64,000 bases of DNA from Pseudanabaena sp. PCC 7367 (GTDB lineage Bacteria > Cyanobacteriota > Cyanobacteriia > Pseudanabaenales > Pseudanabaenaceae), in assembly GCF_000317065.1 (NCBI RefSeq), contig NC_019701.1, forward strand, positions 1,827,001-1,891,000, given 5' to 3'. The notes under the pieces were generated by a model that was not told the DNA's origin, searched no databases, and was given only the letters and a program-made list of their open reading frames with translations. Positions 1 through 64,000 of this stretch are shown piece by piece; position 1 is the first letter of the stretch; every line of letters begins with the position of its first letter. The position numbers were made by a program, and so were the translations under genes.

Positions 1-585
1 GGCATATCGATCGATCCATTGATATTTTGCTTTATGGTGCATTATCAGTTTGAGACCATCCATCCATTCCTTGATGGTAATGGCAGAGTCGGCCGACTAT
101 TAATGTCGCTAATGATATATGAATACTGCAAACTCCAGCAGCCCTGGCTATACTTAAGCGCTTACTTTGATAAATATAAAGATGATTACACAAACAATTT
201 ATTCAAAGTCAGCACCACAGGTGATTTCCATGATTGGATTGTCTATTGCTTAAAGGGCACAATTGAACAATCAAAAGATGCAATATTGCGATCTGATCGT
301 TTAGTTGCGCTTCGAGAACAATATCGAGAATTATTATCTCAGACAGGTGTGCCATTTAGATTGAATGCAATTATTGATCAGCTATTCAAATCCCCTGTTA
401 TAACAATACCTAAAATGGCAGAATTGAGCGATGTAGCATACACGACTGCTAAAAGAGACTTGGAAAGATTAATACAGGCAGGAATTGTTATAGATTCTGA
501 CATTCAATCTCGATCCAAAATATACTTTGCGCCAGAAATTATTGAAATAGTTTTTGGTGAAATTGATACTATATCTGATAGCTGA
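1..585 (+). CDS. Fic family protein, C-terminal part (cut by window edge)
   Basis: Fic proteins transfer AMP or other nucleotide-derived groups onto target proteins. The reading frame is open from base 1, so the true start lies upstream and the TTG/ATG codons inside the window are internal. The visible part holds the Fic signature HPFLDGNGRVGR (bases 61-96) with catalytic His, Asp-Gly-Asn-Gly and the two Arg that bind phosphates. About 150 residues follow, including a winged-helix-like C-terminal segment near residues 110-160 (KMAELSDVAYTTAKRDLERL), as in the common ~370-residue Fic proteins with a C-terminal DNA-binding-like domain. The next gene starts 3 bases after the stop, so co-transcription is likely. 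Whether an inhibitory helix motif exists cannot be judged because the N-terminus is missing. Confidence 0.9.
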   Translation, partial: GISIDPLIFCFMVHYQFETIHPFLDGNGRVGRLLMSLMIYEYCKLQQPWLYLSAYFDKYKDDYTNNLFKVSTTGDFHDWIVYCLKGTIEQSKDAILRSDRLVALREQYRELLSQTGVPFRLNAIIDQLFKSPVITIPKMAELSDVAYTTAKRDLERLIQAGIVIDSDIQSRSKIYFAPEIIEIVFGEIDTISDS

Positions 586-587
586 TT

Positions 588-1655
588 ATGTTCAATCATC
601 AATCCAACCGCTTCAACCCGATCGGCTATACTCCCTTCACCATTGACTATCAACCCCTCACTGATGATTGGCGGCGTTGGATTGCGGAAAATAAATTACT
701 GGGCAATTCCGATGAATCGATTCTGGCGGCGGCAGCTAAGCACAACCTCAATCCGATCGAGGTTAGGCAAGAAATCGCTACTCTCGCCAATCATCCCTAT
801 TTTCAAGCCGGGCAATATTGTGCCCAAATGCTGGGTAAGTTGCAATCGCACCTGGGGATTTATGCCAAGCTGGCGCAGCTATCACCGCAACCACAACAAA
901 TCGATTGCCGCGATCGCCTGAGCACCCAGGAATTCCTAGAAAATTACTATGCCACAAATACGCCGGTAATCCTGACCAAGATGATGGATGACTGGCCAGC
1001 GATGCAGTTGTGGACGATCGACTATCTCAAAACCACCTACGGCCAAGTAGAAGTAGAAGTACAAACCAATCGCCAAACCGATCGAGACTATGAAATTAAT
1101 GTCGATGAACATCGGCAAACAGTTTTATTTGCAGAATATATCGATCGGGTTTGTGGTCAGGGCACCAGCAATGACTATTACATGACGGCGATCAATAACA
1201 ATCTAGAAAAAACTAAGCTTAGAAAACTACTAGCAGACATTGAAATTTTTCCCGACTTCCTCGATCCTGGCGATGGTGATGGCAAAGTATATTTTTGGCT
1301 AGGGCCCGCAGGCACGATCACACCGCTGCATCATGATCCAGGCAATTTGATCATGGCGCAGGTAATGGGGCGCAAGCTGTGGCGCTTAATTCCGCCCTAT
1401 CAAACCCAATGGCTGTATAACTACCAGGAATATTACAGCGAGGTGGATTGCGAGAATCCCGACTACGATCGCTACCCGCTCTACCGCAACGTCGAACCGA
1501 TCGAGGTAATCCTGGAACCGGGCGAGGCAATTTTCGTCCCAGTAGGTTGGTGGCATCATGTCCGCGCGATCGATATTACTATTTCGGTTTCGTTTACTAA
1601 TTTCCGCTTCGACAACGAGTTTAATTGGCAGTTTCCGTTTCTGCCCCGTCGTTAG
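588..1655 (+). CDS. Cupin-8 / JmjC-like Fe(II)-2-oxoglutarate oxygenase
   Basis: Probable 2-oxoglutarate- and Fe(II)-dependent hydroxylase of the cupin_8 (JmjC-like, FIH/PASS1-related) family; the substrate is unknown. The first ~100 residues are a helical region. Around residues 115-135 comes the typical entry motif of the family (NTPVILTKMMDDWPA), then the double-stranded beta helix. The metal-binding HxD is at His248-His249-Asp250 (PLHHDPGN), and the distal His is in VGWWHHV (His323/324). The length of 355 residues is normal for stand-alone members. It starts 3 bases after the Fic stop. A TTG-initiated extension of the next ORF overlaps its 3' end, but that gene probably starts at an ATG further on. 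The family assignment is strong; calling it a protein or small-molecule hydroxylase would be a guess. Confidence 0.85.
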   Translation: MFNHQSNRFNPIGYTPFTIDYQPLTDDWRRWIAENKLLGNSDESILAAAAKHNLNPIEVRQEIATLANHPYFQAGQYCAQMLGKLQSHLGIYAKLAQLSPQPQQIDCRDRLSTQEFLENYYATNTPVILTKMMDDWPAMQLWTIDYLKTTYGQVEVEVQTNRQTDRDYEINVDEHRQTVLFAEYIDRVCGQGTSNDYYMTAINNNLEKTKLRKLLADIEIFPDFLDPGDGDGKVYFWLGPAGTITPLHHDPGNLIMAQVMGRKLWRLIPPYQTQWLYNYQEYYSEVDCENPDYDRYPLYRNVEPIEVILEPGEAIFVPVGWWHHVRAIDITISVSFTNFRFDNEFNWQFPFLPRR

Positions 1656-1690
1656 CTGGTCAGGCTTCCCAGAAATCGAGTATTTCATCC

Positions 1691-2698
1691 ATGCGCAAGC
1701 TTAAGAGACGCATCAGGGTCAAAAAACTAATCAAGGCCACGATCGCAGTAATCGTGATCTTCGGGTTGTTAGTTTATTTAAACAATGCCTCTTTCCTGGC
1801 GAGGCCGATCGACGATCGCCCAGTTTTAGCTGCCCACCGCGGACTCAGCCAGGACTATAGCCGGGAGGGGCTAAATAACGAAACCTGCACCGCCGCCCAG
1901 ATGCTCCCCACGCCCCATGATTACCTCGAAAACACTATCCCATCTATGCAAGCAGCATTCGCAGCCGGAGCCGATCTGGTGGAATTTGATGTACATCGCA
2001 CCACCGACGATTACTTTGCCGTATTCCATGACTGGACGGTTGACTGTCGCACCAATGGCACTGGTGTCACCCGTGAACATAGTTTGGCCAGTTTGCAATC
2101 CCTGGATATTGGCTATGGTTATACGTCTGATGGGGGCAAAACATATCCATTCAGAGGCAAAGGTGTGGGCATGATGCCTTCGCTGGCGGAGGTATTAGAT
2201 ACTTTTCCCGATCGCAATTTAATCATTGATGTCAAAAGCCGCGATCGCAGTGAAGGGGAACTTTTGGCCGATCGCTTAGCTGCCCTACCGCCGCAGCGCC
2301 AAGCCAGGATCATGGTCTATGGTGGCGATCGCCCGGTGAGTGTAATTCGGGAACAACTACCAGAAGTCAAAACGATCTGGCTGCGTCGGCTCAAACATTG
2401 CTTAACTCGCTACATTGCTCTGGGTTGGACTGGCTATGTGCCAAATACTTGCGATCGCAGTATGTTATTGATACCCGTGAACTATGCAAGATTGATGTGG
2501 GGCTGGCCGAATCGTTTTTTACAACGAATGAAAAAAGTAGATACACAGGTTTTCCTGGTGGGTGATTATCGGGGCGAAGGTTTTTCCCAGGGCTTCGATC
2601 AACCCGATCGCCTCAAAGACCTGCCTGCCAACTATGCGGGGGGAATCTGGACCGATCGGATCGATCTAATTGCTCCTGCGATCAAGGAAACAGGTTAA
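1691..2698 (+). CDS. Membrane-anchored glycerophosphodiester phosphodiesterase
   Basis: GDPD-family enzyme that hydrolyses glycerophosphodiesters to glycerol-3-phosphate and an alcohol, probably on the outer face of the cytoplasmic membrane. I chose ATG 1691: it gives a basic start (MRKLKRRIRVKK) and one hydrophobic segment (about residues 12-30). The alternative TTG at 1625 would overlap the preceding gene by 31 bases. After the anchor come the GDPD motifs: AAHRG, then ENTIPSMQAAFAAGADLVEFD with the metal-binding Glu and Glu-x-Asp, then FHDWTVD with the second catalytic His. A final metal-binding Asp lies in LIIDVKS. The gene follows the cupin-8 gene by 35 bases and may share its transcript. 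No terminator is obvious downstream. Confidence 0.85.
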   Translation: MRKLKRRIRVKKLIKATIAVIVIFGLLVYLNNASFLARPIDDRPVLAAHRGLSQDYSREGLNNETCTAAQMLPTPHDYLENTIPSMQAAFAAGADLVEFDVHRTTDDYFAVFHDWTVDCRTNGTGVTREHSLASLQSLDIGYGYTSDGGKTYPFRGKGVGMMPSLAEVLDTFPDRNLIIDVKSRDRSEGELLADRLAALPPQRQARIMVYGGDRPVSVIREQLPEVKTIWLRRLKHCLTRYIALGWTGYVPNTCDRSMLLIPVNYARLMWGWPNRFLQRMKKVDTQVFLVGDYRGEGFSQGFDQPDRLKDLPANYAGGIWTDRIDLIAPAIKETG

Positions 2699-2939
2699 TG
2701 CTATTGCGCGATCATTCTTTAGAAAAATAGCGATCGTAAGCCAGAAGCCAAGCAAATTCAGTAATCAATTCAAAGGCAATCAACCACATAGCAACAAGAT
2801 CCAAACATTCAGTTCTAAAGCTGACTGAGGCAGGCATTGCTAAATTACCCAAAAATGCTATGATTTGTGATTTTGCTAATTATTCACCTATAGCCGACAT
2901 CCATGTAAAATATAGGAATAATGAGTCTCACCAAAGATT
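2699..2939. other. Intergenic region upstream of the first PG-binding paralogue
   Basis: 241 bases, AT-rich. I see no RNA gene and no convincing terminator or Shine-Dalgarno sequence in front of ATG 2940; the ATG is preceded only by CCAAAGATT. It probably contains the promoter of the next gene. Confidence 0.4.
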
Positions 2940-3602
2940 ATGGAATTATCAGCTTTTCTCTATAGTGAGCTTTGCTATGAGCGATCGCAACAAGGCACAG
3001 AGATCGCTCCTGCGCTCAACTGCAACGCGATAGATACGCTCCAAAAACAATCTGTTCAACACCTAAAAACCGCCGCCTATGCTGCCGTAGCAGTCAGTAC
3101 GGTGGCCACCGGGATAGGTATCGCTACCCCCGCGGCGCTGGGCTATGTGCCAGAAATTGCCGAGCTACAAGAATTATTGGCCACCAGAGGATTTAGCCCC
3201 GGTACAATCGATGGCGAGATCGGACCCGACACCAGAGCTGCGATCGCTGATGCCCAGACCTTTTATGGGGTCGAAGTGGATGGCATTGTCGGTGCTCAGA
3301 CCCTGGCAGTATTGCAAGCAGATGACTACGTTGCTCCCAATTTTGGTGGCGATGAGGGTAGCGATAATTTAACCGGTGACGACGTGATTACGGTGCAAAT
3401 TAGCAATATGCAGGTGCAAAACCTGCTAGCCGAACGAGGTTTTTACTTCGGTGCCATTGATGGCCTGATTGGGGCGGGAACTCGTCAGGCGATCGCCGAT
3501 GCCCAAGCCTTCTATGGCATTTCTACCGATGGCGTGTTTGGCAGTTGTACCTATGATACCCTCCGGCTCGATTTTGCGCCCAATGCTTGTTTGACTTCTT
3601 AG
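2940..3602 (+). CDS. PG-binding repeat protein with 2 repeats
   Basis: First of three consecutive paralogues built on the PG_binding_1 fold (three-helix peptidoglycan-binding domain). Residues 1-40 are a polar leader (MELSAFLYSEL...) resembling the leader of the next gene, including an NCNAID-type motif. Residues ~45-70 are hydrophobic (AAYAAVAVSTVATGIGIA), like a transmembrane segment or a late signal peptide. Two repeats follow at about residues 77-130 and 157-210, each with the core pattern LQxLLxxRGF-x-GxIDGxxGxxTxxAIxxAQxFYG-x-DGxxG. The second repeat ends atypically in GSCTYDTL and brings a Cys. No catalytic domain is present, so the likely role is cell-wall binding. Export is inferred from the domain; the signal is unusual because about 40 residues precede it. 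Confidence 0.8.
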   Translation: MELSAFLYSELCYERSQQGTEIAPALNCNAIDTLQKQSVQHLKTAAYAAVAVSTVATGIGIATPAALGYVPEIAELQELLATRGFSPGTIDGEIGPDTRAAIADAQTFYGVEVDGIVGAQTLAVLQADDYVAPNFGGDEGSDNLTGDDVITVQISNMQVQNLLAERGFYFGAIDGLIGAGTRQAIADAQAFYGISTDGVFGSCTYDTLRLDFAPNACLTS

Positions 3603-4218
3603 TTCTAGCCCGATCTATCTGGAGCTAGGCTCAAATACCAACTTCAAGAAAGATTTTTAAATTTATACCAAGTTTTATACCAATCCAACTGGTGGGAACC
3701 GATTTCATTTTCACTGCATCAATATAATTCGGGATCAACAAAACCAGATTTGGGGTTTAAACAGATTTAGCAAATTAACCAAATTAACTGAGCAATCGAT
3801 CGAGCATACATAAATTCAAAGTCTCAGTTAATGATTTAGCTAACCAAGATTGCTTGCCGCCTGGCCTCTGAAAATATTTAACCCGCTCAAGTGGTAAATC
3901 CATATTCATAGGCCAAGCATAAAAAAGCCAGCAAAAGATAAGAAGATATAGGGTGGTCATAGCTTACTTAATTACTGCATTACTGTCTGGGAAAAGATCC
4001 TAGAACATTAGGTAATTGTTCAAATTAAGCTATGGGTTGGGGTTTACTTAGTACGTTGAAGGTTTTGCAGACAGATAGCAGCCACATATAAGCATATGTG
4101 GATTTGCAAACCATTAACGATCGCTTCAGAACCTAAGGTCATAACTATGTACAAACATAGGCGCAGACTAAGTGCAACAAATGATTATATGACTCGCCAA
4201 CATTATTACTTAGCCTAA
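3603..4218. other. 616-base intergenic region before the 4-repeat paralogue
   Basis: No ORF of credible composition. The distal part holds two short perfect inverted repeats. CCACATAT-AAGC-ATATGTGG is at 4082-4101 (8-bp arms, 4-base loop) and CTATGT-ACAA-ACATAG is at 4145-4160 (6-bp arms). Neither is followed by a T-run, so they are not classical terminators; they could be operators or mRNA leader structures. The rest is AT-rich with no recognisable feature. Confidence 0.45.
4082..4101. promoter_or_regulatory. Inverted repeat upstream of the 4-repeat paralogue
   Basis: CCACATAT and ATATGTGG flank a 4-base spacer AAGC, about 118 bases before ATG 4219. A regulator site or leader hairpin is possible. 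There is no T-run, so it is probably not a terminator. The function is inferred from position only. Confidence 0.35.
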
Positions 4219-5298
4219 ATGGATATCACCGCATTTATACACAATGAGCTGGCCTATGCCGAGAGCCAGTCAGGCATTGAAACCGATCCACCCTTGCAAT
4301 GCAATGCAATCGATGCGATCGTCAATTCCACACCTAGTTACCAGCAAATCAGCAAGCTAGCGCTATATACAATTATGGCAACTGGGGTACTCACCGCCCA
4401 GTCAGGGCATATTTCCCAGGCGATCGCCTTCACCCCAGAGATCGCGGAACTGCAGGAGCTGCTTGCCCTACGTGGGTTTGATCCAGGTGGCGTAGACGGC
4501 GTTGATGGTCCTGGCACCAGAGCCGCGATCGAGGAGGCTCAAAACTTCTATGGCTTGAATGTAGATGGAGTAGTGGGTTCCGCAACCTTGGCCGCCTTGC
4601 AAAGTGATAGCTATGTTGCCCCTGAGGTTAGTAGTACCAGCAGTACCGCTGTTGCCACAGCAGCCTTTACCAGTGATTCAATCGTGATCGGCTCCACTGT
4701 CAGCGAAGTACAAAGCCTCCTGGCAGAGCGTGGTTTTTATGGTGGCAGCATTGATGGCATTGCTGGCCCTAGAACCGAGCAAGCGATCCTAGATGCTCAG
4801 GAATTTTATGGCTTAACGGTCGATGGGATCGCTGGCCCCAACACGATCGCTGCCCTCAGTGCAGATATCCCTGACAATGGTGATACTGGCACTGTAATCA
4901 CCGGCAGTGTCTCAGCGTTACAAGCCCTACTAGCAGAGCGTGGTTTTTATGATGGCGGCATTGATGGCATTGCAGGACCACTAACTGAACAGGCAATTCT
5001 GGATGCTCAGGAATTTTATGGCCTAGCAGTAGATGGCATTGCTGGCCCCAACACGATCGCTGCCCTCACTGAAGATCAAGAACCAGTTGCTTCAGAACCA
5101 GATAATAATAATCCAGATACAGGAATCGAGGCAGTTCAGGCTTTACTGAGCGAGCGGGGTTTTTATAACGGTGCGATCGATGGTATCGAGGGGCCTAGCA
5201 CTACTCGCGCCATTTTGAGTGCCCAAGCTTTCTATGGCCTAAACCAAGATGGGATTGCTGGCCCACAAACCATTGCTGCCTTGACCTTTGACAGCTAA
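4219..5298 (+). CDS. PG-binding repeat protein with 4 repeats
   Basis: Second paralogue. The leader MDITAFIHNELAYAESQSG resembles that of the gene before it, followed by LQCNAID (compare LNCNAID). A hydrophobic stretch lies at about residues 50-75. Four PG_binding_1 repeats of ~55 residues follow, at roughly 75-128, 160-215, 228-285 and 300-357. Repeats 2 and 3 are almost identical (both contain TEQAILDAQEFYGL and GIAGPNTIAAL), which points to a recent internal duplication. Linkers are short, acidic and Ser/Thr/Asn-rich. There is no hydrolase domain. Export and wall binding are inferred from the domain. The start ATG has no evident Shine-Dalgarno sequence, as in its neighbour. Confidence 0.82.
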   Translation: MDITAFIHNELAYAESQSGIETDPPLQCNAIDAIVNSTPSYQQISKLALYTIMATGVLTAQSGHISQAIAFTPEIAELQELLALRGFDPGGVDGVDGPGTRAAIEEAQNFYGLNVDGVVGSATLAALQSDSYVAPEVSSTSSTAVATAAFTSDSIVIGSTVSEVQSLLAERGFYGGSIDGIAGPRTEQAILDAQEFYGLTVDGIAGPNTIAALSADIPDNGDTGTVITGSVSALQALLAERGFYDGGIDGIAGPLTEQAILDAQEFYGLAVDGIAGPNTIAALTEDQEPVASEPDNNNPDTGIEAVQALLSERGFYNGAIDGIEGPSTTRAILSAQAFYGLNQDGIAGPQTIAALTFDS

Positions 5299-5767
5299 AT
5301 CACCTGCCTGGTCAAGAAAGCGAAGGCTATTAATTTTTGATTGTTTTGACTAGCAGAGCGATCGCTAGGCTTAGTTCAACGAATCAATCATTGATTGCAT
5401 CAATTAAACCCAATTTTGAGCCACTAACAAGCTACTAAAAATGCTCAAGTTTCCCGCTTTGGCAAACTTTAACAACACTTTAATTAACTGCGGGGGCAAT
5501 CAGGGTTGAGGCAGAGCAGCATTGATAGTTAATTAGTTAATTTGCGATCGATTCAGGGCAATGGCGATCGGTACTGATGCTGGTTACTGAATTTTATGCT
5601 CTGATGAATGCCGATTGACACCAATAGATACCAATCTGACTGGTTCATGTTTCCCCTTGTCTCATCTCAAACCTTACTCACTAAAACATAGCCAGCCTTA
5701 ATTTCAAATTCCCACATTTAGCCAACTCCTGCTCAGACCAGGAGGCGCAACAACCACACCAAATCCT
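5299..5767. other. 469-base intergenic region between PG-binding paralogues
   Basis: No gene-like ORF, tRNA or strong terminator. A GCGATCGC HIP1 octamer and several GCGATCG-type variants are present. The last 40 bases contain GACCAGGAGG about 20 bases before ATG 5768, a possible but distant ribosome-binding site. Confidence 0.35.
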
Positions 5768-7660
5768 ATGGAACTTGCTGATTTTTTCCAACCTGTCCCA
5801 ATTACCGATCAAATAAATAATAACCAGGCAGACAGTGCTAACCGATCAGATGTCAAAGCTACCCCATGGGCAGCAAAAAATGAATCAGAATCAGCCCCAG
5901 AAGACAGCGATCGGCTATTAGATCCAGCTAACATGACGAACCAATCGGCTGCGGCTGAATCGTCAGCGCTCGATCGCCTAGACAGCCGCCTAGACAGTGA
6001 TTCCGAACCCGAACCGGAACCAGAGCTAACTGCCAAAACCGATCGAGAAGTAATGGTCAATCGTGCCATTTCCGTAGCGATCGCTGCCAGCACAGCAATG
6101 GGCACTTTCTACGCGCTCCCAGCACCAGTCACTGGCGCAGGCTATAGCTATTATGTGGAAGATGTGCAGGAATTACTGGCATCCAGGGGCTTTTATGATG
6201 GCAGCATTGATGGAGTCCAGGGCAGAATGACGGTCGATGCGATCATTCAGGCTCAGCAATTCTATGGCCTAAATATTGACGGCGTGGCTGGCGCAAATAC
6301 AATTGCAGCCCTGCGATCTGACGATTATCGAATTGGTCTTAGTAGCACCAACCTTCCCCCTAGCCCTGTTTGCAACAACATCTGCACCAGTGCCACCGTG
6401 GCTGAAGTGCAAACCCTCTTACAAGAGCGGGGCTTTTATGGGGGCGCGATCGACGGGATCGAAGGTTCCCAAACCGTTGCCGCAATTAGGCAAGCCCAGC
6501 AGTTTTATGGTGTGGCGATCGATGGCATCGTGGGTCCGGTCACAATGGCAGCATTGGAATCCGGCACAACTGCAATTATTACGCCTGGATATTCTGTCAC
6601 CCAGGTTCAAACCCTGTTACAGCAGCGTGGTTTCTATAATGGTGCGATCGATGGTGTTGCTGGCTCCCTGACCAAAAATGCGATTATTCAGGCTCAACAA
6701 TTTTATGGCTTAGTTGTAGATGGCATTGCCGGCCCGGCCACGATCGCGGCTCTGCAAGGAACTGCGACCAATCCGCCCAGTCAACCAATCAACAATAACC
6801 CGATTCAGGGCACAAATATTACTGCCAGCCAACTGCAAAACCTGCTCCAGCAGCGAGGTTTCTATAACGGCCCGATCGATGGTGTAATTGGCTCCTTGAC
6901 CACCGATGCAATCAGGCGCGCCCAGCAATCCTATGGCCTAGTGGTAGACGGTGTGGCTGGTTCTGCCACGATCGCTGCCCTCCAGAATAACAACAATAAT
7001 TCTGGTCAGAATCCCAATCAACCAGTTCCCCTACCCGGCGGGGTAACCGTAGCTCAACTACAAAGCCTGCTGCAACAGCGGGGGTTTTATACTGGGCCGA
7101 TCGATGGTGTGGTTGGTTCCGCAACGACTGCGGCGATCATTAGTGCCCAGCGCACCTATGGCTTACCCGCCAGTGGCGTAGCTGATGAGGCTACGATCAA
7201 TGCCCTTAGGGCTAACGATCGTCCGGTTGCCAATCCTGTAGATGTGGACGTGGTGGCTCTCCAGCGACTGCTAACCCAGCGGGGGTTCTATACTGGGCCG
7301 ATCGATGGGACGTATGGTACTGCCACTAGGGCTGCGGTAGTTGCTGCCCAAAAATTTTATCGGCTACCGGATGATGGTGTAGCTGGCCCCAGCACGATCG
7401 CGGCGTTGGAAAATGATGCTGCACCCACACCTACGCCTACCCCTACTACGCCTACACCAATCAACAATCTTGAAGCATTGCAACAGCTTTTGACACAACG
7501 GGGTTTTTATAACGGGCCGATCGATGGGCAGCAGGGTACTGAAACAACCACGGCGATCATCAGGGCAAAAAATTTCTATGGTCTCCAACCTGCCGATGGG
7601 ATGCCAACCCAGGCGCTCAGGGATCAATTGCTGCAGGATACTTTCAATGCTGAATCCTAA
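5768..7660 (+). CDS. PG-binding repeat protein with 7 repeats
   Basis: Third and longest paralogue. The first ~100 residues are hydrophilic and acidic with a run of alternating Glu-Pro (SEPEPEPEL), followed by a hydrophobic segment (AISVAIAASTAMGTFYALPAP, ~residues 99-120). Seven PG_binding_1 repeats follow, each showing LLxxRGFYxGxIDG and a YGL/YGV...DG(V/I)AG core, separated by Asn/Pro- or Pro/Thr-rich linkers (for example the TPTPTPTTPTP stretch before the last repeat). Repeats 5 and 7 deviate in the second half. No enzymatic domain is visible, so a multivalent wall-binding protein is the simplest reading. The long cytoplasmic-looking N-terminus before the hydrophobic segment means a standard cleaved signal peptide is unlikely. 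Confidence 0.82.
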   Translation: MELADFFQPVPITDQINNNQADSANRSDVKATPWAAKNESESAPEDSDRLLDPANMTNQSAAAESSALDRLDSRLDSDSEPEPEPELTAKTDREVMVNRAISVAIAASTAMGTFYALPAPVTGAGYSYYVEDVQELLASRGFYDGSIDGVQGRMTVDAIIQAQQFYGLNIDGVAGANTIAALRSDDYRIGLSSTNLPPSPVCNNICTSATVAEVQTLLQERGFYGGAIDGIEGSQTVAAIRQAQQFYGVAIDGIVGPVTMAALESGTTAIITPGYSVTQVQTLLQQRGFYNGAIDGVAGSLTKNAIIQAQQFYGLVVDGIAGPATIAALQGTATNPPSQPINNNPIQGTNITASQLQNLLQQRGFYNGPIDGVIGSLTTDAIRRAQQSYGLVVDGVAGSATIAALQNNNNNSGQNPNQPVPLPGGVTVAQLQSLLQQRGFYTGPIDGVVGSATTAAIISAQRTYGLPASGVADEATINALRANDRPVANPVDVDVVALQRLLTQRGFYTGPIDGTYGTATRAAVVAAQKFYRLPDDGVAGPSTIAALENDAAPTPTPTPTTPTPINNLEALQQLLTQRGFYNGPIDGQQGTETTTAIIRAKNFYGLQPADGMPTQALRDQLLQDTFNAES

Positions 7661-7972
7661 ATTTGCATAATTAATCTTACCTAGTCAGGGTATTTATTGC
7701 TGAATGCCATAATTGTAATCAGATATCAAATGGCAAAAATTACTCGCAAATAATTGATATGTCATCATCCAGGCATAAACTCATAAACTACCGAGTAACG
7801 ATCTATTTGATATCAACCAAATATCTAACCAGTAGTTAGCATCTTTAGCTTATTTTTTAGTGTAATTGCCGCCTGGGATTAGAATATGCTTATGGTCTAA
7901 CTCCAGTATCATATTTCTCAATTCCTCAGCTTCTGCTATGTTCAGCAGATCTATCTTAAATTGATTAGTGAA
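7661..7972. other. Intergenic region before the TM-anchored protein
   Basis: 312 bases, AT-rich. There is no RNA gene and no hairpin with a T-run. It presumably holds the promoter of the gene starting at 7973. Confidence 0.3.
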
Positions 7973-8794
7973 ATGCGTAAGCATCGTTTAATCCAACTAG
8001 CCCTGAATCTTGGGGCGATCGCCCTGGCGGCGGTTACAGTCATAGCGCTACAAATGCCCCGCATCAAAGTAGAGCGCGAGGGGCAAACGATCGAATCCGA
8101 TCGACGCTGGCTGCGACGAGAACAGGCCAGATTAGACATTTTACAAACCCTGCCCAGAAGTGGATTTGGCTATAACAATTTGATCGCCGATATTACCTTC
8201 TTAAACTTCTTGCAATACTTTGGCGATGATATGGCCAGGGAAACCCACCAAACGGGTTATGGCCTCAGCCCTGATTATTTTGAAATAATTATTGAGCACG
8301 ATCCCCACTTTGTTGATGCCTATCTTTTTGCATCCTTCGGCGTATCTGTCTATGCTGCGCAACCAGAAAAGACAATCGCCATGTATGAATATGGTTTGCG
8401 GCGAATGCAGCCCGAAAAACAACCCTATGCCTATACTGTCTGGCGGCGTAAGGCAAGTGATGAGCTATTACTTTTGAATCGCCCCCAGGATGCGATCGAA
8501 TCATACTTGAATGCTGCCGATTGGGCCGATCGAGCCACCTTTGGCGAAGATACTCTACCGGAAGTAGAAGTTGTCGCCCAGCGATCGCGGGAAACAGCCG
8601 CCTTTTTACAAAGCGATCCCGATAGTAAATCTGCTCGGATTTCCGCCTGGTCAGATGTGCTGGCTGTCGCCTTTGATCAAAAAACCTTTGATATCGCTGT
8701 GGCCGAGTTAAACAAACTGGGGATTGGCGTACGGGCTGATGAAAATGGCAATTTACAAACTTTTAGTTTAGAACCGCCACAGTCTAATAACTAA
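7973..8794 (+). CDS. TM-anchored protein with TPR-like region, function unknown
   Basis: I do not recognise a named family with certainty. I chose ATG 7973 (MRKHRLIQLALNLGAI) over TTG 7961. One transmembrane segment lies at residues ~7-26. The soluble part begins with a charged stretch (ESDRRWLRREQARLDIL), then helical pairs resembling TPR units around residues 75-190 (DPHFVDAYLFASFGVSVY; RPQDAIESYLNAADWADRA). The anchor plus helical repeat layout suggests a membrane-tethered scaffold facing the periplasm or the thylakoid lumen. Genes like this are common as 'hypothetical' in cyanobacteria. The 104-base gap to the next gene contains no terminator I can support. Confidence 0.6.
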   Translation: MRKHRLIQLALNLGAIALAAVTVIALQMPRIKVEREGQTIESDRRWLRREQARLDILQTLPRSGFGYNNLIADITFLNFLQYFGDDMARETHQTGYGLSPDYFEIIIEHDPHFVDAYLFASFGVSVYAAQPEKTIAMYEYGLRRMQPEKQPYAYTVWRRKASDELLLLNRPQDAIESYLNAADWADRATFGEDTLPEVEVVAQRSRETAAFLQSDPDSKSARISAWSDVLAVAFDQKTFDIAVAELNKLGIGVRADENGNLQTFSLEPPQSNN

Positions 8795-8898
8795 ACTTGG
8801 TGAAGCCCATCAAACAATACAGAGCCAAGGAAGAAGCTAACATCCTGAAAATACCAACATATAATAATATATGGTAACTTCAGCAAGAAGAGTGATCC

Positions 8899-9137
8899 AT
8901 GCAAAAAAACACCAGTGTTATGCTTGGCAGCCATTTTGAGCAATTTATCAACCAAAAAGTAGCCGAGGGACGCTATGGCTCTGCTAGTGAGGCTATTCGC
9001 GCGGGACTACGCTTACTAGAGTTACAGGAAACAAAACAAAACTCGCAGCATTACGCCGTGCCTTAGAGGAAGGCGAAAATAGCGGTGTGACTGATTATTC
9101 ATTGGATCAGTTAATCGAAGAGCTGGACGCGGAGTAG
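8899..9137 (+). pseudogene. Broken ParD/CopG-type antitoxin gene
   Basis: Reading from ATG 8899 gives [17 protein letters not shown]...[18 protein letters not shown], the DNA-binding and dimerisation part of ParD antitoxins. After QET the frame breaks and stops at 9064-9066. The expected continuation ([13 protein letters not shown], then a C-terminus ending ELDAE) is intact in frame 3 and ends at TAG 9135-9137. The break coincides with a tandem duplication of the 5-mer ACAAA at 9031-9040; removing one copy restores [10 protein letters not shown] exactly. The first ~50 residues could still be made and could still bind DNA, but the toxin-neutralising tail would be lost. No ParE-like toxin ORF follows: the next gene is panD on the other strand. 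Confidence 0.85.
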
Positions 9138-9211
9138 TTTCAGATCGCAAATCCTGAAGTGATCGCCATCCCAGCTTGCAAGAGATTAATAGGTTGATCG
9201 GTGCGTAGAAT

Positions 9212-9721
9212 CTATCTTTTGGAAAGATGTTTGAAAGAAATATGTGGGTCAAGGGATTCAAATGGAACAGATTGGAACTCCATTTTTCGGTTGATTTTTT
9301 GATCGACATTTTGATCGATCGCGGTAACATCAAGCCCAGGAACCAAACTTTGCTGCAAAATCTCCTGGGCACGGTTATTTTGGCCATCGGCGATCAACAC
9401 GTAGGCCTGGTGGCCGTTTTGGATTACTTCTTGGCGATCGCAGTCGGCATAGGCCACAATAATCGCCAGATCATCAGGACTAAATAAATGCGCTGCCGCG
9501 CCATTGGCACAAATTACACCGCTGCCCGCTTCACCGGGCAGAACATAGGTACTAAGGCGATTGCCATTGCTTAAATTCCAAACCTGCACTTCTTCGAGCG
9601 GCAGAATGCCCACTTGATCAATTAATTGACGATCGATCGTAATGCTGCCGGTATAGTTAACATTGGCCTCAGTGATTCTGACCCGATGCAACTTGGCATG
9701 CATTAATCTAATCCTGCTCAC
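9212..9721 (-). CDS. panD: Aspartate 1-decarboxylase with C-terminal extension
   Basis: PanD makes beta-alanine from aspartate for pantothenate and CoA synthesis. It is a pyruvoyl enzyme that self-cleaves at Gly-Ser, visible here as TGSITID (Gly25-Ser26). LHRVRITEANVNY, Lys10, Tyr59 and NGAAA complete the family core. I kept the GTG start at 9721 because it places the Gly-Ser site as in other PanD proteins; an ATG six codons in (9703) is the alternative. Family members are about 115-130 residues. This one has 169: after ADGQN (~residue 115) come about 50 extra residues ending in KHLSKR with no recognisable domain. The extension reaches into DNA next to the dead antitoxin. coaBC, which acts later in the same pathway, lies 12 kb away. 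Confidence 0.92.
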   Translation of the reverse strand: MSRIRLMHAKLHRVRITEANVNYTGSITIDRQLIDQVGILPLEEVQVWNLSNGNRLSTYVLPGEAGSGVICANGAAAHLFSPDDLAIIVAYADCDRQEVIQNGHQAYVLIADGQNNRAQEILQQSLVPGLDVTAIDQNVDQKINRKMEFQSVPFESLDPHISFKHLSKR

Positions 9722-9870
9722 GATCGCCTATTTCTCCTAACAAATTATTGATCTAATGTACTGTTTTTTAGCTATAAAGGGGTTGCATGACCAGCAATGC
9801 CATCGATAATTAGGTTTAATAATCCTAGTATTTCCATAATTCTATTTCAACAAGGAAAAGCGCCCCACCC

Positions 9871-10302
9871 ATGCAAGTAAAGTTCCGTGATTGTGATTGG
9901 TTCGATCTGTGGCTATGGATCGAATTTGAAAATGTTCCCTCAGTAATGGAAAAGCAGATCGTTGATGAGTTGTTCAATTCCTGGTTTTTGCTGGGTAAGT
10001 TGGGCGGCTTTAATGCGGTGAATATGCAGGTGCAGGAAACGGGTGTAGATATTAGCTATTTTGATTATGATGTGGAAATGGCTGAGGAAGAAATGATGTC
10101 GTTGATGCACAACATGGGCGACGTGGAATATGAAGACAACTGGGCTCGTTGTTGGGTCGATCTGGGTACGGCAGATGCGATCGCCATTGATATATTAATT
10201 AACGCCTTGCAGCAGTTCAGTAAGGATTATGTGGCGGTAGAGACTTTGATTGTGGGTGGCCAAAATGAAGACTGGCCGACGGATGATTACAACCGCAATT
10301 GA
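9871..10302 (+). CDS. DUF3531 family protein
   Basis: A 143-residue acidic soluble protein with the look of the DUF3531 family of cyanobacteria and plastid-bearing eukaryotes: the opening MQVKFRDCDWFDLWLWIEF, the FNSWFLLGKLGGFNA block near residues 35-50, and DISYFDYDVEMAEEE. Its molecular function is not established to my knowledge. No signal peptide or membrane segment is visible. The gene stands alone: panD is divergent on the left and nurA converges on the right. A HIP1-related GGCGATCGCC palindrome lies just downstream (10320-10329) but lacks a T-run in the right direction, so it is not counted as a terminator. Confidence 0.75.
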   Translation: MQVKFRDCDWFDLWLWIEFENVPSVMEKQIVDELFNSWFLLGKLGGFNAVNMQVQETGVDISYFDYDVEMAEEEMMSLMHNMGDVEYEDNWARCWVDLGTADAIAIDILINALQQFSKDYVAVETLIVGGQNEDWPTDDYNRN

Positions 10303-10365
10303 GTGAGCCAAGAGCCAATGGCGATCGCCTTGAGCTTAAAAAAAACAGGCTAGATTGATCAAAGA

Positions 10366-11712
10366 TTAAGCAATGCTACCCCGCTTGCGGGCTTCTTTGT
10401 AGGAAGTAGCTAAATTACTCAATCCTGATTTGAGCATTTGTTGCTCCAGGATGGTAAAGAAACGGCGGCGATCGCTCCCAGTCACTACCGCTTGATTATG
10501 AGCTTCCGCCAAAGCCACTGGATAACCATAGCCCTTTTGAATTTGCGCCAGGATCATGCTCAGGGCTTGATTTCTCAAATTAAAATCCAGAGCAGTCCAG
10601 GCTGGCATTTCCACCCGCGCAATTTCTACACCCACATGCAAATAACAAAAATAGATCTGCTGCGCATCGCCATATTCATTCAAAATTCGGGCATTACTAC
10701 GCCACAACGGGCTACATTCACCGGGCTGTAATAACCGATGCCACAAGGTCGCATCACGGGTGGGTTGAATTTTGCTGCATGGTGCTTTGGCGATCGGTTG
10801 GGCATTGTTACTGTTACTACTGGAACTTTGGCAATGGGTCTGGCAATCGGGCTGCTCGAAGGGACAAGCGGGCAATCGCAAAAAGTTGGTTGATTCGACG
10901 GCTCTGGGCGCACTGATATAACCAGCCAGGGGAATTTGCGCCATTTTGAGTAAATCCCAGGCGGTGAGCATATCCGGCAAGATCCGATCGCGGGCTTCCC
11001 TGGGTAATGCTTCGAGCGACCAGTAGATCAAGGAGCCATCACTCAGTGCCAGCATCGGGGAGGTTGATTGATTATCTAGATCTAAATCCAGATCTAGCGA
11101 TCGATCGTTCTGGTTATTTGGTTGATCGCTCAGATTATTGGCAGGATTGAGAGAAGTTAGATGATTAAGTGGCTGAGAGTGCCCAGAGTGATTATTGATA
11201 GCAGAATTTTTCTGAGCTAGGGCTAATTCGGTCAGGGCGATCGCTTCGGCGGCGGTGCGGCGCAAACCCATCCATTCTTCGGTGCTAATCCCCCATTGCC
11301 TGGCACCATATAGATCTTCAGGCTTGTAGAAAATCTCTGGCACACTGTCTAAATGGGGATAGGTGCCACTGCCATAATGCAAAGCAACCCGCCCCACGTT
11401 TACCAGATAGCAATAGGCGGCTTCATGGCGACTCGGCGCAATCTGCGATCCATCCGTGGCGATCACACAATGGCTGCCAGTCATGGGTGCAATCTGGTGG
11501 CGCAGGGTTAATGGTTCAATCGGCTCGGCACAATTAAAAATTAACCGATCGCTAAACCGGGCTCGTTGCTGACATAATTCTTCCTGGCGATCGCTGGCTT
11601 GATTAAACAACTCCTCGGCTCGATCTAACTTGCGCATTAATTGCTGCGCCTCTTGAGCCAGTTGCTCAGACATGCCTTGCATTTGGGTTGCAACTTTGAG
11701 CAGATCTAGCAT
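10366..11712 (-). CDS. NurA-domain nuclease
   Basis: NurA proteins are Mn-dependent nucleases that, with a HerA-type helicase, process DNA ends in archaea and some bacteria. After an N-terminal coiled-coil-like region (residues ~1-60, rich in Gln/Glu/Leu), the NurA core starts at HCVIATDGSQIAPSRHE with the catalytic Asp87. A later acidic site sits in LALSDGSLIYW. The C-terminal part (AWTALDFNLRNQALSMILAQIQKGYGYPVALAEAHNQA) resembles the end of the NurA domain. A low-complexity Asn/Asp/Leu-rich insertion (residues ~175-215, including DLDLDLD) and a Cys-containing loop (CPFEQPDCQTHC) are peculiar. No herA gene is present in this window. Length 448. Confidence 0.82.
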   Translation of the reverse strand: MLDLLKVATQMQGMSEQLAQEAQQLMRKLDRAEELFNQASDRQEELCQQRARFSDRLIFNCAEPIEPLTLRHQIAPMTGSHCVIATDGSQIAPSRHEAAYCYLVNVGRVALHYGSGTYPHLDSVPEIFYKPEDLYGARQWGISTEEWMGLRRTAAEAIALTELALAQKNSAINNHSGHSQPLNHLTSLNPANNLSDQPNNQNDRSLDLDLDLDNQSTSPMLALSDGSLIYWSLEALPREARDRILPDMLTAWDLLKMAQIPLAGYISAPRAVESTNFLRLPACPFEQPDCQTHCQSSSSNSNNAQPIAKAPCSKIQPTRDATLWHRLLQPGECSPLWRSNARILNEYGDAQQIYFCYLHVGVEIARVEMPAWTALDFNLRNQALSMILAQIQKGYGYPVALAEAHNQAVVTGSDRRRFFTILEQQMLKSGLSNLATSYKEARKRGSIA

Positions 11713-12202
11713 ATGTAACCTGCGATTATTTGCATGATCTAATTTAATTAGGATTTAAATCTACCAGGCCAGTTTTTACCAATGTCCGTACCCAGAAATT
11801 AGCAGCTCCGCAAACCTACTAATAAAACGAACAGCAGCCTAGCCTCTAAAAACATATATTTAATTACTCTAGATAATACCCAACCTGGGCAAAATCTAGT
11901 CTAGCCAACAGTCCCGATTAGCTAGCCTTACGATCATGCATTACTTTTAACCACATTGCTGTGATCTCCCCTTGCTGAGGGTGTGATTTTAAACCAGATT
12001 AGTTTTTGCCCACCAGCGATCGCCTGATCCAATCTCCGATCGTAGGTAAGTAGGTAAGTAAATAAATGGATTCAGAACAAATAGCAATCTTGAATAAGAT
12101 CTAGCTAGGGGAGAAATCATGATGTTCCCCGCTTGAGGTATTCTTAGTTTCTGAGTGCATTATGTAATGAGATCGTCAAATTCTGGTTATAGATAGTTCA
12201 AA
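11713..12202. other. 490-base divergent intergenic region between nurA and the GT2 gene
   Basis: Contains the promoters of two divergent genes. A short direct repeat GTAGGTAAGTAGGTAAGTAAATAAAT lies around 12043-12066. No ORF, RNA gene or terminator can be supported. Confidence 0.35.
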
Positions 12203-13402
12203 GTGTCATTTAATTTAGATCTGTTAGATATTTTAGATTTTTTGTTTCTGCCGTTGCTGGTGGTGCAGCTTGGATGTGCCCTGGTGCTGTTAAAAAGGTT
12301 GAGCACCGCGCCGCAGCGCATACCAGCCCTAGAGCCGATCGAGGAGCATGAAGCTAAGCCCACGCCGCAGGTAACCGTGGTAATTCCCACCCTCAATGAG
12401 GCGGAGCGATTACCCCATTGTTTGGATGGGTTGCGCGGTCAGGCAATGGCAGAAATTGTGGTGGTTGATAGCCGATCGCAGGATGGCACCCCGGCATATG
12501 TGCGATCGCAGCAGGCTGAATATCCCAGCAAATTACGCCTGGTTACCGATGACCCACTACCCGATGGGTGGGTTGGTCGTCCCTGGGCGCTGCACAATGG
12601 TTATTTAAATGCAAATCCCGACAGTGAGTGGATTCTGGGCGTAGATGCCGATACAATGCCGCAACCGGGTATGGTGGCCACAATCGTGCAAACGGCGATC
12701 GCCGAAAACTATGATATTGTCTCGCTCTCACCCCGGTTTATTCTCAAGCATCCGGGGGAGCAATTGCTACAACCAGCATTGTTGATGACTTTGATCTATC
12801 GCTTTGGCGCTACGGGCGATCGCACTCAATTTACTAAAGACCGCGTTTTGGCCAATGGTCAATGTTTCCTCTCGCGCAAAGAGGTACTCGATCGCCTGGG
12901 TGGCTATAAGCTGGCCAGTAGTTCTTTTTGTGATGATGTTACCTTAGCGCGGGCAGCCGCCCAACAGGGGGCAAAGGTGGGCTTTTTGAATGGCTCTGAG
13001 CTATTGCAAGTACGCATGTATACATCAATGGCTGAGACCTGGACTGAATGGGGGCGATCGCTAGACCTGAAGGATGCGGCCACGCCATTACAAACCTGGA
13101 GCGATGTTGGCTTTTTGTTAATGGTGCAGGGACTACCAATTCCTTTATTAGCTCTATTAATTCTTTTGGTAGTTTTGCTGCCAGGATTATCGACAATCGG
13201 TTGGACGCTGCTGGCAATCAATTTGTTTTTAGTCACGATCAGGCTGGCACTTTTGTTTGGGATCCGCGTCAGCTATACGGAGCTGGGATTTTTCTTCTGG
13301 CTCTCCCCCCTGTTTGATCCGATCGCAGTGCTGCGGATTTTTATTTCCACTGTCAACAGACCCAGACAATGGCGCGGTCGTATTTATACTCAAACGGGGT
13401 AA
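12203..13402 (+). CDS. Family 2 glycosyltransferase, CruG-like
   Basis: A 399-residue membrane glycosyltransferase. It has an N-terminal hydrophobic segment (~residues 8-28), then a GT-A catalytic domain: VTVVIPTLNEAERL, VVVDSRSQDGT, a DPLPDGWVGRPWALHNG block, the DxD-type GVDADT, and a later FCDDVTLARAA. Three or four hydrophobic helices close the protein (residues ~295-385). This architecture is shared by CruG, the 2'-O-glycosyltransferase of myxol-type carotenoids in cyanobacteria, and by hopanoid-associated HpnB-like enzymes; I lean to CruG but cannot separate them by eye. The start is GTG 12203; no ATG fits the N-terminus. The downstream neighbour is a tiny membrane protein with no known link. 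Confidence 0.72.
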   Translation: MSFNLDLLDILDFLFLPLLVVQLGCALVLLKRLSTAPQRIPALEPIEEHEAKPTPQVTVVIPTLNEAERLPHCLDGLRGQAMAEIVVVDSRSQDGTPAYVRSQQAEYPSKLRLVTDDPLPDGWVGRPWALHNGYLNANPDSEWILGVDADTMPQPGMVATIVQTAIAENYDIVSLSPRFILKHPGEQLLQPALLMTLIYRFGATGDRTQFTKDRVLANGQCFLSRKEVLDRLGGYKLASSSFCDDVTLARAAAQQGAKVGFLNGSELLQVRMYTSMAETWTEWGRSLDLKDAATPLQTWSDVGFLLMVQGLPIPLLALLILLVVLLPGLSTIGWTLLAINLFLVTIRLALLFGIRVSYTELGFFFWLSPLFDPIAVLRIFISTVNRPRQWRGRIYTQTG

Positions 13403-13454
13403 CATAGAATCGTAATTACCTTGAGTAATCTTATCGTTATCATAGGTTCAGGTT

Positions 13455-13589
13455 ATGTCTGATTTTAATCGTGGCATTATGAAGTTCGATGGCGCTGATA
13501 CGCCCGTTACCGTGGCTATTTCTGCATCGATTATTTTAAGTGCAATCGCTTTCCTGATATGGTGGGGATTGAGCATTGCTTACGCATAA
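13455..13589 (+). CDS. 44-residue single-TM protein
   Basis: A short ORF starting at ATG 13455 (MSDFNRGIMKFDGADTPVTV) and ending with a hydrophobic helix rich in Ile/Ala, closing with WWGLSIAYA. The preceding bases (TTCAGGTT) offer a weak ribosome-binding site. Size, a single helix and aromatic residues at the membrane edge are typical of small thylakoid subunits (photosystem, NDH-1 or cytochrome complexes). I cannot match it to a named one; NdhP-sized or Psb35-like proteins are possibilities, not identifications. It lies 52 bases after the GT2 gene and about 92 bases before the flavin reductase on the same strand. Confidence 0.6.
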   Translation: MSDFNRGIMKFDGADTPVTVAISASIILSAIAFLIWWGLSIAYA

Positions 13590-13681
13590 CGTTAGTTGAC
13601 CTGTAGACAAATATATTAAGCAGATCAACAAACGGCAAAAGTTTGCGGCAATGTCTGAACCCTGCTGATATTAGATAAGGT

Positions 13682-14176
13682 ATGACTGAGTCACAAAATT
13701 TGGAAGCCAAAGAAGCCTTGGGAGCAGCGATCGGCTGTATTCCTGGTGGTTTGTTTATTGTTACCACCAAACAAAAAGATCAGACTGGCACAATGCTGGC
13801 ATCCTGGATCCAGCAAGCGGCGTTTGAACCTCCCTCCTTTACGATCGCCGTGGCCAAAGGGCGGCATATTGAATCTCTGTTGCAGCCAGGCTCCCCGGTT
13901 GTTTTAAATATTCTGGCCAAAGGACAGGGCAAGCTAGTTGGCCATTTTGCCAAATCATTTGAGCCTGGTGTCGATCCCCTGGCGGGAGTTGAGCTAGGTT
14001 CCGCACCCAGTGGTCAGCCCTATTTGACCGGGGCGATCGCTTATCTTGATGCCGAGGTGGTTGGCAGTATGGATGCGGGCGATCATGCGATCGTGCTAGC
14101 TAAAATTACCTCCGGTCAAAAGATTGGTGATGGCGAACCTGCTGTTCATATTCGTAAAAACGGCTTTAAGTATTAG
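13682..14176 (+). CDS. Stand-alone flavin reductase-like (FMN-binding) protein
   Basis: A 164-residue flavin_reductase-like split-barrel domain and nothing else. Characteristic blocks are ALGAAIGCIPGGLFIVTTK, MLASWIQQAAFEPPSFTIAVAK and SPVVLNILAKGQG. These resemble the C-terminal flavin reductase module of cyanobacterial flavodiiron proteins, which carries FMN and accepts electrons from NAD(P)H. Here the metallo-lactamase and flavodoxin modules are absent, so it would be a partner domain or an independent reductase. No signal peptide. It is preceded by a weak purine-rich site (ATAAGG). A gap of 99 bases separates it from the next gene. Confidence 0.82.
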   Translation: MTESQNLEAKEALGAAIGCIPGGLFIVTTKQKDQTGTMLASWIQQAAFEPPSFTIAVAKGRHIESLLQPGSPVVLNILAKGQGKLVGHFAKSFEPGVDPLAGVELGSAPSGQPYLTGAIAYLDAEVVGSMDAGDHAIVLAKITSGQKIGDGEPAVHIRKNGFKY

Positions 14177-14275
14177 TTTAATTTAATAGAGATTAATGGG
14201 ACGAGGCGATTGCAATTAATGTATGCCAACTTGTCAATCTGGTCGGACTGAATCGGACTGAACCCAAAAAAAGTA

Positions 14276-14596
14276 ATGAAAAAATTATTAATTCTGCCCT
14301 TGCTGGCGATCGCCTGCTTGATTGGTGGTAGCACCGAGCTGAAATGGAATGGTGATGAACTGGCTAATGCCCAGAGTAACTGCACTGACTCGGCACTGGA
14401 ATCAAATCCGAATGCGAAAAAAGCCCAGGCACAATATTTTTGTTCTTGTACCCTGACCCAGGCTGCCCAGCGTTGGGATTACGAGGATTTTGCCTTTAAT
14501 GAGTCTGCCTATGTGACAGAACTTGCGGAAGCTGGGGTTATCGGCCAATGCGTGCAAGAGGCATTGCAACTTGAAGCGGAAGCCACTGATATTTAG
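14276..14596 (+). CDS. Small secreted protein with CxC motif, unknown function
   Basis: A 106-residue ORF with a clear signal peptide (MKKLLILPLLAIACLIGG). The mature part has four Cys: NCTD, the pair FCSCTL and GQCVQ. The composition is acidic at the C-terminus. The spacing of the Cys (CxC plus two flanking) could make two disulfides or bind a ligand. I do not recognise a named family. The gene is on the same strand as the flavin reductase before it but 99 bases away. Downstream lies the shared convergent gap with the porin gene. Confidence 0.65.
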   Translation: MKKLLILPLLAIACLIGGSTELKWNGDELANAQSNCTDSALESNPNAKKAQAQYFCSCTLTQAAQRWDYEDFAFNESAYVTELAEAGVIGQCVQEALQLEAEATDI

Positions 14597-14730
14597 ATGG
14601 GTATTTAGATAGGTATTTAGAGATAGGCAACTCTAAGTCCAGGTTTTAAGTAACTAGATACCGATCCTGATGCTTTGTCAGCTTTAATGCTCTGGAGTCC
14701 GCAGTCTGCACTTTAAAAATTTGAGCTCAA

Positions 14731-14766
14731 AATAAAAAACAGTAGCGAGTATCGATCGCTGCTGTT
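14731..14766 (-). terminator. Rho-independent terminator of the porin gene
   Basis: Read on the minus strand, an 11-bp stem (AACAGCAGCGA pairing with TCGCTACTGTT, one G-U pair) with a 7-base loop is followed by TTTTATT. It lies about 120 bases after the porin stop codon at 14887. The hairpin occupies 14738-14766. Confidence 0.75.
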
Positions 14767-14886
14767 TCTGTTTCAAGTGAGTGAGTAAAGATACTAATAG
14801 CGCTTACAGCTAATGCTTGCTGGCACTAAGATTATTACCGATTTGCCAATATATACATAAACAAGCATCCCGTAATCAGCTAATGC

Positions 14887-16560
14887 TTAGAATGTAAATA
14901 CAGTGCGGATCGTACCGATCGTAATCGTATCGTTGGCGCTGCTATTATTGGGATTAAAAATAAACTGCAAGTCTGGTGTAATTGAGATATTTTCAGTAAT
15001 TGGCAAGTTATAGAACAACTCTAGATTGGTTTGCGAAGAATTGCCAATATCACTTTCAATGAATGGCTGCCCCACTGCAAACGCAGCGATCGCCCCTTCC
15101 CTGAACAAATCTGGGAATGAAAGCCCCGCCATCCAGTAGGTTGGACTCAAATCAGTAGTAGCAGAATTTGCGTTTACATAGGTGGGCAACACATCCCGCA
15201 ACAAAGCACCACGACCATCGATGCTACCAAAGCCATAGCGACCAAACAGGCCAATCCTAGACGATGGAGCCCATTCTAAATTAACCCCACCAATGTCATA
15301 TTCAAGGTTGTTCACCGCAGCCGATGCATATTGCAGCCGAATCGCAAACGGTCTTTCACCTTCACTATTCTCTGGTGCGAATTCCAGTTCTACAATGCCC
15401 TGGTAGGGATCGCCAAATAGCCCCTGGTTAATATTGCCATCATCTTCTGGCTCGGCTGCATTGGCTGCCACATAGCCCAATCGCAAGCTAAACGGGCCGC
15501 CTCTGGGATTCCAATCGATCGCCGCACCAGCGCCATCATTGACCGGGAACAGCAACGCATTGTTAATGAACATGCCGATCGAAAAGTCCACCGACTCATC
15601 ATTGGCAAAGCTATTCCCATCCAGGTGATCGTTAAGGGAAATCACCGGGCCGATCGACACCAGCATATTTTCGCCAACCGGAAAGTCATACCGCAGCTTG
15701 CCCAGTTCAAAGGTGGAACCAGCGCCAGCATAGTCAAATCCAGAGCTACCGCCAAAGCCAGTAAAGCCTAGAATTTCATCCGGCTGTGACAGAAAAGAAG
15801 TTACGCCATCACCGCCATTACCAGATTCCAAGCGGGTGACCAGTAAATCATTGCCAGTAAAGCTGGTGTTGAAATCTAATCTAATCCGCGCAATAAACGT
15901 AGTATTGGCATCACCGGGCTGCCCAGACAAAACATCCAATCCCGCATTATCTAAAGCCGGTTGAAACAGTTCTTCATTGCCAGAGCCACCACCGGTGATC
16001 GCAATGATCGCTTGTCCCTCTAGTTTGGTAGTGGTTGAGAACTGCTGCGCCTCTAGTTGTGCTGTTTTGGCTTCGAGCGCATCAACCCGACCCCGCAGGG
16101 CAGCGAGTTCAGCCGCAAATTCTTCTTGCAGTCGTTGCAGCGCCGCCAAATCTTCTTTACTAACCTTATCGGCCAGACCAGAGGCAATAATCTCGTTGAT
16201 TTTGTCTAAACAGGCATTCAAGCCAGCCGCAAACTCATAACGGGTCATGGCGCGTTGGCCGCGATAGGTACGATCGGGATAGCCAGCAATACAACCGTAA
16301 CGTTCGACCAGGGATTGCAACGCCGTGAAGGCCCAATCGGTTGGTTGCACATCGCTCAACTGCGAGACAGAAGTGACCTGAGCTGTTTTGGCAGTTCGTC
16401 CTTCAGCCGCATATTTGATGAACTCCGATGAAACCACCCGATCGCCTGGGGTTTCAACTTCAGTAGTTTGGGCGATCGCTTGAACAGCACTACCCCCAGA
16501 ACAGAGGACTGCGATCGCACTAAATTTAAGCAGCCTATTGTTAAATCGAACTCTTTGCAT
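14887..16560 (-). CDS. SLH-domain OprB-like porin, probable iron-uptake porin
   Basis: An outer-membrane channel of the cyanobacterial SLH-porin group (Slr1841/iron uptake porin type). After a basic signal peptide (residues ~1-31, ending AVQAIAQ) comes an SLH domain at ~63-120 (LSDVQPTDWAFTALQSLVERYGC, then RYEFAAGLNACLDKI). A coiled-coil of ~40 residues with Leu/Ala heptads follows (LAALRGRVDALEAKTAQLEAQ), then the OprB-type beta barrel ending in an aromatic residue (GTIRTVFTF), as outer-membrane proteins do. The SLH domain anchors it to the peptidoglycan. A GAGGA ribosome-binding site precedes the ATG. A Fur-box-like palindrome 36 bases upstream suggests iron control. The substrate is inferred from family annotation and this operator. 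Confidence 0.88.
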   Translation of the reverse strand: MQRVRFNNRLLKFSAIAVLCSGGSAVQAIAQTTEVETPGDRVVSSEFIKYAAEGRTAKTAQVTSVSQLSDVQPTDWAFTALQSLVERYGCIAGYPDRTYRGQRAMTRYEFAAGLNACLDKINEIIASGLADKVSKEDLAALQRLQEEFAAELAALRGRVDALEAKTAQLEAQQFSTTTKLEGQAIIAITGGGSGNEELFQPALDNAGLDVLSGQPGDANTTFIARIRLDFNTSFTGNDLLVTRLESGNGGDGVTSFLSQPDEILGFTGFGGSSGFDYAGAGSTFELGKLRYDFPVGENMLVSIGPVISLNDHLDGNSFANDESVDFSIGMFINNALLFPVNDGAGAAIDWNPRGGPFSLRLGYVAANAAEPEDDGNINQGLFGDPYQGIVELEFAPENSEGERPFAIRLQYASAAVNNLEYDIGGVNLEWAPSSRIGLFGRYGFGSIDGRGALLRDVLPTYVNANSATTDLSPTYWMAGLSFPDLFREGAIAAFAVGQPFIESDIGNSSQTNLELFYNLPITENISITPDLQFIFNPNNSSANDTITIGTIRTVFTF

Positions 16561-16860
16561 TGATCAAATCCTCACAGCCATAGAGACAAATATTTATGAT
16601 AACGATTATCATTTTCATAATAACTTGGTTAAATCAATCAAGCAAATCAAGTTACTTAATAAAAGTCAAATTCAATAAGTAATAATCATTTTTGACTCTA
16701 GCTCATTTAAAGTTAGATGTCTATCTTAAGAGTAGAATAAACTCCTAAACTGATTTACAAGCAAAAATACAATATCAATATCTTTCTTAATAAATAATCA
16801 ATATAAAATAAGTCCATCATTTTGATACACTTATTGCTATTCAGTCTCAATTAATTAAAA
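16561..16860. other. Divergent intergenic region between porin and phosphatase lipoprotein
   Basis: 300 bases, very AT-rich, carrying the Fur-box-like palindrome near the porin side and presumably both promoters. A second partial match (AATAATCATTT, 16680-16690) lies 80 bases further on. No ORF. Confidence 0.5.
16596..16616 (-). promoter_or_regulatory. Fur-box-like operator
   Basis: ATGATAA-CGA-TTATCAT forms perfect 7-bp arms at 16596-16612. The 19 bases 16598-16616 match the classical Fur consensus GATAATGATAATCATTATC at 16 positions. It lies 36-56 bases before the porin ATG, where a repressor would cover the promoter or early transcript. Confidence 0.75.
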
Positions 16861-17607
16861 ATGCAAATACTACGCCCCCATAAATTCCCACGCTCCCTAT
16901 CGCTTGCGCTCTGTTCATGTTTGTTGATCATCAGCAGTGCTTGCACCACTACTGCAACAGCCCCCAATCCAGCTACAGAAACACCACCAGCGGAAAACGT
17001 GTCCGATCAGATCGCCCAAGCAGATGAAGGGCTGAGTCCCGGTGAGCAGGCAAATGCAGATTTTCAAGATAAACTCAGCGGTACAGAACTACTCAACGCC
17101 CTCAAACAAGGTGGGCATGTAATTTACTTCCGTCATGCGCAAACTGAGAAAGACTATGCCGATCAAGTCACGGCTGATGTGAATAACTGCGCTACGCAAC
17201 GGGTATTGAGCGAAGTGGGCTGGCAACAGGCACGTACGATCGGCAAAGCCTTTGAAGCTAAAGATATTCCCTATAATCAGGTAATTTCCAGCCAATATTG
17301 TCGTGCCTGGAAAACCGCTGATCTGGCTTTTAGTAAATATGAAAAAAACCCGGCTCTCAATTTCCTGCCCTTTGAGGACTATACCGATACGCAGGTAGAA
17401 GAAATGAAGGCGAACGTGATGCCGTTATTAACTGCAATCCCCCCCAATGGCACCAATACAATCATTGTGGGACATGATGATATTTTTGAGTCGGCAACTG
17501 GCATCTACCCCGATCCCCAGGGCATTGCCTATATCGTGACTCCCGATGGCCAGGGCGGATTTGAACTAGTTGCGAATATGTTGCCGAAAGAATGGGGCGA
17601 TCTTTAG
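16861..17607 (+). CDS. Histidine-phosphatase-family lipoprotein
   Basis: A 248-residue exported protein of the phosphoglycerate mutase/histidine phosphatase superfamily. The N-terminal signal ends in a lipobox-like ISSAC (Cys28), so lipid anchoring is likely. A Thr/Pro/Ala-rich linker follows to about residue 70. The catalytic RHG-type motif appears as FRHAQTEK (Arg-His), with the later SSQYCRAWKTA block and IIVGHDD, whose His completes the catalytic pair. The substrate is unknown; similar cyanobacterial proteins are annotated only by superfamily. It is divergent from the putative iron porin, and the Fur-box-like site lies ~245 bases upstream, so shared control is possible but not shown. Confidence 0.8.
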   Translation: MQILRPHKFPRSLSLALCSCLLIISSACTTTATAPNPATETPPAENVSDQIAQADEGLSPGEQANADFQDKLSGTELLNALKQGGHVIYFRHAQTEKDYADQVTADVNNCATQRVLSEVGWQQARTIGKAFEAKDIPYNQVISSQYCRAWKTADLAFSKYEKNPALNFLPFEDYTDTQVEEMKANVMPLLTAIPPNGTNTIIVGHDDIFESATGIYPDPQGIAYIVTPDGQGGFELVANMLPKEWGDL

Positions 17608-17846
17608 CTTGTTAACCAGCGCGATCGTTACCTACCTACCTACCCACCTACAACCTCACTTTTTGCCCCACTAAAACTTACTGACTTCCATAGTGCTAAA
17701 CCACATAATGTAATTGCCAGTCTTAAGTACATCGGAGTTTTGAATTAGTTCTTGCTTGTCCATCTCCTTATCAATGTCTGCTACATCGTTAGTCAGATAT
17801 CTTATGATAATTAGCTAGTAAGTAACACAAGGTTTAAAACTCTGTG

Positions 17847-17880
17847 CGGTTGGGTGTCCCCCCAGCCGTTTTTTGTTTTT
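17847..17880 (+). terminator. Rightward Rho-independent terminator
   Basis: CGGTTGGG / CCCAGCCG form an 8-bp stem (one G-U pair) with a 6-base loop, followed by TTTTTTGTTTTT. It lies 240 bases after the phosphatase gene, so it may serve that gene or a short independent transcript beginning near 17815. Confidence 0.8.
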
Positions 17881-17916
17881 TATGATTTCTTGTAGGTAAT
17901 ATAAATAATTATAAAT

Positions 17917-17959
17917 AAATAAATAAATAAAAAGCGATCGCCCTATTCCAGGCAATCGC
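17917..17959 (-). terminator. Leftward Rho-independent terminator of the wzc-like gene
   Basis: On the minus strand, GCGATTGCC and GGCGATCGC make a 9-bp stem (one G-U pair) around an 8-base loop, followed by TTTTTATTTATTTATT. It lies about 60 bases beyond the stop of the tyrosine-kinase gene. One arm is a HIP1 octamer. Confidence 0.75.
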
Positions 17960-18016
17960 CAATCAACATACTTGTAAGCTAAAAATGGGAAGCTAAGCAG
18001 TGACCTCTATGTGGTG

Positions 18017-20275
18017 CTAATGCTTAACCGTCATTTGGTCTTCCGCCAGGGGATCATCTGAGGACTCTGATTTAGGATCATCGGCATAGACCGGCAACAA
18101 GGGTTTGTTATTGCTCTTGTAGTAGGACGAATAATAGTTGTAGTAGTAGCTACTATCGTTGCGTTCGATCATATTAATCAAAATGCCTGCCATGTTGGCG
18201 CGGCTGTGGCCAAGGATTTCTACTGCCCTGGCGATCGCAGAACGAGTCGATCGTTCGATCGCTGCCACCAGAACCACCGAATCCACCTTCCCGGCCAGAC
18301 ATTGGGCATCGGTAATCCCCACGATCGGCGGTGTATCGATCAATACATAGTCATAGGTTTGTCGCCATAACTGCAACAACTTGGTCATTTTGGTTGATTC
18401 CAACAACACCATTGGGTTGGGTGGCAACGGCCCAGAGGTAATCACATTCAGACAGCCTTTGACATTGGCCGATTGCACCACCTGCCGCCAACTACGATTA
18501 GTGGCGATCACCGTGGATAAACCATAGTTATTACGCAACTTGGCCAAATGATGCACATTTGGTTTACGCATATCCGCATCCACCACCAGCACCTTGTGGC
18601 CTAGTTCGGCAAGAATAGAGGCAAGATTAAATACCAACGTGCTCTTACCTTCAGAGGGAACAGCAGAGGTGAAAGCGATCGATTTAATGCTTAAATCACC
18701 ACCCAGGTAACGCAAATTCAACGCCAGCGATCGCAGTGCCTCCCGGAAAGCAGAATGCATCATGCTTGGCGCTAGGGCAGTTTCTTTTTCCACCACCGGC
18801 GAAAGCTCTAGCATATCGGTACGGGGAATCGAGCCCAGCAATGGCACATGGGTCAGCTCGCGCACTTCTTCGACTTCTCTGATCCGCTCATCGGAGCGCT
18901 CTAGATACATGGCGATCGCCACCCCAAACAAAATCCCCGCAAATCCACCAAAGACCAGATTACGCAACACATTTGGTTCGATCGGTTGCAATGGCAACAA
19001 CGCCGCATCCAGCACTCGCCACGAAGAAATCTCCTGTGCTTCGGCAATTCGCAACTCTTCCAGCTTTTCAGACAGGCTGGTAAATACGGCTGAATCCAGC
19101 TCTAGTTGTCGCTGCAACTCGGTATATCGCTGCTGGAGTTGGGGGATTTGGGCAAAAATAGCAGAGACTCGCTCTTGAGCAAGTTTTACACTGCCCATCT
19201 GCGCCGCCTGCACCGCCATCGTGGTTTGGGTTTCAAATAAGGCTCCAGCTAAGTTTTGCTGAATTGAGCCATCAGCACTGGCTGGCACTGCGGTAGAAAT
19301 CCCCACCTGCGCAGCTCGACCACCCAAAACAGTTTCGGCCTGCACCTGCATCAATTTATAGAGTTGATCGCGGCGATCCTTGGCCACCTGCACTTCCGGG
19401 TGATCATCTTGGAATCTGGTACGCTCTAGATAATAATGGGTTTCAGCTTCCTGGAACTGTTTGACCAAATTCTGGTAGGTAATATCTTCAGCCAGAATCG
19501 CTTTGCCCAGAACCAAATCAGTTGAACCACCTACCTGGCGCTGTAATTCCTTGAACTGCCGTTGGGTTTGCGCCATTTGAATTTGTAGCTGTTGCGCCTG
19601 AGTATCGAGATCCTGCTTCATCGTATAAACAGAAGCGGCATAGGTATCAGGATCGACAATTTTATATTTTTCCCGAAACTTAGTCACAGTCAGGGCTGAC
19701 TCATCCAGGTCTTTTTTAACCTGTGGAAGCTTATCTTCAATGAATTGAATCGCTGTACTAGAGCGCGATCGGCGATCTTTGAGGCTATATTGCGAATAGG
19801 CTGAGGCCAAAGAATCAAGTACATCTTTTGCCCTTTGGGGATCTGGGTCGCGGTAAATTAGCCACAATACACTTGCGCCCTTCTCCTGCCTAATGTACAA
19901 ATTTTCGAGTACATATGACACCATCTGATCCTGAGTCATGGTGGGATCGATGTTATCTAACTGTGCCACCGCCGGCTCAATTAGCGATCGACTCTTGAGG
20001 ATCGCAATTTCTGTATCTAAGCTCGGTTCTTTGCTATATTTATCCAGTCCATCATTGACTGGCAGGTTGGATACCGAAATGGTGGCATCGTCAATTAGCA
20101 AAGAAGTTTCCGATTGATATACTGGCTCTTTGATGTAAGTATATGCGGCAACGGTGGCAAACAGGGTAGCCGAAATTGAGGCAACCACCAGCCAACGTTT
20201 GCGCAAAGTCCGCAGAAACCGGGACAGGTCGATCGACTCTTCCGGTTGCCCAGGATTTAATGAATATTCTGGCAT
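18017..20275 (-). CDS. Wzc-type polysaccharide co-polymerase / BY-tyrosine kinase
   Basis: A 752-residue inner-membrane protein that controls chain length and export of surface polysaccharide and autophosphorylates on tyrosine. Layout: a Wzz domain beginning at LSRFLRTLRKRW with the first TM helix at ~28-46, a long periplasmic coiled-coil region (residues ~170-420), the second TM helix (~441-460), then a fused BY-kinase. The kinase has a Walker A motif (PSEGKSTL, ~residue 540), a Walker A' motif (VLVVDADMRKP), a Walker B motif (YVLIDTPP) and a C-terminal tyrosine cluster (SSYYYNYYSSYY). The fused form resembles proteobacterial Wzc. It stands alone here, but the glycosyltransferase cluster 4.4 kb away is a natural partner. 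It has its own terminator. Confidence 0.92.
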   Translation of the reverse strand: MPEYSLNPGQPEESIDLSRFLRTLRKRWLVVASISATLFATVAAYTYIKEPVYQSETSLLIDDATISVSNLPVNDGLDKYSKEPSLDTEIAILKSRSLIEPAVAQLDNIDPTMTQDQMVSYVLENLYIRQEKGASVLWLIYRDPDPQRAKDVLDSLASAYSQYSLKDRRSRSSTAIQFIEDKLPQVKKDLDESALTVTKFREKYKIVDPDTYAASVYTMKQDLDTQAQQLQIQMAQTQRQFKELQRQVGGSTDLVLGKAILAEDITYQNLVKQFQEAETHYYLERTRFQDDHPEVQVAKDRRDQLYKLMQVQAETVLGGRAAQVGISTAVPASADGSIQQNLAGALFETQTTMAVQAAQMGSVKLAQERVSAIFAQIPQLQQRYTELQRQLELDSAVFTSLSEKLEELRIAEAQEISSWRVLDAALLPLQPIEPNVLRNLVFGGFAGILFGVAIAMYLERSDERIREVEEVRELTHVPLLGSIPRTDMLELSPVVEKETALAPSMMHSAFREALRSLALNLRYLGGDLSIKSIAFTSAVPSEGKSTLVFNLASILAELGHKVLVVDADMRKPNVHHLAKLRNNYGLSTVIATNRSWRQVVQSANVKGCLNVITSGPLPPNPMVLLESTKMTKLLQLWRQTYDYVLIDTPPIVGITDAQCLAGKVDSVVLVAAIERSTRSAIARAVEILGHSRANMAGILINMIERNDSSYYYNYYSSYYKSNNKPLLPVYADDPKSESSDDPLAEDQMTVKH

Positions 20276-20978
20276 TTCTACTCGTCCCCACGATATTTAT
20301 TGCAACCTGGCTGCGTTTGCTAAATCAAGACATCCAGTTTGATCAACAATACGATTAAACCGATTTTATCTATCAATAGCCGAGTCAGGGCAATCAGCTC
20401 TACAAAGTACTCTTTTGCTTTTGATTTATTCTGTGATTTAGTTTGCCTTGGAATTATTGGCATTAAAATCTGCAACTAAACTACCGATCGACCACCCCAC
20501 CAACCTTGCCATCGGAAAAGTCCTAGTAACTCACGATTGTATAACTAGGATGGTGGTAACGCCTTAGCAAAACCCCTACTAAAGAGTTACCGTAAATAGC
20601 CTAGATTTACGACTATTTACTTATATCTTCTTAGTTTACTGCGAAAATCCAAACTCGATCGCTATTTCGGTTAACCTATGTATAGAACCTCTTTGGGATC
20701 TAGCTTGAAATACCTGCCTGATCAGAGTTACAGCAATTAAATAAATAATCCCTGTCATTCTCTCAATCAGACCGATCGTAAGGATCTCAAAATGGTTCTA
20801 GAAGTTTTTATTAAGTTAGCTAATTTGGATCTTTGCATATCTAATTCATGATCTAAATTAGATCGCAAATAGTTAGATCAATGCCAAACAATACGACTTA
20901 TAAGCTAATAGTTTTGAACCACCCCTTAAACAATCATATTACATTTGATTGATTACACCTGCCCCAACCTCAAGTTTG
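20276..20978. other. 703-base divergent intergenic region
   Basis: Between the wzc-like gene (-) and the ccb-like gene (+). No credible ORF. At 20591-20620 three overlapping repeats (CGTAAAT, ATTTACG, CTATTTAC) allow two alternative inverted pairings: GTAAATAG with CTATTTAC (8-bp arms, 13-base spacer) or CGTAAAT with ATTTACG (7-bp arms). This is operator-like, about 315 bases before the wzc-like start. The rest is AT-rich. Confidence 0.4.
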
Positions 20979-21566
20979 ATGAGTAATACAAATTCACTTT
21001 TTTTAGATTCAGCATTATTCCTGACCAGTTTATTGATCGTTGGCTTGTTTTTCTTCATCAAAGGCTCCACCAAAGATCGCACCCAGTCATGGCTGTTTGA
21101 GGCGGAAGGATTGATCGACGATCAATTACTAGAACGGGTGCGCTACTATCTGCAACAGCGTGCCTATAAGGTGATCAAAATTGAACCAGAGCGGGAATTG
21201 GTCACCCTGGAGGGGCATGTTAAGCCAAGTGCATTTTTGGCGGGGCTGTTAGTTTTTCTTTCGGCCTTGGGGCTTGCTTGTCTGGGTTTGGTGTTGAGTA
21301 TTTTATTACCGACGATCGGCAATTATTTCCTATTTCTCTGTTTGATGGCACCATTGGCCGGGGTGTTCTATTGGCGGGGAGCCGATCGAGATGAGCAAAT
21401 CAGCTTGCAATTGCGATCTGGTGACTTGAACAGTAGTAATGTGTCGGAGACTGAGCAACTAAGTGAATCTGCATCTACACCTCTAAGCTCACGCATCTGG
21501 GTCAGTGCCCACAAGGATGAGTTAGTGACGATGCAAAAGTCTTTGAATTTAGTCAGAGTTGATTAA
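20979..21566 (+). CDS. CCB2/CCB4-like cytochrome b6f cofactor assembly protein
   Basis: Resembles the 'cofactor assembly of complex C subunit B' family, whose eukaryotic members (CCB2, CCB4) help attach haem c-i to cytochrome b6 of the b6f complex. From ATG 20979: a TM helix at ~8-26 (LFLTSLLIVGLFFFIKGSTKDRTQ), then a soluble segment (YYLQQRAYKVIKIEPERELVTLEGHVKPS). Two more TM helices follow at ~80-130, with the family-typical APLAGVFYWRGADRDEQ after them. The C-terminal ~60 residues are Ser-rich. A TTG ten codons upstream (20949) is the alternative start. It stands alone, converging on coaBC. Confidence 0.75.
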   Translation: MSNTNSLFLDSALFLTSLLIVGLFFFIKGSTKDRTQSWLFEAEGLIDDQLLERVRYYLQQRAYKVIKIEPERELVTLEGHVKPSAFLAGLLVFLSALGLACLGLVLSILLPTIGNYFLFLCLMAPLAGVFYWRGADRDEQISLQLRSGDLNSSNVSETEQLSESASTPLSSRIWVSAHKDELVTMQKSLNLVRVD

Positions 21567-21630
21567 GAATTTATCTGTACTCCAAGGCCAAATATTATTC
21601 ATCGTAGTGATCATCAAGAATTCCATTACC

Positions 21631-21660
21631 AATAATTACCAATAATTACCAATAATTAGA
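21631..21660. repeat. Short tandem repeat, 10-bp unit x3
   Basis: AATAATTACC occurs twice perfectly and a third time as AATAATTAGA, with a degenerate copy just before (TTCCATTACC). It sits in the convergent gap between the ccb-like gene and coaBC. The function is unknown and polymerase slippage is the simplest origin. Confidence 0.7.
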
Positions 21661-21739
21661 ATTGCTAGCATCGCCAGTTCTGGGCTGACATAACTGGAAT
21701 TATATATTGATTAACAATTAGGCAAACTTAATCATTTAA

Positions 21740-22960
21740 TTATTTAAAATCATTTAAACCAAAATCAAGCAATCGATGGGCAAGCTCCAGTTTTGAGCAG
21801 AGCGGCGTGGTCACCTGCACACCAGCGTCATTAATAAAAGTTGCCTGATTTGTATCAGCAGCAAATCCAGTTTGTTGACTATCTACAGCATTTGCGGCAA
21901 TAATATTCAATTGCTTACGTTCCAGCTTAGATTTCGCCGCCGCGATCACCTCGGTTTGATTACCAGTCTGCGCCGCAAAGCCAATTAGTCTTTGATCATT
22001 ACGCCTCTGTTTAGCCAGATCCGCCACAATATCGGGAATCTTCTCCAGGGCTAAACTCTCTGGCAATAAGGCCTTAGGAATTTTGCGATCGCTATAACTA
22101 GCGGTTCTTACATCCCCCACCGCCGCCGCCATGATTGTAATATCTGCCTTGCCAAAGTTTTCTAGCATCGCGTGATGCATCTGCGCCGAGGTTTCTACCA
22201 CAATCACCTGGATCGCACTATTCAAGCTAGCTGAATTTACCGCACTACGAGCCAAAACCAGCGTCACGGTTGCGCCACGCAAACTAGCGGCGATCGCCAA
22301 AGCTATGCCCTGCTTACCAGTGGCAGGATTACCAATGAACCGCACCGGATCGAGAAACTCCCTTGTCCCCCCAGCACTGATCAAGACCTGTTTACCTTGT
22401 AAATCCTGCCGACCTTTAGTCAATAAAATCGACTCGATCGCTGCTAAAATCGCCTCCGGTTCCGCCATCCGCCCTATCCCCACCGCATCGCAGGCCAGAA
22501 CACCGCTGCCAGGGTCGATCGCCAGGTATCGCTCAGCTTGCAAGAGCTTTTGCCAATTGGCCTGCACCGTGGCTTGTTCCCACATGGTGGTATTCATGGC
22601 CGGAGCCACCAGCACTGGACATCGAGAAGCCAGCACCACATTAGTAAGCAAATTATCCGCCATTCCATGCACCAGCTTCGCCAGGGTATTGGCAGTCAGC
22701 GGCGCAATCACCAGCAAATCTGCCCATTCTGCCAGTTCAATATGCAATGGTCGGCCGTGGGTCGGTTGCCAGAAGTCAGCATCAGTCAGGGCTGGCCGCC
22801 GGGATAGGGTAGCGAAGGTGAGGGGTGAGATGAATTCGATCGCTGAATTGGTTAAAATCACCTGCACTTCAACCCCAGCTTTAGCAAGGGCAGAAACCAC
22901 ATGGCAAACCTTATAGGCGGCGATCCCACCGGTTATTGCTACTAATACGCGACCTTGCAT
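21740..22960 (-). CDS. coaBC: Bifunctional phosphopantothenoylcysteine decarboxylase / phosphopantothenate-cysteine ligase
   Basis: Catalyses two successive steps of coenzyme A synthesis: ligation of cysteine to phosphopantothenate (CoaB half) and FMN-dependent decarboxylation (CoaC half). CoaC, residues ~1-185, shows ITGGIAAYK, catalytic His73 in GRPLHIELA, the PAMN motif (APAMNTTMW, Asn123) and the substrate-recognition flap with Cys157 (VLACDAVGIGRMAEP; most homologues have ACG where this has ACD). CoaB, ~190-406, begins QVLISAGGTREFLDPVRFIGN and includes AAAVGDVR and GFAAQT. The length is standard. Together with panD at 9.2 kb, two CoA-pathway genes lie in this window but are not linked. 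Confidence 0.95.
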   Translation of the reverse strand: MQGRVLVAITGGIAAYKVCHVVSALAKAGVEVQVILTNSAIEFISPLTFATLSRRPALTDADFWQPTHGRPLHIELAEWADLLVIAPLTANTLAKLVHGMADNLLTNVVLASRCPVLVAPAMNTTMWEQATVQANWQKLLQAERYLAIDPGSGVLACDAVGIGRMAEPEAILAAIESILLTKGRQDLQGKQVLISAGGTREFLDPVRFIGNPATGKQGIALAIAASLRGATVTLVLARSAVNSASLNSAIQVIVVETSAQMHHAMLENFGKADITIMAAAVGDVRTASYSDRKIPKALLPESLALEKIPDIVADLAKQRRNDQRLIGFAAQTGNQTEVIAAAKSKLERKQLNIIAANAVDSQQTGFAADTNQATFINDAGVQVTTPLCSKLELAHRLLDFGLNDFK

Positions 22961-23126
22961 AGTTGTTCAAAAATTTAAAAATAGCGATCGATATAATTAA
23001 TCAAGCCAAAGTCACCCTCGAATCAATCCAGTCTAAATCAATGCAGTAACATAATATTTGCCCTTACATTGATCGATCGCTGAACCTGATTGCTAAATCT
23101 GATTTCTGAACTAAGGAAGACAATCT

Positions 23127-23723
23127 TTGTATACTCGCCCGCTTGCCAACCTGATCGAACAATTCCAACGACTGCCAGGGATCGGTGCTAAAACTGCCCA
23201 GCGCCTAGCTTTGCATATTCTCAAACGCCCCGAAGCAGAAGTGGAAGCGCTCGCCACTGCCCTCACTGCTGCCAAACAAAAAGTGGGCATGTGCCAGGTA
23301 TGTGGACATTTATCCGCAGAGCCAGTGTGCGAAATTTGCAGCGACGATCGCCGCGATGATACGACAATCTGTGTGATCGCTGACTCCCGCGATTTGATCG
23401 CGTTGGAAAAAACCCGCGAGTATAAGGGCAAATATCATGTGCTGGGTGGCTTGATTTCACCGATGGATGGGATCGGCCCCGATCAATTAAATATTCAAAG
23501 CCTGCTGCGCCGCGCTAGTTCGGGCAAGATTGATGAGGTGATCATGGCGATCTCACCGAGTGTGGAAGGGGAAACCACCACGCTATATGTGGGTGGGTTG
23601 CTCAAGAATTTTACGCGGGTGACCCGGATTGCGTTTGGCATTCCAATGGGGGGCGATCTGGAATATGCGGACGAGATTACGTTGGCGAAGGCGATCGAGG
23701 GTAGGCGGGAGCTAGAAAGTTAG
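23127..23723 (+). CDS. recR: Recombination mediator RecR
   Basis: RecR acts with RecO and RecF to load RecA on gapped DNA. Visible features are the N-terminal helix-hairpin-helix ([17 protein letters not shown]), the four-Cys zinc finger (CQVCG...CEIC, ~residues 54-72), the Toprim domain ([16 protein letters not shown]) and a C-terminal Walker-B-like region ([12 protein letters not shown]). The start is TTG 23127, supported by AAGGAAG 8 bases before it and by the family N-terminus YTRPLANLI. The 198-residue length is normal. The stop codon overlaps that of nrdR by 4 bases on the other strand, a tail-to-tail arrangement with no room for a separate terminator. Confidence 0.95.
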
Positions 23724-24265
23724 TTAGATTCAGATTTACTAACAATCGCTTCTTCGTTTTTTAGTTCTACTTTTTCCGGCCCAACGATCTCATCATGCTG
23801 GTGCTCATGTTGATACTTAGCATCAAACTGGCGCAACGCCTCCGCGAAATCAGTCACCCCCTGGAACTGGCGATAGACCGATGCAAACCGCACATAGGCC
23901 ACCTCAGACAACGATCGCAACGCTTCCAACACCATCTCGCCAATTTCCGCACTGGTCACATGGCGATCGCTGCGCAACTGCAACTGTGCCTCCAGCTCAT
24001 CGATCATTGCCTCGATCTGCATGGAACCCACGCCCGTTTTCTCACAGGCCGTCACCACCCCGCGTAGCAACTTCGACTTATCAAACGACTCCACCTTGCC
24101 ATCGCGCTTGGACACCGTGATCGGTACAAACTCGATCCGCTCGTAGGTAGTAAAACGGCGGCGGCATTCTAAACATTCACGGCGGCGGCGGATACTCTGA
24201 CCCATTTCCGCCGATCGAGACTCCAGCACGCGGCTATCGGTATTCTGGCAAAAGGGGCATAACAT
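23720..24265 (-). CDS. nrdR: Transcriptional repressor NrdR
   Basis: NrdR senses ATP/dATP and represses ribonucleotide reductase genes. I chose ATG 24265 (MLCPFC), the family's usual start, rather than the upstream codon at 24280. The zinc ribbon has Cys at CPFC and ECLEC. The [17 protein letters not shown] segment binds DNA, and the ATP-cone follows (residues ~44-135, beginning [18 protein letters not shown]). After [10 protein letters not shown] there is a longer than usual acidic/His-rich tail ([21 protein letters not shown]). A consensus NrdR box and a weaker second one lie ~90-150 bases upstream, so autoregulation is likely. No ribonucleotide reductase gene is in this window. Confidence 0.95.
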
Positions 24266-24356
24266 AGGCTTGCGTCCCAAACGAGTGAGGGAAAAAAGGA
24301 TTTTGCTTAAGCTCTGGTTCAGTTCTAGTTAATCAATAACTAAGTAGCCAGGGTTT

Positions 24357-24372
24357 ACACAATATATAGTGT
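24357..24372 (-). promoter_or_regulatory. NrdR box 1 upstream of nrdR
   Basis: ACACAATATATAGTGT matches the published NrdR consensus ACACwATATATwGTGT at all 16 positions. It lies 92 bases upstream of the nrdR ATG. On the minus strand it contains TATATT, a plausible -10 element, so binding would block the promoter. Confidence 0.85.
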
Positions 24373-24398
24373 TACGACTAATTACTACTACGAACATA

Positions 24399-24414
24399 AC
24401 ACTATCTACAATTT
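24399..24414 (-). promoter_or_regulatory. NrdR box 2 (weaker)
   Basis: ACACTATCTACAATTT matches 12 of 16 consensus positions. Its start is 42 bases from box 1, about four helical turns, so both would face the same side of the DNA. NrdR normally binds paired boxes, typically about two or three turns apart. Confidence 0.55.
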
Positions 24415-24663
24415 TCTTATATTTACCGTAATTTGCCTAGTCGCCGCCAACCCCCGATCGGGCTTAATGTCTATGGCCAGATCATCTTCAAGAGGTTTAT
24501 TTTTGAATAGATACTTGATCGATAAAAGCGATCGAGTTGAGATGTGCCCCACATCGGTTATGTGAAAACCGCTCCCTCACCACAAATCATGGTTAAAAAG
24601 ATCTACCGAACTCAGGCTCTCCATCATATCGACATATCGATCGCAAGAGGTTCAAGGATCTAG

Positions 24664-25836
24664 TTAACCTTCCAAATTCTGCGGCGGCTCAATGAGCTTA
24701 GAATTAGCATGATGCAAATACAATTCACTAACAATAATCGCCCCGATCGTTGCGGCAAAACTAAGCCAAGCGCCCATCTCACCCCAGGTAAAAATCAAAC
24801 CAGCGATCGCCACAGTGAAACCCATATAAGTAATCGCCACCTGCGGATGGGACCAACCCGACTGTTGTAAACGTTGATAAATGTGGCTGCGGTGCGGCAA
24901 CAAAATATTTTCCCAGCGCAGCAAACGCGAAAACACCGTATACATGGCATCACCCATCAGCGGAGCCACGATCGCAAGGCTAGACCAGGCCAGGGTAACA
25001 TCTGGTTCCTGCAACAGGGCGATCGCTACACATGCGCCTAGAAACGTACTCCCCACATCCCCCATAAACACCTTGGCCGGTGACCAGTTCCAGACCAAAA
25101 AGCCGCCGATCGCGGCCACCAAGAACCACCAGATAGGTTGATCTAAGTAAACTGCCAAAAAGCTCAATTGCAGCGCGGTAGTGCCTGCCACCAGACCATC
25201 CAGGCCATCCATGAAGTTATAGAAATTCACGATCGCCGTCATCGTAAAAATGGTCAGTACGGTGGCAATAATACTAATTACAATTGGAGCAAAAAAACTC
25301 CCCAGCCAATCGGAGAGCCAGGGTTGGGGGAATGCACCAAAATAAACCCCAGCGCTAATCGTAACCGTCACCTGCACCAGATAGCGCCATTTACTGGCCA
25401 GGCTAAAGCGATCGTCAATGATGCCCACTACCACCAGTGGCAACAGCAACAGCCAGATTACGCCCAGATCGATCGGTGGAAAATTCAAGTTAAACAAGGC
25501 AATATCCCGCTCACCAATCACCATAAAAAAGCCGATCGCCAATGAAACCATCACAAAGGCAATCACAAACCCCAACCCACCACCTCTGGGAGTAGGTTGT
25601 TTGTGGGAGCTACGCTCATTGGGAATATCTAATAGGGCGAAGGCGAAGCGATTTTTAATTAAGCGCACCACCTTCCAGCTCAAACCAAAGCTGGCCATCA
25701 GGAATCCCCACCCTAAACCAGTATCAAAAATGCCAGGCAGGGCAAATGTATTGAACATGCTAGCGATCGGCTCCCTCCCCCCAATACCAATCAATCCTGC
25801 TAAAGTTTGCACCCCATTCAATCCGATTGTGAACAT
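24664..25836 (-). CDS. WecA/MraY-family undecaprenyl-phosphate sugar-phosphate transferase
   Basis: Polyprenyl-phosphate N-acetylhexosamine-1-phosphate transferase that would start a lipid-linked glycan at the cytoplasmic membrane. About ten TM helices are visible. Family motifs: PNERSSHKQPTPRGGG after the first helices, the Asp-Asp motif in GIIDDRFSL, NFYNFMDGLDGLVAG with catalytic Asp, KVFMGDVGS, and the C-terminal cytoplasmic loop PHRSHIYQRL. The ATG at 25836 gives a 25-residue lead before a plausible alternative Met (MFNTFALPG). It is the last gene of a leftward cluster with an SDR gene 53-88 bases upstream and glycosyltransferases beyond, so it probably initiates the repeat unit they assemble. 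Confidence 0.9.
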   Translation of the reverse strand: MFTIGLNGVQTLAGLIGIGGREPIASMFNTFALPGIFDTGLGWGFLMASFGLSWKVVRLIKNRFAFALLDIPNERSSHKQPTPRGGGLGFVIAFVMVSLAIGFFMVIGERDIALFNLNFPPIDLGVIWLLLLPLVVVGIIDDRFSLASKWRYLVQVTVTISAGVYFGAFPQPWLSDWLGSFFAPIVISIIATVLTIFTMTAIVNFYNFMDGLDGLVAGTTALQLSFLAVYLDQPIWWFLVAAIGGFLVWNWSPAKVFMGDVGSTFLGACVAIALLQEPDVTLAWSSLAIVAPLMGDAMYTVFSRLLRWENILLPHRSHIYQRLQQSGWSHPQVAITYMGFTVAIAGLIFTWGEMGAWLSFAATIGAIIVSELYLHHANSKLIEPPQNLEG

Positions 25837-25889
25837 CTTGATTAATCCCCATTAACCGTTATTAATCATTACTTGCTAAGCTACTAAGC

Positions 25890-26801
25890 TCAAATAATCC
25901 CCTTTTGTCGCATTAGTTCCACCTCTTGTTGTAGCCCATCTGCAAGGCTGCGCGGCTTAAAATCTAATTTTTGCTGAGCCAGATCATGGGCATAGGCTTT
26001 ATCTTCTTGCAATCGCAAAATTTGCTCCCGGCGCACGGGCGATCGCCGTTTCAAAACGATCTCACTCAAACTCGCCAAGGCCACACCTACATTCAACGGC
26101 AACGCTAACTGACGCACTGGTTTATTAATTAATTGTGCCACTAATGCCAACAATTCCCGAAACGTGACCACAGTGCCACCGGAAACATCGTAAGTGCCGT
26201 TGACTTGCGGGCGATCGATCGCGGCTAATATGGCTTGAGCCAAGTCATCAGCATGGATCGGCTGCAACAGATGGCTGCCATCGCCAAAGACTGGAAAAAA
26301 ACCATAGCGATCGCAAAATTTAATTAGCTTATGCAAGTTCTTATCTCGCTCCGAGCCATAGATCATGGTTGGCCGCAACAGGCAAGAATCCCCCGCATAT
26401 GCAGCTAAGCTAGCCTCGCGCTCCGTATAAATCTGGCCATACTGGTTGTATTGGGAATAAATACCAGTGGTGCCCACAATAATCAAGCGGGGTAGATGCT
26501 CAAACTTTGCCTGATTCGCCTGAATCCCTGCCAAGAGGGCATCAATATGCCGGATCGAAGCAATATGCACGATCGTGCTGGGTTGAATATCTGCCAACAC
26601 TTCGCTCCAGCTTGCCGCGATCGCACTATCACCAATCACATAATGCAAATGCAAATCCAGCTTATCGATCGCCTTGTGATCACTGGTAGGGCGCACCAGA
26701 CAATGGGTTACCTGGTCGGGTTTCCCGATCGCCATGCGTTGCAGCAATAGCGTTCCGGTTAGACCAGTTGCCCCAGTAATTAGTAGTTCAACTTGCGCCA
26801 T
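25890..26801 (-). CDS. NAD-dependent epimerase/dehydratase (extended SDR)
   Basis: An extended short-chain dehydrogenase/reductase likely acting on a nucleotide sugar. The N-terminal nucleotide-binding motif is ITGATGLTG. VGTTGIYSQYNQYG carries the Ser/Thr and Tyr region. RPTMIYG and the family-typical DVSGGTVVTFRELL near residue 210 follow. The exact sugar conversion cannot be read. I chose ATG 26801; a GTG one codon earlier is also possible. The start overlaps the end of the upstream glycosyltransferase gene by 14 bases, evidence for one transcript and translational coupling. The gene belongs to the polysaccharide cluster. Confidence 0.85.
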   Translation of the reverse strand: MAQVELLITGATGLTGTLLLQRMAIGKPDQVTHCLVRPTSDHKAIDKLDLHLHYVIGDSAIAASWSEVLADIQPSTIVHIASIRHIDALLAGIQANQAKFEHLPRLIIVGTTGIYSQYNQYGQIYTEREASLAAYAGDSCLLRPTMIYGSERDKNLHKLIKFCDRYGFFPVFGDGSHLLQPIHADDLAQAILAAIDRPQVNGTYDVSGGTVVTFRELLALVAQLINKPVRQLALPLNVGVALASLSEIVLKRRSPVRREQILRLQEDKAYAHDLAQQKLDFKPRSLADGLQQEVELMRQKGII

Positions 26802-27960
26802 CACTAGTTCTCAATGACTGCTCATTATTCCCCAAAGATTGCTTAATAATTTGCGGGGTTGATGATAATACCTGCTCATAGACCGCAAACGTCTCTTGCC
26901 ACAATCGCTCCAGGGTAAACTTTTGCTCGTACAAAGCGCGGCCATATCTACCCATTTCTGTTCTCAATTGGGTATCTGCCACCAAAGTTTGCAATCGATC
27001 GCGCCATGCATCGCCATCACCTACATTAATCACATAGCCACTCTTGCCTTCATCGATCGCCTCCGCCGAACCACCCGCATTCGTAATCACTACCGGTAAA
27101 CCAGCCCGCATCGCCTCCAGGGTGACCCGTGGAAAGCCTTCCCAGTGGGAAACTAGCGTAAATATCTGTGCCTGGGCGAGAATTTCGGCAATATCCTGGC
27201 GGAAACCCCAAAACTTGACCCGATCGCTAATTCCCAGATCGTTAACTAAGTCTTGCATCGCTGCCAAATTCGGGCCATCGCCCACCAGTTCTAACTGTGC
27301 CTGGTCAATATTTTGCAATCTACTAAAAGCCTTGATCAGGGTAAGGTGATCCTTTTGGCGATCGAACCGCGCCACCATCACAATCTTGACCGGATCGGCT
27401 AAGCCTGGTTTTGCGATCAATTCCGGCGGGACATCAACCACGCCGTTATGGATTGTAAGCAATCGCTGGGACTGCATTCCAGCCTGCAAAGCAAGTTGGC
27501 GATCGCACTCGGACACACAGATAATCTTGGCTGCCAAGGGCTCAACTAGTTTTTCAATTTGTTGATAAATAAACCGCTTCAGAGGCGGCACCCCATTAGT
27601 AAACGCCCAACCATGCGCCGTGAAGAGACAGGGGATTTTTTCTAGCCGACAGGCAAGCCGACCCAGCACACCCGCCTTACTAGAATGGGTAGAAACCAAA
27701 TCAGGTTGAAACTGGCGCAACACCTGCCGCAGGGCTTTAAAACTCTGCCAATCTAAACCAGGATTGATCGGTGGCAAGAAGCTCTTACAGGCGATCGTGT
27801 TAATGCCTGCTTTTTCCAGGCGATCGCTAAAGATCCCCCTGGCTCCCGTAAAAACCAGCACCTCATGCCCATATTGACGCAATAATTTAGGTAGCTCAGT
27901 GACATGTACTTGCGCACCGCCAACCGTATCCGCTCTGGTAATTACAAACAGAATTTTCAT
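26788..27960 (-). CDS. Family 4 glycosyltransferase
   Basis: A GT-B-fold glycosyltransferase (GT4, group 1) with no membrane segments, 390 residues. The N-terminal domain opens with ITRADTVGGAQVHVTELPKLL, the usual acceptor-side glycine-rich loop. The C-terminal domain begins KIVMVARFDRQKDHLTLI and contains the donor-binding pattern EGFPRVTLEAMRAGLPVV with the two spaced Glu of the family. It probably adds one sugar to the lipid-linked unit; donor and linkage are unknown. It overlaps the SDR gene downstream. The upstream gap to the next GT4 gene is 165 bases, so an internal promoter is possible. Confidence 0.9.
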   Translation of the reverse strand: MKILFVITRADTVGGAQVHVTELPKLLRQYGHEVLVFTGARGIFSDRLEKAGINTIACKSFLPPINPGLDWQSFKALRQVLRQFQPDLVSTHSSKAGVLGRLACRLEKIPCLFTAHGWAFTNGVPPLKRFIYQQIEKLVEPLAAKIICVSECDRQLALQAGMQSQRLLTIHNGVVDVPPELIAKPGLADPVKIVMVARFDRQKDHLTLIKAFSRLQNIDQAQLELVGDGPNLAAMQDLVNDLGISDRVKFWGFRQDIAEILAQAQIFTLVSHWEGFPRVTLEAMRAGLPVVITNAGGSAEAIDEGKSGYVINVGDGDAWRDRLQTLVADTQLRTEMGRYGRALYEQKFTLERLWQETFAVYEQVLSSTPQIIKQSLGNNEQSLRTSDGAS

Positions 27961-28125
27961 AGGTTTACTGCTCCTGCCAGGACAAAATTGGCATGATTAG
28001 AATTAGCGGCAGCAGTGCAATTATCCATGAATTGTCGGAATTTGCAAGGTTTTGTCAGATCAGCAAGTCCGAGAGTATTACGATTTCAGGCTTGTAATCT
28101 CTACTCATCGCCAACTAACAATCCA

Positions 28126-29241
28126 CTATGCCAAGCGCGCATATAACTCCTGATACAAAGCCTGCCAACGTTTTGCCACTGCGGGCAAACTAAAATTCTC
28201 AAGCACATGCTGCCGACCGATCGCCCCCATTTGCGATCGCGCCGCATCTGGTAACTGCATGTTTTTTTGCATTGCTACCGCCAACGCCTCAGTATCCCCA
28301 GGGGGGACTAACCAGCCATTTTCACCATCAATCACCACTTCGCCATTACCACCCACGTCAGTAGCTACGATCGGCAAACCACTTGCCGCCGCCTCCAGTA
28401 AAACCAATGGCATTCCTTCCCAATCTGAAGCCATCACCATTGCGTCAGCAGCATTGAACAAATCCGGCATATCACTACAATTCCCCAACAGCCTGACCCG
28501 ATCGCCCAACCCCAAGCTTTCAATCAGCTCCATAATCTGAGCCTCCAGTTCACCACCACCGGCAATTAATAAGCAGGCATTGGGGTTATTCTGGGCAACT
28601 GCGGCAAACGCATGGAGCAAATTAGGATAGTTTTTTTGCCTGGTCAATCGCCCCACTGCGATCCAAACAAACATTCCCTCTAAACTTAGCTCCGTTCGCA
28701 ATTTTTGCCGTGCCTCTGGCTGAGCATTAAAACGCTCCACATTGACACTATTCGGCAGATAGCGCACCTTATGAGCAGGCACTGCGCCAACTTCAACATA
28801 GCGATCGACCGCTACCTGGCTCACATTGGTAGTTAAATCACAAAGTGGATCACTAAGGCGATAGGCAATCTCCCGCCAGCGGCTTCCTTCCTTCATATTT
28901 TGAGCCGTGGAAATCAACAGTGGCACCTTCACAAATAGTCTCGTCAATCGTGCCAGTAGATTGGCATGTACCATGTGACTGTGCAAAATTTGCGGCTGCG
29001 ATCGACGGATTAACTCAACCAATCTGAAAATTGCGATCGGGTTCGCTAAACCGCGCTGCATCGCCAAATCATGCAAGGGGATCTCTGCCTGCGCCAACCT
29101 TTGCATATGAACTTCCGGCTTCAGCAAGGTACAAACCTCTACCTGCCAGCCTGAGCCCTTTAATTGGGTGGCCAGATTGACTAGCTCTGTTTGGGCACCG
29201 CCATATTCAAGGGAGGTGATCAACAAAAAAACTTTATACAT
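28126..29241 (-). CDS. Family 4 glycosyltransferase
   Basis: A second GT4 enzyme of 371 residues. Features: SLEYGGAQTELVNLATQL at the N-terminus, the mid-protein HSHMVHANLLARL, the C-domain opening FVWIAVGRLTRQKNYPNLL, and the donor-site pattern EGMPLVLLEAAASGLPIV with spaced Glu residues. No TM segments. Its start overlaps the stop of the upstream membrane-protein gene by 8 bases, implying translational coupling. It is clearly distinct from the neighbouring GT4, so the two probably add different residues of the repeat unit. Confidence 0.9.
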   Translation of the reverse strand: MYKVFLLITSLEYGGAQTELVNLATQLKGSGWQVEVCTLLKPEVHMQRLAQAEIPLHDLAMQRGLANPIAIFRLVELIRRSQPQILHSHMVHANLLARLTRLFVKVPLLISTAQNMKEGSRWREIAYRLSDPLCDLTTNVSQVAVDRYVEVGAVPAHKVRYLPNSVNVERFNAQPEARQKLRTELSLEGMFVWIAVGRLTRQKNYPNLLHAFAAVAQNNPNACLLIAGGGELEAQIMELIESLGLGDRVRLLGNCSDMPDLFNAADAMVMASDWEGMPLVLLEAAASGLPIVATDVGGNGEVVIDGENGWLVPPGDTEALAVAMQKNMQLPDAARSQMGAIGRQHVLENFSLPAVAKRWQALYQELYARLA

Positions 29242-30583
29242 GTTCAGCGGCTAGCTCAGCAACAGCAGGAATTTGTGGTGCTACGAGGCGCGGCTTACGT
29301 TGCCAGGGCATAATCATGGTCAAACTGATCGCCAAAGGCGCAAACTTAGCGCGGTGCCTGATTGCAGTGCCGTAGTTAGAGGTGGAAAGGGAAAATACCA
29401 GCAAATTAGCAAATAATAACGCAAATACTAACTGTGCCGCCGGGTCACGCAAAATATAACGGCGCGATCGCCACAACGAGATTGTAATCACCACATAAAT
29501 CAAAACATCCAATTGGGCAGCGAGATCAAAGCCGTTGCGAATCATCCACACAAACGGCGCATACAGAAAATAAACTAAGCGGATTGGGGTTTGGGTGAGT
29601 AAATCCACTGGCGAATTGATATACATCCCCTCTAGATAGGAAGCCCTTGAGATCGCCCTAGAACTCTGCGCTGTGCCAACTGATTCCAAACTCAAATTAG
29701 CTAGCGAACCACCAAATTTATCTAGCCCCCAACCGGATGCCACAATTGCCCCAGCGATCGCCACAATCACAATCGCCACCACCGTGTAGCGGACAATGCC
29801 TTTCCTTAACCCCATAACCAGGGCATAAAGCCACTTCAGCACAAACATCAGACCCAGCATCCCAAACGATACTAAGATGCCGGAGTGGAATGAGAAGCTA
29901 ACCACTAGGGCAATTAGCGCCCCAAGCAGTTGCAGTGGTTGATGCGATCGCTGCCAGGCCACCAAATAATAAATGCCCAGGGTCAGCGGATAGACCACCG
30001 CGACTTCCCGCATCGTAATTGCTGAATAAAGCATCAGGGTCGGGAAAAGTGCCGTAGTCCAGGCAACCCTAACCGCAATCTTTGCGCCCCATAACAGCTT
30101 GGCAATTTGATAGGTATTCCAAACCACCAGAGTCCCAAACAGTACATTGATCGCCTGAATCATTAATTCGCTGCGACCTAACAGGGTATAAAACAAGGCG
30201 ATCGCCCAGGCATATAAGCGCCACCCAGTGGGGAAATTTACCAACAGCCAATTGATTCCCTCTTGCGACCATTCCCAACCAATCCGCTCAAACATTACTG
30301 CATCATGCCCAGAATCCGGTAACGGTGAACCATAAATATGCAAAATTGCCAACATAGCTCTGGCCAAAAATGCCGCGAGCAATGCCTTTTGAACTTTAGG
30401 TTCGGCGCAACTGATCATAAAAATGACGATCGCCCCGTAGAGCAGAGTAATCCAGCCCAGGGCATCATCTAATAAATTTGGTGATACGGCATCTCTAACT
30501 GTGGTTGCAAAACATAGTATGCCTACCCCCAGCAATAAAATATAAAGCTGCCGAACTTTAAACCGCATCGCTAAATAAACCAC
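29234..30583 (-). CDS. Polytopic membrane protein, possible GT-C transferase or polymerase
   Basis: A 449-residue integral membrane protein with about 10-12 hydrophobic helices. A short acidic loop after the third helix region reads GSPLPDSGHDAVMFERIGWEW; acidic residues in an early extracytoplasmic loop are typical of GT-C enzymes (ArnT/PMT-like, GT39). O-antigen polymerases and EpsG-like proteins have a similar topology, so the role could be transfer of a lipid-linked sugar or polymerisation. The GTG start at 30583 is used here; ATG 30568 five codons later is equally likely, and neither has a clear ribosome-binding site. It overlaps the next gene by 8 bases. Confidence 0.6.
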   Translation of the reverse strand: MVYLAMRFKVRQLYILLLGVGILCFATTVRDAVSPNLLDDALGWITLLYGAIVIFMISCAEPKVQKALLAAFLARAMLAILHIYGSPLPDSGHDAVMFERIGWEWSQEGINWLLVNFPTGWRLYAWAIALFYTLLGRSELMIQAINVLFGTLVVWNTYQIAKLLWGAKIAVRVAWTTALFPTLMLYSAITMREVAVVYPLTLGIYYLVAWQRSHQPLQLLGALIALVVSFSFHSGILVSFGMLGLMFVLKWLYALVMGLRKGIVRYTVVAIVIVAIAGAIVASGWGLDKFGGSLANLSLESVGTAQSSRAISRASYLEGMYINSPVDLLTQTPIRLVYFLYAPFVWMIRNGFDLAAQLDVLIYVVITISLWRSRRYILRDPAAQLVFALLFANLLVFSLSTSNYGTAIRHRAKFAPLAISLTMIMPWQRKPRLVAPQIPAVAELAAEHV

Positions 30584-30659
30584 AAAGAACTATGCATAAT
30601 CCCAACCCAAACTCCTACCAGCATGATTATTCAGTCGTCAGATGCTTAATCTTACCCAA

Positions 30660-31724
30660 CTACGTTGCATGATTATTTTCCTGCTGTTGTTTGGCAAAGA
30701 CACCCATCCTGTTCATTTTTAAAGCTGGAACTTTACCTAGCAGCATAAATATCAGCGCGATCGCCTGGCGCATTAATTGATAGTTTTGGAGTAAGTAAAT
30801 TACCCCCTGCGTAATGAAATTAATACCCAAATTCACTTCATTAATACTAAGCCGATTAACTTGGCCAGCCTTGCTAAAGTCCCCCACATAAATCAGCTTA
30901 ATCGCCAGTTTCCAAAGCTCTTTAGCCAGCTTGCGATCGCGTGTTCGAAAAAAAGCGGCATATTCACCATACCGATCGATTAAATCAGCACCATGTTCAA
31001 TCCTTTGATCAATACATTGCACTGCAAATGACGACAAACATTTTTGCACGACTACTTTGTCGATCGAAGCACTAACACTGGTAGGAAAAATAAATCGCTT
31101 GTATAAAGATTCAGTCACAATCTCAAAATTAGCCTGCAAACTGATTCGCAACCAGAGATCATAATCCTGAGCATAGCGGAAAAACTCACGATAGCCGCCC
31201 ACACTCTCATACACAGACCTGCGAAACATCACCTCACCGTGGGTAAACGGGTTAATCTGCTGAGCAGCTTTGGTTATATTCCCTTCTAATTTGCGTTCAT
31301 AGGGGAGTGAATAGCCAGCCCATTCATTGATCGTTTCAACATAACAGCCAACTACCCCCACATCGGGTCGCTGTTGTAGTAACGCAACCTGCTTTTCAAT
31401 TCTGGTTGGTAGCGATATATCACCGGAACCATGCACTGCAACATATTCACCCTTTGTCAGGGCAACAGCCTGCTTAATCGATCGAGTGAAGCCCATATTT
31501 GCATGGCTAATCACCGTTAGACGCGAATCTTGGATCGCCTTCAATTTTGTATAGGTGTCATCAGTGGAGCCATCATCTATGACTATTATTTCTAGGTTCT
31601 GATAGGTCTGCTCTAACAGGCTGTTGATCGATTCAGTAATAAAGCCCTGGCGATTGTAGTAAACACTTACGATCGAAACTAGCGGGTTAGCAGCGCATAT
31701 GGTTGAATCAGGCTCAGCACTCAT
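30660..31724 (-). CDS. Family 2 glycosyltransferase
   Basis: A soluble GT-A glycosyltransferase of 354 residues and the first gene of the leftward polysaccharide cluster. Motifs: VSIVSVYYNRQGFITESINSLL, IIVIDDGSTDDTY (nucleotide binding), the DxD-like site near VAVHGSGDIS (here Gly-Ser-Gly-Asp in place of a classical DxD), and the acceptor-side YAQDYDLWLRIS. The C-terminal 130 residues are helical and basic. The gap to the membrane-protein gene is 76 bases. The upstream boundary is sharp because psb32 has its own terminator at 31783-31819. Confidence 0.88.
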   Translation of the reverse strand: MSAEPDSTICAANPLVSIVSVYYNRQGFITESINSLLEQTYQNLEIIVIDDGSTDDTYTKLKAIQDSRLTVISHANMGFTRSIKQAVALTKGEYVAVHGSGDISLPTRIEKQVALLQQRPDVGVVGCYVETINEWAGYSLPYERKLEGNITKAAQQINPFTHGEVMFRRSVYESVGGYREFFRYAQDYDLWLRISLQANFEIVTESLYKRFIFPTSVSASIDKVVVQKCLSSFAVQCIDQRIEHGADLIDRYGEYAAFFRTRDRKLAKELWKLAIKLIYVGDFSKAGQVNRLSINEVNLGINFITQGVIYLLQNYQLMRQAIALIFMLLGKVPALKMNRMGVFAKQQQENNHAT

Positions 31725-31782
31725 ATTTATCTATCAAATCACCACGGCTATATTTAGCAGATTTTTCATGATTTGACGAGCG

Positions 31783-31819
31783 AAAATAAAAATCTCCCCG
31801 GTAGTTCGCTCAAGGGAGA
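31783..31819 (-). terminator. Rho-independent terminator of psb32
   Basis: On the minus strand, TCTCCC and GGGAGA form a 6-bp stem around a 15-base loop, followed by TTTTTATTTT. It lies about 60 bases after the psb32 stop. It separates psb32 from the glycosyltransferase cluster transcribed in the same direction. Confidence 0.7.
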
Positions 31820-31877
31820 CATCAAGATATTAAATAAAACCTCTAATACCAATGATTTAAGCTGAACAGATAAACAT

Positions 31878-32591
31878 TTAAGTCAGCATGAAATAGGCCA
31901 CCATTGGCAGCACTGTAGCTACAACTAATAGCACTACCACCAGCACAGTCGAGCTTTGCGTATCAGTTTCTTCGGCCGTGGCATAGGTACTAGCAGCAAA
32001 GGTTTTTTCTTGAACTACTGGCTCGCCAGGATCAGGTTGGCCAGATAAAACTGCCACCAATCGATCGCTGCCATCACTGAGGGCTTGGTTAAATTGTTTC
32101 TTTTGAGCCGGATACAGCACATTGGTGTTAGCAATACTCTGGGCGATCGACTCCGGCATGATTGCCTCAACTTCTGCGCCAGTCACGATCGCACTGCGAT
32201 AGTCTTCGGTCGCTAGCAAGATCAAAGCCTGGTTAGCCTTCTCGTCATCGGTGGGAAACCACTTATCAAATACTTGCTGTGCAAACTCATCGGTGGGTTG
32301 GCCATAATCAATCCGGTCAATCGTGACAAAACGCACCTCTAACCCGGTTTGCTGATTTAGTTGCTCAAGATCGCTATAAACACCATTTTCAATGCTGGGG
32401 CTAATTACATCCGCAAAATCAATCACCCAGGTACGATCGCCTTCAAGCAAACTAGGCACATCATCTACAGTGGCAGCGATCGCAGGCGTAACGAAAACTA
32501 GTAGGGCAAGCAGGATAGCGATCGCCCCCAAACCCCAGCTTTTCAGAACGATCGGCAACTGCCTAAGGGATAAAAGGGGTAGATATTTCAT
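31878..32591 (-). CDS. psb32: Photosystem II repair protein Psb32, TPM domain
   Basis: Psb32 is a TPM-domain protein reported to protect photosystem II and speed its repair. ATG 32591 (MKYLPLLSLRQLP) is preferred over TTG two codons upstream. A signal or anchor segment lies at ~20-40 (AIAILLALLVFVTPAIA). The TPM domain follows, opening WVIDFADVISPSIENGVYSDL and containing VRFVTIDRIDYGQPTDEFAQQVFDKWF and IVTGAEVEAIMPESI. The C-terminal TM helix (STVLVVVLLVVATVLPMVAYF) places the domain in the lumen or periplasm. It is divergent from dnaN, with the replication origin in between. A 16-bp perfect palindrome at 32693-32708 is a possible operator. Confidence 0.85.
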   Translation of the reverse strand: MKYLPLLSLRQLPIVLKSWGLGAIAILLALLVFVTPAIAATVDDVPSLLEGDRTWVIDFADVISPSIENGVYSDLEQLNQQTGLEVRFVTIDRIDYGQPTDEFAQQVFDKWFPTDDEKANQALILLATEDYRSAIVTGAEVEAIMPESIAQSIANTNVLYPAQKKQFNQALSDGSDRLVAVLSGQPDPGEPVVQEKTFAASTYATAEETDTQSSTVLVVVLLVVATVLPMVAYFMLT

Positions 32592-32692
32592 AACCAAAAT
32601 TCAAAAAATAATAAATAAATTTCAAAGCTCAACTGCTTAATAAATCAGCTTTTGATTTAACCATTCTATCGGCTCATTTCGATCGCTCCCAA

Positions 32693-32708
32693 TCAGTATA
32701 TATACTGA
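32693..32708. promoter_or_regulatory. 16-bp perfect palindrome upstream of psb32
   Basis: TCAGTATATATACTGA is a perfect inverted repeat 102 bases upstream of the psb32 ATG, between that gene and the DnaA-box array. It does not fit the NtcA (GTA-N8-TAC) or cyanobacterial LexA patterns. The regulator is unknown. Confidence 0.45.
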
Positions 32709-32799
32709 CTAAATACTTATTTACATAAATCGATCAATTTAACTCTATTTTTTAGCGGTGATATTAATTTTCATGAATATCCATAGTCATTCCGACTTA

Positions 32800-33100
32800 G
32801 CCTGGGGAAAACCTGTGGAAAACGCCCATTTTCCTGTGGAAAACCTTCCATCTACTGTGGAAAAGAAAACCCTTAATGTGGAAAACTATTCATAGGTATA
32901 AATACCCTGTGGAAAACTGGTATATTTATCCACATCATTTTCCACAGGGAAAAATCGCTGAATGGCTTGATATAAATCGATCTTGGTACTTTTTCCACAA
33001 TTTCCACAGCCCCTACTACTACTATAAGAGTATTAGTTTTATAAGAGAAAATATTAGAAGAGTTAAAAAATTTTTTCTTCAAAAAGGCAATCTAAAAAGT
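32800..33100. other. Chromosomal replication origin (oriC)
   Basis: The gap between psb32 and dnaN contains eight consensus DnaA boxes: TGTGGAAAA at 32814, 32835, 32856, 32877 and 32908; TTATCCACA at 32926; TTTTCCACA at 32938 and 32991. There are two near-matches: TGGGGAAAA at 32803 and ATTTCCACA at 33000. The first cluster points left, the second right. After the last box come GCCC (33009-33012), four CTA triplets (33013-33024) and an AT-rich, A/T-run-containing stretch to ~33080 that can serve as the unwinding element. Position next to dnaN is typical of bacterial origins. dnaA itself is not in the window. I reject the ORFs on either strand here (32873-33115). Confidence 0.93.
33000..33080 (+). 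other. DnaA-trio and AT-rich unwinding element
   Basis: Tandem DnaA boxes (32991-32999 and the near-match 33000-33008) are followed without a gap by a short GC cluster, then CTA x4, which reads as 3'-GAT-5' repeats on the complementary strand. This is the order described for the basal unwinding system of bacterial origins. About 55 bases of A/T-dominated DNA follow, including TTAAAAAATTTTTT. Confidence 0.75.
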
Positions 33101-33222
33101 AATCAAAGTTGCTAGCCATAAAAAAATAACGGTGCTAACATTGGCAGCTACAGGCAGAAATTTTCTGACCAGCCAAATTCATTTTTAGCAACCCCATTTC
33201 AATTCAGCTCCTGGCAATTGCT

Positions 33223-34362
33223 ATGCGACTAGTTTGTCCCCAAAATCAACTCGCTTCAAACCTTTCTTTGGTAGGTAGGGCAGTCGCTTCGCGCCCTACT
33301 CATCCGGTTTTGGCGAACATTATGCTCAAGGCTGATGATAAAAATCAAACCGTTGAGCTGACTGCTTTTGACCTGAATCTGGGAATTAGAGTGAACTTTG
33401 CTGCGACAGTAACTGAACCTGGGTCGATCACTCTGCCGGCGCGATTGTTTAGCGATATTGTGTCCCGGTTGCCAGATGAGGATGTGACCTTGACCCTGGA
33501 AGCAGGAGAAGCGATGGCAGCGATCGCCTGTGGTTCGGGACGCTACCATGTCAACGGTTTGCCGATCGAAGAGTTTCCTGATTTGCCCACGATCGATGAC
33601 GGCGAAACTACCTACCTACCGATCGAAGCTTTGATCTCTGGCTTGGATGCCTCTCTGTTTGCGGCGGCCACCGATGAAACGAAGCGGGTTTTGACTGGTG
33701 TGCATTTGACGGCTAATGCTGAGAGCCTGGAGTTTGCCGCCACAGATGGACATCGCCTGTCGGTAGTGAATGCAGAATTGCAGGATGCCGATTCACCCAC
33801 CCCCTTTGCCGATAGTTTGGAAGTAACAATCCCGGCCAGGGCATTACGGGAATTGGAAAAAATGCTGGGATTGCAAACAGAAGGGGCGATCGCAATTAAG
33901 TTTGATCAAACCCAGATGATTTTCCAGGGAGCCAGTCAAACGCTCACCTCGCGGCTTTTGGATGGTAACTACCCCAACTATCGCCAATTGGTGCCAACCA
34001 GCTTTGAACGGCAAATTTCCCTGGATCGCAAAGCATTTATTGCGGCTCTGGAACGGATTGCAGTGCTGGCCGATCAAAAAAACAATATTGTTAAATTGTC
34101 GATCGATTCAACTGGCCAAGAAATAGCGATTTCTGTGGATGCGCCTGATGTGGCTACAGGGCGAGAATCGATTCCAGCCCAGATTTCTGGCGATGACCTG
34201 GATATTGCTTTTAATGTGAAGTATCTGCTCGATGGCTTGAAGGCGATCGACAGTAGTGATATTCAAATTCAGCTTAATACTGCCACTAGCCCTGCGATCA
34301 TTACACCGATCGGCGCCCTGAAGATGACTTATTTGATTATGCCAGTGCAGATCAGGAATTAG
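33223..34362 (+). CDS. dnaN: DNA polymerase III beta sliding clamp
   Basis: The ring-shaped processivity factor that tethers the replicative polymerase. Three clamp domains of ~120 residues are visible: MRLVCPQNQLASNLSLVGRAV..., then TDETKRVLTGVHL with SLEFAATDGHRLSVV, then FERQISLDRKAFIAALERIAVL. The peptide-binding pocket end is YLIMPVQIRN. The 379-residue length is normal. The gene begins about 120 bases after the origin's unwinding region and is transcribed away from it. A 7-bp inverted repeat (GTAGGGC/GCCCTAC at 33275-33299) lies in the first codons but encodes the conserved GRAVASRPTHP block, so it needs no separate explanation. Confidence 0.96.
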   Translation: MRLVCPQNQLASNLSLVGRAVASRPTHPVLANIMLKADDKNQTVELTAFDLNLGIRVNFAATVTEPGSITLPARLFSDIVSRLPDEDVTLTLEAGEAMAAIACGSGRYHVNGLPIEEFPDLPTIDDGETTYLPIEALISGLDASLFAAATDETKRVLTGVHLTANAESLEFAATDGHRLSVVNAELQDADSPTPFADSLEVTIPARALRELEKMLGLQTEGAIAIKFDQTQMIFQGASQTLTSRLLDGNYPNYRQLVPTSFERQISLDRKAFIAALERIAVLADQKNNIVKLSIDSTGQEIAISVDAPDVATGRESIPAQISGDDLDIAFNVKYLLDGLKAIDSSDIQIQLNTATSPAIITPIGALKMTYLIMPVQIRN

Positions 34363-34548
34363 GGAGACCTATCTCACTTGAGCAAATAAAATAAAGCCCA
34401 CAAATAGGCTAGGTCAAAGAGTCTAAATGATATTCAACCTTGGCTTCTGGCACAATGAATGACGTTCAATTTGACCTCTGACACACGGCATGTAGCCGAC
34501 GTTCACCTATAGCGGACTCTAGATATAGTATAGGCTAAACTAAACTTG

Positions 34549-34836
34549 CTATTTATCTTCTGTGGCATGACCAGCAAGGGTACGAAATGCTAGCATGGCA
34601 AAGATAAACGCCGCGATTATTTTTAAAAACCTGGTCGGCAAAACATAATAAACACTTCCCCCTAACAGCACACCCACTAAGCTAGCAACTAATAATGCTA
34701 GAGCTGAACCTAGAAAAACAAACCGAGGCGCAGTAGAGCTACTACTGAGGCTGAGGGTAGCGATCTGGCTTTTGTCGCCTAGCTCCGAAATAAAAATTGT
34801 GCCAAAGCTGATCGCAAGTAATTGCCAATCGATCAT
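34549..34836 (-). CDS. Half-size GDT1/UPF0016 transporter subunit
   Basis: A 95-residue membrane protein with three TM helices and one E-x-G-D-K-S/T motif (ISELGDKSQIATLSLS), the cation-binding signature of the UPF0016/GDT1/TMEM165 family of Mn(2+)/Ca(2+) transporters. Full-length family members carry two such halves; here the second half is encoded by the gene directly upstream. A good ribosome-binding site (GGAGATAAC) precedes the ATG. The likely role is manganese or calcium export at the plasma or thylakoid membrane, as for the cyanobacterial homologue Mnx. The two half-proteins would have to pair. Confidence 0.85.
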   Translation of the reverse strand: MIDWQLLAISFGTIFISELGDKSQIATLSLSSSSTAPRFVFLGSALALLVASLVGVLLGGSVYYVLPTRFLKIIAAFIFAMLAFRTLAGHATEDK

Positions 34837-34874
34837 GTTATCTCCTCTCCCACTTTTTCTTTATTGCACGGTAA

Positions 34875-35162
34875 TTAACTAACCGCATCCCAAACCAAGC
34901 CCACCGCCAGAAACATAAAACTAACCCCGGTCAGCATTTGCAGCACTTTTGGTGATAGGTGCCTAGAAAGCCACTTACCAGCTAATACACCCAAAAGGCT
35001 AGTGGTGATTAAGGCGAGTGCAGCACCAAGGAATACTACTAGGGGCGATCCTGCTTGGGCGGCGATCATCAGGACTGTGAGTTGGGTCTTATCACCAATT
35101 TCGGCTATGAAGACGGTCACAAATGTCGAGGTAACAATCTGGACGTGTTCTGGTTTTAGCAA
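34875..35162 (-). CDS. Half-size GDT1/UPF0016 transporter subunit
   Basis: A 95-residue partner of the downstream half-gene (38 bases between them). Three TM helices and the signature FIAEIGDKTQLTVLMIA. The start is TTG 35162; no ATG exists before the motif and the N-terminus fits the family. The first helix motif differs from its partner (AEIGDKTQ versus SELGDKSQ), consistent with two specialised halves forming a heterodimer with two-fold pseudo-symmetry. I saw no yybP-ykoY-type manganese riboswitch upstream. Confidence 0.85.
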   Translation of the reverse strand: MLKPEHVQIVTSTFVTVFIAEIGDKTQLTVLMIAAQAGSPLVVFLGAALALITTSLLGVLAGKWLSRHLSPKVLQMLTGVSFMFLAVGLVWDAVS

Positions 35163-35270
35163 GCTGCAACCTGGGGATTTAGATTAATTGATTTTCGTTA
35201 AGATCCTATCTCAATTGGGATCGCTAATGGGCATAAATTCACGCGATCGATGGTGATGCTATTTCGCTTC

Positions 35271-35699
35271 CTATAACCACTGGCCACCACGAAAGCGCCA
35301 GCGCGGAAAGATCAGCCGCATTAGCGATTGCGACACAATGAAAATCCCCAGCCAAACTAAGCTGTAGTGACAGATGAACCAACTGAGGGGTAGTTCTTGA
35401 TCACCCAGTAGTGGCAACTGGAAAATTTTGATTAACAAAACAATAAAAAATGCTTCCCACAGCCCCGCCAGGAATTGCAGCGCTGCTGGCCAATCCCGAT
35501 CCCACCGAAATGATTGAACATAGTTATAGAGTGGGTCCCAAAAGAAGAAGCCAAAAAAAATCAAATAGCCCAGAATCCAGAAGAACTGCGATCCGCCTGG
35601 GCCAATCCATCCCGCTGCAAATGGTAACGTGATCAAGCCACCAACGACGAGCATTAATAGTAAGCGGGTTTGCCAACGGCCATAGAGGGTAGGGGTCAT
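35271..35699 (-). CDS. Conserved membrane protein of unknown function
   Basis: From ATG 35699 the protein begins MTPTLYGRWQTRLLLMLVVGG, which looks like a genuine conserved start; the longer frame from 35786 adds 29 residues of poor quality. There are about four TM helices over 142 residues. Trp/Phe-rich loops are a feature (FGFFFWDPLYNYVQSFRWDRDWPAALQFLAGLWEAFF broken over helices 2-3), and the tail is basic (FPRWRFRGGQWL). I recognise this as a type of protein frequent in cyanobacteria but have no function for it. It is transcribed toward the GDT1 pair, 108 bases away. Confidence 0.65.
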   Translation of the reverse strand: MTPTLYGRWQTRLLLMLVVGGLITLPFAAGWIGPGGSQFFWILGYLIFFGFFFWDPLYNYVQSFRWDRDWPAALQFLAGLWEAFFIVLLIKIFQLPLLGDQELPLSWFICHYSLVWLGIFIVSQSLMRLIFPRWRFRGGQWL

Positions 35700-35843
35700 A
35701 ATGCTAAGTAAATCAAAATTTAATCTTAATAATTTGAATAGCGATCGGCAGGTAGCCTTATAAGGACTCTCAACATGGTATGACAAGGTAAAAACATGTT
35801 GGGTTCGATTTGATTGGCAGTTTTCTTAACATAAAAGGTTGAT

Positions 35844-36305
35844 ATGGAAGCATTGTTAGAACAGGGTGGCGTAGTTCTTATAATTGCTGGCTTGATTATT
35901 ATTGCCATTCTTTCGCTGTTGGTTGCCCTGATTCTACAGCTTTCAATGCAAATGGCATTAGGTGCAAAGCCTACTTATGGTAATGCATATGTCACCACGT
36001 TTGTTGCTTATCTGGTGGTAGGAACTGTGCAATCCGCATTTAGAGCAATTACAGGTAATCCGCTAGATTCTGAATTAGGCTTGCCACCCAGAGAATGGTT
36101 AGTTTTGACCCTTATTAGCTATGTAACTCAATCCCTGATATATGGGTTGTTACTGAAATACCCCGAAAGTGGCGCTATTGGGTTTGGCAAAGGTATGTTT
36201 GTTAGCCTGATTCAAACCGTGCTAGTAGTTGTTATTACAATAGCGATCCTATTTGCTGTGTTAATTCTGGTATTTATTGCAACACTGATTTTTGGTGGTG
36301 GCTAG
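35844..36305 (+). CDS. Four-helix membrane protein, unknown function
   Basis: A 153-residue hydrophobic protein with four predicted TM helices (about residues 8-33, 48-66, 83-103, 118-148). A short polar loop carries RAITGNPLDSELGLPPRE. The ends are nearly without charge and the C-terminus is Gly-rich (LIFGGG). There is no family that I can name; the layout is vaguely like Yip1-type membrane proteins. The gene is divergent from the preceding membrane protein and 130 bases before the hybrid kinase. The start ATG is preceded by AAAAGGTTGAT. Confidence 0.55.
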   Translation: MEALLEQGGVVLIIAGLIIIAILSLLVALILQLSMQMALGAKPTYGNAYVTTFVAYLVVGTVQSAFRAITGNPLDSELGLPPREWLVLTLISYVTQSLIYGLLLKYPESGAIGFGKGMFVSLIQTVLVVVITIAILFAVLILVFIATLIFGGG

Positions 36306-36435
36306 GCGATTGCCAATATCAATTAAGGACTTTCACGTGATGATTTGCAGCTTTTTAGAAATGCTAATTTTCGGAAATTAAAAACTAGCCTAGACTGGAT
36401 TTAGATACATCTAGTCAATTGCAACCGAGATTTTC

Positions 36436-37794
36436 ATGCCAGATACGCCAGTAAGTGATGGGCAAGCCCAGGTCACATCCCAGATAGCAACCCAGACAAT
36501 TTTGATTGTTGATGATCACCGGATCAACTGCGATATCTTAAAGCGCACCCTGTCCCGGTGCGGATTGCAAACGCTGGTGGCGATGGATGGGGAAAGTGGG
36601 ATTCAGCTAGCGATCGAGCGATCGCCCGACTTAATCTTGCTGGATGTGAGTATGCCGGGGATCGATGGGTTTGAAACCTGTGAGCGCCTCAAACAAGCAC
36701 CCCAAACCGCTGAAATTCCAGTTATTTTTATGACTGGCCTATCGGATACCGAAGACAAGGTGAGGGGGTTTAATGTGGGGGCGGTGGATTATGTTACCAA
36801 GCCCTTTGAGCAAGAAGAGGTGATCGCCAGGATTAAAAGCCAGTTAAAAATCGGTGCACTGACCAAAGAATTGCTCGATTTGAATCAAAGCCTGGAAGAG
36901 AAGGTGATCAAGCGAACCGAGCAACTATCTCAAGCGCTCGATAATCTCAAGCAAACCCAGATTAGCCTGGTGCAAAAGGAAAAGATGTATGCCCTTGGTG
37001 AATTGATGGGTGGCTTGGCCCATGAAATCAGCAATCCGCTCAGTGTGATCGCGGGCAATGTGGATTATTTGTCTAAATATGGTAATGATTTGCTGGGCTT
37101 GCTGCGCCTCTATGAAAAGCATTTGCCGGATAATGTGCCGGAGATTGAGCAATATAATCAACAGATCGAAATTGACTATTTGCGGAAGGACTTTTTTGCG
37201 ATCGTGGCGGCGATGGAGCGAGGCGCGGGTTCGATCGCCCAGTTAATTCGATCGCTCAAGCATTATCTGCGGCGCGACGATGCGGCGATGCAATTGATGA
37301 ATATCCATGAGGTGCTCGAATCTACGCTGATGATTCTGCGGCATCGACTCAAGGCTTGCCCCACCCACCGCACGATTCAAATTATGCGGGAATATAAAAA
37401 ATTGCCGCCGGTTTCTTGCTATCCTGCGCCGATCTCCCAGGTGTTCATGAGTCTGGTATCGAATGCGATCGATTCGATCGATGCCTCGGAGGAAATGTTC
37501 AGGCAGGAATATGGCATTGGTAGCGATTATGAGATGCCGCTGATTCGGATTGGTACGCAATGGATCGATGAAAAAATTAGAATCACGATCGCCGATAATG
37601 GGGCTGGCCTCACTGCCGAATCCCAACAACGCTTAGCAGAGCCACTATTTACGAATAAGCCAATCAGCAACGAACCAGAACTCAGCCTGGTGATTAGTCG
37701 CCACATCATTGAAGAGAAACATCATGGCTGGCTGGAATTTAGTTCTGAGCCAGGGCGGGGGCTGGAATTTGTGATTGAAATTCCCTTAACTTGA
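36436..37794 (+). CDS. Response-regulator/histidine-kinase hybrid
   Basis: A cytosolic two-component protein with the receiver at the front: REC (residues ~22-140) with phospho-acceptor Asp70 (DLILLDVSMPG) and the Lys of YVTKPFEQEE. A coiled-coil linker follows (LNQSLEEKVIKRTEQLSQAL), then a HisKA domain with His196 in LAHEISNPLS. The HATPase domain has an N-box (SNAIDSIDA), a G1 box (IADNGAGLT) and a G2-like box (GRGLEFVIEI). No membrane or sensor domain is visible, so it likely receives phosphate or signals from another protein. Such REC-HK proteins are common in cyanobacteria. The partner regulator is not in the neighbourhood. The 300-base gap after it shows no terminator. Confidence 0.92.
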   Translation: MPDTPVSDGQAQVTSQIATQTILIVDDHRINCDILKRTLSRCGLQTLVAMDGESGIQLAIERSPDLILLDVSMPGIDGFETCERLKQAPQTAEIPVIFMTGLSDTEDKVRGFNVGAVDYVTKPFEQEEVIARIKSQLKIGALTKELLDLNQSLEEKVIKRTEQLSQALDNLKQTQISLVQKEKMYALGELMGGLAHEISNPLSVIAGNVDYLSKYGNDLLGLLRLYEKHLPDNVPEIEQYNQQIEIDYLRKDFFAIVAAMERGAGSIAQLIRSLKHYLRRDDAAMQLMNIHEVLESTLMILRHRLKACPTHRTIQIMREYKKLPPVSCYPAPISQVFMSLVSNAIDSIDASEEMFRQEYGIGSDYEMPLIRIGTQWIDEKIRITIADNGAGLTAESQQRLAEPLFTNKPISNEPELSLVISRHIIEEKHHGWLEFSSEPGRGLEFVIEIPLT

Positions 37795-38094
37795 TTTCAA
37801 CAGTTATTGTTATCAAAACAATTTGAATTGTTGCATATGGTTAAGTTTGTTGTTAATTTATTCTACATTTGCGGTTGATAAATTAGTTGGATTCCAGGCT
37901 GTAACCTTTTGAGCATGAGTATTCTGGCCGATGCTGGCTATATTGTGAATACGCTAAAACTGATATAGTGCGTGATTAATGTCACAATCTTGCAGATACA
38001 GGTATCACAGGCAACCTCAATTGCGGGGAGAATACTGTAAGAGCACTCAGAAAAAATTAGATGTAAGTTAAGTACTTAGGAAGGGTTTTGAATC
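37795..38094. other. Intergenic region before the RTX protein gene
   Basis: 300 bases without ORF or hairpin of note. TAGGAAGGG lies 10-18 bases before ATG 38095 and is a usable ribosome-binding site. Confidence 0.35.
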
Positions 38095-40329
38095 ATGGCA
38101 ATTATTACTGTTACGACGACACTTGATGTGATCGCGGCTGATGGCTTGACTAGCTTGCGCGAAGCGATCATCGAAGCCAATGCTAATGCGGATGCCGCTG
38201 ACACCATTATTCTGGAGAGCGGTCTAACTTATGATCTGACTCTGGTTGGGGCTGGTGAGGATGCGGCCGCAACTGGCGATCTCGATATTGATTCAGTTGT
38301 AGCTGGTGCCAACATCACGATCGAAACCGATGGCGCTGCCCAAGCTACTGTCGATGCCACTGCCCTTGGCGACGATCGGATTTTGGATGTGCTCAATGCG
38401 GATGCGACGCTGAATATTGATAATTTGATTCTCACTGGTGGGAATGTGACCGCTGCTGGTGAAGATGGTGGCGCGATCGATTTGATCACTGGTGCTACGT
38501 TGAACGTGACCGACAGTGAGATCACTGGCAACACTGCTGCTGATAATGGTGGTGGGATCGCTGGTGATGCTGATAACACAATTACAATCACCAATTCGCT
38601 GATTACTGGTAATGAGGCTACTGGTAGTGATGGTGGTGGTGTTTATTTTGATGATAATGGTAATCTGACGGTTACCAATTCAACCGTTAGCAATAATACA
38701 GCTAATACCGATGGTGGTGGGATTCATTTTGATGCTGATGGTACCGCTACGATCACCAACTCGTTGATTACTGGTAATGAGGCTACTGGTAGTGATGGTG
38801 GTGGTGTTTACTTTGATGATAACGGTACGCTGACGCTCACTGATTCAACAGTAAGTAATAATACTGCTGGTGGTGATGATGGCGGTGGGATTCATTTTGA
38901 TGCTGATGGTACCGCTACGATCACTGGCAGTACGATTACTGGTAACACCGCTAGTGACGATGGCGGTGGTTTTTATACCGATAATCGCGGTAATTTGACC
39001 CTCACTGATTCAACTATTAGTAATAATACTGCTACTGGTGATCAAGGTGGTGGTATTCACCTGGATAACGATAGCACCGCTACTATTTCTACCAGCACCA
39101 TTTCTGGTAATTCCGCTGGTTCTGATGGTGGTGGCTCTTTCTTTGACAACAACAGCACCATTGATATCACCGATTCCACCTTCAGTGGCAATGAGGCGGG
39201 CGATGAAAGCGGTGCCCTGGAAGCAGATACTCCCACACTTACCATTTCTAATAGCACTTTCAGTGGCAATACTGCTGCTACTGCGGGTGGGGCAATCCAA
39301 ATCGATGATGGTGGCACCGTAGATATCAGCCACACCACGATCGCCTTTAATACTGCTACTACCAATGCTGGTGGGATTGACCTCAATGACGCTACTATTA
39401 CCCTGAATATTAACAATACGATCGTGGCTACGAATGAGGCACCAGTTGGCCCCGACATTGATAATACCGTTGGTGCCACAATTACCAGCGGTGGATTTAA
39501 CATCATCGGTGACAATACTGATGTAGCAGCCGACTTCCCCGCTGGCATTCCCAACGCCAACGATGACTTCGTGGGCACCGCAATGGATCCGATCGATCCT
39601 GGCCTTTCTCCCCTGGCCGACAATGGTGGCCCAACTCAAACCCATGCGCTGGGCGATGGCTGTAGCCTGGCGATCAACAATGGCGATCCTAACTTCGTGG
39701 CTCCCCCTGACTTCGATCAGCGTGGTATGGGCTTCGATCGGGTCTTTGGTGGCCGGATTGATATCGGTGCGTTTGAACTGCAAAACTCTGCGGGCGTTCT
39801 GGTCTTTGGTAATACTTCCTTTGGTACGCCCGGCCCTGACACGATCGTCGGTGATGCCAACAACAACACAATCAATGGCAACGGTGGTGATGACAGCCTG
39901 TTCGGCAGTGATGGCATCGATCGGGTCAATGGTGGTTTAGGTAATGACTTCCTTGGTGGTGGCCTGGGCAATGACTTCCTCAACGGTGGGGCAGGCAACG
40001 ACACGATGGATGGTGCTTGTGGCGGCACTGGCACTGGAGAATTCGATCGCCTCACTGGTGGTGGTGGTGCTGGTGCAGATACCTTTATCCTCGGCGCTAG
40101 CTTTGGTTCGTACTATCTCGGTAACGGTGATGCTGACTTTGCCTACATCTCTGATTTCAACTCTGGCGTGGATACGATCGTGCTGAATGGTGTGTTGGCC
40201 GACTATACGTTTGTGCCGAATACCACTTCCAATAATGTCACTGGTCAGGGCATCTTCAACGGTGGCGATCTGGTGGCGATCGTGCAGCAGCAAGCAATTA
40301 ACACGGTCACTGATTTGGTGTTTGTCTAA
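38095..40329 (+). CDS. Beta-helix protein with C-terminal RTX repeats, likely type I-secreted
   Basis: A 744-residue acidic, Cys-poor protein with no signal peptide. It opens with an LREAIIEANA motif typical of polymorphic/beta-helix surface proteins. Then comes a right-handed parallel beta-helix made of Thr/Asn/Gly/Asp-rich repeats (SxxSxNTAxxDGGGIHFDxDGTATIT). A choice-of-anchor-Q-like segment follows (SPLADNGGPTQTHALGDGC...IDIGAFE). Near residues 585-645 there are Ca-binding RTX nonapeptides (GGLGNDFLGGGLGNDFL). The last ~90 residues (ADTFILG...YISDFNSGVDTIVLNG) resemble the RTX C-terminal secretion region. Secretion through a type I (TolC-dependent) system is inferred; no transporter genes are in the window. 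The beta-helix part is repeated at DNA level. Confidence 0.82.
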   Translation: MAIITVTTTLDVIAADGLTSLREAIIEANANADAADTIILESGLTYDLTLVGAGEDAAATGDLDIDSVVAGANITIETDGAAQATVDATALGDDRILDVLNADATLNIDNLILTGGNVTAAGEDGGAIDLITGATLNVTDSEITGNTAADNGGGIAGDADNTITITNSLITGNEATGSDGGGVYFDDNGNLTVTNSTVSNNTANTDGGGIHFDADGTATITNSLITGNEATGSDGGGVYFDDNGTLTLTDSTVSNNTAGGDDGGGIHFDADGTATITGSTITGNTASDDGGGFYTDNRGNLTLTDSTISNNTATGDQGGGIHLDNDSTATISTSTISGNSAGSDGGGSFFDNNSTIDITDSTFSGNEAGDESGALEADTPTLTISNSTFSGNTAATAGGAIQIDDGGTVDISHTTIAFNTATTNAGGIDLNDATITLNINNTIVATNEAPVGPDIDNTVGATITSGGFNIIGDNTDVAADFPAGIPNANDDFVGTAMDPIDPGLSPLADNGGPTQTHALGDGCSLAINNGDPNFVAPPDFDQRGMGFDRVFGGRIDIGAFELQNSAGVLVFGNTSFGTPGPDTIVGDANNNTINGNGGDDSLFGSDGIDRVNGGLGNDFLGGGLGNDFLNGGAGNDTMDGACGGTGTGEFDRLTGGGGAGADTFILGASFGSYYLGNGDADFAYISDFNSGVDTIVLNGVLADYTFVPNTTSNNVTGQGIFNGGDLVAIVQQQAINTVTDLVFV
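38581..39060 (+). repeat. In-gene tandem repeat, ~165-bp unit
   Basis: Three successive copies of a ~55-residue unit are recognisable in DNA. For example, the block from CCAATTCGCTGATTACTGG (38591) recurs at 38756 as CCAACTCGTTGATTACTGG with ~70 nearly identical bases. The block ATTCATTTTGATGCTGATGG recurs at about 38722 and 38890. Copies 1 and 2 are the most alike, so they arose by recent duplication. Confidence 0.8.
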
Positions 40330-40412
40330 GTTGGTCTAAGCCCGTTGTAAATGATGTGGTCTTGCTTATACCTATTTAGTTAGGCAAGCCATAGCCAAAA
40401 ATTAACAAGAAG

Positions 40413-40456
40413 CGATCGCTTTACTTTACTTAAATTTAGTAGGGCGATCGTTTTTT
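40413..40456 (+). terminator. Possible terminator after the RTX gene
   Basis: CGATCGC (40413-40419) can pair with GCGATCG (40444-40450) across a 24-base AT-rich loop, followed by TTTTTT. The first arm is also part of the 12-bp palindrome AAGCGATCGCTT. It is a weak candidate because the loop is long. Confidence 0.4.
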
Positions 40457-40596
40457 ATAGAACAGATTGATTGCTTCGCGCCTTGCCTTGCCGTTATTGA
40501 CTAAAGACCAAATACAGGACTTCTATAAAAATTGGGTGTGAGCAGATGGAGTAACTTTCCAGAGACAAAGCTTAATTGATTAATTCTTCAGTAAGT

Positions 40597-43500
40597 TTAA
40601 TTGTTATGGTTGACGATCGTTACACTACTCGAAGCCGATCGGCCAAATTCTTCGGGGGCATATTGCAGGTGGGCTTCAGCACCAGGCCATTTAAATTCAC
40701 CCGGCGTTACCGATCGCACCAGGTAGTGCAGTTGATATACACCTGCCTCCAGATGATCGGCATAGGCAACTACCCGATCGCGGTGAATATTTTGATAGTT
40801 GATTTGCCAGCTATCATGGGCTGCTTGGAAATAGGGGTTAGCAGTCTGGAAACTGGTGTCGATCGCTTCAAGGCCAGCAGGCAATGGGTCACTAATCATC
40901 ACATGATCGACTGGATGATCGGTAATAATATCCACGCCGATATCAAATACCTGGGCAGTTTTCAGAGCCACAGGATTTTCCAGCGTGGTTAAATCCAGCG
41001 TTGCGATCGCATTATTGGAGTTGTCCTGTTGATCAAGATCAGCATTGCTCAGCGGATAAACATGGCGGGTCACCCGCAAGCCATTGAATCGCCCTGGTTG
41101 CTCACCACTGAGTCGATAGCGATAGGCGGTGAGGTAGTGTAAAGTGCCAGCGCCAGTTTTACTGAGTACCAGGTTTTGTTCGCCTTGAGGTAGCTCAGCC
41201 ATCGGTATTTCAAACTGGGTTTGGTTATCACGGTAACCCACAAACTGAGCCGTGCCAATTTGCTGCTCATCCAGGTTGGCGATCGCTACAAAATTTGGCG
41301 GCGTGGGCTCATTTCTGGCATAGGCTACCAATGCGGCCAGTGCCTTCGCATTTTCATAGTCATTCCGCCACAGACCATCGCGTCGCTGAGCTAGTAATCC
41401 CTGCAACAGCCGATCGGTAAATTCTGGTTTTTGCCCTTGCTCGACCATCAGCTTGAGCGCTTCCGCCTGAGCCACCGTCGTCGAACTACTCCAACGCCAG
41501 CGCTTAGGCAGATTGATCGTGGCAGTGCGCCCAGTTTCATAAATGCTCTCTTCCAGTTGGTCAATTATTGCCTCAGCTTCACTTTGCCACGCTTCGCCTA
41601 GTTTGATCAGGTGTCGCGCCAGGGTGATTTGGGCAACTTCATCTAGCTCCTGACGACGTTGATAGAGTTCGGCCACAAAATCACTGCGCCGATCGCCCAG
41701 GGCATCTAGAGCATCCAGGGCATTTAACCTGATTCGATCTTTGCAAATCTGGTTGTAGCACAGGTCATCCTGGCTGGGATTGGCAAGAATGCTGCCGAGG
41801 TATTTTTTCAGGCCATCAACCATGCCAGGGTTGGGCGTAATTAAGTTAGCCTGCTGATTAGCCACCACGGCGATCGCCGCATAGGGAGTCATAAACGGAT
41901 CGGTATATTTTGCGCCAGGATAGCTGGCAAATCCGCCACTGGGTCGCTGTAGTTTTTGCAGTTGACTCAGGGCTTGATTGGCCTGAGCAGCGGGATCAAA
42001 GTTGGTGAGGGTTTGGGCATATTTGGTGCTCAGTTCAGCTAAACTGGCCGCTACGATCAATTGACTGGCCACTGGTTGCAGGAAGACAGGTTGCTCTGAC
42101 CTGGTGATCGCCTTGGCTGGGGCAATGATTGCCGGCATCAGGGTACTGGATAGGGATACTTCCAAACCACCTGCATCTGGATCAACGCGATCGTCTACTT
42201 CGAGCGGGATCGTAATTTGATCATAGGTTTGACCAGTTTCGATCACCTGCTCGGTTACCCGCAATGGTTTTACTTCCAATGGCACCGCAAAAATATCATT
42301 AAAGTCCTGGCGATCGATCGCAAATTGGAGCTGCGATTTTCCAGCCGTTGTCGCCACCATGGGCATACGCACCGCACTGGTGCGAGACTTGGTTACATTT
42401 TTGCTGAGGGTGATATCCGGCGTTGGTTGTTCTTCATCATTAGGAGTGGGCTGGAGGAAGTTAATCCCACCAATAATTTCGCCCGTAATATCAATATTGC
42501 CCGATCGATCGGTGCTATTGGTAATTGCCAGCCCCGCCTCAAAGCGATCGCCAACCCTGGCAAACTGGGGCAAAACTGGATTGGCCAAAAGCGGCTTGGT
42601 GGCAATGAAGTCAGTTTCACCCCGACCAAAATGGAGATCGCCATCGGTTCCTACTACCATCACCCGCCAGGTGGTCAGATCATCGGGTAGGGTAAAACTT
42701 ATCTGGGCTTGCCCTTGATCATCGGTAATGACGGAGCCATTGTAATAGGCCAGAGGCTCAAATTTAGTTCTGGGTCTGGGATCGGTGATGCCCGTAGACA
42801 AACCGCCACCATAACCCCAACCCTTTTCCAGGGCACTGTCGATGTTGGCCAGCACCACATCGGGGCGATTGTCGCTAAACCTGGTCAAAATTGGCTGATC
42901 GGCATAGACCGTTTCCACCAGATCGGGTGGCCGATAGCCGGTTAGTTGCAAGACGGCATCGTTGACCACCATCACTGTTAGCTGGCCTTTGACGGGGCTA
43001 CCAAAGTTATTTTTTAGTGCCAAATTCAGGGTTTGCCGATCGCCCGGTTGCACGTTTTCGGTTTGCTCGGCACTAACAGCCACCTGCAAATAGCGATCGT
43101 CCAAATCCACTTGGAAATCCTCTAGACCAACCCGCATCAGGTTTTCCATGCTGCCTAGTTCCAGCTCATCCAGGGACTGCCCCTGGCGGATCAGTACCAC
43201 TTCGACGGCGGCATTGGGCAGCATATCTGGCGTGATCGTAAAGCTAATTTGGGGTGCTGCGCCGGATACCTTTTGGGTCATGCGATAGATCGCTTTATCC
43301 CTTACGATCGAGAGGCTCAGCTCTGCTTCTTCGTAGGGCGATTGAATCAGTACCTTGGCGCGATCGCCAATTTTATACTTGTTTTTGTCTAAATTGACAT
43401 CCAGGCGATTGTTATCGTAGCGATTACCCCAATAGACACGATCGCCGCCGGTCACCCAAATTCGGGTATCGGTGGCAGTTGCCTCACTGGTGGCATCCGC

Positions 43501-46500
43501 AAAATTGGCATGGATGCGATAGGAACCAGCCTCCGTGGGTGTGAGGTTAATTGTCTGGGGTTGATTGCCAGAGGTTACCTCTGCGGTGGCTATGGTTTTA
43601 TACTCAACATTATTTTTACCCGTGGCGCTACCTTCGATCACCTGGGTATAGCGACTGTATTCCCGCTTTTGCAGTTCAAGTTTGAGCTTGCGGCCGCGCA
43701 CCAAGTTGCCCTCTGGATCACTAACAATCACCTCGATCGGCAATACTTCATCGGCTTCACCGAGATAATTGCTATGCAGACCAATCAGGCGATCGCTGGG
43801 CAGCACTTCGATTGTTTTGGTGTCGCTCACCTCCAGATTGGCCACATCGGTCACCGATGCGCTAACGGTATAAGTCATCGCATAGGGGAGGTCAGCATCA
43901 ATTTCGATCGCCTGACTACTGCTACCATCGGCGCTCAAACTGCCAGCTTCTTCGAGCACTTCACTGGTGATTGTCGGCGGTAGTTCTGGCCACCACCATT
44001 GTTTGCCAAACTGAAAGTCGTCCCAGCCATCAGGTGCGTAGGAGCTGCGATCGCGGCTGACAAAATATTTAACCGTGCCACTTTCGACGGGTGCGCCGAA
44101 TAAATAATCACTTTGCGCCTGGGCAGTCAGGGTTTGTCCCATGACAGCCACTTCTCGATTGAGGGACAAATCTACCTTGAAATTTGGTGGTTTGAATTCA
44201 GCCACCCGAAACTGGCCACGAATTTCTGGCGCATTGAGTGAATCATCCCGATTCTGTGCCTTGGCCATCACCGTATAGAAACCAAGCGGACTCTCGGCAG
44301 GTAGATCGATCGTGAATGAGAATGTGCCGTATTCATTGGTTGTGATTGTGCCGATCGATTCTTCTTCGCCGCTGGGCCCGCGCATTGTGACCGCGTAGGG
44401 TACTTGCTTGTCTTGTTTTAGTTCGCCATTTTCCAAGAAGTAGGCAGTGGCAGTAAACCAGGCCTCTTCACCGGGCTTATAAAGCTGGCGATCGGAGAAA
44501 ATCTCACCCCGCGCTTTGGGTTGTTGCCCTTGCCACCAGTCAGAGTAAATCCCATAGCTATAGGCTCCGCTGTAACTATCAAGTTGAGTAAATGCCCAGT
44601 CCTCAGCTTCTTTTACCACCACCAAAAGACTCGGTGGATCATCAAACATCTCGCCATTGCCAATCTGCTCAAAACAGGTTTTGAGGGTAACTTGATTTAG
44701 CAGTGCCAGTCCCTTGGCATTAGTTTTGCCAGTGGCACAGGGGTTTTCACCCGGTTGATACTCAGCCGCGTCATAAAGTTTGGATTGATAAATTTCAACC
44801 TGGCTATTTTCAACCGCTGCCCCATCGCTGAGATGATTGACTCTCACCAGCGCTGAGGTGGGGAAAACCTGGGCAAACACCCCTAAATTTGTTAGCTGTA
44901 CCAGGCCATAATGGGTAACCTCGCGCCTCCGTTCTTCGTCATCTTGCCAGTAGGTATTGGTGTCGGCTTTGATCCCATAGGCCAACATGCCAAACTGACT
45001 GCCCAGGCGTTCCCGCAATGGGATGGCTACTTCTTGGGGCTGATTTTGAACTATTTCATCGATCGCAAAACTCCGCCAGCGATCGGCACTGGGCAATAAT
45101 TCCGAAGCGCTATAGGTATCGTAGGCCGCATCTAAAACAATTAGCTCATCTGGCTGGACAACTTTGTATGCAGCGCGATAGCTGCGATCGGGTAAATTTA
45201 CTGCCTCCAGATTTAGTTGTAAACCCTCGTGGGGTGGGAAAATATTCAAGCCTTCGGGAGCCCAGAGGTCGGCGGCTACGTCACTGGTTTGGATCTCGAT
45301 ACTTTCTGGTTGGGATAGGGACTGGCCATAGGCATCTTCTAACCCTGCTGCGATCGTGACTTGGTAGGTGGTGGCTGGCTCTAGGGCATAGGGATTCAAT
45401 TCGATCGCGGTGGAGCCATCATAAACCTGCAGCAATGGCAGATCGGGATCAGCGGCGGGCTGGATTGAAATATTGGCGATCGCTGATTCTGCCATCACGC
45501 CATTATTGAATCGCAGTTGCGGTGAGCCTTCCAGAAACCGACCATAGGCACTATAACGATCCGGTTGGCCAATATAGCGTACCTGTTCAAACTTAAGCGG
45601 TGCATAGGTTTTGAATGTACTACTCAAAGGTGCTGCCAAGGGTAGGTTGCCATCATGGGACGGCAAGCCAGCCAGAAAACTTAACTTGTATGTTGTATCC
45701 TTTGCTAGGGGAGCCTGAGGAATAACCCGATAGTTCCAGGGTTTGGCGTTAGGATTGAAAGCAGCTTCAGCGGTCGCATAGGTTTGGGTATTTTGCTCAT
45801 CTAGTTCGATCGCAATCGGCAAAGGTTCAGCGGCAGCCCTGGCTGGTAGTAGTTGCACATATTCACTCAATACCGCTGCCTCCAGCTCTGTATTTGCCGT
45901 GAAATGTAGTTCTGGCTCAATATCTACAACTGGAACTGGCTCATTTACATCTCCTGGTAAGTTAGACAAGCCGATCGATTCAGTCTCAAATGTCCAGGCG
46001 ATGTCATTGGTTAATTCATGCTGTTCTAGATCCGCTAGCCCGGATTTGAGTGTGACCCGGAATCGGGATGCTTTGGGCAGAGCGCGATCGGCCTGGAACC
46101 CGACCATGCGGGGGGTGAGGAACCGGAATTGACCAGGGATGCTGGGGAAAATTTCAAACTTGCGTAGTAATTGCTGTTGTCGATCGCTACCCAGGGCTTC
46201 AACCGGAATCAACGGGTGTTGAAATTTGATTTTGATTTGCGCCAGGGGCTCGGCAGCAGCGGTGGGGCTGATTTGCTCAATCCATTCCGGTAGATCTGGG
46301 GCAGGCAGGGCTTCGACAAACTCCAGTTTGGGTTTGATCACGTTACAAGAAGCGATTGCCAAAACCAAACTAAGTCCCACCAAGAAACCCAGAAATCGTT
46401 TATAGCGACGGCGATTTAATTTTTGCCAGAACTTAATATTGAAACTTTTTACAAACGATCGCCAGTCTTTAATTAATCCCATTACCTCAATCCCTTTTGC

Positions 46501-46503
46501 CAT
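40597..46503 (-). CDS. Alpha-2-macroglobulin-like lipoprotein without the thioester
   Basis: A giant (~1968 residues) bacterial alpha-2-macroglobulin, a periplasmic or outer-membrane-attached protease trap. The N-terminus is basic, then a TM/signal segment ends in AIASC (lipobox, Cys at ~53). Many MG (fibronectin-like) domains follow. The A2M-core block TLPDDLTTWRVMVVGTDG is near residue 1280, and the alpha-barrel TED domain begins near 1450. At the position of the thioester motif C-x-E-Q the sequence is ITRSEQPVF, so Arg (codon 42100-42102) replaces Cys and no thioester can form, as in YfaS-type members. Starts at GTG 46509, ATG 46503 or ATG 46482 are possible. No penicillin-binding protein 1C gene lies alongside. 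Confidence 0.88.
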   Translation of the reverse strand: MAKGIEVMGLIKDWRSFVKSFNIKFWQKLNRRRYKRFLGFLVGLSLVLAIASCNVIKPKLEFVEALPAPDLPEWIEQISPTAAAEPLAQIKIKFQHPLIPVEALGSDRQQQLLRKFEIFPSIPGQFRFLTPRMVGFQADRALPKASRFRVTLKSGLADLEQHELTNDIAWTFETESIGLSNLPGDVNEPVPVVDIEPELHFTANTELEAAVLSEYVQLLPARAAAEPLPIAIELDEQNTQTYATAEAAFNPNAKPWNYRVIPQAPLAKDTTYKLSFLAGLPSHDGNLPLAAPLSSTFKTYAPLKFEQVRYIGQPDRYSAYGRFLEGSPQLRFNNGVMAESAIANISIQPAADPDLPLLQVYDGSTAIELNPYALEPATTYQVTIAAGLEDAYGQSLSQPESIEIQTSDVAADLWAPEGLNIFPPHEGLQLNLEAVNLPDRSYRAAYKVVQPDELIVLDAAYDTYSASELLPSADRWRSFAIDEIVQNQPQEVAIPLRERLGSQFGMLAYGIKADTNTYWQDDEERRREVTHYGLVQLTNLGVFAQVFPTSALVRVNHLSDGAAVENSQVEIYQSKLYDAAEYQPGENPCATGKTNAKGLALLNQVTLKTCFEQIGNGEMFDDPPSLLVVVKEAEDWAFTQLDSYSGAYSYGIYSDWWQGQQPKARGEIFSDRQLYKPGEEAWFTATAYFLENGELKQDKQVPYAVTMRGPSGEEESIGTITTNEYGTFSFTIDLPAESPLGFYTVMAKAQNRDDSLNAPEIRGQFRVAEFKPPNFKVDLSLNREVAVMGQTLTAQAQSDYLFGAPVESGTVKYFVSRDRSSYAPDGWDDFQFGKQWWWPELPPTITSEVLEEAGSLSADGSSSQAIEIDADLPYAMTYTVSASVTDVANLEVSDTKTIEVLPSDRLIGLHSNYLGEADEVLPIEVIVSDPEGNLVRGRKLKLELQKREYSRYTQVIEGSATGKNNVEYKTIATAEVTSGNQPQTINLTPTEAGSYRIHANFADATSEATATDTRIWVTGGDRVYWGNRYDNNRLDVNLDKNKYKIGDRAKVLIQSPYEEAELSLSIVRDKAIYRMTQKVSGAAPQISFTITPDMLPNAAVEVVLIRQGQSLDELELGSMENLMRVGLEDFQVDLDDRYLQVAVSAEQTENVQPGDRQTLNLALKNNFGSPVKGQLTVMVVNDAVLQLTGYRPPDLVETVYADQPILTRFSDNRPDVVLANIDSALEKGWGYGGGLSTGITDPRPRTKFEPLAYYNGSVITDDQGQAQISFTLPDDLTTWRVMVVGTDGDLHFGRGETDFIATKPLLANPVLPQFARVGDRFEAGLAITNSTDRSGNIDITGEIIGGINFLQPTPNDEEQPTPDITLSKNVTKSRTSAVRMPMVATTAGKSQLQFAIDRQDFNDIFAVPLEVKPLRVTEQVIETGQTYDQITIPLEVDDRVDPDAGGLEVSLSSTLMPAIIAPAKAITRSEQPVFLQPVASQLIVAASLAELSTKYAQTLTNFDPAAQANQALSQLQKLQRPSGGFASYPGAKYTDPFMTPYAAIAVVANQQANLITPNPGMVDGLKKYLGSILANPSQDDLCYNQICKDRIRLNALDALDALGDRRSDFVAELYQRRQELDEVAQITLARHLIKLGEAWQSEAEAIIDQLEESIYETGRTATINLPKRWRWSSSTTVAQAEALKLMVEQGQKPEFTDRLLQGLLAQRRDGLWRNDYENAKALAALVAYARNEPTPPNFVAIANLDEQQIGTAQFVGYRDNQTQFEIPMAELPQGEQNLVLSKTGAGTLHYLTAYRYRLSGEQPGRFNGLRVTRHVYPLSNADLDQQDNSNNAIATLDLTTLENPVALKTAQVFDIGVDIITDHPVDHVMISDPLPAGLEAIDTSFQTANPYFQAAHDSWQINYQNIHRDRVVAYADHLEAGVYQLHYLVRSVTPGEFKWPGAEAHLQYAPEEFGRSASSSVTIVNHNN

Positions 46504-46829
46504 CACCACATCTGAAGCTGGTTAGCTAATTACCACAGCAATTGACTCAGATCAGCATAATAAATTACTACCTGCAAATGTATGAAGTCATTGTTTATCA
46601 GACTATGCATACGATTTTGCGCGATCGCAATTCAACTCGCTGAACCCAAGCTTACCTAATTGCAAATTTCTGGTTCACCATACTTATAGCTCTTATAGTT
46701 GAGTCGATCGGCATGGGGGTAAAAGTTCCCGCATCTTTTAAGCTGTTATGTTTCGATACATTACAACTTCTGCTTATTCAGCATTAATATCAATCAGAAC
46801 AATCAGAAATTAATAGCTAATCTACTCAA
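46504..46829. other. Gap between the A2M-like gene and the DUF3179 gene
   Basis: 326 bases upstream of the A2M-like gene and downstream of the DUF3179 gene, both leftward. A short direct repeat (CTTATAGCTCTTATAG, 46684-46699) is present. No ORF or strong terminator. Confidence 0.3.
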
Positions 46830-47864
46830 TTACTTAGCCGCATCAGGGTTATCAAAAAAGGCAGGATAGACAAAGGCAAACGCAGTAGAACTTGTAATCA
46901 TATTTCCCTGCTCGTCCCGTACGATCACCGTGTCTAAGTTTTGATCCCAGGTGGCGGTGACAGTGCGATCGCCGAATTCAACTTTTTTACTACCCAGTTC
47001 CTTTATTTCGCTATGAACAAATTGATGGCTATGGCCAGCGAATTGATTATGTGGTGTCTCGTCATTGGCCTGCCAGATATAGCTAACTATTTCCTTGGGG
47101 TGTAGTTTTCTGGCTTCTTGATCGCGGACTGGAAAAATTAGCTGATCGTTGGTGTAGTAGCTGCCATAGGGATAACGAGTGTAATTGCGGTTATAGCCAG
47201 TATCAGTAGACAGAATCAGGCTATCGGGATGTTGTTCGAGCCATGCGCCTAAAGTGGTTTTGACGGCTGGAATTTTCTTCAGGTTGTGATTAACCTGAGG
47301 GCCAATGATGCCCATGCCCCAGGGCTGTGAATAAAGAGTATCATCGGTGCGATCGAACATCACCAAACAGCTTTGATAGAGTTTGCCAGATACACCAAAG
47401 GTGGACTCACCGCGCTCAAAGGCCAGAATCGTATCGCAGAGTGGACAATAGGAAACAGTAATATTCACCCCACCCAGGCGATCGTTGACAATTTCATGCC
47501 AATTCATGACCCCATAGGGATAAGCCTTCGCTTCGCCATTAATCACAATGCCAATTACGGTATGATCATCGCCGTAGGAAGTGGTGGTGGCAGTATCAAA
47601 TTCAGGATTATCAACACTAGGAATGCCATCTTTGGGTGGGCCACCATTTAATAGCTGAGCGATCTCAATCCGGCTTAGCTCAGCTACGTTGATGTTTTGC
47701 TCTTCGAGGTCGCCGATCTCACGATCCTGGTCGTTGAGGTATTGCAGCAGGAAATAATAGCGCAGCTTTAGATCGTCTAGGCCGTTAGCAGAAACAAATA
47801 ATCCCCCCGCAGTGAGGATAAATACGAGGGTGGCTGCGATCGCAATTTTGATCCCTTTTTTCAT
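46830..47864 (-). CDS. DUF3179-domain secreted/anchored protein
   Basis: A 344-residue protein with one N-terminal TM/signal segment (IKIAIAATLVFILTAGGLFV) and a DUF3179 domain. Family blocks are GIPSVDNPEF, VIGIVINGEAKAYPYGVMNWHEIVND and VSYCPLCDTILAF with its conserved CPLC pair; GVSGKLYQSCLVMFDRTDDTLYSQ and PWGMGIIGP follow. The function of DUF3179 is unknown to me; the Cys pair and conserved His/Asp hint at a metal- or redox-active site. It is transcribed leftward toward the A2M-like gene but 320 bases from it. No operon partner is evident. Confidence 0.85.
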   Translation of the reverse strand: MKKGIKIAIAATLVFILTAGGLFVSANGLDDLKLRYYFLLQYLNDQDREIGDLEEQNINVAELSRIEIAQLLNGGPPKDGIPSVDNPEFDTATTTSYGDDHTVIGIVINGEAKAYPYGVMNWHEIVNDRLGGVNITVSYCPLCDTILAFERGESTFGVSGKLYQSCLVMFDRTDDTLYSQPWGMGIIGPQVNHNLKKIPAVKTTLGAWLEQHPDSLILSTDTGYNRNYTRYPYGSYYTNDQLIFPVRDQEARKLHPKEIVSYIWQANDETPHNQFAGHSHQFVHSEIKELGSKKVEFGDRTVTATWDQNLDTVIVRDEQGNMITSSTAFAFVYPAFFDNPDAAK

Positions 47865-47975
47865 TGCCCGTAGTAATATCTACTCGTAATGCTGTGTTGA
47901 AGTATCTACAGCTATTACGCATAGGCAGCGCGATCGGTTTGATTGCTCAGGTGAAACGTTAAGATCGGTAAGCCA

Positions 47976-48761
47976 TTAGGAAATTAGTAACCGCGATCGC
48001 CATTTACTAATTGTTGCTTCGATGAATTCCTGGCTATAAAAGTGATTGAAATACTGCGATTCACTCATGGTTTGTAGATAATCATGGGGCAGGATTAATT
48101 TAGCTCTGAATTCTTGGTAAGTCTGGGCATAATCTTTCTGGCTACCGATATTTGCATTCTCAATTTTAAAACTCTCAAGACCCAGGAATTTAGCGATCGC
48201 TCCCTCTTTTTCCTGGTTGCTAAGTTCTGAGCGTATGATCAAAAGCCTAATGTTTTGATTGTGATATTCTGCAATCCCATTGTCTGGGAAAGGCTGGGCG
48301 TAGATATCTATTCCTAAGTCCTTAGAACTTCTGTGAAACCAGACTAGGGGAGTTTGGTGTTCATATTTAGCTAAAAAAATCTCGCTTAATTCTTGAATAG
48401 ATAAACTGCCAGCCTGGGATGAATTAGGCACATATCTTTCCAAATTTTGGAAAAAAGCGGATATGTTGCGGGCAATTGGTTCTCTTGTCAAGGAGATCAC
48501 ATTGAGTGGACGTGAATTTAAGATCTCTTGGTTATAAAGTTTTAAAATTGCTGCATCTGGGTTGTTGGGGAAGTAGTGGCAATGTCCTACAAATCCAGGG
48601 TATTGCTTTCTTAAAGGGTAATAAATTGATAGGGAGCCTACCTTTCCCATTTGATATAGCAATACTGGTGTAGCTTTTCCTATCTTTAAGTCATAAAGAA
48701 AAAGCTCTTTTAGATTTTTTACTTTCTGTTTAAGTGCTTTGAGGTTCATTGATTCAGACAT
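47976..48761 (-). CDS. Sulfotransferase-like / putative capsular polysaccharide synthesis protein
   Basis: A 261-residue soluble protein of the sulfotransferase superfamily, related to the 'putative capsular polysaccharide synthesis' (NKWYS-type) group. The PAPS-binding 5' loop is VLLYQMGKVGSLSIYYPL (residues ~33-50), and the 3' phosphate region is VISLTREPIARNISAFFQN (~90-108). A nucleophile/acceptor region follows (QTPLVWFHRSSKDLG). It would transfer sulfate to a glycan, which fits a surface-polysaccharide organism, but the substrate is unknown. It is 111 bases upstream of the DUF3179 gene, same strand. The tRNA-Gln gene lies behind it. Confidence 0.75.
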   Translation of the reverse strand: MSESMNLKALKQKVKNLKELFLYDLKIGKATPVLLYQMGKVGSLSIYYPLRKQYPGFVGHCHYFPNNPDAAILKLYNQEILNSRPLNVISLTREPIARNISAFFQNLERYVPNSSQAGSLSIQELSEIFLAKYEHQTPLVWFHRSSKDLGIDIYAQPFPDNGIAEYHNQNIRLLIIRSELSNQEKEGAIAKFLGLESFKIENANIGSQKDYAQTYQEFRAKLILPHDYLQTMSESQYFNHFYSQEFIEATISKWRSRLLIS

Positions 48762-48908
48762 TTTTTGCCACTAGATTGAGAAATTGTCTTGCTTCTCTTT
48801 GGGCTAATTTTTGACTGCGGTGAAATGAGTCAGCCTAAAAGTATTTCATCACTAATAGCTAGTCGAATGATTTGCTCTAATTTTAGATTTTAAAATCAAA
48901 CTTAAAAA

Positions 48909-48980
48909 CTGGGGCGGAAGGATTCGAACCTCCGAATGGCTGGACCAAAACCAGCTGCCTTACCGCTTGGCGACGCCCCA
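48909..48980 (-). tRNA. tRNA-Gln (UUG)
   Basis: The minus strand folds into a 72-base cloverleaf. The acceptor stem is TGGGGCG/CGCCCCA with discriminator G. The D arm contains GCCAAGCGGTAAGGC. The anticodon arm is GCTGG-TTTTGGT-CCAGC with anticodon TTG. The T arm has GGTTCGAATCC. The U1-A72 pair is typical of bacterial tRNA-Gln. CCA is not encoded. Confidence 0.95.
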
Positions 48981-50104
48981 AAGTGCTTGCCGATCGCAAA
49001 TGCTCATCTAATATAGCAAAAAAGCCTGTTATTGTGTCAACTTGTTTATCTATATTCTCTGGCTAGGGTCTTGCTTGTTTAAGGTGAAAACTATAATCGA
49101 TTTAATCAATCGAGCTGTTTGACGATCTCTGATTCAGGTAACAAATGATAATCACCTAAAGCCTGCCAGATCAACATTAGTTTGATGAAGGACGATCGCT
49201 AATCAAAAATAGGTAGTCATGCAGTAGTAAGGATAATTAGCAATCGATTTGAAATTCGGAGCTTAGCTTGTTTGGATTATAGATATTCAACTATCGCCTA
49301 AATCCTTACTTGTTCAGCACTACCCAAAAATAGGGTTCCCAAGCGATCGCTAGTAACTACAAGTTAGGGTTGGCAGAGATTCTGTCTACCTCAGGCTCAC
49401 ATACTATAGTTAGCGATCACCCTGGTGATTTTGCGATCGCTGCACTCAACATTTATCTGTCGATCCTGGTGGTTGATTTAACTTTAGGCTTGAGTGAGTT
49501 TGATTTAACCATGATTAAAAGCCACTACAAGTCCTGCGATCGGATGTGGTGAAATCAGTTTTTATTTAGAGCCCTATTAAATTCTTAGGTTAAAGTCTGG
49601 ATGCAAACCTATGATCTGAGCTAGCCATAAAAATAACCCAGCCAAAAAGAACTTGCTTTTTCGACCGGGCGTGCCTAAATTGTGATTATTTAAATTATCT
49701 TTTCTTAAATTGCAGCTAGGCTGAGATGTTTAATTTAAAGGCATCGGCAATTTAATCGCAACAGACTAAGCTTTGGATTGAATAAAGTAATTCAAAATCA
49801 TAATTAATTCAAAGCAGATGAAGGCAATTAGACATACGAATATGGTTATGTTGAGCGCACCTTTTACTTTTTGCCACATACTGCTGATCCTCGACTCTTA
49901 ATAAAAAACTAAAGAACTAAAAACAAAAAACTTTTAAACGAGCATAAATTTCTTAACTAAGATAACAGTAGTTACCACAGATATAGATTTAGAAATATTG
50001 CGCTAGGCAACGATCGGCAAAATCTCGATATAGGTTAGCGATCGAAACTACCCTCACTCAATTATCTAGCTCACTTAAGTTTTGGATTCAGCGATCTAAG
50101 CACC
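48981..50104. other. 1.1-kb region with few features
   Basis: Between tRNA-Gln and the FecR gene. It contains a 37-codon minus-strand ORF (49766-49879) and an AAAAAG-AACTTG-CTTTTT inverted repeat at 49644-49661. A 60-codon plus-strand ORF at 49370-49552 starts with TTG and looks spurious. Otherwise there is AT-rich DNA with scattered GCGATCGC sites and no RNA gene that I can support. Confidence 0.4.
49766..49879 (-). CDS. 37-residue single-TM micro-protein candidate
   Basis: ATG 49879 opens MWQKVKGALNITIFVCLIAF, continues as one hydrophobic helix to about residue 32 and ends FIQSKA. A GAGTCGAGG ribosome-binding site lies 10 bases upstream. A plausible inverted repeat (49644-49661) sits about 100 bases after the stop. 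Codon content and the clean TM plus basic N-terminus favour a real small membrane protein, but I do not recognise it and the ORF is too short to be certain. Confidence 0.4.
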   Translation of the reverse strand: MWQKVKGALNITIFVCLIAFICFELIMILNYFIQSKA

Positions 50105-51079
50105 ATGAAAATGAATCGGCGGCTGGGAATTGGAAAAATTTTGCTCTTGATGGCAATCGGTGCGATCGGTTGGAATTATGCTGGCTGGGAAAAGAATGCG
50201 ATCGCCAAATCTGCCAATCATTTGCAGGTTGATATTGCTGACACCATCGATATCGATCGATCTAGCCTGGAGCAGTTGAAGCTTCACCAAGCATTGGTTA
50301 GCCAATCTTCACGCCCAGCAAAATATAAGCTCTATGTGCGGCAATTGGTCGGTCGGGTGACCTATCAACCAGGGGGACGCAGCCGCAGGATCGCAAAAAT
50401 TGGTGATACCTTGCAAAATGTTGGCGATCGGCTCATTACTGGCAATCAATCTGGGGCGGTGCTGCGACTAGAAGAAACGATCGCCCAGGTGGAGCTGGCT
50501 GCCAATAGTGAGTTGGTGATCAGAAACTTTAAGATCGCCGATCGTGGTGGCCTGGTGAGCCAAATTACGCTCAGGCAAGGTCGAGCCAGATTCAGGGTGC
50601 CAGATTTCCTAAATCCCAGTTCAAATATGTATGTATCTACACCCACGACTCAGATATCGCTACGGGGGGCTGATTTTCTGGTGGCGGTGGATGCGGATGG
50701 TAAAACAACTGTTTCAGTCTGGCGTGGTAATGTGATCGCAAAAGGGGCAACCGCGCTTCAGCAGAAGATTACAACTGGTTTTTATAGTCTGGTGTTTCCC
50801 GGTGGAGCGCCCACCCCACCTGCAGCCATTAGCAATAATATTGGGGTGCGGATTGAGAATGTATTTATGGATCAACAGCGGCGTACCCATGTGGTGGCGC
50901 AGGTTGCACCGGAAAATAATGTGTTTGTAGCTAGTCAGGCGGTGATTACGGATAATTTGGGACGATTTCGGGTGATTCTGCCTGCTAACAGCGATCGCCA
51001 ATTCATGGTTACGGTCAGTAGTCCGTTGGGGAGTAGTCAAACCTATAATTTGGCAGTGCCAGTTAGTTTAGCTAATTAA
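50105..51079 (+). CDS. FecR-domain secreted protein
   Basis: A 324-residue exported protein. A signal peptide lies at residues ~9-35 (ILLLMAIGAIGWNYAGW...NAIAKS). The FecR domain spans ~75-220: VGRVTYQPGGRSRRIAKIGDTLQNVGDRLITG, LRLEETIAQVELAANSELVI, and STPTTQISLRGADFLVAVDADGKT. The remaining 100 residues are an Ig-like beta region (NVFVASQAVITDNLGRFRVIL). Unlike classical FecR, it has no N-terminal anti-sigma region; in cyanobacteria such stand-alone periplasmic FecR proteins are frequent and of unknown role. No sigma factor or TonB receptor is nearby. The ATG at 50105 is preceded by no strong ribosome-binding site. Confidence 0.85.
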   Translation: MKMNRRLGIGKILLLMAIGAIGWNYAGWEKNAIAKSANHLQVDIADTIDIDRSSLEQLKLHQALVSQSSRPAKYKLYVRQLVGRVTYQPGGRSRRIAKIGDTLQNVGDRLITGNQSGAVLRLEETIAQVELAANSELVIRNFKIADRGGLVSQITLRQGRARFRVPDFLNPSSNMYVSTPTTQISLRGADFLVAVDADGKTTVSVWRGNVIAKGATALQQKITTGFYSLVFPGGAPTPPAAISNNIGVRIENVFMDQQRRTHVVAQVAPENNVFVASQAVITDNLGRFRVILPANSDRQFMVTVSSPLGSSQTYNLAVPVSLAN

Positions 51080-51570
51080 TTAGGGGAGCCGTTCTAATCC
51101 AGGAGCAAGGGATCTTCAAGTTCCATTTCGATCGCCATAGCTGCCAGATCTCTTATTTATGGGTAGTGATAGAAGTGAGTATTCCTCGTAAGAGACTCTT
51201 GATTCAGTCTTGCTTCTAGGAGCAAATATCATTACATATTTAGGACTACCTCTTTATTCAAGTTTATTTAACGACAGAGCGCTACTGGTTTTAGTTAGCT
51301 AAGCAATTTAGATTAATCACCTGGTTAGCCAACCCTATTGTTGACGCTGTATTTGTTTGGCAAATATTCATGCTTATTTATGCATTAAAAATGTATTTAT
51401 TGACTAGTCTCAGCTTTTGGGTCAGCTATGTTGCTTAATTCGAGCCTGAATCAGCGCAAAACTGCCTAATTAGAAAGACTTAATACAATAACATAAATCG
51501 ATTTGCGGTAAACTAAATTCTAGATATAGATATTTTAGATACAAATGCAGACTTAGGGGGTATAAGTCTC
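51080..51570. other. Intergenic region between the FecR and SPOR-like genes
   Basis: 491 AT-rich bases. TTAGGGGG lies 11-18 bases before TTG 51571 and supports that start. I see no other feature. Confidence 0.4.
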
Positions 51571-52182
51571 TTGAACAGGTTTACCAAAAGTTTTCTAGCG
51601 ATCGCAGGCTCCGTTGTTGCTTATAGTTGGGCACCGGCTGCTCATGCTCAACCCTATGTTGTGTATGTCACGCCCAGTGATTTGACCACGCTCGATCAGG
51701 TGCGTACCATTGTGCCTGATGCTTTCCGCAGTACGGTAGATGGCACGCAGGTAATCCAGGCTGGCAGATTTAACTCTTTAGCGCTGGCGGATGAGCGTTT
51801 ACAATTACTGCAATTTTCGGGATTCACTGCCCAACGAACTGGTGGGGTCATAAATCCACCGATTGTCAATCCACCAATTACGAATCCACCGATCGTCAAT
51901 CCGCCAATTACGAACCCGCCGATCGTCAATCCACCGATTACGAACCCGCCGATTACGAATCCTACTGGTCAAGGACGCTATATTACGGCTGTACCGATCA
52001 GGGGTGCTAGTGCTAGCTTTACTTTGCAGCAGGTGCGCCAGCATTTTCCCTTTGCGGCGGTGACAGAAACCAGGCGCGGTAACTATGTGAATGCGGGAGC
52101 CTATAGTAGTCGCGCTGAGGCCGAGGCTTGGTCATACTTTCTGCGTGCCAGGGGACTTGATGCCAGGGTGCTTTATTTCTAA
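51571..52182 (+). CDS. Secreted protein with two SPOR-like domains and an NPPI linker
   Basis: A 203-residue exported protein with a signal peptide ending in AAHAQP (~residue 27). Residues ~28-90 (YVVYVTPSDLTTLDQVRTIVPDAF...QAGRFNSLALADERLQLLQFSGF) and ~140-203 (YITAVPIRGASASFTLQQVRQHF...NAGAYSSRAEAEAWSYFLRARGL) look like two copies of a SPOR-type fold. SPOR domains bind denuded peptidoglycan; this role is inferred. Between them lies an exact repeat linker of (NPPIVNPPIT)n. The start is TTG, supported by TAGGGGG. The gene is isolated. Confidence 0.7.
   Translation: MNRFTKSFLAIAGSVVAYSWAPAAHAQPYVVYVTPSDLTTLDQVRTIVPDAFRSTVDGTQVIQAGRFNSLALADERLQLLQFSGFTAQRTGGVINPPIVNPPITNPPIVNPPITNPPIVNPPITNPPITNPTGQGRYITAVPIRGASASFTLQQVRQHFPFAAVTETRRGNYVNAGAYSSRAEAEAWSYFLRARGLDARVLYF
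51853..51965 (+). repeat. 30-bp tandem repeat encoding NPPIVNPPIT
   Basis: Three and a half copies of a 30-base unit (AATCCACCGATTGTCAATCC + ACCAATTACG with silent variation) encode a Pro-Asn-Ile linker. Substitutions between copies are mostly synonymous, so the peptide is being kept. Confidence 0.85.
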
Positions 52183-52705
52183 AAACTTTATTTCTAAAAA
52201 TAAGATTGCCTGTTCTGCCGATCTGCAATGGCTGAGGGTATAAGAATATTTGGCTATTAAGGCTATTAAGTTGTGGCATAGAAGTAAGGTTTTCTGCCGA
52301 CTCTTAGTCAGGTTCAATCCTGTGGCTAAATATCCTTAGTATCCATAATATCTGTGGGGAATTTGGTGACTAGAGCAAGGCTAGAGCTAGACCTGTTTGC
52401 TAAAAATCAATCATAACAATGTGCTACCAGGTGCGATCGATTTGCCTAGTGATGTTTCAATCGAGATGTTGGGCAAGGAGTAACCCGAATGCTAAGAGCC
52501 ACAAGATACCAATACACAAGAAGTCCCTTGAAGATGCACTAGGAGTGCCAATTGGTTCTGGGTTTTGGTTGGGCATTAAGAACAAGCCACCGATCTAGAC
52601 TATTGCGATGAATCCTGATAGATATATGCTTAAGCTCAGTTGGTGTTGATGTATGTCGATCGCTAGCGAGATTTGCCCCTGCCTTGCGATGCTTAATTCT
52701 TGGTT
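52183..52705. other. Gap between the SPOR-like gene and potB
   Basis: 523 bases. It contains a 39-codon minus-strand ORF (52457-52576) of uncertain status. No terminator or RNA gene recognised. Confidence 0.35.
52457..52576 (-). CDS. 39-residue single-TM ORF, doubtful
   Basis: ATG 52576 opens MPNQNPEPIGTPSASSRDFL, a polar Pro/Ser-rich start. One hydrophobic helix follows (CIGILWLLAFGLLLAQH), then a stop. The layout is that of a small membrane protein, but no good ribosome-binding site precedes it and I cannot name it. It may be a chance ORF. Confidence 0.25.
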   Translation of the reverse strand: MPNQNPEPIGTPSASSRDFLCIGILWLLAFGLLLAQHLD

Positions 52706-53635
52706 ATGACCTCAACCACCAGACCGGATTCACCCCAATTGCCCGACCCTATCTCTAATCCGAATCGTCCCCCATCACGCCTTTCAAAACTAATCGCACC
52801 ATTGGCTTTTCTAGCTCCTGGGGGAAGCTGGTTGATCTTATTTTTGATCCTGCCTGCCCTCTTACTGCTGATCAAAAGTTTTGTGACCCCTACGGGTAGT
52901 TTTACTCTTACTAACTACAGCCGCATCTTTGCACCAAACGAGGCTGGCGATCTCATTTATCTGGCAGTGATCTGGCGATCGCTCCTGTTCAGCGGTATTA
53001 CCACTGCGTTATGTTTATTAATTGGCTTTCCAGTGGCCTATTGGATTGCGGTGATTGCTCCCAAGCGCTGGCAAAATGCCCTACTACTGGCGTTTGTGCT
53101 GCCATTGTGGACATCTTCATTGCTCAGAGCCTATGCCTGGATTTCGATCCTGCGCCGATCGGGATTGCTGAATAGCATCCTGGTGGCGATCGGTTTACCG
53201 CGCCTGAATTTGCTCGATACCCCCGCCGGGGCAATAATTGGCATGGTCTATAGTTTCTTGCCCTATATGGTGTTGGTGTTGTTTTCTTCGCTCGAAAAAC
53301 TAGATCTGCGTTTACTCGAAGCGGCTGCTGACCTGGGTGCAAATGCCCGTCAAACTTTTGTGCGGATCACGATTCCTCAGGTAGTGCCGGGGATTGTGGC
53401 TGGTTGTGCCTTGGTGGCGATCACCAGCTTTGCCGATTATATTAACCCAGCGATTCTGGGTGGAATCAACGGCAGTATGATCTCTTATTTCATTGAACGC
53501 CAGTTCTTGGGCCCAGTTGGTTTTAGTGGTTGGGGCTTTGGCTCGGCGCTGAGCATGATATTAATTCTGGGGGTGAGCATTATTATTGCGCTGTTGATCA
53601 AGTTTGGCGATCGCAGTGCGGTGAAAGATGTCTAA
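52706..53635 (+). CDS. PotB-like spermidine/putrescine ABC transporter permease
   Basis: The inner-membrane permease half of a polyamine-type ABC importer (PotB/PotH family). A polar Pro-rich N-terminus (~35 residues) is followed by six TM helices. The EAA loop that contacts the ATPase is EAAADLGANARQTFVRITIPQVVPGI. SFADYINPAILGG is the family end-block. I start at ATG 52706 rather than TTG 52700. A PotC-like gene follows 68 bases later. Neither the ATPase (PotA) nor the binding protein (PotD) is adjacent, so they may lie elsewhere. Substrate assignment is by family only. Confidence 0.88.
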   Translation: MTSTTRPDSPQLPDPISNPNRPPSRLSKLIAPLAFLAPGGSWLILFLILPALLLLIKSFVTPTGSFTLTNYSRIFAPNEAGDLIYLAVIWRSLLFSGITTALCLLIGFPVAYWIAVIAPKRWQNALLLAFVLPLWTSSLLRAYAWISILRRSGLLNSILVAIGLPRLNLLDTPAGAIIGMVYSFLPYMVLVLFSSLEKLDLRLLEAAADLGANARQTFVRITIPQVVPGIVAGCALVAITSFADYINPAILGGINGSMISYFIERQFLGPVGFSGWGFGSALSMILILGVSIIIALLIKFGDRSAVKDV

Positions 53636-53703
53636 ATCATTGAAACCTGTTTAGATGAACTAGTCACGATTACTTTGCAATCATGAATCATGGTTAGAAA
53701 ACT

Positions 53704-54591
53704 ATGCCCCAAGAGTCCCAGCAGCCCCAGGATTACTCAGCTCAATCAACTAGCCTAGCTAGCTCAGAGCCAAATTTGTCCCTAAAAATGCGATCGAAAC
53801 TTAAAGGTAAGTTGGGTAAATGGCAGACCTGGTATGTGATGGTCGCGTTTGTATATATGTACTTGCCGATCGCCATTCTGGCGGTGCTGAGCTTTAGCCC
53901 CTCGACCTATCAAATCAAGCTAGACGGCTTTACGCTGCAATGGTATGTGGATTTCTTACAGGATACGCGGTTGATGTCGGCCTTGGTTAATAGCCTCACG
54001 GTTTCTGCTGTGGCGGTGGCGATCGCGGCGGTGTTGGGAACACTGATGGCGGTGGGGCTGTCGCGCTATTATTTCCCCGGCAAAAGCTTATATCTGGGGG
54101 CTAGCTATTTGCCGCTGATTATGCCGGATATTGCGATCGCGGTGGCTACCTGGTCATTTTTTATTGGCATTGCCGTACCCCTCAGTCTGGGAACGGTAAT
54201 TTGTGCCCACATCGTCTTTTCTCTGGCCTATATTGCGGTGGTGGTTTCCAGTCGTTTGGCCGGGCTTGACCCGAGACTAGAAGAAGCGGCGATCGATTTG
54301 GGGGCAACTCCAGCCCAGGCTTTTATGCGCGTATTACTACCCCAGCTTTTGCCAGGAATTATCTCCGGTTGTTTGTTGGCGTTTGTGCTGAGCCTAGATG
54401 ATTACTTGATTGCCCGCTTTACGATCGGCACGGGGGATACGACCTTACCGATCGCTATTTTTGAAACGATCCGCCGACCGGCCGAAGCATCCAAGTTAAG
54501 GGCTCTAAGCGTAGTGCTTTTGCTTGGTTCTGGGGCGATTGCTTTGGTGGCAGAACTGATTCGCAATTGGGGCAGTGCCGATCGTGCTTAA
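53704..54591 (+). CDS. PotC-like spermidine/putrescine ABC transporter permease
   Basis: Partner permease of the preceding PotB-like protein. A ~40-residue polar start precedes six TM helices. Family motifs: YLPIAILAVLSFSPSTYQIKLDGFTLQWY, the EAA loop EEAAIDLGATPAQAFMRVLLPQLLPGI, and LSLDDYLIARFTIG near the end. Length 295, slightly longer than usual owing to the N-terminal extension. Together the two form the membrane pore of one importer. The 532-base gap after it contains no potD or potA. Confidence 0.88.
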   Translation: MPQESQQPQDYSAQSTSLASSEPNLSLKMRSKLKGKLGKWQTWYVMVAFVYMYLPIAILAVLSFSPSTYQIKLDGFTLQWYVDFLQDTRLMSALVNSLTVSAVAVAIAAVLGTLMAVGLSRYYFPGKSLYLGASYLPLIMPDIAIAVATWSFFIGIAVPLSLGTVICAHIVFSLAYIAVVVSSRLAGLDPRLEEAAIDLGATPAQAFMRVLLPQLLPGIISGCLLAFVLSLDDYLIARFTIGTGDTTLPIAIFETIRRPAEASKLRALSVVLLLGSGAIALVAELIRNWGSADRA

Positions 54592-55123
54592 GTCTAAATA
54601 GCTGGCGCAGCGAATGAGGTAATTAGAGGTAATTATAAATTTGATTGCTTATTTTGCTACCAAAGATTAGATCGTTAAATATTAAACTGTCGCTAAGTTT
54701 GGTAGTTTAGCGATCGCCACTGGTTATAGTATTGCTAGGGCTTTTAATAGGGCGAATTTTGTCTAGCCACTGACCGAAAGAAAGTAGTGCGATTAATTCA
54801 ATTCCAGGCTTAGGGTTATTGTTGTTAATCTGATAACTTTGCATCTGTTCCCGTGGGGAAACGAGATCCAAGAGGCAATCTAGACTAGAGCTTACCTAGA
54901 GACAAACAAGACGAGATAAACAAGGCAAATTGAACATGTTGCGGATGCATCACGATCGATTTTTCCGATATATTATTACCTCGTCATTACTATGCCCATA
55001 AATTTGCTCATGGCCAGAACCAAATTAGTAGTGAGTAAATCATTTGTCTGTAACTTCTTGATTGGAAATAGAGCATAATCTGCTCAGCGATCGGGGTGAG
55101 CAAAATTTAGTTAGCCAAATTTG
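54592..55123. other. 532-base intergenic region after potC
   Basis: No ORF of note. A CGCTAA/TTAGCG inverted repeat (54692-54713) lacks a T-run. No RNA gene recognised. Confidence 0.35.
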
Positions 55124-55684
55124 ATGAAAAAGCGAACTAAACAATCTGGATTAGTAGCACTTTGTGCCACCGTATTAGGCTTGGGCGCATTGTTTGTGGG
55201 TGATTTGCCCACCGCTTCCGAGCAAACCCCCCAGGCGATTCTGGTCTTGGGTGGGGCACCGTCCCGTGAGCAATTTGCTGCTCAATTTGCCCTCGATCAT
55301 CCCCAACTGCCGATCTGGGTTTCTTCCGGTAGCCCGGTGGATTATGCCGAGTATGTATTTCAAGAAGCTGGCATTCCCCTCGATCGAGTCACGCTGGATT
55401 ATCGTGCCGTTGATACGGTAACTAATTTCACCACCCTGGTAGATGATTTTGCCGCTAATGATATTACCGATGTGTATGTGATTACCTCGGACTATCACAT
55501 GCCCAGAGCCAAGGTGATCGGCAAGATTGTGTTGGGGAGCCAAGGGATTCGGATGCATCCGGTGGAAATCCCCTCTAAATATAATCAGGAACTAGCGGTT
55601 AAGTCCTGGCGTGATGGGGCCCGATCGGTATTTTGGACAGTGACTGGGACAACCCTGAGCCTGCCGCGATCGGATGAGCCATAA
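55124..55684 (+). CDS. DUF218 (YdcF/ElyC-like) protein
   Basis: A 186-residue protein with one N-terminal hydrophobic segment (residues ~7-28) and a DUF218 domain: QAILVLGGAPSREQFA, PIWVSSGSP, the central Asp/Asn-rich region AVDTVTNF, and VITSDYHMPRAKVIG with the family's conserved Ser-Asp-Tyr-His. E. coli ElyC and SanA are relatives linked to envelope integrity; the biochemical activity is unsettled. It is shorter than the typical membrane-bound ElyC (one instead of two N-terminal helices). ATG 55124 is preferred to TTG 55121. It converges on the FIST gene. Confidence 0.8.
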   Translation: MKKRTKQSGLVALCATVLGLGALFVGDLPTASEQTPQAILVLGGAPSREQFAAQFALDHPQLPIWVSSGSPVDYAEYVFQEAGIPLDRVTLDYRAVDTVTNFTTLVDDFAANDITDVYVITSDYHMPRAKVIGKIVLGSQGIRMHPVEIPSKYNQELAVKSWRDGARSVFWTVTGTTLSLPRSDEP

Positions 55685-55735
55685 AATATTAACAATAAAA
55701 ATTAATAAATCTAATACATCAATTCAATTAACTTC

Positions 55736-56941
55736 CTAGACTGGGCGGAAAATGCCAAACACCGAGGTATAGCCGTGCAGGAAAGTTGTGCCACCCACTG
55801 GCCCAATTTCGCCACCACAGAAGAAACCACCCACCGGAATCTCGCCGATGTGCTTGGCAAATACGATCGAGTCGAAATTCGGCTTGCCGTATAATCGTTC
55901 CCCTCTGCCCATGCAAGAAAACACCAACGCAGCCGTGGGAGCACTAGCGGTTTGGTCATTATCCACCTGGGTTTTATAGCGGCTGAGATTCTCTTCCAGG
56001 TCGGCCGCCGAAGCATCCGCATCGCGCAGGTGGAGTTGAATCCGCTGGCCAGGACGTACCCGATCGCCCACCGCAATCGCGCCAGTTTTGGGATCAACGC
56101 CAATAATATTACGAATTAAAAAATCACCCTGCTCGGTACTTTGCTTAAACTCGTTCATCACCACCCCCACAAACAGCGAGTGTTTAGCCAGCTCTCGATC
56201 GCGTTCATTTAGCTCACTGACAATGTCTTGCAGGGCTTCCAGGGGTGGGCGATCGTCCAGCGACAAAATAATATTGCGATCGCACTCCGACACTTGCAAC
56301 GCTTCGCCGATCGGCCGACAACCCTGAGCCACCACCGCATCGATCGTGATGCCACCCCACAGTGCCATTCCCACCAGACCCTTGCGATAGAGTTGATAGG
56401 TCTGGCGATCGTGGCTGCAAAATAATGAATTAGTACCCAGGCCACCGCCACTGGCCAAACCACCCACCTTCACCGCACTGGGATAGGCAAAATCCAACCC
56501 CTGTAATAGGTCATTGACTGGAAACGAAAAGGGATCGCCCAGGATCACAAAATTGGGCTGCTGATTGACTTCAATGCCAATTAGCTCATGCCAGCGATCG
56601 GGAGGGCTATCTAAATCAGGCAGATCGTCTTCATCCAGATAAAAGGTTTTAGCACCTGCCAAAGGCAAATTTGCCACCGTCAATGAGATCGCTGGCAGAT
56701 CTTCGAGTTCCTGGCCATTGCCAATGATGCCACCACCGGAACAGCCAATTAAATATTGAATTTTTAGTTTTTCTTCCAGCAGTGGTAACAGCCGTGGATA
56801 CTCACTGGCGAAGGTGTTGGAGGCAAACAAAAAGCCAATATCTGGCGATCGCCCCTGCAGGCCACGCAGAACCTGCTGTGTTACATCTTCTAACGCAGCC
56901 TCCAAGGATACTTTAGTAGAAAGACCGTTAACCCACTTCAT
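55736..56941 (-). CDS. FIST-domain signal transduction protein
   Basis: A soluble 401-residue protein composed of FIST_N (residues ~30-225) and FIST_C (~230-385). Recognisable blocks: DIGFLFASNTFASEYPRLLPLLEEKL, LIGCSGGGIIGNG, NFVILGDPFSFPVNDLLQGL and AVKVGGLASGG. In the C-terminal part they are GCRPIGEALQVSECD, AALVFSCMGRGERLYG and PVGGFFCGGEIGPVGG. FIST domains are proposed ligand-sensing modules, often for small compounds such as amino acids. Here there is no fused kinase or methyl-accepting domain, so it must act in trans. No partner is adjacent. Confidence 0.88.
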   Translation of the reverse strand: MKWVNGLSTKVSLEAALEDVTQQVLRGLQGRSPDIGFLFASNTFASEYPRLLPLLEEKLKIQYLIGCSGGGIIGNGQELEDLPAISLTVANLPLAGAKTFYLDEDDLPDLDSPPDRWHELIGIEVNQQPNFVILGDPFSFPVNDLLQGLDFAYPSAVKVGGLASGGGLGTNSLFCSHDRQTYQLYRKGLVGMALWGGITIDAVVAQGCRPIGEALQVSECDRNIILSLDDRPPLEALQDIVSELNERDRELAKHSLFVGVVMNEFKQSTEQGDFLIRNIIGVDPKTGAIAVGDRVRPGQRIQLHLRDADASAADLEENLSRYKTQVDNDQTASAPTAALVFSCMGRGERLYGKPNFDSIVFAKHIGEIPVGGFFCGGEIGPVGGTTFLHGYTSVFGIFRPV

Positions 56942-57315
56942 ATCCTGTTCCTAGTCATTTGCCCGCTAATTTTCTTGTTTGCTAAAATTTTAGGTGGTGA
57001 ATTCCGTCTCAGTTGGTAACACCAACCTAAATGTTAAAGGTTTACACTTTATAAACTTATATTGATTTGTGACCGTTGCCACCGTGATGATTAGTTAGAT
57101 CTTAAAGTTAGGGCTTAATTGCCCCTGATTAAGCTAATTTTGGTAACGTTTTTGCGTTTTAGCAAGCTGCCATTGAGAGACTAGCTAAAGCCGCAAGTTG
57201 CCGTTACATCTGGATGCGGTGACATAGATAAGCCACAAAGGGGCGAAGTCTAGTATCCTAAAAGGTATAGAAATAAAATGATATATACAAATCTATCTAA
57301 AGGAGCAATCATAAT
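56942..57315. other. Promoter region of apcF
   Basis: 374 bases between the divergent FIST gene and apcF. An excellent ribosome-binding site (AAAGGAG, 57298-57304) precedes ATG 57316. No other structured element recognised. Confidence 0.45.
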
Positions 57316-57813
57316 ATGCTAGACGCAGTAACTAGCCTAATTGGTGCCTATGATGCCACAGGCCGTTACCTCGATCGGGATGCTTACGATCAAATTAAAT
57401 CCTATTTTGATACTGGAGCAGAACGCTTAAAGGCCGCTTCGATGATTACTGGTAATGCGGCAGCGATCGTTCAGGAGACAGGCTTAACTCTATTTGATGC
57501 CGCGCCTACTTTAATTCGCCCCGGTGGTAATGCCTACACCACGCGTCGCTATGCCGCTTGCCTGCGCGATGTTGACTATTTTCTGCGCTATGCCACCTAT
57601 GCCCTGGTTGCTGGTGATAATTTTGTCTTGGATGAAAGGGTCTTGCAGGGGTTGCGGGAAACCTATAACTCGCTAGGTGTGCCGATCGGGTCTGTGGCGC
57701 AGAGCATTCAGATTATGAAAGCAGTGGTAGTTCAACTGGTGGGCACAGATGCGAGCTGGTTGACTGGCCCATTTGACTATATGGCCAATGAACTGAGCGA
57801 AGTCAATATTTAA
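57316..57813 (+). CDS. apcF: Allophycocyanin beta-18 core subunit
   Basis: A beta-type phycobiliprotein of the phycobilisome core terminal-emitter trimer. The 165-residue globin-like sequence carries the chromophore Cys82 (RRYAACLRD) and Asn72, the site of gamma-N-methylation in beta subunits (RPGGNAYTT). I call apcF rather than apcB because of the N-terminus (DAVTSLIGAYDATGRYLDRDA), the block LQGLRETYNSLGVPIGSVAQSIQIMK and the C-terminal PFDYMANELSEV, all ApcF-like. ApcF modulates energy transfer from the core to photosystem II. It is monocistronic here, as it usually is. Confidence 0.92.
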   Translation: MLDAVTSLIGAYDATGRYLDRDAYDQIKSYFDTGAERLKAASMITGNAAAIVQETGLTLFDAAPTLIRPGGNAYTTRRYAACLRDVDYFLRYATYALVAGDNFVLDERVLQGLRETYNSLGVPIGSVAQSIQIMKAVVVQLVGTDASWLTGPFDYMANELSEVNI

Positions 57814-58567
<754 letters not shown>

Positions 58568-60208
58568 CTATAGGATCACCAATGCCTGTGAGCTTTCCAG
58601 ATGCTTAATTAACGTGCCAGTAGGTAGCGGCCCATTAAGATGCTGCCAGGGCAAAATCTGGTTAGGCTGCCAATTTTCATGGACATAATAATCGAGTGGT
58701 GGTAAGCGATCGCCCAGTCCCATACTTAGCTCCTTGAAAGCCCGCTTATAGCTGCCATTGCTGGGCACTTCACCATTGCTATAACCATAGGCAAGTTCCA
58801 ACACCCTGGTAACGCGGCGATCGCCCCTGGAAATTAGGGCTTGGGTCAATGAATCTTTGTAGCTCTCTGGCCGAAAATCGATCCCCTTGGCGGCAAGTCG
58901 TTTCTGCAAAAACTTAAGCTTTTTATCGCTAGATTTACTCACCCCCAGCCATTGCCAGGGCGTATGGGATTTGGGCACAAACGTAGAACAACCAAAGGAT
59001 AGGCGCAATTTGGGTGCAACCTGGCGTAACCCATAGAGCATTTCCACTGTGGCTTCTAGATCGCTGTCGATCTCACCGGGCACGCCAACCATGCCATAGA
59101 GCTTCAGTGAACTGAGCCCCCCTTCCTGGGCATTGATCGCCGCCTGGGCGATCTGATCGTTGGTCAATTTCTTATTAATAATTTGCCGCAATCGCTCTGA
59201 GCCACTTTCCACCGCCACCGTCACCGATCGACTATCTCGCTTAGACAGGGTTTGGGCTAGTTTCAGGGTCAGGGTGTTGGTGCGCACCGATGCCAGAGAA
59301 AGGCGGAGATCGTCAAATTTGGGTTGGGCAAGATAATCCAATAACAGCTCAAATTCCGGATGTTGGGTAATCGATGCACCCAGCAATCCCAATCGATTGG
59401 TAACCGCTACGCCCCGATCGATCGCCGGAATCAGGCTGGTTTCCGCGTCGGGAGTCCGAAACGGCAGGGTTAAATAGCTGGCCAGACAAAAACGGCACAT
59501 TTCAGGGCAACTGCGCACCACCTCCACCATATAAATGCTTTCCCAGGCGGCTTTCTCGGTCACTACGGTCGAAGAGGTGAGCGTATTCCCGCGATAGGTT
59601 TGTTTATTAATCTGTGCCGGAATATCAGGGCTTATAGGCGTAATCGCTTCGATCGCACCATCATCCGAGCCATAACTAACCGCATACATACTGGGCACAT
59701 AGACCCCAGGAACCTGGGCAAGGTGCTTGAGTTGGCTAGCTCGATCGCCATCTCTCACCTCGGCATAGGCAGCCAGCATATTACCAATCAGGTCTTCACC
59801 ATCACCAATCAAAATCAAATCAAACCAGGCGGCAAAGGGTTCTGGGTTGGCGCTCAGCACCGTACCGCCACCAAATACTAGGGGGTGATCATTGGTGCGA
59901 TCGCTCTGCTGGATCGGAATACCAAGGCTATTCAGGGCATTAAGAATATTTACATAGTCCAATTCCCAGGAAAATGAAATCCCTAATAGCTCAACTTCTC
60001 TGGGCAATGGCTCATGTACATCAGTAAACCAACGGCTGACGGCTAGCTCTGGGCGGGTGGTCAAATTAGCCCACACGGCTTGATAGCCCAGGCTGGTAAT
60101 GCCGATTGTGTAGGTATTGGGAAAGGCAAACACCACGCCGATCGCATCATGATCGGGGATCATCGGCGTAAATAATAATTTTTCGGAATTAAAGGGGGCT
60201 GAAATCAC
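58568..60208 (-). CDS. Radical SAM protein (TIGR03960-like)
   Basis: A 546-residue iron-sulfur protein. The N-terminal ~200 residues have a B12-binding-like Rossmann region (FAFPNTYTIGITSLGYQAVW, PLVFGGGTVLSANPEPFAAWFDLILIGDGED). The radical SAM core begins near residue 215 with the cluster motif CPEMCRFC (CxxxCxxC) after VEVVRS, followed by VTVAVESGSERLRQIINK and LYGMVGVPGE. Relatives are annotated as radical SAM proteins of unknown substrate; the C-terminal domain (GWS-like spacing, SRGDRRVTRVLELAY) fits the TIGR03960 group often linked to a DUF2344 protein. No DUF2344 gene is seen beside it. The start is GTG 60208. Confidence 0.85.
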   Translation of the reverse strand: MISAPFNSEKLLFTPMIPDHDAIGVVFAFPNTYTIGITSLGYQAVWANLTTRPELAVSRWFTDVHEPLPREVELLGISFSWELDYVNILNALNSLGIPIQQSDRTNDHPLVFGGGTVLSANPEPFAAWFDLILIGDGEDLIGNMLAAYAEVRDGDRASQLKHLAQVPGVYVPSMYAVSYGSDDGAIEAITPISPDIPAQINKQTYRGNTLTSSTVVTEKAAWESIYMVEVVRSCPEMCRFCLASYLTLPFRTPDAETSLIPAIDRGVAVTNRLGLLGASITQHPEFELLLDYLAQPKFDDLRLSLASVRTNTLTLKLAQTLSKRDSRSVTVAVESGSERLRQIINKKLTNDQIAQAAINAQEGGLSSLKLYGMVGVPGEIDSDLEATVEMLYGLRQVAPKLRLSFGCSTFVPKSHTPWQWLGVSKSSDKKLKFLQKRLAAKGIDFRPESYKDSLTQALISRGDRRVTRVLELAYGYSNGEVPSNGSYKRAFKELSMGLGDRLPPLDYYVHENWQPNQILPWQHLNGPLPTGTLIKHLESSQALVIL

Positions 60209-60366
60209 AAAAGTTTGGCTAATTGGGGCGATTGGTAGATTGCAGAGGCAATTACTAATCTAGCCTTTCTTTTTCCTCTTTGCAGCAGGGCGGCAATAAT
60301 TGATCGATGGCGATCGGAAGGTATTCAGAAGGGATATTGATATATCTGCAATAAGAGCTTTAAGGC

Positions 60367-60888
60367 TTAAATCTGGAAAATTGCCCGAATTATCCAAACT
60401 ACCAATAAAACAGGCACCACCACAATCATTGCTAAGGCCAAGATCAACCCCACCACAAATAGCGGATTAGTTTTTTGATTGGGGCGATCGACTTCTAAAT
60501 GTTTTTCCAGTAAGGCAATATTTCTGGTGTTGGCTTTCCAGGTGGCATCAAAAATATCGCCCAAACCCGGCACTAAGCCGATTACAGTGTCAGTTAAAAC
60601 ATTGCCAACCATTTTCCAGATCACATGCTTGGGCAGATCCAGCTTTGCCGCTTCCATCACAATGTATGCCCCCGCCGCACTTCCCAAAAAATCACCACTG
60701 CCACCGAGGATGCCCAGTAACCCCAAAATTGGATCTAAGCCGATCCTGAATTTTGTACCAGGGATGGCGATCGCGCTGTCGAGTAAGAAAGCAATACGGC
60801 GCAGCTTTTTTACCTTTTTGTGCGTATTGTGGGTGCTGTGCCTAGTAGTTTTATTTTTCTGACTAGATGTGGGACTTGCTTCAGGCAT
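60367..60888 (-). CDS. DUF4112 membrane protein
   Basis: A 173-residue protein: a basic Ser/Thr/His/Lys-rich N-terminus (~30 residues) and then the DUF4112 domain (RRIAFLLDSAIAIPGTKFRIGLDPILGLL; GDFLGSAAGAYIVMEAAKL; VGNVLTDTVIGLVPGLGDIFDATWKANTRN). A final TM helix lies at ~145-168. The function is unknown. It probably inserts hydrophobic Gly-rich segments into the membrane. It is 158 bases upstream of the radical SAM gene on the same strand, with no evidence of coupling. Confidence 0.82.
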   Translation of the reverse strand: MPEASPTSSQKNKTTRHSTHNTHKKVKKLRRIAFLLDSAIAIPGTKFRIGLDPILGLLGILGGSGDFLGSAAGAYIVMEAAKLDLPKHVIWKMVGNVLTDTVIGLVPGLGDIFDATWKANTRNIALLEKHLEVDRPNQKTNPLFVVGLILALAMIVVVPVLLVVWIIRAIFQI

Positions 60889-60986
60889 TTGCGGCTACCT
60901 ATGGTGTGGGCATGGTTAGCCTAGATTATGTTTGTGAAAATAGGATGATTGCTTAAATTTGCGATCGCCGATTAAGGTAAAACCAT

Positions 60987-61229
60987 CTACCCATCACCGA
61001 TCAACATTTTTCTGGCCTGTTCGATTCTGGTTTGGAAAGCATTTAAATCAAATTGGACGCAAGTATGATCATCGCTGATTACATTACGAGGCAATTCAAT
61101 TTTTAATTTATCGGGCCCTTCCTCCTGCGAGATCAATGCCACATACTCCCCCTCAATATAAACCTCTACTACCCTTTGCTCAAAGATTGGATAATCACAG
61201 ATCACGTAATCGTATGCTTGCTTAGCCAT
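60987..61229 (-). CDS. Small conserved acidic protein, unknown function
   Basis: An 80-residue soluble protein: MAKQAYDYVICDYPIFEQRV, then VEVYIEGEYVALISQEEGPDKLKIELPRN and a helical tail (LNAFQTRIEQARKMLIGDG). Beta-rich first half, helical second half. It looks like a conserved cyanobacterial hypothetical. It follows rbcR on the same strand by 156 bases, with an AGATATATATCT palindrome (61337-61348) in between. No function can be inferred. Confidence 0.6.
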   Translation of the reverse strand: MAKQAYDYVICDYPIFEQRVVEVYIEGEYVALISQEEGPDKLKIELPRNVISDDHTCVQFDLNAFQTRIEQARKMLIGDG

Positions 61230-61385
61230 GTTGTTTCTTGATAAATTTTCTGGTCAGAATTGACTTAAACCGAATAAATCTAAGCAATCTGTCGATCCGA
61301 TTAGAACCACTAACTACTTAATTGTGGCTAATTAATAGATATATATCTGATTGAGTATATTAAGCGATCGCTATTTGTGATTAAT

Positions 61386-62372
61386 CTATGACTTTTTAGT
61401 AGCCGATGAAGTTGTATCTACCTGATCAGATTCCTCTGCTATATGCAAGTGCTTATGGCGAAACTGGGGCAAAATTTCATTACAAAAAGCTTCTGTGGCT
61501 CTAGAGCGATAGCGACTGGGGTTAGAAATTTGGCAAAGAGTACGCTTAATTGCTAGTCCTTCGATCGCCATTTGTCGAATTGAGCCCGTTTGCAGCTCCT
61601 TTTCGATCGCAATCACCGATAAGAAAGCCGCGCCAAGCCCAGCCTGGACAGCGTTTTTGATCGCCTCGATCGAATTTAGCTCCATTTCCACCTTCAGTTG
61701 CCTGGGGTCAACCCCATTGGTCATTAAAACTTTATCAATCACTTTGCGAATGGTGGATTGTGAATCTAAAGTGATAAACTGCAGCTTATAGAGTTCATCG
61801 CCCGTGAGCATATCCCCTTGGGCTAGGGGGTGGGAAACTGGTAAAACCAAAGCCAGTTCATCTTCGGCATAGGGCACGACCTCTAATGAGTCTTGCAATT
61901 CGGTGGGTATTTCACCACCAATAATCGCTAAGTCTACCTGCCCATTGGCAACACTCCAGGCAGTTCGACGAGTAGAATGGACATGTAGTTGCACAGCCAC
62001 ATCTGGATACCGGTGGCGAAATGAGCCAATCATCCGAGGCATTAAATAGGTTCCAGTAGTTTGACTAGCACCAATAATTAATGTGCCCCCATGGAGATTT
62101 TGCAGATCTTCGATGGCGCGGCGCGTCTCTTGACATAAGCTAAGGATCCGATCGCCATATGAAAGTAATAGTCTGCCTGCCTCAGTTAGCTGTGCCCGCC
62201 TCCCGCCTCGATCGAAAAGAGGAATATCTAGCTGTCGCTCAAGATGTTGAACCTGCAAGCTAACCGCAGGTTGTGAGACATAAAGGCTATCCGCAGCACG
62301 CTTAAAACTGCCTTCCGCCGCGATCGCCTTTAGAATTCTCAGTTGGTCCAGGGTAAAAGGAATATCGATCAT
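61386..62372 (-). CDS. rbcR: LysR-type regulator RbcR (Ycf30)
   Basis: A CbbR-family LysR regulator; RbcR controls RuBisCO genes in cyanobacteria and red-lineage plastids. The N-terminal winged helix-turn-helix is [40 protein letters not shown]. The effector domain opens [22 protein letters not shown] and contains [22 protein letters not shown]. The first 90 residues are the highly conserved RbcR type rather than CmpR or NtcB. It ends with a polar tail ([19 protein letters not shown]). The start codons of rbcR and the divergent gene are only 20 bases apart, with a GTTAATAATTAAC palindrome between. No rbcLS genes are in the window. Confidence 0.88.
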
Positions 62373-62374
62373 AA

Positions 62375-62387
62375 GTTAATAATTAAC
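62375..62387. promoter_or_regulatory. Palindrome between divergent rbcR and its neighbour
   Basis: GTTAAT-A-ATTAAC is a perfect 6-bp inverted repeat with a one-base centre. It fills most of the 20-bp gap between the two start codons. AT-rich dyads of this kind are typical of LysR-family sites, so autoregulation or co-regulation is possible. Confidence 0.4.
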
Positions 62388-62392
62388 AAAAT

Positions 62393-63391
62393 ATGAATCG
62401 GGAGGTTATCCAAGATTTTTTAAATTTGCCAGGGATTGTGGGCGTTGCTCTTACCAATCGGCGGATGAGGCCGTATTTTCAAGGTCTTAACACCAATTTG
62501 GATGAACGACAACAACAAGCTCTGGCACAGGGCATTTTGCAAGTATTAGAAAATATGCCCGAAGGTTTTGATGCCTTTGAATTTTATTTTGCTGGCAATC
62601 TGGTATTCATTTACAGACTGTCTCATGGCTTGGTACTGCTGGTTTTAACCGACAAATATCTGGATATCAAAACCTATCGCTATGCGATCGCTAAGGTAAA
62701 GCAGGCAGTTCATGCTGATGTTTATAATACCGTTGCTGCTTTTAAGCTGCTATTAGGCAGTAATTTTAATTCTCAAGCATCTGCAGCTTGGTCAGGCGGG
62801 AACATAAGTCGTCCTAACCCTAGTCCTAGCCCTGAATTGGCAACAGATCACACCGCATTGCAGTCCTATGCCACCAGTATTCAAGTTAACGTTAACTCAC
62901 CATCAGCCACCTCCGCCGATTCCCAAAAATATCCAACTAATCATCAACAGGCTAGGCGATCGCTTGGCCAGAGCAATAATCAATCAGCTCAACAGCAACC
63001 AGCTCAGTTAGCAGAAAGTGAACCAGCTACTAAGCCAGTATCCGCTAAAAGTAGCCCCCAGACATATAAGTTAGATGAACTTTTGGCCGCGATGAATGAT
63101 GTGAGCAAATTTACTACTCAATATCTGGGCAAGGTGGTAGTTAAAAATTACTGGCGTTCCTGTCGGCCTAAATCGATCGCCTGGTTACAGGAGTTTGAAC
63201 TCGATCGCCAGGGCAAAATATCCCATCCGCAGGTAGCGACGTTATTGTGTGATCAAGAGCAACGATCGCATTTGCAAATCTGGTTAGCCGCTTATATTAA
63301 GCGCTGCAAATTGGTGATTCGTAATTTTGACCAGATGCTCATGCAGGATTGCCTGAGTGCAGATCAAGCTAGGATTTTATTTGGCAGATAA
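62393..63391 (+). CDS. Protein with Roadblock-like N-domain, unknown function
   Basis: A 332-residue soluble protein in three parts. Residues ~1-120 (IQDFLNLPGIVGVALTNRRMRPYF; LENMPEGFDAFEFYFAGNLVFIYRL; GLVLLVLTDKYLDIKTY) have the size and pattern of a Roadblock/LC7-type small-GTPase-partner domain. Residues ~125-225 are a low-complexity Ser/Pro/Gln/Asn linker. Residues ~225-332 are a helical domain (LDELLAAMNDVSKFTTQYLGKVVVKNYW; WLQEFELDRQGKISHP) seen in several cyanobacterial hypotheticals. It is divergent from rbcR with only 20 bases between. The ATG has no evident ribosome-binding site. Confidence 0.6.
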   Translation: MNREVIQDFLNLPGIVGVALTNRRMRPYFQGLNTNLDERQQQALAQGILQVLENMPEGFDAFEFYFAGNLVFIYRLSHGLVLLVLTDKYLDIKTYRYAIAKVKQAVHADVYNTVAAFKLLLGSNFNSQASAAWSGGNISRPNPSPSPELATDHTALQSYATSIQVNVNSPSATSADSQKYPTNHQQARRSLGQSNNQSAQQQPAQLAESEPATKPVSAKSSPQTYKLDELLAAMNDVSKFTTQYLGKVVVKNYWRSCRPKSIAWLQEFELDRQGKISHPQVATLLCDQEQRSHLQIWLAAYIKRCKLVIRNFDQMLMQDCLSADQARILFGR

Positions 63392-63426
63392 TTGAACCCA
63401 GCCAAAGAATTGTTAGCTAGTTTTTA

Positions 63427-64000
63427 CTAGTTTTTGATTGTTGGCAGCAAAGCTGCATAGGCATATTCTGCTGCTACCTGTTGCGCCGCCTTAATACTGC
63501 TGCCCTCACCATACCCCCAGCATTTGTCTTGAAACCAAACCTCCGCTGCAAATAGTTCTTTTTGGGGCTTCTTGCTATTTTGCCTAGCTCCATCAACATT
63601 GGCATTAGCCGTATGATTAGGCCGAACCGCAACCGATCGATATTCGGGCAACATCTTCCAGTGGGCTTGAGTCAGCTCCTGCAATGCGGCCTTATAATTA
63701 CCCATGCTGGGTTGTTGCAAAAGCTGTTGGGCAATGCGATGTAAATGTAAGTCGAGCCAGGGACTAATTAAACTCAGGTCATTGGTGCTCAGATATAGCG
63801 CCCCTAAAATCGCCTCTGTGGCATCTGCTAAACGCGATCGCTTTGCCTTGGGATCATCGCGCAACGAACTACTCATCACCAGAAACCGATCGAGACCGTA
63901 GCGATCGGCAATTTCTGCCAGAGCTTCATCACTGACCAGATACGATCGTAACGCGGCTAAATCTCCCAATGGGCGATCGTGGTAATGCTGCCGCAAAAAC
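63427..64000 (-). CDS. rnc: Ribonuclease III, C-terminal part (cut by window edge)
   Basis: Double-strand-specific endoribonuclease. The frame is open through base 64000, so the start and the first RNase III signature (ERLEFLGD) lie beyond the window; the ATG-like codon at 63996 is internal. Visible are LGDLAALRSYLVSDEAL, the second catalytic motif DATEAILGALYL (Asp and Glu of the metal site), and a C-terminal double-stranded RNA-binding domain (NYKAALQELTQAHWKMLPEYRSV; FAAEVWFQDKCWGYGEGSSIKAAQQVAAEYAY) with a longer insertion (~residues 135-150) than usual. Converges on the preceding gene, stop codons about 36 bases apart. Confidence 0.9.
   Translation of the reverse strand, partial: FLRQHYHDRPLGDLAALRSYLVSDEALAEIADRYGLDRFLVMSSSLRDDPKAKRSRLADATEAILGALYLSTNDLSLISPWLDLHLHRIAQQLLQQPSMGNYKAALQELTQAHWKMLPEYRSVAVRPNHTANANVDGARQNSKKPQKELFAAEVWFQDKCWGYGEGSSIKAAQQVAAEYAYAALLPTIKN

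Follow-up and report, generated by a model that had tools for sequence, protein, structure and literature searches.

A phased DnaA-box array with a predicted unwinding unit beside dnaN, very probably the DnaA-dependent oriC of Pseudanabaena sp. PCC 7367, and a second phased array upstream of DUF2811

The genome of Pseudanabaena sp. PCC 7367, now Thalassoporum mexicanum, comprises a chromosome of 4,557,046 bases and a smaller replicon of 328,634 bases. The window analysed here is a 64,000-nucleotide stretch of the chromosome (C2:1827001-1891000), and coordinates are those of the window unless prefixed with C1 (the smaller replicon), C2 (the chromosome) or L126. Near its middle lies the gap between two divergent genes, psb32 on the left (31878–32597, minus strand; NCBIfam NF047379, 248 bits), coding for a photosystem II repair protein, and dnaN on the right (33223–34362, plus strand; TIGR00663, 356 bits), coding for the DNA polymerase III beta clamp. 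This gap contains an array of ten DnaA-type boxes within 206 bp, eight of which are exact copies of TTWTCCACA. The replication gene dnaN is a conserved neighbor of the array, and the genome encodes an intact, full-length DnaA (TIGR00362, 505 bits), both of which are expected of a DnaA-dependent oriC. The dnaA gene itself is at C2:61, distant from dnaN, and this separation counts against an origin at the array, yet it is usual among cyanobacteria.

The boxes fall into two oppositely directed groups. The left group, on the minus strand, starts with a degenerate box, TTTTCCCCA (32803–32811), 11 bp before the first exact box; most relatives have an exact box at this place. It continues with copies of TTTTCCACA at 32814–32822 (L2), 32835–32843 (L3, 21 bp past L2), 32856–32864 (L4), 32877–32885 (L5) and 32908–32916 (L6, 31 bp past L5). 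The right group, on the plus strand, contains box R1, TTATCCACA (32926–32934), box R2, TTTTCCACA (32938–32946), 12 bp further on, and an abutting pair, R3, TTTTCCACA (32991–32999) and R4, ATTTCCACA (33000–33008). The full spacing series is 11-21-21-21-31-18-12-53-9. An initial annotation of this DNA had listed the same boxes, including the degenerate one and the oppositely oriented right-hand boxes at 32926, 32938, 32991 and 33000, and its positions, strands and spacings are right to the base. It had also placed the left boxes on one face of the helix, and this holds as well: the five left-cluster spacings are phase-coherent at 10.5 bp (R = 0.98, Rayleigh p = 0.008), and the relatives agree. 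Weak sites resembling boxes, halfway along the 21-bp gaps, show no conservation across relatives.

Clustering of this kind is far above chance, as expected of a DnaA-dependent oriC. The 1.6 Mb of chromosome sampled contain 40 exact copies of TTWTCCACA, and outside the array no two of them are within 300 bp of each other; the probability of eight or more exact boxes in 206 bp is ∼1e-23.

The initial annotation overlooked a composite element at the right of the array (32991–33100), in which the abutting boxes R3 and R4 are followed by a short spacer, a repeat run and AT-rich DNA. The order is TTTTCCACA-ATTTCCACA-GCCC-CTACTACTACTA, where the GC-rich spacer GCCC occupies 33009–33012 (plus strand) and the run consists of four CTA repeats (33013–33024, plus strand; 3'-GAT-5' on the bottom strand). 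This DnaA-trio run is the predicted start of unwinding and a predicted single-strand binding site for DnaA, and the stretch that follows it (33025–33100, 80% AT) is the predicted unwinding element. A basal unwinding system (BUS) is defined by DnaA-boxes, a short GC-rich spacer and DnaA-trios of the form 3'-GAT-5', with one or two boxes, a spacer of up to 16 bp and at least three NAN trios (PMC8287927); the element described here has two boxes, a 4-bp spacer and four CTA. The boxes proximal to the unwinding element point toward the AT-rich DNA and the exact box-plus-trio pattern is single in the genome, as would be the case for a DnaA-dependent oriC, and the unit is near-invariant among relatives. 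Judged from its sequence, the unit fixes both the predicted site of opening and the strand. The DNA fold of the unwinding region is nothing special (z = -0.8). In the 31-bp gap between L5 and L6 there is also a near-palindrome, GTATAAATAC (32896–32905; GTATTTATAC in most relatives), whose consensus GTATWWATAC is kept across families. It is not a DnaA box, and is possibly the site of another origin-binding factor.

Comparison of dnaN-upstream regions shows that relatives bear the same array. Among 28 aligned loci, 22 share the same right-cluster offsets and another five deviate by at most 1 bp; the left spacing 11-21-21-21-31 is likewise found repeatedly in this set. Linkers are 44–52% identical to those of the window in relatives, as against 91–98% for the boxes, so that the spacing comparison proposed in the initial annotation shows base-exact spacing retained in spite of deep linker divergence, and therefore points to continuing selection on the array. 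Where lineages differ, they do so mostly by whole helical turns (an extra 21, 11+21, or 31). Taken together, 144 spacings from left clusters show strong phase coherence at 10.5 bp (Rayleigh R = 0.92; p = 0.007 when each distinct spacing is counted once), although periods of ∼9.5 to 10.5 fit alike, such that the data speak for whole turns rather than an exact pitch. Unlike the fixed array, the interval separating the tandem boxes and trios from the start of the first long ORF is variable, at 109–705 bp across relatives. When the class was searched with a sequence profile built from the region (profile R1), 352 of 390 genomes gave a match at E <= 0.001; phasing by helical turns is thus the rule among cyanobacteria rather than unusual, as had been supposed.

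Cyanobacteria that have lost dnaA offer a natural experiment. The DnaA C-terminal domain is absent from 18 of the 390 high-quality genomes. The profile R1 sample included 13 of these; the profile fails to match 11 and matches the other two marginally (4.7e-4 and 5.9e-4), although this contrast is partly confounded, as dnaA-positive members of the same families also match the profile weakly. (The 18 non-matching genomes that stand outside the matches listed were identified by elimination.) The near-absence of the architecture from dnaA-less genomes fits DnaA binding as the probable function of the array. We note that the genomes of one family (f2; 1.5–3 Mb, probably marine picocyanobacteria) match profile R1 weakly or not at all although dnaA is present, and carry two to five DUF2811 copies each; their origin layout may differ.

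The initial annotation had named a genome-wide GC-skew minimum as a check on origin function, and here the outcome is mixed. We sampled 80 stretches of 20 kb, equivalent to 35% of the chromosome. Within the window the cumulative skew has its minimum and sign change at ∼34–35 kb, beside the array, albeit as a local effect only, but no significant global V is seen in the sampled 35%: the best-fitting two-arm origin is at 2.18 Mb (permutation p = 0.37), and a fit that forces the origin to the array (1.86 Mb) gives p = 0.16. In a closed-chromosome relative of the same architecture (G014, 40 stretches) the skew is also weak (p = 0.083). The absence of a global V weakens the case for oriC little, because irregular GC skew is common among cyanobacteria (PMC7198777). 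The genome also contains ten copies of a helper ATPase gene of IstB/IS21 type (the IS21 name being inferred from family relation), all of identical score, with four on the smaller replicon (C1:40648, 61835, 82304 and 200679) and six on the chromosome (C2:1778880, 2135914, 2446601, 2531494, 2910746 and 3990165). Recent IS21-type transposition may have scrambled the strand skew.

We conclude that 32803–33100 is very probably the DnaA-dependent oriC of the PCC 7367 chromosome, and thus that the function suggested in the initial annotation is well supported. The observations behind this are the sequence and spacing of the box cluster, its adjacency to dnaN, the class-wide conservation of the architecture, the single trio unit, the presence of full-length DnaA, and the near-absence of the array from dnaA-less relatives. 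The irregular skew raises the question of whether the array is a platform for DnaA that has been conserved but has ceased to be the main origin. In that case the chromosome would be polyploid and replicate without DnaA or from multiple sites, as in Synechocystis PCC 6803, and the array would persist as a relic or backup. Irregular skew in cyanobacteria does tend to accompany lost dependence on a DnaA-oriC system, and some cyanobacteria retain dnaA without needing DnaA (PMC7198777). But a relic would not be expected to be under the continuing selection indicated by its base-exact spacing, nor to have all ten boxes and four perfect trios intact, and the ten identical IS21-type helper genes could account for the scrambled skew instead; we regard this explanation as improbable. 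More improbable still is that the boxes act chiefly in transcriptional control of dnaN or psb32 by DnaA and not in initiation. They do lie upstream of both psb32 and dnaN, which diverge from this region, and DnaA is a known transcription factor (PMC11317965), but relatives keep the array fixed at widely differing distances from the dnaN start, and transcriptional control leaves the trio unwinding unit with no role. Initiation and transcriptional control may of course coexist.

By analogy with homologous systems (PMC4674748, PMC6478999, PMC8287927), we infer DnaA occupancy, unwinding and origin firing at 32803–33100. DnaA would load on the six same-direction boxes of the left array, whose 11-21-21-21-31 spacing in whole turns would place it on one face, and also on the oppositely directed right array. 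A DnaA-ATP filament would then grow from the abutting boxes at 32991 and 33000, across GCCC and onto the bottom-strand 3'-GAT-5' repeats at 33013–33024, opening the AT-rich DNA rightward (33013–33100) beside dnaN, and the helicase would be loaded in the opened DNA next to that gene. The comparison across genomes also provides a cheap marker of DnaA dependence in a phylum where such dependence has been lost several times.

By the exact box-pair pattern, the sole other dense cluster in the genome lies at C2:2949421-2949483 (L126 1589–1651). It has helically phased boxes in one direction with 12-21-21 spacing, and is upstream of a 74-aa DUF2811 gene (L126 1936–2160) that is unlinked to dnaA. Most genomes of the family have this one-direction tetrad, whereas a reversed control pattern gave zero matches, and in every genus inspected the tetrad is located ∼300–350 bp upstream of the 74-aa DUF2811 (PF10929); in other cyanobacterial families phased boxes precede most of the DUF2811 genes examined. 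Among the 76 best-scoring DUF2811 loci from named genomes, a set biased towards filamentous lineages, 75 have an exact box within 700 bp upstream and 63 have two or more; 183 of the 184 boxes share one direction, and the 700 bp downstream contain none. For comparison, two same-strand boxes occur in none of the 3,360 700-bp windows taken from two genomes.

The distribution of DUF2811 follows that of dnaA. In the same 390 genomes it is absent from 13 of 18 that are dnaA-less and from two of 372 that bear dnaA (Fisher p ∼1e-18, albeit with genomes that are not independent). Joint losses have occurred in at least five lineages (f36; f42; f32 g92; f32 g89; f34 g152), two of which, g89 and g152, include sister genomes that retain both genes. 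Five genomes are dnaA-less yet carry DUF2811 (G355, L327; G385, L324; G161, L319; G426; G439). The copy in G355 is broken by two stops and the match in G439 is weak, as if decay of DUF2811 followed loss of dnaA.

These patterns make DUF2811 a candidate DnaA-linked gene. A regulatory role for the second array appears more likely than that of a datA-type titration site because of the fixed downstream DUF2811 and a promoter-like TTGACA-17-CACAAT; we also considered the array as a rival origin, which is less likely for the same reasons. We found no RNA family near the second array. For the DUF2811 protein, a Pfam search gave no significant family besides DUF2811, no relative of solved structure was found, AlphaFold models are too poor for use (pLDDT 67 and 58), and none of the papers searched names DUF2811 together with cyanobacteria; that it is a ribbon-helix-helix protein is a guess from its sequence. 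On balance we favor, with some reserve, the explanation that the second phased array, which is not linked to oriC and has a fixed place upstream of DUF2811, puts this gene under DnaA control, and that its product has a part in DnaA-dependent replication, perhaps in feedback regulation or as an effector of the cell cycle, and can be dispensed with once dnaA is lost. If DnaA does bind the second array, DUF2811 would be a partner or target of the replication initiator that has gone unstudied, and one shared by all main cyanobacterial lineages.

The PCC 7367 origin is of a known kind, common in its class, with phasing that is the cyanobacterial norm; what the analysis adds is the unwinding unit, a base-exact comparative oriC blueprint (boxes, phase, unwinding unit and palindrome), a negative result for global skew, and DUF2811 as a lead. 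Cyanobacterial oriC regions beside dnaN with TTTTCCACA boxes have been described, with footprinting in Cyanothece (PMC4674748), and the S. elongatus oriC has 11 boxes adjoining dnaN (PMC3480399). The region described here resembles those of Synechococcus elongatus PCC 7942 and Cyanothece ATCC 51142 in its dnaN neighbor, its TTTTCCACA boxes and a dnaA gene located elsewhere (PMC3480399, PMC4674748), although the published Cyanothece ATCC 51142 map has three boxes only. We found no description of exact helical phasing, or of the right cluster with its 53-bp and 9-bp spacings, in the papers on cyanobacterial oriC that we consulted. Binding by S. elongatus DnaA is ATP-dependent (PMC6478999), and the protein acts in vitro on its own predicted DnaA-box/trio unit, giving strand separation that depends on the boxes and trios (PMC8287927). 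As in the Bacillus subtilis BUS (DnaA boxes #6/#7 plus DnaA-trios), tandem boxes are aimed at a short GC-rich spacer, 3'-GAT-5' repeats and AT-rich DNA (PMC8287927); in contrast to B. subtilis, there is a second, oppositely directed and phased six-box array on the far side, and the unit here is a predicted one. Oppositely directed DnaA arrays are also a feature of the Escherichia coli and Thermotoga maritima origins, where helical phase matters (PMC4285127, PMC10316083), although the main spacing in PCC 7367 is 21 bp (12-bp gaps), whereas DnaA pairs of E. coli and T. maritima prefer gaps of 2–3 bp (PMC11317965, PMC10316083).
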